From an uncultured Chlorobiaceae bacterium (lineage in GTDB: Bacteria > Bacteroidota > Chlorobiia > Chlorobiales > Chlorobiaceae), in NCBI GenBank assembly GCA_903871235.1, contig CAIQGA010000050.1:1-42407 (forward strand): DNA of 42,407 bases. The letters run 5' to 3'. The notes under the pieces are model-generated. The model did not search any database, had not been told where the DNA came from, and saw nothing but the letters and a program-made list of their open reading frames with translations. The position numbers and the translations under genes were made by a program. Shown in pieces: positions 1 to 42,407 of this stretch (the first letter of the stretch is position 1; each line of letters opens with the position of its first letter).

Positions 1-1
1 C

Positions 2-274
2 AATGATGACAGTGGTCCGGGATTGGATTCACAGTTGTTTTTCACCCCGACTGTCAGTGGAACATACGCTCTTGATGTTGCGCACTACAGTTTTTGTGGA
101 ACGGGCACCTATCAGGTGAGCGTCAGTGAAGGGATAGAACCCATACCCCCCCCCACTGACTGGGTGTATATTCCCATACTTCCACTGCCAGAATTGGTGT
201 ATACGGACTTTCATATCGAATCGATTACCTTTGGTACTGATCAGGAAGTTTATCTGATTGGCGTCATCAGTTGA
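2..274 (+). CDS. C-terminal end of a giant secreted/surface protein (PPC-type domain plus tail), partial
   Basis: The reading frame is open from the left edge to a TGA at 272-274, so the gene begins outside the window. The translated part starts NDDSGPGLDSQLFFTPTVSG, and its first 40 residues closely match the PPC-type (pre-peptidase C-terminal) domain of the giant protein encoded just downstream (nt 6235-6360). The end, around TFGTDQEVYLIGV, matches the tail of the same protein (TFGIDQELDLIGI). The two genes are therefore paralogues in tandem. The function is probably extracellular adhesion or surface display, as inferred for the neighbour. The paralogue continues for 12 more residues (KGDVDGSWAA-like), and here a stop replaces the Gly codon. 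Codons for Ser-Trp survive in frame at 287-292, which suggests a nonsense mutation in the tail. Confidence 0.8.
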   Translation, partial: NDDSGPGLDSQLFFTPTVSGTYALDVAHYSFCGTGTYQVSVSEGIEPIPPPTDWVYIPILPLPELVYTDFHIESITFGTDQEVYLIGVIS

Positions 275-290
275 GTTGTTGCGTGCAGTT

Positions 291-312
291 GGGTACGTCA
301 TGGCGTGCCCCT
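291..312. repeat. 22-bp near-palindromic element, copy 1
   Basis: This stretch reads gggtacgtcatggcgtgccc followed by ct. It matches 11026-11047 at 20 of 22 positions. Each copy lies just after the end of one of the two paralogous giant genes. It may be a dispersed palindromic repeat or part of a transcription end signal. Confidence 0.55.
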
Positions 313-404
313 CTGCCGATTAACCGCAACATTCATTCCGCAAATTTCCCCATCTCTCTGTTTCTACTCCTGCTGTTAGCGAATTAATTGATTCTTTCTT
401 TCCG

Positions 405-450
405 AAAGTCTCCCTGAGATAAACCTCATCTCTTGGGGGGCTTTTTTTTA
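405..450 (+). terminator. Rho-independent terminator after the first giant gene
   Basis: A long stem is formed by 405-414 plus GAGAT at 416-420, pairing with ATCTC at 428-432 plus the G-run and C at 435-441. The loop is seven bases (421-427), with one small internal mismatch. It is followed at once by eight T (442-449). This is a textbook intrinsic terminator for transcription arriving from the left, 130 bases after the stop codon of the partial gene. The rest of 275-581 holds no gene. An AT-rich stretch around 466-485 with a TATAAC hexamer could hold the promoter of the next gene, but this is not resolved. Confidence 0.85.
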
Positions 451-581
451 TTTCACCATTACGTACAAATTTTATAACATTCGTTTCAATACTTTTTTCG
501 GGAGGTTTGATTTTTCTTTTTGTTCGCAGTACATATAATTCATCGCATTCAACTGCAACTTTTCAACGGAAGAGGTTTCTC

Positions 582-3500
582 ATGGCAATCAACTTTGATG
601 GTATTCCTAAGGATACGGCTGGTTCAAACGAATATTTCCAGGATTTCTTTTTTGATGATTCGATGCAGGATGAGCTTGGTTATCTCGCCTCAGTAGATGT
701 GAGTGCCGTCTCAGTAGACGTGAGTACCTCCGTTACTCTTTATGACGATAATGGAGATGGTTTGCCGGATCGTTTTATCTCTTCATGGACAGAGAACGGT
801 GTCCCGTTAATCCAGTCAGGCACGATTACCTATGGTGCCAATGGCCTACTCACGATCATCCCCGGGGTCGGGGACAGTTTCGAAACAACCGGCAGGCTTG
901 GTTACAACAGCGCGGGGGATATTGTCGGGTTGTATACGTATATGGGCGAAGCTGCTACCGGCAAGATTATAACGGATTTTGGCGGGGATGACTATGGTTA
1001 CAGTATAGTCATGCAGCCTGATGGCAAAATTCTGGTTGCTGGTGAAAGTGATGGAGATTTTGCGCTTGCCCGGTATAACAGCGACGGTAGCCTCGACAAT
1101 ACGTTCTCCGGTGATGGACAGCTCACAACGGATTTTGGCGGGGATGACTCTGGCTCGAGTGTTGCGGTGCAAGGCAACGGCAACATCCTTGTTGCCGGTT
1201 ACACGTTCAACGGCAGCAACGATGATTTTGCGCTTGTCCGGTACAACAGTGATGGCAGCCCTGATATGACCTTCGGCAGTGACGGCAAGGTTACAACGGA
1301 TTTTGGTGGTGACGACTATGGTTACAGTATGGTCATGCAGTCTGACGGTATAATCCTTGTCGCTGGTGAAAGTGATGGAGATGTTGCACTTGCCCGCTAC
1401 AACAGCGACGGGAGCCTCGATACGACCTTCTCCGGCGATGGCAAGCTTACAACGGACTTTGGCGGTTATGACTCTTGCTGGAGTGTTGCTGCGCAAAATA
1501 ACGGAAAAATTCTCGTTGCCGGTACTACGAACAACGGCAGCAGCGCTGATTTTGCGCTTGCCCGGTACAACAGCGATGGCAGCCCTGATATGACCTTCGG
1601 CAGCGAAGGCAAGGTTACAACGGATTTTGGTGGTTATGACTATGGTTATAGTATGGTCATTCAGTCTGACGGTACAATCCTTGTTGCCGGTGAAAGTGAT
1701 GGGGATTTTGCACTTGCCCGTTATAACAGCGACGGGAGCCTTGATACGACCTTTTCCAGCGATGGCAAGCTTACAACGGATTTTGGCGATTATGATTCTG
1801 GCTGGAGTATGACGACTCAGGTTGATGGCACGATTATCATTTCAGGATCTGCCAACAATGGCAGCAACGATGATTTTGCGCTTGTCCGGTACAACCGTGA
1901 TGGCAGCCTTGATATGACCTTCGGGAGCGAAGGCAAGCTTGCAACAGATTTTGGTTATGATGATTACGGTTGCAGCGTGACGGCGCAATCGGATGGCAGA
2001 ATTCTTGTGGCCGGGTATACTTATAATGGCGACAGTGGAGTATCTGACTTTGCCCTTGCCCGCTACAACACCGATGGCACTCTTGATGCGAGCTTTGATG
2101 GTGTTTCAGAAACCTATACGCACACAGGCACTTCCGGCAATGACTTTGCTGATCTTTATACCATCAGTGGCAATACCAGCCTGCCCGGAAATGTGACCAC
2201 CTATGTTTTTGACGGGATGGGTGGCACCGATACACTGACATTAAGCATGGATGGTGCCTATCTCGGTTGTTTCCTCAGCACCAATTTTGCAATTCCGGCA
2301 ACTCCGAATGCTTCCGGTCGGTATGTGATATCGGGCACCATCATGTCGGATATCATCGTAACGCTCCAACTGACGAGCGTTGAGCAGTTGGTCTTTGCCG
2401 ACAGGAGAGTTTCGCTGGATTATCCGTCATCTTTTGACGAGACTCCACCGACGGTTGTTACGTTCAACCCTTCTGGAATTTCGACCGACAGCCGTATCGG
2501 TGTCACCTTCAATGAGGAGATTCAGTGGGGAACCGGGTATGTTTACATTCGCGGTGATGGTGGTTACAGTGCTGAATATGACGTGGCGAACAGCCCCGAC
2601 TTGACGATTTCGGGCAGTACGGTTTACATTCAGCCTCCCACTGCTCTGGAGACCAACAGCTCCTATACGGTACGATTTTCTGAAGGTTCGATACAGGATA
2701 TGGCTGGAAATGGCTGCCTTCCCGCGACAGACTATCATTTCAATACCAATGTCAGTTCCTCTATCCCGCCATCCACCGCTCCGCAGGTTGGCTTCGGCAA
2801 GGTTGCTACCGATTTTGGTGGAGGTTATGATTTTGCGACTGGCGTAACTACACAAGCTGATGGTAAAATAATTGTGGCAGGCTCCAGTGTCAACTGTGGA
2901 AGTATGGATGTCGCTCTTGTGCGTTATAACGCCGATGGCAGTCTCGATAGCTCGTTTGGTGGCGCTCAAGGCAAAATTACCACAGATTTTGGATATGGGG
3001 ATATTGGTGCGTGTGTGCCTCAACTTAGTGACGGCAAGATTCTTGTTATCGGGCAAAGTGTGATTAACTGGGGTAGTGACGGCAAAGGTATTCTGGCCCG
3101 TTACAATGCTGATGGCACTCTCGACACGAGTTTTGATGGTGACGGCAAAGTGATCACTATTCTCGATGGAATGTCGGGACTCTATTTTGGCAGTGGCATG
3201 GTGCAGGAGGATGGCAAGATCGTTGTTGTGGGGACGGTCTATGCAGCGGATTATGACAGCAACGCTTTTGTTGTGCTTCGATATAACAGTAACGGGAGCC
3301 TCGATACGGGCTTTGATGGTGATGGTGTTGTTGTTACCCCGATTTCTGGTTTCGATAGAGCGCAAAGTGTGGTTCAGCAGTCTGATGGTAACATTCTTGT
3401 TGCCGGGACGAGCTATAATGGTGTTGATAATGACATTGTGCTTGTACGGTATAACATGGATGGAAGTATTGAGAATTTCGTCATTACAGACTTTGAGGGT

Positions 3501-6500
3501 AACGAGCAGTTAGGAAACGGTGATGTGGGTGGTGGTGTGTCAGAGTTGTCTGACGGCAGGATTCTTGTTGTGGGGCGCTGTGACGGCAATGTTGCTCTTT
3601 TGCGCTATACGAGTGATTTGGTTCTTGATACATCGTTCTCTGATGATGGCAAGGTTGTTCTTGATTCAGGCGGTAATGTCCAACCTTATGGCTTGGCTGT
3701 GCTGCCCGACGGGAAGATTCTTGTGTCGGGATGCAGCGACACAGATGTGGTGCTTTTGCGCTTTAATGAGGACGGAACTCTTGATTCCACATTTGCTGGT
3801 GGTGGCAAGGTAATTGCGAATATTGGGCTGGCCAACGGAGGTATTTTTTCTGGAGCCATGACGCTGCAAGCCGATGGCAAAATCCTTCTCTCGGGCCAAA
3901 GCAACGGCGATATGGGCGTTGTCCGTTTCAATGCTGATGGCACTCTCGACACCACGTTCGGGTTATCTGTCAACACTGCGCCGGCGTTTTCAGAAAGTCG
4001 TGCAGGGACAATCACTACCGACTTTGGCGGAGAGGATACAGGCCGTAGCGTAATCGCGCAGCCTGATGGCAGAATTCTTGTGGCAGGGTATACTGATAAT
4101 GGTGCCGCCAGCCATGATGTTGCACTTGCGCGATATATTGTTGACGGCACGCACACCATTCTCGATACCTCTTTTGGTATTGGAGGAAAGCTTGTGACCG
4201 ATTTTGGCGGCAATGACTACGGTCTGAGTTTGGTACTCTCTGACGGCAAGATTCTTCTGACCGGGAGCACCACTGTCGCTAATGGCACTGCTGATTTTGT
4301 TCTTGCGCGTTTCAATTCCGATGGTACGCTTGATTCCACGTTTGCAACCAATGGCAAAGTCATAACCGATTTTACCAGTTCTGACGACACTGGTAACAGT
4401 ATAAAGGTGCTCTCTGACGGAAAGATCCTTGTGGCAGGAACCAGCGGCAGCGATTTTGCTCTTGCACGCTATAACAGCAATGGCACACTTGATACCACTT
4501 TTTATGGAGGTGGACAGTTTACCACAGACTTTAGCGGTACTGAGTCAGGAATGAGCGTGACGGTGCAGAGCAATGGCAAAATTTTGGTGGCAGGCACCAC
4601 TACCTTGCCTGGTGGCAATGCTGACTTTGCACTTGCCCGATACAACGCGGATGGCAGTCTCGACACCACCTTTCATGGAGAAGGAAAGCTTACAACGGAT
4701 TTTGGTGGTACTGATTCTGCCCAAAGTGTGGTAGTGCAGAGCGATGGCAAGATTCTTGTGGCTGGTTCCAGTATTGCGATTATGGATGGCGTCGCAATGT
4801 TTAACAGCAATTTTGTGCTTGCCCGCTACAACGCTGATGGCAGCCTCGACACCACGTTTCATGGAGATGGTCGGCTTACCACTGACTTTGGAGCTACCGA
4901 AGCATCTGGTTGCAGCGTTATTCTGCAGAGTGACGGCAAAATTCTTGTTGCTGGCAGCAGCACCAACGCTGATGGTAAATCTGACTTTGCACTTGCCCGG
5001 TACAATACCGACGGCACTCTTGATGCTTCTTTTAGTGGAGATGGAAGGTTTACCATGGATTTTGGAGGCTCGTCAGATACCTGTTATAGCATCAGTGTGC
5101 AGTCCGATGGCAAGATACTTGTTGCTGGAACAAGCGATATTGATGGCAATGGTGACTTTGCCCTCGCACAGATTAACACGGACGGCACCCTTGATACCTC
5201 ATTCGGCGGGCACACGGTAACTCCAATATATACCGAAACGCCGGTCGTACTTGACGGCGGCCTCCAGATCAATGATGCTGAACTTGCAACTATAGGGCAC
5301 TTTGACGGAGCAACGCTCACGCTGATGCGCCATGATGGAGCGGTTGCTGAAGATCTTTTTTCGAATACAGGTACTCTTGGCGCTCTCACTGAGGGCGGCA
5401 GCCTTGTGGTTGGCACGTCTGCCATTGGTACGGTCAAGAGCAATTCTGACGGTATGCTCGAAGTCTGCTTCAATGCCGATGCAACGCCAAACCTCGTTAA
5501 TGCTGTTTTGCAGCAGATCGCATACAGCAACTCTTCCCCTATACCGGAGGAGTCAGTGCCACTTGACTGGCTTTTCTCTGATGGCAATACTGGAAGTCAG
5601 GGGTCGGGCGGAGTTTTAAATACCCTGCATAGCACAACGGTTCAGATTGGTTCTGATACCGTAGCTCCAACAGTTACTGACTTCAATCCTGCTGATACGG
5701 CGCTCGATGTTGCTGTTGGCAGCGACATTGTTGTGACCTTCAGCGAAGCAATCCAGATGGGTGCGGGTACGATTGAAATCCATAGCGGAACGTCAGATGG
5801 GCTTGTTCTTGAGAGTTATGATGTGGCGACAAGCACTAATCTTACGATTGAGGACAATACACTTATCATTAATCCAACGGATAATCTGACGGGCAATACG
5901 CACTATTACGTGACGTTCGATGCAGGCTCAATCAAGGATATGGCGGGGAACAGCTATGTTGGGACTGGCAGTTACGATTTTACGACGGCCTCAATCGGCT
6001 CCGACGACTATGCTGACAGTGTGACCGACACAACTGCGCCCATGGGCAGCATTGGCATAGGCAGCAGTGTGACCGGTAATATCGAGAGTGCGGGTGACCA
6101 TGACTTTTTCAGGATTAGTCTCATCGCTGGAACGACTTACACGATTAGATTAAGTGGTGCTGATAGTGAATTGGGTACCCTCGATGATCCCTATTTGCAG
6201 CTTTGTGACAGCGCCGGTTTGGAAGTTGCTTACAATGATGACGGTGGTACGGGGTATGATTCGCAGTTGTCTTTCACCCCGACCGTCAGCGGAACATACT
6301 ATGTTGATGCCGCAGCTTACGACGATAGTGAAGTTGGTACCTATCAGGTTAGCGTCAGTGGAGAGAGTAACGGCAAGGTTATAACAGATTTTGGCGGTGA
6401 TGACAGTGGCAATTCTATGGCCATACAGAGCGACGGTAAAATTTTGGTTGCCGGGTTTACAGAGAATGAAAATGGCGGTGATTTTGCTCTTGCTCGCTAT

Positions 6501-9500
6501 AACAGCGATGGCACTCTCGATAATACGTTCTCTGTCGATGGCAAGATAATCACGGACTTTGGCGGGAATGATTATGGCTGGAGTGTGGTCATACAGAGCG
6601 ACGGCAAAATTCTTGTTGCCGGGGATGCTTACAATGAAAGTAACAATGACTATGATTTTGCTGTTGTTCGCTACAACAGCGACGGCACTCTCGACCATAC
6701 GTTCTCCGACGACGGAAAGGTTATAACTGATTTTGGTGGTGGTGGTGATTTTGGCAGATCTATGGTCATACAGAGCGACGGTAAAATTTTTGTTGCTGGT
6801 GACAGTGACGGAGATTTTGCGCTTGCCCGCTACAATAGCGACGGCACTCTCGACAATACGTTCTCCGGCGATGGTAAACTTACAACTGATTTCGGTGATG
6901 TTGATTCTTGCAAAACAATAGCCATACAGAGCGACGGCAAAATTCTCGTTGCCGGGTATGCTTACAATGGAAGTAACAATGACTATGATTTTGCTGTTGT
7001 TCGCTACAACAGCGACGGCACTCTCGACAATACGTTCTCCGACGACGGAAAGGTTGCAACCGATTTTGGCGGTAATTCTTATGGCAGATCTATGGTCATA
7101 CAGAGCGACGGCAAAATTCTCGTTGCCGGGGATGCTTACAATGAAAGTAACAATGACTGGGATTTTGCTATTGTTCGCTACAACGCCGACGGCACTCTTG
7201 ACAATACATTCTCCGACGACGGAAAGGTTACAACTGATTTCGGTGATGATGATTCTGGCTACTCTATAACCATACAGAGCGATGGCAAAATTCTGGTTGC
7301 CGGCGAGACTCATAATATCGGAGATGGCTGTGATTTTGCTGTTGTTCGCTACAACAGCGACGGCAGTCTCGACAATACGTTTTCCGAAGATGGAAAGGTT
7401 GTAACTGATTTTGGTGATGACAATTTTGCCTACTCTATAGCCATACAGAGCGACGGCAAAATTCTCGTTACAGGGAATGCTTACAATGAAAGTAACGATG
7501 AATTTGATTTTGCACTTGCTCGCTACAACACCGATGGCACTCTCGATACGAGCTTTGGCGAGAGTGCCAATGGTCTGGTGACCACTACGGCCGATAGTGG
7601 AACGGGTTCGCTGCGTTCGGCTATTGAATATCTCAACGCAAACGGTGCGATTGATTCCAATAGTATCACCTTTGCGGTCAGTGGTATTATTGATTTGGAC
7701 AATCCACTTCCTGTCATAGCCAGACCGGTTTCATTCGATATGGGTGAAAACAATGTTGAGGTCAGGCTTGTCGGTGCTTCGGTTGTTGATGGTATGGCCA
7801 CTCCGGCTCTTAGTGCTGACAACAAGATTGAAATCTTGATTCCCGCCAACTTGACCATTACTTCCGAGGGTAGCAGTACCGTTATTGCGGTGGGCTCTTC
7901 CGGAGATCTGGTAACTGGAGAAATTGCCGGGACGCTGAACGCTTTTGCTCTTACGGAAGGAGTTGATTATTCTGAGGCGATTGGTATGTGGTCAGGATAT
8001 GATATCCATATCGAAGGCGATCTTTCCGGAACAGTTGCTGTCGAGGCTCGTGACGAGGCCATCGGATTGGGTGCCTTTGACCTCCAGATTTTTGGAGATG
8101 TTTCCGGTACGGTAACGGCTACTGCTTCGGCGGGTTTCGCACTGGGAATTATTGCCGCAGATCATCTGACCATTACGGGCCAGATTTCTGATACAGCGTT
8201 CCTTGACGTAACGGGCAGTTCGGTTGCTGTTGGTATTGTCGGGTTTACCGGAGCCGTAGATATTATTGGCGATATGGCTGGTAATGTTGTGGTAACTTCA
8301 TCGAATGGAGTGGCTTATGGTATTTGCACCAGTACCGATGAAATCAACCTTGGAAGTTACTCTGGTGTGATTATGGCCACCGGCAACACAACGGTTGTCG
8401 GTATTGGCGCAGGGATTAATTCGTTGGAATTTGAGCCGTTTGAGCCTCTTCTGTCCGGCAATCTTACTATCCATGGTGATTTTTCCGGAGATGTGACAGT
8501 CACTTCTGTGCAGGGATATGCATTTGGGGTGATGGCTGCCAATAATCTTGCGATCGAGGGCGATGTAACCGATACGGCTGCAATCAGTGTTACTGTTACC
8601 GGGGAGTCACCAGATAATGGCGTCTGTATCATTGCGATAAATGATCTGGTGATCACTGGAGATATGGCCGGTACCCTTGAAACAAAGGCGACCGAGGCTG
8701 GCGGCATGGGCTCTATAAACGGAACGGTGACCCTTGGCGCACTTACAGGATCGGTTAATGTTGATGGTGATGATGTGGCTGTTGGTATAAGGGCACAATC
8801 GGTAACGATCAATGATACCCTGTCTGGAGATATTACGGTTGATGGCTCAAGAAGTGATGCGTACGGTATTGAAGCGCGATCTGGAGATGTGATCGTTGGC
8901 GGTGACTTGTCCGGTACGGTAACGGTGAGTGCCCTGAATTGGGCCTGCGGATTGAAGAGTAATCAATCAATGATGCTCGGCACTCTGTCTGGCGATATTT
9001 CGGCAGTTTCAAGTAACAGCTTTGCTTTGGGCGTGTGGGCAGCAGGTGAGATCAATGGTTGCACGCCATCAGCAAGGGTGGCGGCGCAACCACTCTCAAT
9101 TTCCGGAACCATAAGCGCAGAAGGGGTAAATAGTGCTGCTATTGTGGCTGGCGGTCCGATGAACCTGACTATCAGCGGAACGGTTTCGGGAAGTGCAACC
9201 GCTTCGAGTGGATTGGCTTTTTCCATTCTATCTTTTACCTCCTTTAACCCTGACTGGACATTCAATTCGGCAGCAGTATCGGATCAGGTAACGGTTACGG
9301 GAACAGGTAAACTGACAGGCAACGTCAATCTCGGTGCCGGTGATGATATCATGACACTTCAGGATGGTGCCGATGTTTCCGGCGTGGCACTGCTTGATGG
9401 TGGAGCGGGTACTGACCGTCTTGTTCTCAGCGGTTCTGTTGCCATTGACTTGAGCGCGCTGTCCAGCAAGGTGCGGAATTTTGAGATCATTGATCTGTCT

Positions 9501-11003
9501 GACGGAGCGCATAACACGCTATCCATCTCCAGCACAAATGATATTGTTCTGGCGACTGATGTCGATCATGACCTTTATATTGTTGGCGATAGTTGCGACA
9601 CGGTGAGATTCTCTTCTACAGGGGAAATTTTTACCACCAATGAAATTACGACTATTGATTGTGTTGAATATGCCCGTTATACCACCTTTGCCGATGCAAC
9701 GGTTGACCTCTATGTGCAGAGCGATCTTGTTGTTGAGTTTGCTGATGTTACATCACCGACTGTTATCAACTTCAGCCCTGCCGATGCCGAAATGGGCGTT
9801 GCTGTTGACAGCGATATTGTCGTGACCTTCAGCGAGGATATTCAGTTTGGCAGCGGCACCATTGCCATCCATTCAGGTTCCCCTGAGGGCGATATTGTCG
9901 AAAGCTACGATGTCGCAACAAGTACCAACCTTACGATCAACGACACGGAGCTCACGATCAATCCAACAACAGATCTTGCACTCGATACGCAGTACTTTGT
10001 TACTTTTGCGAATGGTTCGGTAGAGGATTTAGCTGGAAACAGTTTTGCAGGTACGACGGCTTATGACTTTACGACAGAAGAAACAACAGCGCTCCACCAC
10101 ATCAACGGAACCGTGACCTTCTGGAAAACAGGCGCCTTTATTGCAGATGTTACCAGTACGCTCTCTTCTGCTTCGGTTGCTGCTGGCACGCAAGCCATTG
10201 AATTCAGGAACATACAGGTTGATGCAAATGGCACCAGAACAATAGAAATCTGGGAAACTTCGCAAAAGAGTAATATTAACAGCGTTGATTTGGAGTTTTC
10301 CCTGTCTGCCGGATCAGCCAGCACATGGCAGGATGCGTCAGGTTTGCCGTCGGGATGGATGTCTGTTGCCAATACCGGGATTTCGGGTAAGTTCATGCTC
10401 AGCGGTATAGGTTTGACCGCGTTGTCTGCCGGGCCGGTAAAGCTTGGAACGCTTACTCTGACTGAACCGACGAATGCGCAGCATTTTGATCTCACCATGA
10501 CTTCAGGTGAATTGAATGGCGAGGCTCTTCCTGCGTTCGGGATATCGTCAGACAGTACGATCACTGGTATTGATGGTATCTACCAGCATAGCGATATGGC
10601 TAATGGCATGTACGAACTGACCACGGATAAAGTTGCTGGCGCGGCAGAATGCGACGCAGTTAAAGCAACTGACGCTCTCGCCGCACTGAAAATGGCTGTC
10701 GGTATGAATCCCAACACTGATGGAAGCGCTGTATCGCCGTACCAGTTCCTTGCGGCAGATATTAATCATGATGGCAAGGTCAAGTCCACAGACGCGCTCA
10801 ATATCCTGAAGATGGCGGTACATCTCGATACGGCACCGGCAAGCGAATGGATATTTGTGCCGGAGAGCGTAGGCAGTGAAAGCATGACAAGAACCCATGT
10901 TGACTGGCCGGATGATCCGGTCGCGGTTACCTTTGGAATCGACCAGGAACTGGATCTGATCGGCATCGTCAAGGGAGATGTTGACGGCAGTTGGGCGGCG
11001 TAA
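582..11003 (+). CDS. Giant multidomain delta-60 repeat / Ig-like / dockerin-like secreted protein
   Basis: This 3473-residue protein is most likely exported or surface-bound. I prefer the ATG at 582, which has GGAAGAGG about 7 bases upstream, over a TTG at 507 that abuts its purine tract. In order it has: four blocks of delta-60 repeats (about residues 127-507, 737-1128, 1143-1543 and 1930-2327; core DGKILVAG...ARYNSDG.LD.TF), each with seven copies; SbsA-type Ig-like (Big_5) domains near 620-722, 1695-1803 and 3055-3165; a PPC-type domain at 1807-1927; a Ser/Gly-rich repetitive region likely to form a beta-helix (2331-2910); an RTX-like LGAGDDI...DGGAGTDRL stretch near 2913-2963; and a dockerin-like pair near 3340-3420, whose second motif DINHDGKVKSTDA keeps calcium-binding Asp/Asn positions. 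There is no N-terminal signal peptide, so type I-like export is possible, but no exporter gene is nearby. The exact role (adhesin, cell-cell contact) is inference. Confidence 0.9.
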   Translation: MAINFDGIPKDTAGSNEYFQDFFFDDSMQDELGYLASVDVSAVSVDVSTSVTLYDDNGDGLPDRFISSWTENGVPLIQSGTITYGANGLLTIIPGVGDSFETTGRLGYNSAGDIVGLYTYMGEAATGKIITDFGGDDYGYSIVMQPDGKILVAGESDGDFALARYNSDGSLDNTFSGDGQLTTDFGGDDSGSSVAVQGNGNILVAGYTFNGSNDDFALVRYNSDGSPDMTFGSDGKVTTDFGGDDYGYSMVMQSDGIILVAGESDGDVALARYNSDGSLDTTFSGDGKLTTDFGGYDSCWSVAAQNNGKILVAGTTNNGSSADFALARYNSDGSPDMTFGSEGKVTTDFGGYDYGYSMVIQSDGTILVAGESDGDFALARYNSDGSLDTTFSSDGKLTTDFGDYDSGWSMTTQVDGTIIISGSANNGSNDDFALVRYNRDGSLDMTFGSEGKLATDFGYDDYGCSVTAQSDGRILVAGYTYNGDSGVSDFALARYNTDGTLDASFDGVSETYTHTGTSGNDFADLYTISGNTSLPGNVTTYVFDGMGGTDTLTLSMDGAYLGCFLSTNFAIPATPNASGRYVISGTIMSDIIVTLQLTSVEQLVFADRRVSLDYPSSFDETPPTVVTFNPSGISTDSRIGVTFNEEIQWGTGYVYIRGDGGYSAEYDVANSPDLTISGSTVYIQPPTALETNSSYTVRFSEGSIQDMAGNGCLPATDYHFNTNVSSSIPPSTAPQVGFGKVATDFGGGYDFATGVTTQADGKIIVAGSSVNCGSMDVALVRYNADGSLDSSFGGAQGKITTDFGYGDIGACVPQLSDGKILVIGQSVINWGSDGKGILARYNADGTLDTSFDGDGKVITILDGMSGLYFGSGMVQEDGKIVVVGTVYAADYDSNAFVVLRYNSNGSLDTGFDGDGVVVTPISGFDRAQSVVQQSDGNILVAGTSYNGVDNDIVLVRYNMDGSIENFVITDFEGNEQLGNGDVGGGVSELSDGRILVVGRCDGNVALLRYTSDLVLDTSFSDDGKVVLDSGGNVQPYGLAVLPDGKILVSGCSDTDVVLLRFNEDGTLDSTFAGGGKVIANIGLANGGIFSGAMTLQADGKILLSGQSNGDMGVVRFNADGTLDTTFGLSVNTAPAFSESRAGTITTDFGGEDTGRSVIAQPDGRILVAGYTDNGAASHDVALARYIVDGTHTILDTSFGIGGKLVTDFGGNDYGLSLVLSDGKILLTGSTTVANGTADFVLARFNSDGTLDSTFATNGKVITDFTSSDDTGNSIKVLSDGKILVAGTSGSDFALARYNSNGTLDTTFYGGGQFTTDFSGTESGMSVTVQSNGKILVAGTTTLPGGNADFALARYNADGSLDTTFHGEGKLTTDFGGTDSAQSVVVQSDGKILVAGSSIAIMDGVAMFNSNFVLARYNADGSLDTTFHGDGRLTTDFGATEASGCSVILQSDGKILVAGSSTNADGKSDFALARYNTDGTLDASFSGDGRFTMDFGGSSDTCYSISVQSDGKILVAGTSDIDGNGDFALAQINTDGTLDTSFGGHTVTPIYTETPVVLDGGLQINDAELATIGHFDGATLTLMRHDGAVAEDLFSNTGTLGALTEGGSLVVGTSAIGTVKSNSDGMLEVCFNADATPNLVNAVLQQIAYSNSSPIPEESVPLDWLFSDGNTGSQGSGGVLNTLHSTTVQIGSDTVAPTVTDFNPADTALDVAVGSDIVVTFSEAIQMGAGTIEIHSGTSDGLVLESYDVATSTNLTIEDNTLIINPTDNLTGNTHYYVTFDAGSIKDMAGNSYVGTGSYDFTTASIGSDDYADSVTDTTAPMGSIGIGSSVTGNIESAGDHDFFRISLIAGTTYTIRLSGADSELGTLDDPYLQLCDSAGLEVAYNDDGGTGYDSQLSFTPTVSGTYYVDAAAYDDSEVGTYQVSVSGESNGKVITDFGGDDSGNSMAIQSDGKILVAGFTENENGGDFALARYNSDGTLDNTFSVDGKIITDFGGNDYGWSVVIQSDGKILVAGDAYNESNNDYDFAVVRYNSDGTLDHTFSDDGKVITDFGGGGDFGRSMVIQSDGKIFVAGDSDGDFALARYNSDGTLDNTFSGDGKLTTDFGDVDSCKTIAIQSDGKILVAGYAYNGSNNDYDFAVVRYNSDGTLDNTFSDDGKVATDFGGNSYGRSMVIQSDGKILVAGDAYNESNNDWDFAIVRYNADGTLDNTFSDDGKVTTDFGDDDSGYSITIQSDGKILVAGETHNIGDGCDFAVVRYNSDGSLDNTFSEDGKVVTDFGDDNFAYSIAIQSDGKILVTGNAYNESNDEFDFALARYNTDGTLDTSFGESANGLVTTTADSGTGSLRSAIEYLNANGAIDSNSITFAVSGIIDLDNPLPVIARPVSFDMGENNVEVRLVGASVVDGMATPALSADNKIEILIPANLTITSEGSSTVIAVGSSGDLVTGEIAGTLNAFALTEGVDYSEAIGMWSGYDIHIEGDLSGTVAVEARDEAIGLGAFDLQIFGDVSGTVTATASAGFALGIIAADHLTITGQISDTAFLDVTGSSVAVGIVGFTGAVDIIGDMAGNVVVTSSNGVAYGICTSTDEINLGSYSGVIMATGNTTVVGIGAGINSLEFEPFEPLLSGNLTIHGDFSGDVTVTSVQGYAFGVMAANNLAIEGDVTDTAAISVTVTGESPDNGVCIIAINDLVITGDMAGTLETKATEAGGMGSINGTVTLGALTGSVNVDGDDVAVGIRAQSVTINDTLSGDITVDGSRSDAYGIEARSGDVIVGGDLSGTVTVSALNWACGLKSNQSMMLGTLSGDISAVSSNSFALGVWAAGEINGCTPSARVAAQPLSISGTISAEGVNSAAIVAGGPMNLTISGTVSGSATASSGLAFSILSFTSFNPDWTFNSAAVSDQVTVTGTGKLTGNVNLGAGDDIMTLQDGADVSGVALLDGGAGTDRLVLSGSVAIDLSALSSKVRNFEIIDLSDGAHNTLSISSTNDIVLATDVDHDLYIVGDSCDTVRFSSTGEIFTTNEITTIDCVEYARYTTFADATVDLYVQSDLVVEFADVTSPTVINFSPADAEMGVAVDSDIVVTFSEDIQFGSGTIAIHSGSPEGDIVESYDVATSTNLTINDTELTINPTTDLALDTQYFVTFANGSVEDLAGNSFAGTTAYDFTTEETTALHHINGTVTFWKTGAFIADVTSTLSSASVAAGTQAIEFRNIQVDANGTRTIEIWETSQKSNINSVDLEFSLSAGSASTWQDASGLPSGWMSVANTGISGKFMLSGIGLTALSAGPVKLGTLTLTEPTNAQHFDLTMTSGELNGEALPAFGISSDSTITGIDGIYQHSDMANGMYELTTDKVAGAAECDAVKATDALAALKMAVGMNPNTDGSAVSPYQFLAADINHDGKVKSTDALNILKMAVHLDTAPASEWIFVPESVGSESMTRTHVDWPDDPVAVTFGIDQELDLIGIVKGDVDGSWAA
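960..2102 (+). repeat. Delta-60 block 1: seven repeats with a 324-bp two-repeat period
   Basis: Seven units each carry TDFG...DGxILVAG...RYNSDG. Units 1, 3 and 5 share DYGYS and GESDGD, while units 2, 4 and 6 share NNGS/FNGS and DMTF. The DYGYS codons begin at 990, 1314 and 1638, exactly 324 bases apart, so a two-unit segment was amplified as a block. Confidence 0.85.
6370..7560 (+). repeat. Delta-60 block 4: seven highly similar repeats
   Basis: Seven units with the core SDGKILVAG and RYNSDGTLDNTF are very alike at the DNA level. For example, segments reading acagagcgacggcaaaattc recur, as do codons for DAYNES. The low divergence suggests recent amplification or gene conversion within the gene. 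Confidence 0.85.
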
Positions 11004-11025
11004 CGGTGGGGGCTCGGCATGGGAA

Positions 11026-11047
11026 GGGCACGTCATGCCGTGCCCCT
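11026..11047. repeat. 22-bp palindromic element, copy 2, between convergent genes
   Basis: GGGCACG (11026-11032) pairs perfectly with CGTGCCC (11039-11045) across a six-base loop. It sits between the stop of the giant gene (11003) and the stop of the opposite-strand nnr gene (11046), so it could end transcription from both sides, although no T-run follows. It matches 291-312 at 20 of 22 positions. Confidence 0.6.
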
Positions 11048-12632
11048 ACGCCAATTTCGATACCTCAAAAATTTCGCTGATTGCCTGCTGTATGGCGTCA
11101 ACAACCATGCCGGAGGAGACCAGGCTGGCGACGTCGCTTGCGAGGTCTCCGGCCCTGCCGTGGAACCATGCTGCGGCTGCGGCGGCGTTGAGGGGGGAGG
11201 CCCCTTTTGCGGCGAGGGCGACAATCATGCCGGAGAGTACGTCGCCTGTTCCGGCGGTGGCAAGTGCCTCGGTGCCGCTGGTGTTGAGGAGTGCAGGCCC
11301 TTCAGCTCCAGTAATAACGGTGGGAGCTCCTTTCAGAAGAACGGTTACCCCATGGAGAGCAGCAAAGCCCCGTGCGCACTCAATCGGGTCGGCGGCGATC
11401 TCCTCAATTGGTTGCCCCGTCAGGCGGCTGAACTCTCCGTAATGCGGTGTGAGCAGAACCTCACGGCATTGGCTCAGCGCGTCTGCTATGCCGATAACCG
11501 AGAGGGCGTAGAGTGCATCAGCGTCAAGAATTAATTTTTTTGAAGCGACGATGGGGTTTGCCAGCAGCTCCCGGACAAGTTCAATGGCGGTCTCGTCGCG
11601 CCCGAGGCCGCAGCCGATCAAAATGGCATCAGCCCAGCGTGCTTTTTCGGTAATGGCGGCAAGATCCCGGCCAATCACCACCGCTTCCGGCACGGCAATG
11701 TGGATGACGGCGGCAAGCGAAATCGGCAAAGAGATGCAAACGTACCCGGCGCCGCTTTTCAGGGCCGCTCTGGCGGAGAGGATGGCGGCACCAACCATTG
11801 AGCTTTCGCCGCTTTGCGATCCGGCAATGATCAGTACCTTGCCGTTGGTATGCTTTGCGCTTGAGGGCTCTCTGAGGAGAAACTGTTCAGCCGCAAACTC
11901 CTGGTCGACAAGAAGGCAGGAGGAGGGCTCAGCGAGAAAGCGGGGGATGGAGATTTCCGCTACATGCAGCTCTCCGCAGCACTCCGGCCCCTCGTTCAGA
12001 TAAAAGCCTCTTTTCAGGAAGGCCATGGTGACGGTCAGATCGGCCATGATCGCAGGGGTGGCCGAGTGGCCGGTGGTTGCATCAAGTCCTGATGGCAGAT
12101 CAATGGCTATGAGCGGGGCACCTGTTCGGTCGCGGAGGGTGTTGAGCAGCTCAATGCCTTCCGCAAGGGGTGAGGCAAGCTCCATCCCTGGTTCGCTCAG
12201 GCGGAGGCCGGTGCCGGTCATGGCGTCGATAAGGGCATCGTAGCGGGTTTCGGCCACAAAGGGAAGTGCTTCGTCATGGCTGGCAAAGATGCGCAGCTCG
12301 CTGCCGTGCTCTCCGTAGGCCTCAAGAATGGCGAGCCCCTCCTTATTAACCCCTTGCAACTGCGATTCGGGATAGAGGAGCACGAGATCGACCGAGGCTT
12401 CAAGGTTGAGGAGGTGGCGGGCGAGCACAAAGCCGTCACCGCCATTGTTTCCCTTGCCGCAGAGCAGAAGAAAAGAGCTGCCGGCAAGTGACTCTATTTG
12501 CAGGTTCTCCCTGATAATGCGGAGGCATTCACGACCGGCAAGCTCCATAAGGCGGGTTTCGCCAATATGGAGTTGCTCAATTGCCGCCTTGTCGGCTCTT
12601 TGCATCTCTTGCGCAGTGACAACAGGCAGCAT
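11046..12632 (-). CDS. nnr: Bifunctional NAD(P)H-hydrate epimerase / ADP-dependent NAD(P)H-hydrate dehydratase
   Basis: The enzyme repairs hydrated NADH and NADPH. The N-terminal YjeF_N half (about 1-215) interconverts the R and S forms, and the C-terminal ribokinase-like half (about 235-525) dehydrates the S form using ADP. Visible signatures are GKGNNGGDGFVLARHL at residues 59-74 and the anion-hole motif GTGDVLSGM near residue 463. At 528 residues it has the usual length of the fused bacterial form. The ATG at 12632 has AAAAGGAA about 7 bases upstream. It starts 35 bases after the purL stop and probably forms an operon with purL and secA. The active-site motifs look intact. Confidence 0.95.
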   Translation of the reverse strand: MLPVVTAQEMQRADKAAIEQLHIGETRLMELAGRECLRIIRENLQIESLAGSSFLLLCGKGNNGGDGFVLARHLLNLEASVDLVLLYPESQLQGVNKEGLAILEAYGEHGSELRIFASHDEALPFVAETRYDALIDAMTGTGLRLSEPGMELASPLAEGIELLNTLRDRTGAPLIAIDLPSGLDATTGHSATPAIMADLTVTMAFLKRGFYLNEGPECCGELHVAEISIPRFLAEPSSCLLVDQEFAAEQFLLREPSSAKHTNGKVLIIAGSQSGESSMVGAAILSARAALKSGAGYVCISLPISLAAVIHIAVPEAVVIGRDLAAITEKARWADAILIGCGLGRDETAIELVRELLANPIVASKKLILDADALYALSVIGIADALSQCREVLLTPHYGEFSRLTGQPIEEIAADPIECARGFAALHGVTVLLKGAPTVITGAEGPALLNTSGTEALATAGTGDVLSGMIVALAAKGASPLNAAAAAAWFHGRAGDLASDVASLVSSGMVVDAIQQAISEIFEVSKLA

Positions 12633-12667
12633 GACAGGGTTCCTTTTTATTCCCTCAACGGGAGGGG

Positions 12668-14950
12668 CTAGAGTTCGTCAAGATGGAGTGAGTGCTCAAG
12701 AGCGTGATAGTATGCTCCCGAGAATTCCTCAAGGGTGAAATGAAGCAGCTCCTCTCCGTTCATGGCGATGATGGCATCCTTTTCAACCACTTGTCCGATG
12801 ACGCGAATGGGTACATGGCGCTCCATAGCCTCCGCTATCACCTCTTTTGCTTTGTCGGGGGAGATACTCACAATGACTCGTCCCTGCGCCTCTGAAAAGA
12901 GCTGCTGCTGGATGGAGTAAGGGGAGTGGTTTGTATTTTCCAGATCGACACTGAATCCGAGCGGGGCATCAGCGTTCATGATGGCTTTTTCGGCAAGTGC
13001 AACAAAGAGTCCGCCGTCGGAAATGTCGTGGGCGGAGTGCACCAGTTTTTTTGCTGCAAGCGCCACAAGCAGATCCTGGAGATTTTTTTCGTGTATCAGG
13101 TCGATTGACGGAGCATCCTGGCCGGGGGTGCAGTACTGCATGACGAGGTACTCTGAAGCGTCCAGCGTGAGTTCAGGATATCCAAGAAGAAGAATGGCGT
13201 CGCCCGAAGTAGTGAAGGTTGATCCGACAAGGTTGTCCATATCGTCCAGCAGACCAATCATGCCGATGGTCGGGGTAGGGTAGATGGCTGTGCGGAGTCC
13301 GCCAATGAAGGTTTCGTTATAGAAGCTCACGTTTCCGCCGGTGACCGGGGTATTGAAGGCCCGGCACGCTTCGCCCATGCCCTGAACGGCGGTTTTGAAC
13401 TGGAAGTACACTTCCGGTTTGTAGGGGTTGCCAAAATTGAGGCAGTTGGTTATGGCCAGTGGCTGCGCTCCTGAACAGGCGATATTTCGGGCACATTCAG
13501 CAACGGCAATTTTGCCGCCAGCCAGAGGGTTCAGATAGACGTAACGGGCGTTGCAGTCGGTTTTCATGGCAAGCCCCTTGCGAGATCCCTTGATACGGAT
13601 CACAGCCGCATCGGTATGGCCTACCGGCGTGACGGTGTTGGTCTGCACCATGGAGTCATACTGGCGATAGACCCACTGCTTGCTTGCAATATTGGGGCGT
13701 GAGAGCAGCTCAAGGCTGATGGCATGGAAATCGAGAGTAGTGTCGGCTTCAAGCTGCGCAATTGGGGTGTCCGGCTTTTTTTCGATGGCTTCGCGGATAT
13801 AGACCGGTGCGCCTCCTCCAAGTACCAGCGTTTCGGCTGGAATTTCGGCAACAACGGCGCCGTGCTGTGAGACCCTCAGCATGTTATCGTTCGTTACTCG
13901 CCCAATGACAACGGCGAGCACATCCCATTTGCGGTAAACCTCCATGATATTCTCTTCAAATCCCTTTTCGGCTACAATCAGCATCCGTTCCTGTGATTCG
14001 GAGAGCATGATTTCGTAGGCGCTCATTCCTGCTTCGCGAATCGGGACAAGGTCAAGGTCAATCTCTATGCCGCCCGATCCTGTTTTTTCGATCCCGCGAG
14101 CGCTCATTTCGGAGGTTGAACTGGTGATTCCGGCGGCTCCCATATCCTGTAAACCGACAATGTAGCCGGTGGCAATGGCTTCAAGGGTCGCTTCGAGAAG
14201 CAGTTTTTCGGCAAATGGGTCGCCAACCTGTACGCTTGGCCGTTTGTCTTCGGAGGCTTCGCTGAGATCTTCGGAAGCGAAGGTTGCGCCGTGAATGCCG
14301 TCCCGTCCAGTCGAGGAGCCGACAATCAGCACGGGGTTGCCTTCACCGAGGGCGGTAGCGCTGACGGTTTTGTGGTGCTCAACGATGCCGACCGACATGG
14401 CATTGACCAGCGGGTTGCCGGTATAGCCCTCTTCAAAATAGATTTCGCCTCCAACGGTCGGCACGCCGAATGAGTTGCCGTAATCGCCGATACCACGCAC
14501 CACGCCGTCAACAAGGTAGCGGACACGGGGGTCTTTCGGCGAGCCGAAGCGGAGTGAGTTGAGTGATGCCACCGGGCGTGCACCCATGGTGAAAATGTCG
14601 CGATGAATGCCGCCAACGCCGGTCGCTGCTCCCTGGTAGGGTTCGACGGCGGAGGGGTGGTTGTGTGATTCGATTTTAAAGGCGACGGCCATGTTGTCGC
14701 CGATATCAACCAGACCGGCGTTTTCTTCACCGGCACTGGTTAAAAGGGCTCCGCCATCGCGGGGCAGGGTCTTGAGCACCGCAATGGAATTTTTGTAACT
14801 ACAGTGTTCTGACCACATGACGGAAAAAATCCCGAGTTCGGTAAAAGAGGGGACTCTTCCGAGAATGGTACATATTTTACCGTACTCTTCACTGTTCAGG
14901 CCATGTTCTGCGGCAAGGGCAAGGGTGACTTCAACTTCAGTATGTTTCAT
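12668..14950 (-). CDS. purL: Phosphoribosylformylglycinamidine synthase subunit PurL
   Basis: This is the fourth step of de novo purine synthesis: FGAR plus glutamine-derived ammonia and ATP gives FGAM. At 760 residues it is the small PurL form, which works with separate PurQ (glutaminase) and PurS proteins, neither of which is in this window. Recognisable pieces are the N-terminal [20 protein letters not shown] segment, the substrate/ATP-site region [20 protein letters not shown] near residue 95, [11 protein letters not shown] in the first half, and [15 protein letters not shown] near the C-terminus. The ATG at 14950 has AAAGGAG very close upstream. It lies 43 bases after the secA stop. Confidence 0.97.
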
Positions 14951-14993
14951 AGCTCCTTTCGGGGTGGTTCATTTCAAGGTGAATCATGATGGT

Positions 14994-18065
<3,072 letters not shown>

Positions 18066-18162
18066 GTACAGGCCTTTGTGCTCTCTATGGGGTTTCAGAT
18101 AGTATGTCCAATTGATGCACAAGGTATTGAATTAGACATTGAGAAAAAAGCGGGATGCTTTG

Positions 18163-18200
18163 AAAAAAAACAGTGCCGGGAAATGGCCCTGATTTCCCGC
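18163..18200 (-). terminator. Rho-independent terminator of the NmrA-like reductase gene
   Basis: On the minus strand GCGGGAAAT (from 18200) pairs with ATTTCCCGGC across a short loop and is followed by ACTG and eight T (18170-18163). It lies about 30 bases beyond the stop at 18232 and separates this gene from secA. Confidence 0.85.
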
Positions 18201-18231
18201 TCAATTGTACGAGGCCAAGTGGCCTCAGCCC

Positions 18232-19119
18232 CTATGGTTTTCGGGCAGCAAGTTCAGCAAAAAACTCTTTCAGGTGACGGGTGCCGCAAGCTGGTGCGAC
18301 ATGGTCGAATTTGAGCGCTTCAACGGCAAAAGAGAGGAGATCGGCCAGATTACGGTTGAAGAGCCCTGTTACCATGAGACCACCTTCAGCAAGCCACATC
18401 GGCAGGGGAGTGATCCACGGGTTTTTGCCGCAGGCATGGAAGGCAAGCTCCATAACTTCGCGGAAGGTGTAGATGTCGGGTCCGCCAACAGCAATTTCCC
18501 GACTTTCGCCCTCCGCTGCGTCCGCAGAGATTTTGGCAAGGTCGGCACCGTGAACGGGATTGATTTTTTTCTCCCCTTCGCCCACCATGAAGATATGGCC
18601 GCTTTGTGCCATGGAGAAAAATCGTCCCATATCTGAAAAGTAGCCGTTGGGGCGTATGACAGCCCAGGAGAGTCCGGATTTTTTGAGATCTGCCACAAAA
18701 AGCTCGTGCGCCTTGATGGAGAGGATCTCGGCCATTTTATCCTGGTTGAAGACCGATATATAAATAAAACGCGCAACATGCTCTTCAACGGCTTGATCAA
18801 GAATGCCTTTGTTGCCGAGGTAATCGACATCATAACTGGTCAGCCTGGGGTCAGGAGAGGTCAGGCCGAGTGAGGAAAAAACAAGATCGATCCCCTTGCA
18901 GATTCCTTTGATGCTTTCGGGATTGGTGACATCGCCGACAATAATTTCATCGACAAGATCGTAGACTGCCGGCTCCAGGTGCGGACCGGTCGCTTTGAGT
19001 TTTTCAGGATCCCTCACCAGAGCGCGGACGTAAAAACCTCGCTCCTTGAACTCTTTGACAGCGTATCTGCCAAGATAGCCGGAGGCTCCGGCAACCAGTA
19101 CTTTTTTTGTGACGCTCAT
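18232..19119 (-). CDS. NmrA-like atypical short-chain dehydrogenase (NAD(P)-binding)
   Basis: This 295-residue Rossmann-fold protein has the N-terminal dinucleotide motif VLVAGASGYLGRYAVKEF (glycines at about 11, 14 and 17) and the NmrA/atypical-SDR layout. The segment FIYISVFNQDKM takes the place of the usual YxxxK region. The start at 19119 is preferred because GAGGAG lies about 9 bases upstream, while the in-frame ATG at 19137 has no good ribosome site. The substrate is unknown; relatives in phototrophs include reductases of chlorophyll and quinone metabolism, but nothing here proves that. It has its own terminator and is followed by secA in the same direction. Confidence 0.85.
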   Translation of the reverse strand: MSVTKKVLVAGASGYLGRYAVKEFKERGFYVRALVRDPEKLKATGPHLEPAVYDLVDEIIVGDVTNPESIKGICKGIDLVFSSLGLTSPDPRLTSYDVDYLGNKGILDQAVEEHVARFIYISVFNQDKMAEILSIKAHELFVADLKKSGLSWAVIRPNGYFSDMGRFFSMAQSGHIFMVGEGEKKINPVHGADLAKISADAAEGESREIAVGGPDIYTFREVMELAFHACGKNPWITPLPMWLAEGGLMVTGLFNRNLADLLSFAVEALKFDHVAPACGTRHLKEFFAELAARKP

Positions 19120-19181
19120 TTTTTTGTGACTCCTCATTTCAGGGGTTGACTTGAATCAGGTAGAGTGAAGCATTTTTTCGG

Positions 19182-20120
19182 CTAAAACGTTCGAAGCCCT
19201 TTTACCTCCTTGCGCCAGCAGTGAAAGAGGAGGTGGCCAGCATAGCCTGCAAGATCCGGGTTCAAAAAAGTACGGGCCTCTTTGTCGAGGGCAAAGTAGG
19301 TGGTCGGGCTTAGTGGGCGACGGGCGGTTGCGCTGTTGAACCACTCTCCGAGGTATTGTTTGACATGGGTGTCGATAGGGAATGCATCGAAACGACCGAG
19401 ACTGAAGAGCGCAATGCAGTCTGCAATTTTATAGCCGATCCCCCCATTTTGGCAGAGCGTGTTGCGCAATTCTGAGAGGGGGAGTGCCGGGTCGCAAAGT
19501 GCATTGAAATCCATCCGGCCTTCTGCCACGCACTGGGCTGCAAGAATAATATTGCGGGCCCTGACGCGATTATTGTTGGTGCAACGGCTGAGTAGAGCGG
19601 GGTCTGCTGCAGCAAGTTTTTCAGGAGTGGGGAAGTGGTGCAGCACAACCTCCTTGCTACGGTATAAAACACTCCTCGCTTCACCATAGCTTTCGCGAAG
19701 CATTGTTACCTGTTTTCTGATCAGGTGCATTCCGATACCTTGGGCACACATAAACGAGATCATGGTTTCGAACGGATCCTGCCTCATAATGCGCAGTGAA
19801 AAATAGGGCGCGAGGCGTTGCCATAGCTCTGGATACAATCGGCTGAAATTTTCAGGAAACGCGAGTTCACTGTTGATATCAAGCGTAAAGTAGCGGTTGA
19901 TAAACTCTGGTAATGGGACACCATCAACAGAGTTTTGTGTAGAATAAATTTCAAATTCGTGCTCAGATATCTCGCAAAGAATAATGGGTATTGATTTTAT
20001 TATTGATGAGTAATATGGAGTGCTATCATTACCTTTTTCCCACAAAAAAGACTGGCCACTGAAGAGTGATTGGCTGATATTTATAAGACTCTCTGTCTTT
20101 ATTTCGTATTGGTATTTCAC
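19182..20120 (-). CDS. ogg: 8-oxoguanine DNA glycosylase / AP lyase (OGG1 type, HhH-GPD)
   Basis: This base-excision repair enzyme of 312 residues carries the HhH-GPD signature GGIGYKIADCIALFSLGRFD with catalytic Lys231, then Asp250 in PIDTHVKQYLGEW. The Lys marks a bifunctional glycosylase/lyase, and the segment resembles OGG1 (GVGTKVADC) more than AlkA or Nth. There is no Cys cluster for an FeS centre. The N-terminal domain (SGQSFLWEK) fits the OGG_N fold. The start is a GTG at 20120 with a weak upstream ribosome site and no better in-frame codon. Upstream lies an unusually A-rich sense strand. Confidence 0.88.
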   Translation of the reverse strand: MKYQYEIKTESLINISQSLFSGQSFLWEKGNDSTPYYSSIIKSIPIILCEISEHEFEIYSTQNSVDGVPLPEFINRYFTLDINSELAFPENFSRLYPELWQRLAPYFSLRIMRQDPFETMISFMCAQGIGMHLIRKQVTMLRESYGEARSVLYRSKEVVLHHFPTPEKLAAADPALLSRCTNNNRVRARNIILAAQCVAEGRMDFNALCDPALPLSELRNTLCQNGGIGYKIADCIALFSLGRFDAFPIDTHVKQYLGEWFNSATARRPLSPTTYFALDKEARTFLNPDLAGYAGHLLFHCWRKEVKGLRTF

Positions 20121-20577
20121 GGTTTTTGTTTTTTGTTTTGTGTAGTTATAATTATGCGATATTTACTTAAAGTTATTTGTCTTTTTGTAACTCTTAGATT
20201 CTTTTAATGGAAGGAGATAACCTTTGTTGCTTAAAGTTTTTATATTATCCTTCTTCGATAGTTTTCCTTGGTTTAATTGCTGTCATAACTTAATTTATTT
20301 TTCTTTTTATTGTTAAGCTATTGCTTTTAAGTGGTGTTTTTTTTCGTTCTTATCTTTTTTTTATTAGTTTTTTATTTTGTTTCTTTCGTTTGTTGGATTT
20401 ATTATTTTTTCGTTATAGATAGTTGTTTTTAGTTGTTTTTTTTCTTTCTCCTGTAATAAAGAGTTGTTTATAAATTTATAGTAATTTTTTTTTATTTTTT
20501 AAAAAAATGATGACATACTCCCTGCTTATTATGATGAATAACTTGTTCTTGAAATCACGGTAATTGCGTGTGAAGCC
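20121..20577. other. Gene-free, strongly T-rich intergenic stretch upstream of ogg
   Basis: I find no gene. Composition is strongly skewed: in 20341-20400 I count 43 T and 12 G+C in 60 bases on the plus strand. The skew extends over roughly 20160-20515, so the minus strand, which is the sense strand of ogg, is A-tract-rich. Short direct repeats such as tagttgttttt occur near 20418-20440. It probably contains the ogg promoter, but no clear -35/-10 pair stands out. Confidence 0.6.
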
Positions 20578-20613
20578 CCCTGGGAAGCCGGTAAGAATAA
20601 CCGGATTCCAGGA
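20578..20613. terminator. Interrupted hairpin beyond the 3' end of the NAD(P)-binding gene
   Basis: CCTGG (20579-20583) and CCGGT (20588-20592) pair with ACCGG (20600-20604) and CCAGG (20608-20612), with small internal loops. It lies about 25 bases past the stop at 20639. No T-run follows on the minus strand, so it is at best a weak or processing-type end signal. Confidence 0.35.
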
Positions 20614-20638
20614 GGTTCTTGTTTGTTGAAGGGAAAAT

Positions 20639-21340
20639 TCAGGATTGGGTCAGCTTGAAAAAGTGGCTGAGTGAGGAGTGTGGAGTCGCTTCAGACTGTA
20701 TCAGTTCGAAGGTGAGATTGTGCGCTTCGGGGGTAAAAAGGGAGATGACGGCTGCTTCTGCGACGTCACTTCGGTCGATAATTCCGGTAGTGATTCTGTC
20801 TCCGGTATCAAAAACAAGGGTGTGCATCAGCGGTGGACCGTCAATCAGACCCCCTGGTCGGAGGACAGTATATGAGTATTCCTCTTCTGAGTAGAGTCGG
20901 CGAAGCTCATTTTCACCCTCAAGTTTCATGGTGAGTACCTGGCCATATTTGTTCATCGGGTGCTCTGGTTTGGTCACTGCAAGAGAGCTGATGAGGACGA
21001 ACTTTTTGATGCCACGCTCTTTGGCAAGTGCCGCAACTCGCGCTACTCCGTCACGGTCGATGGCCGATGGAGGCGGTGCATCAGGATCGGTTACCTTGCC
21101 GCCAATGGTGCAGATCACACCGTCAGCATGGCTCAGGGCAGCCCTGATCTCGTCAGGATTTTCGACGGAGCCAACGGTCAGTTTGTCGATAATTTCAGGG
21201 CCAAAAAGCTCGATTGCCTTTGGCGCGGAACGGACAAAAAGGTGGTATTTAATGTTATGGCTTTGCAGGCGTTTGACCACCCAGAGGCCTGTTCTGCCGG
21301 TAGCCCCGACAACCAGAACGGTTCCGTCAAATGATTTCAT
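20639..21340 (-). CDS. NAD(P)-binding atypical SDR (NAD(P)H-binding family)
   Basis: This 233-residue single-domain Rossmann protein has TVLVVGATGRTGLWVVKRL (GATGRTG dinucleotide motif at about residues 12-18), a central KKFVLISSLAVTKP segment and TVLRPGGLIDGP, typical of atypical SDRs of the SDR_a5 group. Its substrate cannot be told from sequence. It is not a close copy of the reductase at 18232-19119 but shares the fold. It lies downstream of the CPBP-like gene on the same strand with a 122-base gap that contains two hairpins, so it probably has its own promoter. Confidence 0.85.
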   Translation of the reverse strand: MKSFDGTVLVVGATGRTGLWVVKRLQSHNIKYHLFVRSAPKAIELFGPEIIDKLTVGSVENPDEIRAALSHADGVICTIGGKVTDPDAPPPSAIDRDGVARVAALAKERGIKKFVLISSLAVTKPEHPMNKYGQVLTMKLEGENELRRLYSEEEYSYTVLRPGGLIDGPPLMHTLVFDTGDRITTGIIDRSDVAEAAVISLFTPEAHNLTFELIQSEATPHSSLSHFFKLTQS

Positions 21341-21370
21341 GGATCTCTGTCAGTTTAGATTATGGTTTTA

Positions 21371-21451
21371 TGGCACCCTGAACGACCATTCTGCGGTGTT
21401 TTTCAGGGTGCCACGAGTGAGGGATATGTTGGGGGCAGGGGGCACCAACAT
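21371..21451. other. Two perfect hairpins in the gap upstream of the NAD(P)-binding gene
   Basis: TGGCACCCTGAA (21371-21382) pairs perfectly with TTCAGGGTGCCA (21402-21413). ATGTTGG (21426-21432) pairs with CCAACAT (21445-21451). They lie after the stop of the CPBP-like gene (21463) on the minus strand and before the start at 21340. No T-run follows, so termination or RNA stabilisation is only a possibility. Confidence 0.5.
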
Positions 21452-21462
21452 GGTAAAAGTGT

Positions 21463-22041
21463 TCAGTTGAAGAGTGAAAACCGGACGTTGCAGACCATGG
21501 TCAAATCGACCAGTGCGTGGAGGACGATGACGGTTCTGATGTCGCGATACCAGAAAAAACTGAGGGCCCAACTGCCGGCAATCAAGAGTTGAATTGGCAT
21601 GAAAAAGGGTTTGTAAGGGCTTGTTTGTACAACATGCTCTGGCAGGATATTGATCCAGAAGAGGCCGTGAATAAGGCCGCTGTAAATGATAAAAAAGAGA
21701 AAACCGGTGATAAAGAGCGCCCAGGAGTTTTGTGTGAAGCGACCGGCAAGCAGTTCGCCGAGACGGAACACCGCATAAAACATGAAGGTTTCGGCGATGC
21801 CGTTACCAATGGTGAAGACGAGGACGGTCAGGGGGTCGAGCGCACGTCCGCCATCGGTGGTAGAGTGGGTGTAGACCCAGGCATTGATTGCAACAACGAT
21901 GAGAGAGGTTGCCAGCAGGGCGATTCTTCTGCTGTCAAATTCGCGGTTGAATGCAAGGATATCTTTCTTGAAAAAGAGGATTCCAACAAGAAAAGCAAAG
22001 GCCCAGTAGGCATAAATCATCATCGGTACGGAGAGTTCCAT
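21463..22041 (-). CDS. Integral membrane protein, CPBP-like (degenerate)
   Basis: This is a 192-residue protein with five or six hydrophobic segments (for example YAYWAFAFLVGILFF, IALLATSLIVVAINAWVY and LFITGFLFFIIYSGLIHGLF). Three motifs resemble the CPBP/CAAX-protease membrane family: ETFMFYAVFR in place of EExxxR, SGLIHGLFW for the FxxxH motif, and VLHALVDLTM for HxxxN/D. The first Glu pair is not fully kept, so peptidase activity is doubtful. It starts 24 bases after the lipA stop and is probably cotranscribed with lipA. The function is unknown. Confidence 0.65.
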   Translation of the reverse strand: MELSVPMMIYAYWAFAFLVGILFFKKDILAFNREFDSRRIALLATSLIVVAINAWVYTHSTTDGGRALDPLTVLVFTIGNGIAETFMFYAVFRLGELLAGRFTQNSWALFITGFLFFIIYSGLIHGLFWINILPEHVVQTSPYKPFFMPIQLLIAGSWALSFFWYRDIRTVIVLHALVDLTMVCNVRFSLFN

Positions 22042-22065
22042 GTGGCTCAGGGGTTGTTTAGTGGG

Positions 22066-22941
22066 TTAAAAAACAGTTTCCGGCTTGGTTGTCAATGCTT
22101 CGGCATGATAGGAGCTTCGGACAAAAGGGCCGGATTGCACATTGCGGAAGCCTGCTTTTTCGGCAACGCTTCGGTAGTGCTCAAACTCCTCCGGGGTGAT
22201 GTAGCGCTCGACCGGCAGATGCGCGGCAGAGGGCTGGAGATACTGGCCGATGGTCACCATATCGCAGCCATGACCGGCGAGGTCGCTGAGCGAGAGCGCA
22301 ATCTCCTCCGCAGTCTCACCCATGCCCACCATCAGCCCCGACTTTGTGGTCAGGCCGTGCTGCTGCTTTGCCCGCTCTAAAAGCTTCAGCGATGCCCGGT
22401 AGCTTGCCTGTGGTCGAACTTTTGCGTAGAGGGAGGGGACGGTTTCAATGTTGTGGTTCAGCACTTCAGGCGCCTCCGCCATGACATGGTCGAGGGCGTT
22501 TTCATTACCCTGAAAATCAGGGATCAAGCATTCGATGGTTACCAAAGGGGTGAGGGAACGGATGGCCCTTATGCTTTTTACCCAGTGTTCTGCGCCTCCG
22601 TCGTGGAGGTCGTCACGGGTGACACTGGTCAGAACAGCGTGTTTCAGACGCATTGACTGAACCGCAAGTGCGATTTTTTCCGGTTCAAGAGGGTTGGGGT
22701 CTGGCGGGTTTGCGGCTTTGCCAACCGCGCAGAAGCTGCAACTTCTCGTGCAGACAGTGCCGAGTAAAAGAAAGGTTGCCGTCCCGCGTGACCAGCACTC
22801 CTGAAGGTTCGGGCACATCGCTGACCGGCAGACGGTGTGCAGGCTGTGACGGTCGAGCAGTTGCCTTGTAGCCGCAAACGATGCGCCGCCAGTCAGTCGT
22901 ATCTTCAGCCAGTCCGGTTTTTTTCCGGGTCCACGTTTCAT
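22066..22941 (-). CDS. lipA: Lipoyl synthase (radical SAM)
   Basis: The enzyme inserts two sulfur atoms into protein-bound octanoyl groups to make lipoyl cofactors of 2-oxoacid dehydrogenases and the glycine cleavage H protein. The 291-residue form from the ATG at 22941 ([16 protein letters not shown]) is preferred over a GTG at 23016 that would overlap the HU terminator. It shows the auxiliary-cluster cysteines C38, C43 and C49 (CX4CX5C), the radical-SAM cysteines C64, C68 and C71 (CTRSCSFC) and the C-terminal RSSYHA with the serine ligand. Length and all ligands are normal. A weak ribosome site precedes it. Confidence 0.95.
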
Positions 22942-23002
22942 GAGGGTCTGCTGCGTGAAAGTTAATGATTTCAAGGGCTCAATATAGCGAATCAGGGGAG
23001 GT

Positions 23003-23035
23003 AAAAAAAAGTCCACCCCTGTTCTGTGGTGGACT
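23003..23035 (-). terminator. Rho-independent terminator after the HU gene
   Basis: On the minus strand AGTCCACC (23035-23028) pairs perfectly with GGTGGACT (23017-23010) over a ten-base loop, followed by eight T (23010-23003). It lies 33 bases after the HU stop at 23068. Confidence 0.92.
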
Positions 23036-23067
23036 TACATGGTAATGCAGGAAACAACGGATTACGA

Positions 23068-23343
23068 TTATCCGCCAATTTCATCTTTCAGGCCTTTCCC
23101 TGGTTTAAACTTGACAACTTTTTTTGCGGCAATGGTAATGGTCGCACCAGTCATGGGGTTACGTCCTTCCCGTTCAGCCCTGTCGACGATGGTGAATGTT
23201 CCGAATCCTGCCAGGGGAACATCAACTCCCTCTTTTAACGATTCTGAAACGACAGTGATAAAGGCTTTAAGGGCGCGATCAGCATCAATTTTGGTCAGAT
23301 TGGCCTGTTCGGCAATCTTCTCGATTAAAGCAGCTTTTGACAT
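23068..23343 (-). CDS. hup: HU-family nucleoid DNA-binding protein
   Basis: This 91-residue histone-like protein bends DNA as a dimer. It has the full HU/IHF fold: the N-terminal [17 protein letters not shown] helices, the dimer segment [19 protein letters not shown], and the beta-arm signature [20 protein letters not shown] with the conserved RNP. Length is typical for HU. It is a single gene with its own terminator and a promoter region at 23344-23460 that contains ACGGTAT/ATACCGT sites. HU versus IHF cannot be fully separated by sequence alone, but the arm reads as HU. Confidence 0.95.
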
Positions 23344-23875
23344 AATTCAGATTGTTTATGTTGTTGAAAAGAGTGTTGATGAAAATGGTTATTGCGGTAT
23401 AATTACGGTATTTTATACCGTTTACTGCAAGTTTGTTAAAAGGTAACCGGAATACCGTCTCTCTGTCGCCGCTGAAAAGAAGAACAGTAAAGAGAGAAGA
23501 GCCTTTCTGCGTCAGTAAGGCTTCTTGCTGTATGTTACCGGATTATGACATTTCTTTTTTAATAAAACACAATAATTCCATGTTTCCCAAGTTTCTACAG
23601 TAATTCTGTCATTCCTGTAAGATTTCTCTTTTTATTTGTGCTGTTTTTCGCAACGTTTAAGGGTGTCCGTTCATGATCTCCTGCTTCGAAATCGACGAGG
23701 GGATATACCGGTGATGCAGATAATTTCACACATCGCACAATAAAGCTCTTCAAACGGTTGGGTTTCAGCAGATCATCATTTTTTTTTGCTACGTTTCAGA
23801 GTCGTCATCAACGGTAATGAATGGAAACCATTCACGGTGACCGCATTGAGCAATGAGAGCGAGAGACGGGTTGTT
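23344..23875. other. Divergent promoter region between hup and the histidine kinase gene
   Basis: No gene is supported here. Near hup lies a perfect inverted repeat, ACGGTAT (23405-23411) and ATACCGT (23415-23421), plus similar half-sites CGGTATA at 23395 and ATACCGT at 23452-23458, which could be operator sites. A weak hairpin around GCCTT (23501) and AAGGC (23517) is also present. A TTG-initiated extension of the kinase from 23786 is unlikely. Confidence 0.5.
23405..23421. promoter_or_regulatory. Candidate operator upstream of hup
   Basis: A 7-bp perfect inverted repeat with a 3-base centre (ACGGTAT-TTT-ATACCGT) lies 62-78 bases upstream of the HU start, with two further half-sites nearby. 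The binding protein is unknown. Confidence 0.4.
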
Positions 23876-25918
23876 ATGATGAAAAAAAAGAGGTTTACGG
23901 TGAAATGGCCATTGATGCTCCCGCCCGGTTATCTTGCTGGATTGTTTTTTTTGCTGGTTGCGATTTTTCTTGGCTCAACACTTTTCGAATATCACTACCG
24001 GAAATCAGAGATTGAGCATCTCATGCGTGAAGAGGCGGCTGTGCTTGTTCACGCATTGAGCGAGGGGGCAGATAATGCAATTTCGGGGTACAATGAGAAT
24101 AGCTCATTGCTCACAGGCAGCCTCTTCAGCCAACTGCGTCTTCTTGACCGCATCGATAAAAGAAGTGCGCTGACCTCTGCCGATCTCACCGAAATTGCTG
24201 GATTGGGGACGATGTATCGCATCAATATTTTTGACCGTCATGGAAAAAGAATTGCATACAATACTCCGCCCGATCATAAGCCCATGGCTCAGCAGTTCGA
24301 TCCAACATTGCAGTTGCAGCCGATTTTTTCACGCCAAACCGACTCCCTTGTTGTCGGGATTAGAGAGAGTGTATCCGGGAGGGGACCACGGCTGGTTGTC
24401 GCTATTGCCCGGAGTAGGGGAGGTGCGATTACCGGCAACATTAATGCCTCAAGGTTAATTAATCTCCGCCGTCAACTTGGTGTGGGGCGCCTCATTCAGC
24501 GCATCGGAGCGGATACGACAGGAATTGATTATATTTTCTGGCAGGATACGACGGCCATTCTGGCAGCCACCCCAAATATTACGGGAGCAGCACCACTTCT
24601 TTCCGACACGCTTCTTGCCAGGGCACTCTTACAGCGAAAGCCAACAACGCGATTGACAACCTTTGACGGGCGCAAGGTTTTTGAAGTTGTCAAGCCATTT
24701 ATTTATAAAGGCACCAATCTTGGATTGCTGCGCATAGGTCTCAAAACCGATCATTTTACCGTTGCACTGGCCAAACTGCGTACCCGATTTATTCTGCTTG
24801 CCTTTCTGGCCTGTTTTGGTGGCCTCGTCATGCTCAGTCTGGTGATGACCCGCAGGAGTGAGGCTCGTATGGCTCGTGCCTGCCTGCGAGCCGAGACCTT
24901 TTCATCAACCATACTGGAGAGTATGGCCGACGCAGTTGTGGCGGTCAATGCGGATGGCCGCCTTACCCTGATGAATGGCGCGGCGGAGAGGCTTTTTGTT
25001 CTTTCATCCCTCAATGCGCTTGGCAAAGAGGTCAAGCTTCTCTTGCCTGACTGTTCAGAGTTTTTTTCGTTTATCATGGAAGAAAAAAGGGCATCACTCC
25101 ACAGGGAGTTTGAGTGCACTGCCAGCAGAAAGAGCCTCACCCTGGCAGGAAGTTTCACGCTCATAACGGGCGCTAACCAGCGTATCGAAGGAGCTTTGGG
25201 TGTTTTGCGGGATTTGAGTGAGCAGCGCTCAATGCAGCGGGTTATCAATCGGCAGGAAAAGCTCAGCGCAATGGGGGAGCTTGCATCAGGAGTTGCCCAT
25301 GAAATCAGAAACCCTCTCAATGCAATAGGAGTTCTTGCCCAGCGTCTCGATATTGAGTTCTCACCAACTGCGGATGAGATCGAATATCGCCAGCTTGTGC
25401 GTGCCGTGGTCTCCGAGGTGCATCGTGTCAATGCCATTATCCAGCGATTTTTGAAATTCGCCCGTCCGCCCCAGCTCGTCATGGTCAAAAGCAATCTGGA
25501 TGATTTCATGACCGGCTATCGTCCGATCCTGCAGGGGGAAGCTGATGCAAAAGGGATCCTTTTTACCCTTCAGACCGGAAGTGATGCAACGGTACTTCTT
25601 GACCGGGGTCAGATGCAGCAGGCGCTGCTCAACATTGTGCAAAATGGTGTTGAGGCCACTGAGCCAGGGGGGATGATGACGATTGCTCTCTCCAGCCATG
25701 CAGATCGTGCGATTATCGAGATTACCGATACCGGGAGAGGAATTCCTGAAAAAGAGAGAGCCCGGATATTCAACCTCTATTATACCACAAAGGATGATGG
25801 AACCGGTATGGGACTGAGTATTGCCAACCAGATTGTTCAGTCACATGGCGGTATGATCGAGCTTGAGCCGAGAGAGCCTCAGGGGAGCTGCTTCAGGATT
25901 ATCTTGCCTTTGGCATAA
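23876..25918 (+). CDS. Membrane sensor histidine kinase with PAS domain (NtrB/ZraS type)
   Basis: This 680-residue sensor is the partner of the sigma-54 activator that follows 47 bases later. It has a first membrane helix (about residues 14-36), a large extracytoplasmic sensing domain (to about 300), a second helix (RFILLAFLACFGGLVMLSLV), a PAS domain (STILESMADAVVAVNADGRL), a HisKA dimerisation domain with phospho-acceptor His475 in SGVAHEIRNPLNA, and a HATPase domain with N, G1 and G2 boxes (NIVQNGVEAT, DTGRGIPEKE, GTGMGLSIAN). I chose the double ATG at 23876; a TTG at 23786 is weaker. The signal sensed is unknown. The large periplasmic domain suggests it reads a condition outside the cytoplasm. 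Confidence 0.92.
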   Translation: MMKKKRFTVKWPLMLPPGYLAGLFFLLVAIFLGSTLFEYHYRKSEIEHLMREEAAVLVHALSEGADNAISGYNENSSLLTGSLFSQLRLLDRIDKRSALTSADLTEIAGLGTMYRINIFDRHGKRIAYNTPPDHKPMAQQFDPTLQLQPIFSRQTDSLVVGIRESVSGRGPRLVVAIARSRGGAITGNINASRLINLRRQLGVGRLIQRIGADTTGIDYIFWQDTTAILAATPNITGAAPLLSDTLLARALLQRKPTTRLTTFDGRKVFEVVKPFIYKGTNLGLLRIGLKTDHFTVALAKLRTRFILLAFLACFGGLVMLSLVMTRRSEARMARACLRAETFSSTILESMADAVVAVNADGRLTLMNGAAERLFVLSSLNALGKEVKLLLPDCSEFFSFIMEEKRASLHREFECTASRKSLTLAGSFTLITGANQRIEGALGVLRDLSEQRSMQRVINRQEKLSAMGELASGVAHEIRNPLNAIGVLAQRLDIEFSPTADEIEYRQLVRAVVSEVHRVNAIIQRFLKFARPPQLVMVKSNLDDFMTGYRPILQGEADAKGILFTLQTGSDATVLLDRGQMQQALLNIVQNGVEATEPGGMMTIALSSHADRAIIEITDTGRGIPEKERARIFNLYYTTKDDGTGMGLSIANQIVQSHGGMIELEPREPQGSCFRIILPLA

Positions 25919-25965
25919 AGTGCCTGGCAAAAAGTCATACCGTAACTGAATAAAGGATTGAATAC

Positions 25966-27324
25966 ATGAGTCACACGATTCTTGTTGTTGAAGATGAACT
26001 GGTGCAACTAAAGGCTGTATCTGGCTTTTTAAGCAAACAGGGTTACGAGGTGCTGCAGTCGGCCCTACCGGTTGAGGCACTTGCTCTGGCAAGGGAACAT
26101 GCGGTCGATCTGGTACTGACCGACTTCAAAATGCCTGCAATGAGCGGTGTGGAGCTGCTTGAAGCGCTCAAAAAAATGAATCCGGCCATTGAGGTGATCA
26201 TCATGACCGCCTACGGAAGTGTGGAGTCGGCGACAGAGGCGATGAAACTTGGAGCGGTGGACTATATCACCAAACCCATTGATCTCCGTCAACTGCAGCT
26301 CATGATCCGTAATACGCTTGAACGGAAGCTCCTTGTCAGCGAAAACCGCCAACTGCGCCAGCAGCTTTCAGAGCGGTTCAGTTTTGAGGGCATTGTATCG
26401 CAATCAACCGCCATGAGCCAGGTGCTCAATATTGCCGGGCGGGTAGCCTCCAGCAACGCTCCCGTACTTATTACAGGCGAAACTGGCACCGGCAAGGAGC
26501 TTGTTGCCAAAGCGGTTCATTTTGCAGGCTCCCGTCGTGAAAAGCCCTTTGTAGCTGTCAATTGCGCCGCACTCTCTGAAAATCTCCTTGAAAGTGAACT
26601 TTTTGGCCATGAAAAGGGAGCTTTTACGGGAGCTGACCGTCAACGCAAGGGACGTTTTGAAACTGCGGAAGGCGGGACACTCTTTCTTGATGAGGTCGGT
26701 GAAATTCCGCTTGCCTTGCAGGTGAAACTGCTCAGGGTCTTGCAGGAAAAAACCTGCGAGCGTGTCGGAAGCTCTCACCCTCTCCCGACAAATGTGCGCA
26801 TTGTGGCGGCAACCAACCGTGATCTGGAAGCGATGGTGCGTGAAGGGAAATTCCGTGAAGATCTCTTTTATCGCTTGAACGTTGTTGCCATCCGTATCCC
26901 CCCCCTGCGGGAGCGCCGTGAAGATATTCCGCCGCTTATTGACGCCTTTATTGAGCGTTTTGCCTCTGAAAACAGTAAAAAAATTACCGGTATTTCAAGG
27001 GAGGCTATGGATCTGCTTATGAAGCACTCCTATCCCGGCAATGTTCGTGAGCTTGAAAATATTATGCAGCAATCCATTGTACTGTGCCGTGGCGAGATGC
27101 TTGTCAGTGAGGATCTTCCGTTGAGAGTGCATGAACCCTTTTCTGAAAAGATCTCCCTTATGGAAATGGAGGGAACATTTACCGAAAAGGTGGAGGCTTT
27201 TGAGAAATCATTGATTCTTGCTGCATTGCAATCGGCGGGTAATGTGCAGACTCGTGCCTCTGAACAACTGGGAATAGGCGAACGCCACTTGAGATACAAG
27301 CTGAAAAAATACGGGCTGAAATAA
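25966..27324 (+). CDS. NtrC-family sigma-54-dependent response regulator
   Basis: This 452-residue activator has a receiver domain (phospho-acceptor Asp53 in LTDFKMP, Lys103), an AAA+ sigma-54 activator domain with Walker A GETGTGKE at 171-178 and the sigma-54-contacting GAFTGA loop at 218-223, and a C-terminal Fis-type helix-turn-helix ([20 protein letters not shown]). All key residues are present, so it should remodel RNA polymerase-sigma54. AAAGGA lies 9 bases before the ATG. It is translated just after the kinase. A near-consensus sigma-54 promoter and an inverted repeat lie directly downstream, pointing to the next four genes as targets. Confidence 0.95.
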
Positions 27325-27368
27325 TCTGCCTGGCGATGGGGGCGTTTTGAAGAGAGTGGCGACGATAT

Positions 27369-27392
27369 GGTCGAATCAGCGACCGGCTGGTC
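27369..27392 (+). promoter_or_regulatory. Candidate upstream activator site for the NtrC-type regulator
   Basis: GGTCG (27369-27373) and CGACC (27380-27384) form an inverted repeat with a six-base centre, and a third GGTCG lies at 27388-27392. It is centred about 105 bases upstream of the candidate sigma-54 promoter, the usual distance for enhancer binding. Confidence 0.45.
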
Positions 27393-27482
27393 GAGATTTG
27401 GGAGGAGATGGTCACAAAAAGTAATACCTGTTAAAACGGTAACTTGCTATATAATATGTTTTTATTTGTATGTTTTTATTTG

Positions 27483-27498
27483 TGGCACGCAATTTGAT
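27483..27498 (+). promoter_or_regulatory. Candidate sigma-54 promoter
   Basis: TGGCAC, five bases, then TTGAT. The -24 element is perfect and the -12 element is one base off (TTGA for TTGC). It lies 115-130 bases upstream of the first gene of the exported-protein cluster and immediately after the sigma-54 activator gene. Confidence 0.6.
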
Positions 27499-27536
27499 GT
27501 TATGAGTAGTGATGGCGGAAGGATTGTTACTTTGCC

Positions 27537-27556
27537 GCTGACGCTCGAAATGACAG
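27537..27556. repeat. Dispersed 20-bp repeat, copy A
   Basis: GCTGACGCTCGAAATGACAG is the exact reverse complement of 32203-32222. It lies in the predicted 5' leader of the exported-protein cluster. Confidence 0.75.
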
Positions 27557-27613
27557 AATACCAAGGAGCTCATTATTCAAGCGATGCTTACTCATTTAAA
27601 AACAGGAAGAGTT

Positions 27614-27943
27614 ATGAAAAAGATTATTGGTATGGTTGTTGCAGCCAGTGTGGTATTTGTTCTCTCACAGGCAACTCCGGTTCATGCGAAAGGGCCACAG
27701 AATCAGGGTATGAATATGCTCGGCGGGGGCGGCTTGGGTACTTTTGTTGATCTCAATGGCGATGGCATCAATGACAGGGCACTTGATACTGATGGTGATG
27801 GAATTATCAATCACCTTGATCCTGATTATGTCCGTCCACAGGATGGTACAGGAAGTGGTCGCGGAGCTGTTTTGGGCACAGGAACAGGTACCCCGGTTCT
27901 TGATGGCACAGGCCCTCATGGCGCGGGAAGACCAACTCGTTGA
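27614..27943 (+). CDS. Small exported calcium-motif protein A
   Basis: This 109-residue protein starts at the ATG at 27614, with GGAAGAG just upstream, rather than at 27584. A signal peptide (MKKIIGMVVAASVVFVLSQA, cut after ...VHA at about residue 24) sends it out of the cytoplasm. The mature part has tandem acidic loops DLNGDGINDRALDTDGDGI, like thrombospondin type-3 or EF-hand/dockerin calcium loops, then a Gly-rich tail with GTGSGRGAVLGTGTGTP. No enzyme domain is seen. It is the first gene after the candidate sigma-54 promoter and shares its layout with the next gene. It could be a metal-binding periplasmic partner of the cytochromes, which is inference. Confidence 0.75.
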   Translation: MKKIIGMVVAASVVFVLSQATPVHAKGPQNQGMNMLGGGGLGTFVDLNGDGINDRALDTDGDGIINHLDPDYVRPQDGTGSGRGAVLGTGTGTPVLDGTGPHGAGRPTR

Positions 27944-28021
27944 TGTAACTATTTTTTCAGGTATGGGAGTTTTTCGCTGAAAGCTCCTCTGCCTGGAATA
28001 ATTTTAAAGACCGGACATTTT

Positions 28022-28381
28022 ATGTGTGTTGCCAAAACAGTTATTTTTGTTGCCTTTTGTCTCTTCTATTCGGGCAGTTTTGTCGGAGAGGCATTTGCCG
28101 AAGCGCCAGTAACCATTAATCAGAAGCAGCAAGGGCTGGTTGATGGTTGCAGGGGAGATGGGCCGCAAAAAAATGTCAGGTTTCTTGATAAAAATGGCGA
28201 TGGTCTCAATGATCTGCTTCAGGACAGTGACGGTGATGGTATTCCTGATGGAAGGATGTGTAACGGTTCAGGATATGGTGCTGGTCGTGGAGCATTTTAC
28301 CGGCAGGGAGGCGGCATGATGATTCAAGGCGCAGGGAGAGGGTTTGGTAATGGGTTTCGTCAGGGACGAGGAAGAAGATAG
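28022..28381 (+). CDS. Small exported calcium-motif protein B
   Basis: This 119-residue protein has a signal sequence (MCVAKTVIFVAFCLFYSGSF, cleavage near residue 26 after EAFA). The mature region has two acidic loops, LDKNGDGLNDLLQDSDGDGI, and a tail very rich in Gly, Arg and Met (GRGFGNGFRQGRGRR). It is similar in plan to the gene 78 bases upstream and is probably a diverged duplicate. The ribosome site is weak. The gene for the cytochrome starts 32 bases later with no terminator between. The function is unknown. Confidence 0.75.
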   Translation: MCVAKTVIFVAFCLFYSGSFVGEAFAEAPVTINQKQQGLVDGCRGDGPQKNVRFLDKNGDGLNDLLQDSDGDGIPDGRMCNGSGYGAGRGAFYRQGGGMMIQGAGRGFGNGFRQGRGRR

Positions 28382-28413
28382 GGGCGTGACCCAACAACTT
28401 AAATAGTATAAAA

Positions 28414-28836
28414 ATGAAACGATTGTTCTTGATGGTGGGTATGGGGTTGCTGTTCAACACTGCAGCAACTGCAGCAACGAAAGCTCTGGATGGCCGGGCA
28501 ATTTTTGACAGGAACTGCACGGTCTGTCATGCAATGAATCCTCCGCCAAAATCAGCTCCCCCGATAATTGGGGTTATCTCACAATATCATACCAGATTTC
28601 AGACAAAAGAGGATGGAGTCAATCACCTTGTTGCCTATCTGAAATTACCCAGGAAGCAAAATGCAGTTGAACCCCAAGCAATTACACGGTTTGGCCTTAT
28701 GCCTCCATCACCCCTTTCGGAACCGGAACTGAGAGCCGTAGCCGGATGGATATGGGATCAGTATGACCCGGCAATGGGCGCGTGCGGAGGTTTCAGAGGG
28801 CAGGGAAGAGGGCAGGGAAGAAGGGGCGGATACTAA
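28414..28836 (+). CDS. Exported monohaem c-type cytochrome with Gly/Arg tail
   Basis: This 140-residue electron carrier has a signal peptide of about 20 residues, a haem-binding CTVCH at C35-C38-H39 and a likely distal Met96 in RFGLMPP. The rest fits a small class I cytochrome c (LSEPELRAVAGWIWDQ as the C-terminal helix). Its end, GGFRGQGRGQGRRGGY, resembles the tail of the preceding protein, an unusual shared feature that may come from duplication or a common binding partner. It lies inside the four-gene cluster and may pass electrons to or from the membrane protein encoded next. Confidence 0.88.
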   Translation: MKRLFLMVGMGLLFNTAATAATKALDGRAIFDRNCTVCHAMNPPPKSAPPIIGVISQYHTRFQTKEDGVNHLVAYLKLPRKQNAVEPQAITRFGLMPPSPLSEPELRAVAGWIWDQYDPAMGACGGFRGQGRGQGRRGGY

Positions 28837-28855
28837 CATCACACAGGGAACTCCA

Positions 28856-29689
28856 ATGAAAAAAGCATTCAGGTGGCGGGTCTTTATAAGTTTCGGGCTT
28901 TTTATCGCACTCTTCATGATGCTCGTTTCGGGCGTCATCCTCTATATCTCACCTCCCGGAAGGGTTGCAAACTGGACGGATTGGCGATTGATCGGTCTTA
29001 CAAAAACAGGTTGGCGAAATCAGCATCTTATTTTTGGATTTGCCTTCACTCTGCTCTCGCTTTTTCATCTTTTTCTGGTCAACTGGAAGGCCTTTTTGTG
29101 CTATCTCAAAACAAAAACAGCGGAAGGCGTCAGGTCTCCAAAAGAGTTAGTGGCCATTCTGCTCTTCTCATCGTTTTTCGGAGTTGGAACCTATTATGGG
29201 CTCGAACCCTTTTCAGCAATCATACAGTTTGGCAACAGGATCTCCAGCTCATGGGAGAGCCAGGAGAAGAGAGCGCCCATTCCTCATGCCGAACTTATGA
29301 CCTTGACAGAGCTCTCGCAGCAACAGGGTATGGGTGGTGATCCTGAAGCACTGAAAGCAAAACTTGAAAAAGCGGGATTAAGGGTAGCCTCTTCAAAAGA
29401 GACGCTTGCGGCAATTGCCGAGGCGAATGGTATGGCGGCAGAAAAGGTTTATGAGATGCTTGCGCCAGAAGAACATGGGGGGGCGAAATTGGACGGAAAG
29501 GGTTTTGGGCGAAGAACCTTGCAACAGATAGCGGGTGAGGCCAATGTTTCAGCCACCTCACTGCAACTTGCACTTCGTCAGAAGGGGATAGAGGCAAAAA
29601 CTGATATGCCGCTCAAAACAATTGCAGAAGAGAACGGTGTGGAGATGCGAGAACTACGTCAACTGCTTGAGACGATGATCAGTCGGTAA
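28856..29689 (+). CDS. DUF4405-like membrane protein (putative b-type cytochrome) with repeated helical C-terminus
   Basis: This 277-residue protein starts at 28856 (AGGGA 8 bases upstream), 19 bases after the cytochrome stop. Helices at about 9-31, 57-77 and 97-117 make a small membrane domain with SGVILYISPPGRVANWTDW and His57 and His71, which could ligate haem as in DUF4405/cytochrome b561-like proteins. After the third helix come about 160 soluble residues with four related units of about 35-40 residues (LTELSQQQGMGG, LAAIAEANGMAA, LQQIAGEANVSA, LKTIAEENGVEM). The family assignment comes from memory. A quinone-to-periplasm or reverse electron route is inference. Confidence 0.78.
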   Translation: MKKAFRWRVFISFGLFIALFMMLVSGVILYISPPGRVANWTDWRLIGLTKTGWRNQHLIFGFAFTLLSLFHLFLVNWKAFLCYLKTKTAEGVRSPKELVAILLFSSFFGVGTYYGLEPFSAIIQFGNRISSSWESQEKRAPIPHAELMTLTELSQQQGMGGDPEALKAKLEKAGLRVASSKETLAAIAEANGMAAEKVYEMLAPEEHGGAKLDGKGFGRRTLQQIAGEANVSATSLQLALRQKGIEAKTDMPLKTIAEENGVEMRELRQLLETMISR

Positions 29690-29723
29690 TGAATCCCTGC
29701 CGAATCATACGGTGCGTAATGTT

Positions 29724-29783
29724 GTTCATGCTCATCAGGGGGAAGGGGAGATTGACCTTGTTGACTCTGATGAGCGTATGAAC
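29724..29783 (+). terminator. Long hairpin after the exported-protein cluster
   Basis: GTTCATGCTCATCAG (29724-29738) pairs with CTGATGAG (29767-29774) and the following CGTATGAAC with a two-base bulge. The loop is 28 bases. It lies 35 bases past the stop at 29689. There is no T-run, so it may be a processing or stability element rather than a simple terminator. Confidence 0.5.
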
Positions 29784-29846
29784 GCCCGGTTGTCGGTTTC
29801 TCAACGTTCGTGACTGATCGTGCGATAACGACCCTACGGCAATAAT

Positions 29847-29958
29847 AGCTTTACATAATATATGAAAGTCGAAGGTTTGGCGCGACGATAGTGCAACAAC
29901 TGCTATGCTATAGGCTCAGCTTTACATAATACATGAATGACGACTGTTTTGCGCGGCG
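29847..29958. repeat. Pair of 41-bp direct repeats, 71-bp period
   Basis: Two copies, 29847-29887 and 29918-29958, agree at 34 of 41 positions. Both begin AGCTTTACATAATA and end GCGCGaCG or GCGCGgCG. They lie in the 396-base gap between the DUF4405-like gene and the OsmC-like gene, where I see no coding sequence. Confidence 0.8.
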
Positions 29959-30085
29959 CTTATCTTGTGGCCACTATTTTTCAATACAGGCAAGAAAAAA
30001 AGGTCATCGGCCTGCTCAATTATTGATATAAGCTTATAATTAATCTTTACCGTTACAATAACCATTCACAAGTCTACGACTCATC

Positions 30086-30481
30086 ATGAAAAATGACATG
30101 ATCATCACGATAGGGGAGGGAAAAAAGGTTGACGCAGAGTTCAATGGCTTTTCCATTCATACGGACCAGGCTATAGAGGCTGGGGGAGAGGGCTCTGCAC
30201 CTGAGCCCTTCACCCTTTTTCTTGCCTCCATCGGCACCTGTGCAGGCATCTTTGTCTCTACATTCTGTCAGCGCCGGGGAATTCCTTCAGAGGGGATACG
30301 TCTCGTTCAGTCCCATTTCTTCAACGAGTCGGGTCATGGTGTCGAGAAAATAGAGCTTGCCATTGAACTCCCTCCGGATTTCCCGGAAAAATACAAGGAT
30401 GCTGTTATCAGCGCCGCCAATCTCTGTACGGTTAAAAAGCACATCCTCAATCCGCCGGAATTTGTTGTTACAGCGCGATGA
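30086..30481 (+). CDS. OsmC-family thiol peroxidase-like protein
   Basis: This 131-residue cytoplasmic protein belongs to the OsmC/YhfA family, which reduces organic peroxides or handles sulfur-containing hydroperoxides. Its layout is short beta strands, then the central helix FLASIGTCAGIFVSTFCQRRG and a C-terminal ANLCTVKKHILNPP. The catalytic cysteine pair is likely Cys52 and Cys114; Cys61 is extra. The ATG at 30086 has no clear ribosome site. It is followed 98 bases later by a methyltransferase gene and then a DUF2892 gene on the same strand. In a sulfide-oxidising organism a link to sulfur stress is plausible but unproven. Confidence 0.85.
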   Translation: MKNDMIITIGEGKKVDAEFNGFSIHTDQAIEAGGEGSAPEPFTLFLASIGTCAGIFVSTFCQRRGIPSEGIRLVQSHFFNESGHGVEKIELAIELPPDFPEKYKDAVISAANLCTVKKHILNPPEFVVTAR

Positions 30482-30579
30482 AAAACAATTCCAAAGGTAG
30501 CCTTGCAGGGAGAAGTCTTTCCAAAATTGCGGCATATCCCTGAAACGTAAGGGTGGCTAACTTTTAACTTTTTTTCATT

Positions 30580-31248
30580 ATGACTGATACATGGAACAGT
30601 GCGGATAAATTTAATCGCGAGGCGTCGCAATGGGATGAAAATCCGCAGCGAAGAGCGGTTGCCCTTGGTGTTGCGCAGGCAATCATAGCGGCTGTAAAGC
30701 CCGCAGAAACCATGCGTGCTTTGGAGTTTGGGTGCGGTACCGGTCTGGTCAGCATGGAAATTGCACCGCTTGTCAAAACGCTTTCAGCAGTTGATACCTC
30801 CCCGGAGATGCTTGCGGTGCTTCAGGAGAAAATCGGCACTTTTGGAATAACGAATATCGAAACGAGCTGTACCAATCTTTCAGCATCTACCGAAAGCGCA
30901 TTCAATGAACAACAGTTTGAGCTGATTTACAGCAGCATGACGCTTCACCATATTGATGATACCGCAGCGTTTTTAAACAGCATCTCCGCTCTTCTTTCTT
31001 CAGGAGGCATTGTCGCCCTTGCGGATCTTGATCTGGAAGATGGCTTGTTTCATGACGACCCGAATGAAAAGGTGCATTATGGATTTGACCGCAGTGAGCT
31101 TGCCGCCTTGCTGAATGGTGCCGGGTTGCTGGTAACGTCGTTTGAGACTATTTACACGTTTAACAAAAAAAACAGGGCAGGCATAAACGCAGCGTATCCG
31201 CTCTTTCTGGTGACGGCCACAAAAAAACAGTCAGTAACTTCTTTTTAA
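30580..31248 (+). CDS. Class I SAM-dependent methyltransferase
   Basis: This 222-residue cytosolic methyltransferase has motif I RALEFGCGTGLVSME (residues 47-60), an acidic end of strand 2 (LSAVDTSPEM), motif IV-like ELIYSSMTLHHIDDT and the post-motif GGIVALADLDLEDG. This is the pattern of small-molecule methyltransferases of the UbiE/Methyltransf_11 group. The substrate is unknown. It starts 98 bases after the OsmC-like gene, and its stop lies 18 bases before the DUF2892 gene, so the latter pair is surely cotranscribed. Confidence 0.88.
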   Translation: MTDTWNSADKFNREASQWDENPQRRAVALGVAQAIIAAVKPAETMRALEFGCGTGLVSMEIAPLVKTLSAVDTSPEMLAVLQEKIGTFGITNIETSCTNLSASTESAFNEQQFELIYSSMTLHHIDDTAAFLNSISALLSSGGIVALADLDLEDGLFHDDPNEKVHYGFDRSELAALLNGAGLLVTSFETIYTFNKKNRAGINAAYPLFLVTATKKQSVTSF

Positions 31249-31266
31249 CCTTTATCACTTCTTGCC

Positions 31267-31470
31267 ATGAATATTGATCGCGTTGTTTTTGCAATTGCAG
31301 GCGTTGTCGTGCTTTCAAGTGTGTTGCTCTCAGTTTATCACAACCAGAACTGGCTCTGGCTTACTGGCATTGTGGGAGCAAATCTTCTTCAGGCGTCATT
31401 TACAGGATTTTGCCCGGCAGTTAAAATTCTCAAGGCTCTTGGTGTTGAGCCTGGTAATGCGTTAAAATAG
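31267..31470 (+). CDS. DUF2892 (YgaP-type) two-helix membrane protein
   Basis: This 67-residue protein has two membrane helices ([20 protein letters not shown] and [20 protein letters not shown]) and the family motif [16 protein letters not shown]. The domain is known as the membrane part of YgaP, where it is fused to a sulfurtransferase (rhodanese). Here it stands alone at the end of an OsmC-methyltransferase-DUF2892 set. The role is uncertain and may concern transfer of sulfur species across the membrane. Confidence 0.85.
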
Positions 31471-31513
31471 GGAGAAGTTATTCGTTTGATGTGCCAGGTT
31501 TACTTGAACGCAT

Positions 31514-31558
31514 ACAGGCAGCAACCTTTGCATTGACGCTTGAAAGGTTGCTGCCTGT
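31514..31558. terminator. Perfect 16-bp inverted repeat between convergent genes
   Basis: ACAGGCAGCAACCTTT (31514-31529) pairs exactly with 31543-31558 across 13 bases. It lies between the convergent DUF2892 and cytochrome c-555 genes. No clear T-run follows on either strand, so it is a stem-loop of likely bidirectional end function rather than a classic terminator. Confidence 0.6.
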
Positions 31559-31691
31559 TGTATTCTTGTAGCGGAATCGAATCATGAGTACTTCAAGCGC
31601 AAGTGAACTGCTTTTGGCACTCTTTTTCTGGCGCACACATCTCTTCGGTGTTGAAAAATTCAGATGGAGAAAAAAGTGAACTCAGAAGAGA

Positions 31692-32027
31692 TTACTTGCT
31701 CTGCTGAACCATATAGGCGGTTGCATTGCCGATCTGAAGAGGTGTAAGTTTTACATTCCCTCCTTTTGGTGGCATAATCCCTTTTGGGCCCTTGAAGCCT
31801 GCGATAGATTTACTGACAAGTTTAGCTTCACCCTGAGCGATACGAGGGGCCCATGCCACCTTGTCGCCCAATTTTGGAGCGCCCATGGTGCCAGCTTTGT
31901 GGCATACATGACAACCGGCATCATACACCGCTTTGCCTGCGGCGGCATTATAGGCAGCCTTGGCTTCGGCTGATCCAACTGAAACAACAAAGAGGGCGCA
32001 AAGGGCTGCTGAAACAAAACGGGACAT
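31692..32027 (-). CDS. cycA: Cytochrome c-555 (green sulfur bacterial type)
   Basis: This small soluble periplasmic cytochrome carries electrons to the P840 reaction centre and from sulfur-oxidising enzymes. I start at 32027 (MSRFVSAALC), with AAGGAGA 8 bases upstream. The gene encodes 111 residues with a signal peptide ending near SAEAKA. Haem motif CHVCH at C39-C42-H43 and likely axial Met85 in KGIMPPKGG. The order AYNAAAGKAVYDAGCHVCHK ... GDKVAWAPRIAQG ... GNATAYMVQQSK agrees, from memory, with c-555 of Chlorobaculum, and this is the best lineage marker in the window. The gene symbol follows use in that group. Confidence 0.92.
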   Translation of the reverse strand: MSRFVSAALCALFVVSVGSAEAKAAYNAAAGKAVYDAGCHVCHKAGTMGAPKLGDKVAWAPRIAQGEAKLVSKSIAGFKGPKGIMPPKGGNVKLTPLQIGNATAYMVQQSK

Positions 32028-32202
32028 AATCGGGTTCTCCTTAACTCTTGATTTTGGTTTACGGGAAGGTTTTTTCAGGTACAAACGACCCGTATTTTAA
32101 CATTAAAACGCCGTTAATCAAAATGGTGGTTTCTGCAGAACCTTTTCTCTAACACGACACTCATTTTTGTGATGGATTTATACTTTTTTAAAATACGTAA
32201 TC

Positions 32203-32222
32203 CTGTCATTTCGAGCGTCAGC
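32203..32222. repeat. Dispersed 20-bp repeat, copy B
   Basis: CTGTCATTTCGAGCGTCAGC is exactly the reverse complement of 27537-27556. It continues as gagaaatcttgac and lies between cycA and the ribbon-helix-helix gene. It resembles short dispersed repeats common in Chlorobi and Bacteroidetes, an impression from memory. Confidence 0.75.
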
Positions 32223-32270
32223 GAGAAATCTTGACTCACCATCAACACTGTATTGTCGTGACCTGTGACG

Positions 32271-32555
32271 TTAACGAGCAATTTGCGGTTTTCCGTTTTT
32301 GGCAAAAAAGTCGTTCAGCGCCTCTCCGACCATCTGCTGGATAGACATATCCTTGTCAAGACCGATCATTTTCAGTTGCTTTAAAACATCTGCTTCGAAC
32401 CAGCCGGTGATCGACTTTTTTCCCAATCGGTTTGACGGTGTCGCCGTCCGCGTTTTCTCTACCGGTTGTGGTGTGGCTTTATCGACCACGATACTCTCTT
32501 TTTGATTATCTGACGACTGCCGCAACGCTGAAGCAAGGCTTGTTTTTTTTTGCAT
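32271..32555 (-). CDS. Ribbon-helix-helix-like partner protein of ParA
   Basis: This 94-residue protein starts at the ATG at 32555 (GGAGAG 6 bases upstream); the longer frame to 32612 would overlap parA. The N-terminal half is polar and likely disordered. The C-terminal KKSITGWFEADVLKQLKMIG and the following SIQQMVGEALNDFFAKNGKP look like a ribbon-helix-helix DNA-binding fold, as in ParG/ParC-type centromere-binding proteins or antitoxins. It follows parA by 23 bases. The likely role is to bind the partition site and stimulate ParA. No toxin gene lies beside it. Confidence 0.7.
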   Translation of the reverse strand: MQKKTSLASALRQSSDNQKESIVVDKATPQPVEKTRTATPSNRLGKKSITGWFEADVLKQLKMIGLDKDMSIQQMVGEALNDFFAKNGKPQIAR

Positions 32556-32578
32556 GGTATCTCTCCGTTCGCTGTGAA

Positions 32579-33205
32579 TTATTTTTTGATATCGATATGG
32601 CGGCAAATCCACCGATAGACTCCCAGTACCTCCTGGGCCGCTTTTCCTGCTGGCTCATATTCAATCACACCCTGTCCAACCGTTAACGAGTGCACAAAAG
32701 CCGCTCGTTGACCCAGATACTCAGGAATGATTTTCAGATCGTAACTTTTTATTGCCTCAAGAGCCTCCTCGGTAAGCGAGCCTCTTGGAGGAACTGAATT
32801 CAAAATGGCCACGGCTGGTTTTTTTGCCATGGCGGCAATATCGACTGACGTTGCAATGGCCCTAAGATCAAGAATAGAGGGCTTGCAGGGAATTACCACT
32901 AAATCGGCAACCCTTGCCACCTGCAATGCCGCAGCATCTGAGTGAGGCGCAGTATCAATAATAACAAGATCAGCCCCATGCTCACGGGCCGTCTCAAGGA
33001 TGGCATTAATGCGTATCGGCTGAGCAGAAATAACGACAGGGCTCTCTTTTGCGCGGGTGTCTTGCCATCCCATCGCACTGCCCTGAGGGTCGATATCAAT
33101 AATAACGCACGAATGCCCACGGCTCTCAGCCGCAACGGCAAGGTTGATTGCCAGCGTCGTTTTGCCCGCGCCACCCTTCTGCGATATCATGGCAATTATT
33201 TTCAT
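32579..33205 (-). CDS. parA: ParA-family partition ATPase
   Basis: This 208-residue small ParA has the deviant Walker A KGGAGKT at residues 10-16, the switch segment IIDIDPQGSAMGW and Walker B region LVIIDTAPH. It lacks the N-terminal helix-turn-helix of larger ParAs, which is typical of the plasmid and integrative-element type. It is probably cotranscribed with the ribbon-helix-helix gene downstream. TCCTGAATGA occurs twice upstream (33210 and 33226). Since no replication gene is near, it likely marks the edge of an integrated plasmid or mobile element. Confidence 0.9.
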   Translation of the reverse strand: MKIIAMISQKGGAGKTTLAINLAVAAESRGHSCVIIDIDPQGSAMGWQDTRAKESPVVISAQPIRINAILETAREHGADLVIIDTAPHSDAAALQVARVADLVVIPCKPSILDLRAIATSVDIAAMAKKPAVAILNSVPPRGSLTEEALEAIKSYDLKIIPEYLGQRAAFVHSLTVGQGVIEYEPAGKAAQEVLGVYRWICRHIDIKK

Positions 33206-34106
33206 GGAGTCCTGAATGATTGTGTTCCTGAATGAATGCTGGAGTGTAAACTGTTGAACATAACACCATTACACCAATATTGCAACACGGTAGTCATACA
33301 AGACACTCTTCTGTCATGATGCAAGTACGTTGTTCTGTAAATACTCCAATAAGTATAGAAAACTTGGTTTCATTACATTATTACTTCTTAATGGATTGTC
33401 GTAAAATAAAGTAAATCAATTAAATAAAAGCAGTTAATAATTGTATCTATCCCGGGAAAACGCGAGTTTTTTGCTTTTTCAAGCAACATGTGACGTGCCA
33501 TGAAAGGGGATATTGCAGAAACCGCAGAGGGGTTGATGAAGGGATTTTTGGAAGTTTTTTTGATTTTTCCAGAAAACATGCCAAAGCATTCAGCAGTTTT
33601 TAATCCGCGCAGCCTTGATGAGTTCGCGCTTCGCGCACTCTTCGGAACGGTTACCATCAAGAGAACTGTGATACACAAGGCATCATCCGGGAGCGCCGAG
33701 CTCCGGCTCGGCATATTGATGTGTTGTTCGTGTTATCTTTCTTGTAATATTGCAATCATTATATTTTTACATAATAATATTAATACATATTGTTTTAACT
33801 CTTGGCCCTTCGCGGAATTTAATGGAAAAGAATTTTCATTTTACAGCACCGTTAGATTATCATATCCAGTTTCCCACAGTAAAAGAGGATCCTTGTTCGA
33901 TAGCTTTCGAATCTTCGAAAGCCTCGAGCAGTCGCCTTTAGCAACTGGATTTTGCTGTTAATCTCCCACCAAGATGGCAGGAAATCCCAGTAATTGCTGG
34001 TAATGTTCGGTTAGTTTTTGTATACCTGATGTTTGGGTTGAAATACAGCAGTCTACGATTTTATCCCATCACTCCACTACATTATGCGGAGACTCTTACT
34101 GATTAA
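33206..34106. other. 900-base stretch without a supportable gene
   Basis: Upstream of parA lies a TCCTGAATGA direct repeat (33210, 33226), then AT-rich DNA. A segment at about 33480-33715 can be read on both strands (plus frame 33500-33961, minus frame 33388-33714) and neither shows a recognisable domain. At its end is a perfect hairpin, GCCGAGC (33695-33701) and GCTCGGC (33706-33712). The remainder to 34106 is AT-rich and may be a remnant of the 5' half of the ATPase gene that follows or of other lost genes. Confidence 0.5.
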
Positions 34107-34664
34107 TACTTATATATTGAGCGTTTAGACCCCGTAACTGTGAACTGTATTCCGGATGCCGTGCGTTTTTTTCATGATGTTGATAACGATTTGATTCTGA
34201 TTGATTTGAAAACGAGCGGTTTGATGCCATTCAACAATCTGAGTGATGGTTACCGCAATATGGTGGGAATGGTAGCGGACATTGCGCATCGAGCTTCACG
34301 CCTGAATCCTCAGTATGGAGCAGATGCGGCAAGGGAAACATCCTGTGTCGTTCTGATAGACGAAATCGATTTGCATCTGCATCTTTCCTGGCAGCGTCGT
34401 GTCGTTGGTGACTTGCAGAAAGCATTTCCGAAACTCCAATTCATTGCCACCATACACTCCCCCTTTATCTTGCAATCGATTGTAATCGACCTTGATCAGG
34501 CCAATGACCTTCAGCGGATAGCAGCAGCTCCGGCAGGTATCGCTGCTCCCGGGCCGGGCCACGACTTCAGCAGTCGTCCGATTGATGACAAATACTGCAG
34601 GGACTTTTTATCTTCAACTCTCCTCTCCACTCGTTCACAAAGAATTACTCCGCTCTTTCAATGA
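34107..34664 (+). pseudogene. 3' remnant of an AAA-family (RecF/OLD-like) ATPase gene
   Basis: The readable frame begins after a stop at 34104 and covers only the C-terminal half of a P-loop ATPase. LSDGYRNMVGMVADIAHRA is the ABC-like signature region, VVLIDEIDLHLHLSW is Walker B with the following D-loop region, and QFIATIHSPFILQS holds the switch His. No Walker A half is found upstream. The frame could start at a GTG at 34140. After FILQS the sequence becomes unlike the family (IAAAPAGIAAPGPGHDF), which suggests a frameshift or altered end. Family members have a Pro in LHLHPxWQ; here it is Leu. Such ATPases often occur in defence islands. Confidence 0.75.
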
Positions 34665-34697
34665 TATTGCTTGTGAACAGAACAAAAAGAGTACAAA

Positions 34698-34745
34698 GCA
34701 GCAAGCAAAAGAGCCACCTTTCCAGGTAGCCCTTTTGCTTGCTGC
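34698..34745. terminator. Strong stem-loop between convergent genes
   Basis: GCAGCAAGCAAAAG (34698-34711) pairs with CTTTTGCTTGCTGC (34732-34745), with inner pairing of ACCT and AGGT. It sits between the ATPase remnant (plus) and the outer-membrane protein gene (minus, ending at 34806) and probably ends transcription in both directions. Confidence 0.75.
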
Positions 34746-34805
34746 ACTTTCCGTTTGAGGCAGCCTCATTCCATAGTTTGAATAAGGGCTGTCTGAATTG
34801 AATGA

Positions 34806-35441
34806 TCAGAAGTTGTAAGCAACTCCGATTTTGAAGGTATTGATTTCCGGTTTTGCGTAGAAGGAATCACCCCAGTCATCATCACCCATACCGGCTGTTG
34901 AGAATTCGTCGGCAACATACTCAGCCCTGAGTCTGACGTGATCAGAAGCAGCAAACTCTAAACCGGCAGTCAATGATGTGCCGAACAAGATATCCTCTTT
35001 TTTATCATTGTTATCACCTGGATATACGTCGTGCGTGAAGCCACCAACAGCTATTCCAAGGCCAACGTAGGGTAAAAAGCGTCCGGCAATGTATCCCAAC
35101 CTTAATTTCGCATGCCCGAGAAAGGTCGCTTCGCCAGTAGCATCTACATAATCGGAATAGTTTTTAGCAGTTCCTGTGCCCAAATCCGCTTCGAAACCAT
35201 ACAGTAGCTGGTCTTTGAAAACAGTATTGGTACCCAGAAAAACGCTTGCGGCAATAGAGCTTTTCCTGCCGGAATTTATATTATTAGAAAACTCTTCATC
35301 AGATGACCATCTTTCACGCAAGCTGTTATCGTTGAGTGAAACGCCAATATAAGGACCGGACCATGATGGGTTGTCTTGAGCATTGGCAACGCCAACAATC
35401 GTACTCAAGGCAAAAGCGCCAACTAAAATCTTTTTAATCAT
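34806..35441 (-). CDS. Outer-membrane beta-barrel protein (Omp25/OmpX-like)
   Basis: This 211-residue protein has a signal peptide (MIKKILVGAFALSTIVGVAN, cut after NAQ-type junction near residue 21) followed by alternating amphipathic strands. It ends in VAYNF, a C-terminal aromatic signal recognised by the BAM complex. Central parts such as GPYIGVSLNDN, AKLRLGYIAGRFLPYVGLGI and FAASDHVRLRAEYVADEF match the small eight-stranded opacity/Omp25 barrel pattern. The start at 35441 has AGGAG 6 bases upstream. Transcription may be controlled from the 33-bp repeats at 35483-35548. The specific role is unknown. Confidence 0.85.
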   Translation of the reverse strand: MIKKILVGAFALSTIVGVANAQDNPSWSGPYIGVSLNDNSLRERWSSDEEFSNNINSGRKSSIAASVFLGTNTVFKDQLLYGFEADLGTGTAKNYSDYVDATGEATFLGHAKLRLGYIAGRFLPYVGLGIAVGGFTHDVYPGDNNDKKEDILFGTSLTAGLEFAASDHVRLRAEYVADEFSTAGMGDDDWGDSFYAKPEINTFKIGVAYNF

Positions 35442-35482
35442 AAGGGCTCCTGTTAAATTAAATTCAATCAAAAATTTCTCTC

Positions 35483-35548
35483 ATAGGGTAATTATACAAA
35501 ATCCCAGACTATTTCACAGGGTAATTACACAAAAACCCAAACTATTCA
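35483..35548. repeat. Two 33-bp tandem repeats upstream of the outer-membrane gene
   Basis: 35483-35515 and 35516-35548 both read AGGGTAATTA, then ACAAAA, CCCA and ACTATT. They lie 40-110 bases upstream of the outer-membrane protein start, where regulator binding is plausible. The rest of the gap to 35819 contains a hairpin GAGGG-TAGGT-CCCTC (35598-35612) and the left flank of the transposase gene; nothing else was recognised there. Confidence 0.65.
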
Positions 35549-35819
35549 AAGTGTGGCTCTCCGCAGGTGTGCGCTGTAAATCAGCAATGTAAGGAATGAG
35601 GGTAGGTCCCTCGCAATCGGCGTGCAGGCGCAGGTTGCAAACCACCGTAAGCGGCATTGGTCAAAAGCCCTTCTCAGTTCCAGACCCTTTTTTCATTAAC
35701 TCCTTATAAGCCGTATTTTTACAAGGAAAATTGGCGAAAAATGTAGTCACTAAAATATTTGGAAAATTAATTTTTATATCATATTCTTAAACAGGTAATA
35801 AAACTATGATATAGTCACA

Positions 35820-37466
35820 ATGTATATCGACACCAGCAAGACCACCATCAACGGAAAAACCTACCAGCGACATCTTTTTCGCGAATCCTATCGTGAAGAT
35901 GGCAAGGTGAAGAATCGCACTCTGGGCAAAATCTCAAAATGTTCAGAAGGTGAAATTGCTGCCATTAAACTTGCTCTGAAGTACAAAGACAACCTGGCGG
36001 CCCTGTTGCATATCGAAGATGTTGAACTTCATGAAGGTCTTCGGGTTGGCGTGGTGTTTGCGCTCAAAATGCTTGCCGAAAGGCTCGGTATCAGTAAGGC
36101 GCTGGGCAGTACCCGCCAGGGAATGCTTGCCTTGTGGCAGATCATGGCTCGACTGATCGGGCAAGGTTCACGCTTGGGTGCGGTCAGGATGGCTGCAAGC
36201 TATGGCGCCTGTGATGTGCTTGAATTAGAAAGTTTTACGGAGGATGACCTGTACGCCAACCTGGCATGGTTGATGGAGAATCAGGAGCGCATTGAGAAGC
36301 AGTTATTCAAGCATAATTCAGCGAATGCTGGACCGGAATTACTGCTCTATGATGTTACATCATCATATCTTGAAGGGATGGAGAATGTACTTGCTGCTTT
36401 TGGTTACAACCGGGATGGCAAAAAGGGGAAGAAACAGATTGTCATTGGCTTGTTGTGTACCGCAGATGGTGATCCGGTTGCCGTTCGGGTTTTTGCAGGC
36501 AATACCGGTGACAAGTCAACCGTTGCAGAGAAGATTCGCACCATTGCCAACACCTTTGGAATTGAAGAGATAACGATGGTTGGCGATAAGGGCATGATCA
36601 AAACGCCGCAAGCCAAAGAGTTGACCGAGGCTGGATTTCATTACATCACCTCACTTTCGAAACCGGAAATCAGAACCCTGCTGAAAGCAGAGGTACTGCA
36701 AATGGATTTTTTTGATAACGATCTGTATGAGGTTGAAAATAAAACCGATGGCGTTCGATATGTGCTGAGAAGGAATCCTGTTCGAGAGGCAGAGATGGCA
36801 AAGAATCGTCAAGAACGGGTCAAAAAAATCCATCGTTTTGTTGAGGAGAAAAACAGCTACCTCGCCGGTTCCCTCAAGCGTAGCAAGGATGTTGCACAAC
36901 GCTCTCTTCAGAAAAAGATCAACCAGTACAAGTTGACCGATGTGCTGGAACTGACCAATGAAGAGAGGGTGTTCAAAGTGACGGTTAATGAAGAGATATT
37001 GAAAGGAGCCGCTCTGCTGGACGGCTGTTATGTGATCAAAACTGATGTGAAGAAAGAGCTTCTTTCGACCAAAGAAGTTCATGATCGGTACAAAGATCTG
37101 GCAAAAGTGGAGCATGCTTTCCGGACATTCAAACAAAGTCATCTGGAAATCAGGCCGGTTCATGTACGAACCGAAGCCAGTACCCGTGGTCATGTTTTTG
37201 CGGTCATGCTTGCCTATAAAATCGAGAGGTTGCTATCAGAACTCTGGAAAAACTGTGAATGCACCGTGCCGGAGGGAATTGATGAACTTGGGGCAATACG
37301 CAGCACAATCGTCACCCTCAAAGAGTCAAGCTGTCAGAAAATTCTTCAGTCGAAAGGACTTGCCGGGGAGTTGCTGGCCGCTGCCGGAATTACGCTTCCA
37401 GCGATTATTGATGCCAAAAATGTCGATGTAGTCACAAGAAAAAAACTGGCGCCAAAGCGTAAATAA
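35820..37466 (+). mobile_element. IS1634-family DDE transposase (IS4 superfamily)
   Basis: This intact 548-residue transposase has the DDE triad likely at Asp178 (LLYDVTSSYLEG), Asp256 (MVGDKGMIKTP) and Glu431 (KVEHAFRTFKQSHLEIRPV). The last motif, with Y/H..R..K spacing, and the N-terminal RTLGKISKCSEGE segment point to IS1634. Length is normal and the frame is unbroken, so it may still be active. The ATG has no good ribosome site. Element ends are not established; possible terminal inverted repeats begin near 35702 (CCTTATAA) and end near 37489 (TTATAGG), with no convincing target duplication. It separates the outer-membrane gene from the restriction region. Confidence 0.8.
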
Positions 37467-37769
37467 AATTGGAATAATGTGTTATAGGGATTTCTCGTTC
37501 TTTTTCTTCTGGAACTTCCGTTCTATACTGTAATAGTGATTGATTGTTGCAATAATATGTATATGCTGTTACTACAGTAAGATTTGTAATTAAAATTTAT
37601 TGTAAGAAAGATTTCTGCAAGGGGAGTTGCGTAGTTCAGGCGAATCCCTTCAATCCATTCTATTTCAATGCTGATTGTGTCTCATTTTTACGAACGCGGT
37701 GAAGAGAAGAGGAGCTTCGTCGGCAGGGTACACTTGATTTCTGAAAAAAATGAGCAACATCACTTCCTG
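37467..37769. other. Gap between transposase and HTH regulator
   Basis: This region has no gene. It includes the probable right end of the insertion sequence, near 37489, followed by AT-rich DNA leading to the operator-like palindrome at 37770. Confidence 0.5.
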
Positions 37770-37828
37770 AAAGCCATAATATTGGCCTTATTAATGTGAT
37801 CATGACTTAAAGACAATATTATGGCTTT
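37770..37828 (+). promoter_or_regulatory. Perfect 15-bp inverted repeat covering the regulator start codon
   Basis: AAAGCCATAATATTG (37770-37784) and CAATATTATGGCTTT (37814-37828) are exact complements across 29 bases. The start codon at 37821 lies within the right arm. This is the expected layout for an autoregulatory operator, and the hairpin could also hide the start codon. Confidence 0.7.
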
Positions 37829-38171
37829 TAAAGGATATGATTTTTCATCAGATGAATGGGAGCTTGTCATTGGCGATCAGTTCCGTGCCCTGCGTATCCG
37901 GGCTAATCTGGAGCAGACCGAACTTGCGGCTCTGGCGTCCATCAGTGTTGGTGCACTGAAAAATCTTGAAGGGGGCAAGGGTTCATCGCTCAAAACAATT
38001 GTCAAGGTCTCGAGAGTTCTTGGTCGGACTGACTGGTTGAATGCCTTGGCACCCAAGGTTTCGGTCAGCCCCATGCAATTGCTGAAAGGGCAACGTAAAG
38101 ACGTTGTTCGACAAAAGGTATCTCGCCCACGAAAAACAAGAACAGAGCAAGAGCACCTGCACCTCCGTTAA
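37821..38171 (+). CDS. HipB-like XRE-family transcriptional regulator
   Basis: This 116-residue protein has an XRE helix-turn-helix (LRIRANLEQTELAALASISV, then GALKNLEGGKGSSLKTIVKV) and a basic tail (KGQRKDVVRQKVSRPRKTRT). The layout DEWELVIGDQFRALRIRANL and the segment SVSPMQLLKGQ are typical of HipB-like antitoxins encoded just ahead of hipA. No hipA follows; a type I restriction gene begins 81 bases later. It may control that gene or may be the survivor of a toxin-antitoxin pair. The ribosome site is poor. Confidence 0.82.
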   Translation: MAFKGYDFSSDEWELVIGDQFRALRIRANLEQTELAALASISVGALKNLEGGKGSSLKTIVKVSRVLGRTDWLNALAPKVSVSPMQLLKGQRKDVVRQKVSRPRKTRTEQEHLHLR

Positions 38172-38195
38172 TCGGTACTGTGTACTTCCGGAAAC

Positions 38196-38254
38196 ATGGT
38201 GTATATTGAACGTCTGCGTATCGTTACGATCAAAGCAACACGCCTATACACCAT
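38196..38254 (+). promoter_or_regulatory. Perfect 10-bp inverted repeat over the two possible hsdR start codons
   Basis: ATGGTGTATA (38196-38205) pairs with TATACACCAT (38245-38254). The first arm includes an in-frame ATG at 38196, and the second arm ends in the ATG at 38253, used here as start. A regulator could bind it, or the hairpin could limit translation. Confidence 0.55.
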
Positions 38255-41051
38255 GAAAAACGAGCAGCAAACCCGCGTCGAATTGATTGACAAGCTGTTG
38301 CTGCAGGCAGGCTGGAATGTGAACGATCCGGCCCAGGTTGTGGAGGAGTTCGATATTCTTGTCGGCTTGCCCGAAGGCGTGCAGGAGCCCCGAACCCCTT
38401 ACGAAGGCCATCAGTTCAGCGACTATGTGCTGCTTGGAAGGGATGGCAGGCCAATTGCCGTGGTTGAGGCAAAAAAAACAAGTCGGGATGCGGCCATTGG
38501 TCGTGAACAGGCCAAGCAGTATTGCGGCAATATCCAAAAACAGTTGGGCATCGAGCCTCCATTCTGCTTCTATACCAACGGTCTTGAAACCTTTTTCTGG
38601 GATATTGGCAACTACCCTCCACGCAAGGTTCTCGGCTTTCCCACCCGTGACGACCTTGAGCGCTTCCTCTACATCCGCCGGAACCGCAAGCCTCTCACCG
38701 GGGAGCTGATCAACACCGCCATTGCCGGACGCGACTATCAGCTTCGCGCCATTCGCTCTGTCCTCGAAGCCATCGAGCAGAAAAAGCGGGAGTTTCTGCT
38801 CGTTATGGCCACCGGTACCGGCAAAACCCGCACCGCCATTGCCCTCGTCGATGCCCTCATGCGTGGCGGACATGCCGAAAAAGTGCTCTTTCTGGTTGAC
38901 CGCATTGCCTTGCGGGAGCAGGCACTTTCAGCCTTCAAGGAGCATCTGCCCCACGAACCCCGCTGGCCCAACAGTGGCGAAAAGCTCTTTGCAAAAGATC
39001 GCCGCATCTACATTGCCACCTGTCCCGCGATGCTCAATCTCATCAGGGATGAATCGCACTCCATTTCGCCCTCGTTCTTCGACTTCATTGTCGTAGACGA
39101 GAGCCATCGCTCCATCTACAACACCTGGGGCGAAATTCTCGAATACTTCAAAACCATTACCCTTGGGTTGACGGCCACCCCTACCGATATTCTTGACCAC
39201 AACACCTTCAATCTCTTTCACTGCGAGGATGGTCTGCCCACCTTTGCCTACACCTACGAAGAGGCGGTGAACAACACTCCGCCCTTTCTGAGCAGTTTTC
39301 AGGTGATGAAGATCCAGACGAAATTTCAGATGGAGGGGATCAGCAAGCGAACCATCTCCCTTGAAGATCAAAAAAAGCTTATTCTTGAAGGCAAGGATAT
39401 CGAAGAGATCAACTTCGAAGGCACGCAACTCGAAAAGCAGGTGATCAATCGGGGGACGAACAGTCTCATTGTCAAGGAGTTCATGGAAGAGTGCATCAAA
39501 GACCAGAACGGCGTTCTTCCCGGAAAAACCATCTTCTTCTGCGCCACCATAGCCCACGCCCGCAGAATTGAGGAGATCTTTGACCGCCTCTACCCAGAGT
39601 ACAAAGGCGAACTGGCCAAGGTTCTGGTCTCCGACGACCCCCGCGTCTACGGAAAGGGAGGCTTGCTCGATCAGTTCAAGAACAGCGATATGCCCCGCAT
39701 TGCCCTCAGTGTTGACATGCTCGACACCGGCATTGACATCCGCGAACTGGTCAATCTCGTCTTCGCCAAGCCAGTCTACTCCTACACAAAATTCTGGCAG
39801 ATGATTGGTCGGGGCACCCGGCTCCTTGAACTCCTTAAAATCAAGCCCTGGTGCACCCAAAAAGAGCTTTTCCTGATTTTGGACTGCTGGGACAACTTCG
39901 AATACTTCAAGCTTCAGCCCAAGGGCAAAGAGCTGAAGGTGCAACTTCCTCTTCCCGTGAAACTCTTCGGGCTGCGGCTTGATAAAATTGAGTCTGCCCT
40001 CTCAATTGGCAACACCGCCATAGCGGAGCGGGAGAGTGTAAAACTCCGCAAGCAGATTGCCGCGCTTCCCGGCAGCTCCGTGGTGATCAAAGAGGCTGCA
40101 TCCCTTCTTCATCCTCTTGAAGAGGAGAACTTCTGGGTTACGCTCTCCCCGCAAAAGCTCGACTATCTGCGTAACCAGGTTAAACCACTCTTCAGAACCG
40201 TCTCCGACGCCGACTTTAAGGCGATGCGTTTTGAGCGCGACATCCTTGAAAGCTCACTGGCACAACTGCGCAACCAAAAAGAGAGGTACGACACCCTCAA
40301 CGACGCTCTTATCGAGCAGATCAGCCAGCTCCCGCTGAGCATCGGCTTTGTGCAACAGCAGGAGCTTTTGATCAGGGAGGCTCAAACCAGCCACTTCTGG
40401 AACCAGGCCACCGAAGAGAGCTTCGACGAGTTGATTGAAAAGCTCTCACCACTGATGAAATTTCGCGAGCCTGAGCGCGGCGCTATCGGTCAAGTGCATC
40501 TGAACTTGCAGGATCTGCTCCACCACAAAGAGATGGTGGAATTCGGCCCCCAAAATGAGGCCGTCAGCATTGCTCGCTACCGCGAAATGGTTGAATCGCT
40601 CATTACCGAACTGACAAAACAGAACCCGATTCTCAGCAAAATCAAGGAGGGCAAAGCAATTTCGCCCGAAGAGGCCACTGAGCTTGCCGAGCTGCTCAAC
40701 GAAGAGCACCCGCACATTACCGAGGCTCTCTTGCGTGCCGTCTATCAAAACCGCAAGGCCCACTTCATCCAGTTTATCCGCCATATTCTCGGCCTCGAAC
40801 TCCTCAAAAGTTTTCCCGAAACGGTTGCCGAGGCTTTCGACCACTTTCTCAAAGAGCACACAACCTTTTCCAGTCGCCAACTCGACTTTTTAAACCTCCT
40901 CAAAAACGTTATTGTAGAGCGTGAAAAAGTAGAAAAGAGAGACCTCATCAACGCCCCCTTTACGGTCATCCACCCAAAAGGCATTCGCGGGGTCTTTTCC
41001 CCGGCTGAAATCAATGAAATTTTGGCACTGGCCAAAAAACTGGCAGCATAA
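38253..41051 (+). CDS. hsdR: Type I restriction enzyme R subunit (HsdR)
   Basis: This 932-residue motor and nuclease subunit has an N-terminal PD-(D/E)xK nuclease (Asp57 in FSDYVLLG, Glu72 and Lys74 in VVEAKK), a superfamily 2 helicase with Walker A MATGTGKT (186-192), DESH at 282-285, GLTATPT, the second RecA lobe (ALSVDMLDTGIDIRE, QMIGRGTRL) and a long C-terminal helical region for complex assembly. ATG 38253 gives the usual N-terminus MKNEQQTRVELIDKL; ATG 38196 is possible. The hsdM and hsdS genes are not visible. The downstream gene begins one base after this stop, so the two are translationally coupled. Confidence 0.9.
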   Translation: MKNEQQTRVELIDKLLLQAGWNVNDPAQVVEEFDILVGLPEGVQEPRTPYEGHQFSDYVLLGRDGRPIAVVEAKKTSRDAAIGREQAKQYCGNIQKQLGIEPPFCFYTNGLETFFWDIGNYPPRKVLGFPTRDDLERFLYIRRNRKPLTGELINTAIAGRDYQLRAIRSVLEAIEQKKREFLLVMATGTGKTRTAIALVDALMRGGHAEKVLFLVDRIALREQALSAFKEHLPHEPRWPNSGEKLFAKDRRIYIATCPAMLNLIRDESHSISPSFFDFIVVDESHRSIYNTWGEILEYFKTITLGLTATPTDILDHNTFNLFHCEDGLPTFAYTYEEAVNNTPPFLSSFQVMKIQTKFQMEGISKRTISLEDQKKLILEGKDIEEINFEGTQLEKQVINRGTNSLIVKEFMEECIKDQNGVLPGKTIFFCATIAHARRIEEIFDRLYPEYKGELAKVLVSDDPRVYGKGGLLDQFKNSDMPRIALSVDMLDTGIDIRELVNLVFAKPVYSYTKFWQMIGRGTRLLELLKIKPWCTQKELFLILDCWDNFEYFKLQPKGKELKVQLPLPVKLFGLRLDKIESALSIGNTAIAERESVKLRKQIAALPGSSVVIKEAASLLHPLEEENFWVTLSPQKLDYLRNQVKPLFRTVSDADFKAMRFERDILESSLAQLRNQKERYDTLNDALIEQISQLPLSIGFVQQQELLIREAQTSHFWNQATEESFDELIEKLSPLMKFREPERGAIGQVHLNLQDLLHHKEMVEFGPQNEAVSIARYREMVESLITELTKQNPILSKIKEGKAISPEEATELAELLNEEHPHITEALLRAVYQNRKAHFIQFIRHILGLELLKSFPETVAEAFDHFLKEHTTFSSRQLDFLNLLKNVIVEREKVEKRDLINAPFTVIHPKGIRGVFSPAEINEILALAKKLAA

Positions 41052-41052
41052 C

Positions 41053-42407
41053 ATGACAGAAAATAACCGCATCGAATACAAGCGCGAGCTGACCGACGGA
41101 CTTGAGAAAGAGGTCGTCGCATTTTTGAACTATCATGACGGCGGCATTATCTGGATTGGTATTGACAAGCATGGAGCTGTCTATGGCGTTTCGGAGTGCG
41201 ACGCTCTGCAGCTTGCCATCAAGGATCGCCTCAAAAATAATATTCAGCCCTCATGCCTTGGCTTGTTCGATGTCATTCATGAAACCCGTGATGGCAAAGA
41301 TGTTATTAAACTCATCGTTGCAAGTGGCTCCGAAAAGCCCTACTACCTGCGCAGGTTCGGTATGTCGGACAAAGGGTGTTTCATTCGTATCGGCAGCGCC
41401 AGTGAACCCATGTCGCTGCGTATGATTGAAGAGCTCTTTGCCCGACGTACGCGTAATTCAATCGCCCGTATCCGTTCTCTGCGGCAGGATCTCACCTTTG
41501 AGCAGCTTAAAATCTACTATCAGGAGGCTGGTCTCACGCTTGGTGATAAATTCGCTGCGAATCTTGAACTGCTCACCGAGGATGGTGTTTACAATTATGC
41601 CGCCTACCTGCTGGCAGACCAGAATGGCAATTCGGTGCAGGTAGCCAAATATGCCAGCACGGACAGGGTTGATCTGCATGAGAGCAAGGACTACGGCTTC
41701 TGTTGTCTGGTTAAAACCTGCAAGCAGATACTCGATCGTCTGGAGGGAGTCGAGAACCGTGTCATCAATAAAATAACTCCCCGTGAGCGTATCAGCCGAA
41801 GCCTTTGGAACAAGGTCGCCCTTCGTGAGGCTGTGATCAACGCCATTATTCATAACGACTACAGTACCGAACTGGTACCAAAGTTTGAAATTTTTACTGA
41901 CCGGCTTGAAATTACCTCGGCAGGTGCCGTTCACCCTGGCACTGAGCAGGATGATTTTTTTGCCGGATACTCCATGCCCCGCAACAAAACCCTGATGCGA
42001 GTTTTCAAGGATCTTGCTATGGTCGAATACCTTGGCTCCGGAATGCCCCGGATTCTCAAAGCTTATCCTCGTGAAGCCTACACCTTTTCGACACATTTCA
42101 TTCGGACGACCTTTCCTGTATCCTTGGAAGCCCTTGCGCTGGAAGAAGAGGTGCTGAAAGGTGAAGCAAAAACTTCGGGGGTAGAGTCAGTTCAGTCGGG
42201 GGCCCAGTCGGGGGCCCAGTCGGGGGCCCAGTCGGGGGCCCAGTCGGGGGCCCAGTCAAGGGCCCAGTCGGAAGCTGTTCTGATTGCATTGACCTATCTA
42301 CCCCGCTCCGCCATGGAGCTTATCGAAATACTTGGTCTTGATACCAAAACAGGGGCGTTCAAGCGAGCCATAAAGGAGTTGCTTGATCGGGAGCTTATTG
42401 CCTATAC
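41053..42407 (+). CDS. Schlafen AlbA-type ATP-binding protein, partial at right edge
   Basis: The frame from the ATG at 41053 (MTENNRIEYKRELTDGLEKE) stays open for 451 codons to the edge, so the 3' end is missing. Domains: AlbA_2/Schlafen nucleic-acid-binding domain (about 1-115; NYHDGGIIWIGIDKHG), a middle region, an ATP-binding HATPase_c_4-like domain (about 235-345; LWNKVALREAVINAIIHNDY, YLGSGMPRILKAY), a linker with QSGA repeats (381-408) and a C-terminal winged-helix region (LPRSAMELIEILGLDTKT...IKELLDRELI). Such proteins occur beside type I restriction genes and may act as regulators or defence partners. It is fused in expression to hsdR by a one-base gap. Confidence 0.85.
   Translation, partial: MTENNRIEYKRELTDGLEKEVVAFLNYHDGGIIWIGIDKHGAVYGVSECDALQLAIKDRLKNNIQPSCLGLFDVIHETRDGKDVIKLIVASGSEKPYYLRRFGMSDKGCFIRIGSASEPMSLRMIEELFARRTRNSIARIRSLRQDLTFEQLKIYYQEAGLTLGDKFAANLELLTEDGVYNYAAYLLADQNGNSVQVAKYASTDRVDLHESKDYGFCCLVKTCKQILDRLEGVENRVINKITPRERISRSLWNKVALREAVINAIIHNDYSTELVPKFEIFTDRLEITSAGAVHPGTEQDDFFAGYSMPRNKTLMRVFKDLAMVEYLGSGMPRILKAYPREAYTFSTHFIRTTFPVSLEALALEEEVLKGEAKTSGVESVQSGAQSGAQSGAQSGAQSGAQSRAQSEAVLIALTYLPRSAMELIEILGLDTKTGAFKRAIKELLDRELIAY
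42193..42276 (+). repeat. 12-bp in-frame tandem repeat (QSGA) in the Schlafen-like gene
   Basis: Five exact copies of CAGTCGGGGGCC run from 42193 to 42252, followed by CAGTCAAGGGCC and CAGTCGGAAGCT. They encode QSGA five times, then QSRA and QSEA. The unit is a multiple of three, so slippage changes linker length without a frameshift. Confidence 0.95.

Follow-up and report, generated by a model that had tools for sequence, protein, structure and literature searches.

At the end of a contig from an uncultured Chlorobiaceae bacterium, hsdR, the gene for the restriction subunit of a type I restriction-modification (R-M) system, is followed almost without interruption by a gene, here called slfn, whose product combines a Schlafen-type AlbA_2 domain with a histidine-kinase-like ATPase. 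The locus raises the question of what such a protein does in a restriction operon, namely whether it is a partner that HsdR needs, a regulator of the operon or an effector. An earlier note, made from the DNA sequence, had taken the tightness of the junction to imply that the two genes are needed together, and had proposed that the locus could be a type I system with an added regulator or effector. Here, we compare the locus with relatives of slfn (loci designated by L numbers), found via six peptide patterns taken from its protein, five from before a repeat array and one from the winged helix; the best 80 of the 203 relatives found make up the sample.

The restriction gene and its one-base junction

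The window, i.e. the whole stretch of DNA analysed, is the entire contig CAIQGA010000050.1 (G000:C50; 42407 bases) of a metagenome-assembled genome (MAG) of 3.30 Mb in 234 contigs, with a completeness of 99.95 and a contamination of 3.96. Because the window is a whole contig, slfn has lost its 3' end, and hsdM and hsdS could lie solely past the contig end. hsdR is the only coupled neighbour of slfn in the window (Table 1), the contig ending on the other side.

Table 1. Features of the hsdR-slfn locus in window coordinates.
Feature	Coordinates	Strand	Basis
Stretch GTGTACTTCC..AAACATGGTGTATATTG.. directly 5' of hsdR, common to several relatives of any winged-helix type	38180..38252	+	By eye
hsdR, type I restriction subunit, 933 aa, intact	38253..41051	+	Pfam/PADLOC/NCBIfam, motifs
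Single base separating hsdR stop from slfn start	41052..41052	+	Sequence; spacing conserved
slfn: AlbA_2, HATPase_c_4, 12-bp array and winged helix; 451 codons	41053..42405	+	Contig end removes 3' end
SLFN_AlbA_2 domain, residues 3-121, with E3, E8 and D38	41059..41415	+	Pfam, alignments, structure comparison
HATPase_c_4 match, residues 277-341	41881..42075	+	Pfam, structure comparison
12-bp tandem array, 6.6 copies, 94% matches, consensus CAGTCGGGGGCC, i.e. repeated QSGA	42193..42271	+	Tandem repeat; linker by pLDDT
Start of C-terminal winged helix, from residue 407, cut before wing	42271..42405	+	Complete relatives; winged helix-turn-helix (wHTH) profiles

HsdR has nuclease, translocase and C-terminal domains according to Pfam and PADLOC. 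Pfam matches above cut-offs comprise HSDR_N, ResIII, SWI2_SNF2, DEAD, Helicase_C and EcoEI_R_C, PADLOC assigns the protein to the type I REases (7.5e-163), and the EAK, GTGKT, DESH and GRGTRL motifs are present; the NCBIfam HsdR models also match, below their curated cut-offs. A longer in-frame start exists at 38196, while the MKxEQQTR N-terminus at 38253 is the same in relatives. Directly upstream of hsdR, the window carries an IS1634-family transposase and an Xre-type HTH gene (35820-38171); the HTH gene has HipB-like matches that stay under the curated cut-off, and no partner toxin lies between it and hsdR.

The earlier note placed the hsdR stop at 41049-41051 and the next ATG at 41053, and both coordinates are borne out by the sequence, the stop being TAA and the single base between them, 41052, a C. 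The same one-base spacing (TAACATG) is found in 11 of the 13 Chlorobiaceae loci with the pair, which argues that the junction did not arise by chance; the other two are spaced by two bases, and two further loci, from one Bacteroidales MAG and one Saprospiraceae MAG, by none.

Operon order in relatives

In L162 and L024, the order is hsdR, one base, slfn, hsdM, hsdS, a P-loop deaminase and a PD-(D/E)XK nuclease, and both hsdM and hsdS lie downstream in L021, L024, L031, L052 and L096, from which we read the window as an hsdR-slfn-hsdM-hsdS locus broken by the contig end. The same order recurs in two Bacteroidota loci (L089 and L094), whereas slfn elsewhere takes the positions M-slfn-S, S-slfn-R and slfn-M-S-R. 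Homologues of hsdR, hsdM or hsdS were found at most three ORFs away on the same strand in 43 of the 80 relatives, and in 28 of the 65 outside records titled Chlorobiaceae; the remaining 37 of the 80 have no R-M gene within that distance, contig ends cutting some of these loci. The description of the window as a type I locus with an added gene is hence upheld, and the pairing recurs in other genomes.

The deaminase and nuclease 3' of hsdS (L024 14926-17672; also L165) are a P-loop and cytidine-deaminase protein (dCMP_cyt_deam_1, AAA_18), resembling AvcD, and a PDDEXK_13 nuclease, possibly a further defence pair on the operon. A 3385-base contig of the same MAG (C118) carries another slfn copy, followed by hsdM after 3 bases. 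As a direct continuation of the window's 3' end it was ruled out, since its slfn and its tail differ, with 88.5% DNA identity to the window gene before the array and 47% after; the copy may come from a second locus, from a variant strain or from contamination.

To what extent the two genes depend on each other can be judged from the 19 loci chosen for having both hsdR and hsdM, among them L128, a plasmid from a cyanobacterium, and L176, from a genome more distant within the phylum. The space between hsdR and hsdM holds slfn alone in eight loci, slfn together with a second AlbA_2 protein in two, this second protein without slfn in two, and neither in seven. Two of these seven loci (L170 and L120) retain the first slfn codons, which a deletion joins to what is left of the array and tail; judging from these scars, slfn was once present in both and has since been lost, with hsdR and hsdM kept. 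Thus, the tight spacing is conserved, but the earlier conclusion that the two genes are needed together is not supported: slfn lies between hsdR and hsdM in only 10 of the 19 loci, seven have neither AlbA_2 gene there, and the position varies. Given that the contents of the space differ, that the gene was lost in two loci and that its placement varies, the most fitting reading of slfn is that of an accessory effector occupying a variable slot in the type I operon.

The second AlbA_2 and HATPase protein of the hsdR-hsdM slot is about 600 aa long (L025 7315-9159; also L023, L029, L160 and L165), and carries a VTGQ array and a Fic-like_C tail of its own. On the Kovacikia plasmid of L128 (7034-16263), hsdR is 75% identical and directly followed by hsdM, with no slfn between; a 'restriction system-associated AAA family ATPase' and a hypothetical gene lie further down.

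Domain architecture and candidate active site

Pfam finds SLFN_AlbA_2 (1.5e-16) and HATPase_c_4 (9.5e-14) in the slfn protein and no other domain; a complete relative (L162) has 472 aa. The AlphaFold model is confident, with a mean pLDDT of 85.5 and a pTM of 0.55. Its HATPase_c_4 match falls in an ATPase fold like that of histidine kinases (model residues about 190-363), with which it aligns at Z 7.1-7.8; values below 8 may mean a common arrangement only, though Pfam agrees with the assignment. Residues 376-397, within the array, have a pLDDT below 50, as in a linker. The C-terminus of the family gives profile matches to winged-helix regulators of the MarR/ZitR type, and the window's own cut tail has no Pfam match at 0.001.

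Structural alignment of the AlbA_2 model with chains of SLFN5/11/12/13/14 and SAMD9 gave Z values of 8.5-10.3, including 10.1 (rmsd 2.0) for model residues 1-103 on residues 203-324 of SLFN13 (5yd0) and 10.3 (rmsd 3.5) for the rSAMD9 tRNase domain 9o0d. The alignments listed span one Schlafen lobe, SLFN13 being described as pseudo-dimeric, and no Schlafen chain is among the first 50 Foldseek matches listed. A profile of 30 proteins of the family matches SLFN11 (7fex) at 1.8e-4, placing E3 and E8 on both glutamates of its ESQSIEFK motif and D38 on an aspartate of IGVDD. E3 and E8 are kept in 45 of 45 aligned proteins, that of the window included, and D38 in 35. Provided that the structural alignment starts without a gap, E3 and E8 would correspond to E205 and E210 of rat SLFN13, and D38, inferred from its spacing, to D248, the third acid, so that all three Schlafen acids have counterparts in the window. 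Passages of PMC5862951 report that the E205A and E210A variants of SLFN13 are inactive, both glutamates being needed for tRNA cleavage. Among phages, 18 records gave distant AlbA_2 or ATPase matches, none of them spanning 80% of the query.

A 12-bp array ahead of the winged helix

Each 12-bp unit of the array encodes four residues, and the array lies just ahead of the C-terminal winged helix. With periods 2 to 8 tried, the strongest C-terminal period is four residues in 64 of the 80 relatives and eight in another 8; 73 of the 80, one of them with period 5, pass the period limit of 2 in 200 shuffles. The eight proteins without period 4 or 8, several of them cut or late-starting, comprise seven that fail the shuffle limit and the one with period 5. 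A period-4 score of at least 7 is reached by 55 of 79 slfn ORFs (24 fall below), compared with 5 of 370 other ORFs of at least 300 aa in the same loci, these five being three copies of the second AlbA_2 protein, one run of X and one unrelated protein.

The unit itself differs between relatives (QSGA, SGVE, GGAI, GLVD, EKTS, VTxQ, ESRL and others), copy number varies even among near relatives, and several arrays are mosaic, that of the window passing from GVES to QSGA. Among the residues repeated at lag 4 in 62 arrays, 731 of 779 use identical codons, against 316 expected from each gene's codon use, which indicates that the copies are young at the DNA level. A clear mosaic is also seen in the tail array of L233, where about 14 units change part-way from EVTS to EVTP.

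Exchange of the array and winged helix

The motif of the array is correlated with the C-terminus once the N-terminus is taken into account (partial r 0.654, 0 of 5000 permutations; n = 53 dereplicated proteins), and not with the N-terminus given the C-terminus (partial r -0.011, 2988 of 5000). The first 12 residues after the array are excluded from this comparison, in which 68 arrays were reduced to 62 (dropping those with fewer than 45 residues after the array in a first version and 52 in the final one), and to 53 without near-duplicates; the first version of the motif/C-terminus correlation gave 0.651 (0 of 2000 permutations). Since the permutations ignore the shared ancestry of tails, the correlation is to be read as array and winged helix travelling together and not as one reading the other; it could reflect plain co-inheritance of a cassette.

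Pairwise comparisons locate the breaks. Between L023 and L031, identity is 95% in hsdR and 96% in slfn before the array, falls to 50% in the winged-helix core and returns to 88% in the wing. L049 and L052 show a similar break and are 97% identical again past the stop codon, and the slfn of L096 bears the tail usually found on the second AlbA_2 protein, its core and wing being 93% and 96% identical to those of L165. These alignments indicate that the tail cassette is exchanged among relatives, with breakpoints at the array.

The tail on other proteins

Plasmids were searched with queries restricted to the winged helix, the repeats being left out, and 27 of the 35 distinct records were examined. 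The carriers include Fic proteins, AlbA_2 proteins of other types, a DUF4062-HATPase protein and an AlbA_2 protein of a BREX locus. According to their annotation, 13 of the 27 records come from type I loci and one from a BREX locus, and in another the neighbours are DUF6079 and a DNA methyltransferase. A period-4 array precedes the winged helix in 17 of the 27 (score at least 3.5, without shuffle control), the other ten having less or none, and 15 of these 17 arrays show the motif expected from the class of tail, as judged by eye and not blind (exceptions LGEK and APVS). The BREX case (L190) is an AlbA_2/HATPase protein with an ESRL array and winged helix, located between brxC and pglX.

The tail can also stand alone. 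L181 is a free 89-residue protein made of EKTR repeats and a wHTH inside a type I operon, and L240 may be another such gene or a remnant. On a Salinivibrio plasmid (L215 1226-2668), hsdS, an annotated anticodon nuclease (Pfam AAA_13), a free winged helix and hsdR follow one another in a row; this free wHTH has no repeats, and the same place between hsdS and hsdR elsewhere holds a Fic protein with the tail.

The Pfam family PF21247 (Fic-like_C) covers the winged helix of several cassettes, namely those of the second AlbA_2 protein of L025, of L096, of the L186 Fic protein, of the L190 BREX protein and of the L191 DUF4062 protein; the free L181 protein matches other HTH families and not PF21247. 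The family is named from Fic, a name that covers neither the array nor the wider spread described here. It is present in 42 of 198 genomes of the phylum, and an array was found in 16 of the 30 loci examined, the winged helix being located with a profile made for this analysis. The 14 loci without one by the array score comprise nine frames shorter than 155 residues and five longer ones (L227, L231, L246, L247 and L253). In L246, L247, L249, L250 and L253, the PF21247 tails are preceded by longer GTKLGLSxxQV-like repeats and not by four-residue units.

Proposed working

With a probability of roughly 0.55, we consider slfn to be an accessory abortive-infection effector in a variable slot of the type I R-M operon, in which a Schlafen RNase is gated by the ATPase and carries a swappable recognition tail. 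This reading starts from the observed gene order in relatives, the spacing, the predicted folds, the conserved glutamates, the array and the cassette exchange, from which we infer RNase activity, its gating, a trigger and phage defence. The N-terminal Schlafen-type domain would act as a metal-dependent tRNA/RNA endonuclease kept in check by the histidine-kinase-like ATPase, while the C-terminal winged helix, held on the flexible 12-bp/4-residue repeat linker, would recognise DNA or another trigger arising upon phage infection or defeat of the R-M enzyme. Once released, the RNase would stop translation, backing up restriction as a second line. Recombination in the array and in the conserved wing would swap the winged-helix core, and slippage would alter the length of the linker.

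The retention of E3 and E8, the match to the Schlafen fold, the published BREX-linked architecture discussed below and the anticodon nuclease in the L215 slot all speak for an effector. On the other side, D38 differs in 10 of the 45 aligned proteins and, as no R-M gene was found close by in 37 of the 80 relatives, a link of its role to R-M may not hold throughout the family.

Alternative explanations

The slfn protein could instead be a transcriptional regulator of the hsd operon, whose winged helix, perhaps with AlbA_2, would occupy the hsdR promoter and so control restriction, e.g. during establishment in a new host. The MarR/ZitR-type profile matches of the winged helix and the tight operon coupling of hsdR and slfn would fit such a role, which the region upstream of hsdR, obtained for 11 of the 16 loci tried, nevertheless makes unlikely. 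By eye, a stretch similar to window 38180..38252 is seen in L023, L024, L031, L096, L170 and L160, more weakly in L025, and not in L022, L165 or L050; it thus accompanies three cassette types as well as two loci without an intact slfn. The 200 bases before hsdR are 91% identical between L023 and L031, whose cores are only 50% alike, yet 51% alike between L022 and the loci L023 and L024, with which it shares the tail type. The tail is therefore unlikely to be a cassette-specific repressor of hsdR, and a cassette-specific autorepressor at this promoter was rejected, the upstream region being unchanged with the cassette in the cleanest pair, L023/L031.

A second alternative, quite improbable in our assessment, is a gene-within-gene toxin-antitoxin arrangement like that of Rpn, in which the tail would also be made alone from an internal start and hold the full-length enzyme inactive, the number of repeats setting the specificity. 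Passages of PMC10327210 describe in Rpn a variable C-terminal domain, four-residue (dodecamer) repeats that vary between strains, an intragenic antitoxin and separate small-gene copies, and the free-standing repeat and wHTH gene of L181 and the free wHTH beside the anticodon nuclease of L215 recall the latter. Furthermore, a Shine-Dalgarno (SD)-like site of -4 kcal or better precedes 26.5% of in-frame starts around the array, against 12.1% in the control. However, this excess falls mainly in or after the array, where it is confounded by repeat composition; in the 25 codons before the array, strong SD-like sites (-5 kcal or better) precede 8 of 103 starts, against 8.5% in the control. From 45 codons before to 25 after the array, start codons coincide at any one position in at most 9 of 68 arrays, so that the scan revealed no conserved internal start near the array, and we keep this arrangement as a rival.

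Least probable is that slfn is a passenger, i.e. a mobile and promiscuous defence gene that merely came to occupy the slot and is functionally unrelated to HsdR: the varying contents of the slot, the internal deletions that removed slfn in two loci while sparing hsdR and hsdM, and the 37 of 80 relatives with no R-M gene found close by would all suit it, but the junction is identical in 11 of 13 Chlorobiaceae loci, the R-slfn-M-S order is repeated in the Bacteroidota loci L089 and L094, and the location inside type I operons recurs in other orders and phyla.

Relation to known systems

Three of the elements are already known separately, namely type I R-M systems, Schlafen-HK-wHTH (HK, histidine kinase) proteins encoded in defence operons, and defence proteins with four-residue repeats. 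The closest architecture is that of the proteins described in passages of PMC12839542, in which a Schlafen RNase is combined with a minimal histidine kinase and a wHTH; they occur in at least 1017 taxa, encoded beside BREX core genes, and are called backup effectors. slfn shares this three-part architecture, its wHTH being incomplete in the window, as well as the setting in a defence operon, the host locus being type I R-M instead of BREX. Passages of that paper on the wHTH, repeat, linker and Fic mention neither a 12-bp array nor an exchange of tails.

Two systems come closest to the array. As far as passages of PMC10327210 describe them, Rpn proteins have a variable HTH-like C-terminal domain and in-frame dodecamer repeats of varying number, as in slfn, with a tail that also exists as a separate gene, as here, and an anti-phage role. 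Rpn is, however, a PD-(D/E)XK DNase, while slfn is an AlbA_2/HATPase protein in which Pfam finds no PD-(D/E)XK domain; Rpn repeats are predicted to lengthen a helix, whereas the slfn array is predicted to be disordered; the internal start is proven in Rpn, whereas the slfn family has no conserved one; and entire winged-helix cores are exchanged in slfn, unlike in Rpn. In the HsdS subunits of EcoR124I and EcoR124II, passages of PMC3874165 describe an in-frame 12-bp TAEL repeat whose copy number sets the domain spacing and hence the recognition. There, the repeat is a helical spacer between two target-recognition domains of the specificity subunit, whereas in slfn it is a linker before one winged helix.

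A functional precedent is the PrrC/EcoprrI anticodon nuclease, in passages of PMC12707154 a tRNase guard in a type I operon that is triggered by the inhibition of restriction; PrrC and slfn belong to different protein families, and the trigger is established for PrrC. In the open-licence PMC literature, we did not find in print a 12-bp array at which a winged-helix tail common to several effector families is joined and exchanged. The repeat strings matched no paper there and, as judged from titles and abstracts, the Rpn paper alone was relevant to four-residue repeats with Schlafen, Fic or HATPase.

Beyond slfn itself, we tentatively suggest, as a possibility held with less than even confidence, that the mobile array and winged-helix cassette serves Schlafen, Fic and other translation-targeting accessory effectors of type I R-M and BREX operons as a general sensor tail, the 12-bp array being the joint at which sensors are swapped and their reach tuned, much as HsdS changes its target. 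What began as an 'ATP-binding protein' annotation beside hsdR thereby becomes a testable claim, that of one exchangeable tail with a 12-bp recombination joint common to unrelated effectors. If true, HsdS and Rpn would be joined by a third instance of a defence protein tuned by dodecamer repeats. Such effectors may guard restriction systems and, if so, the target of the tail would reveal what the guards sense.
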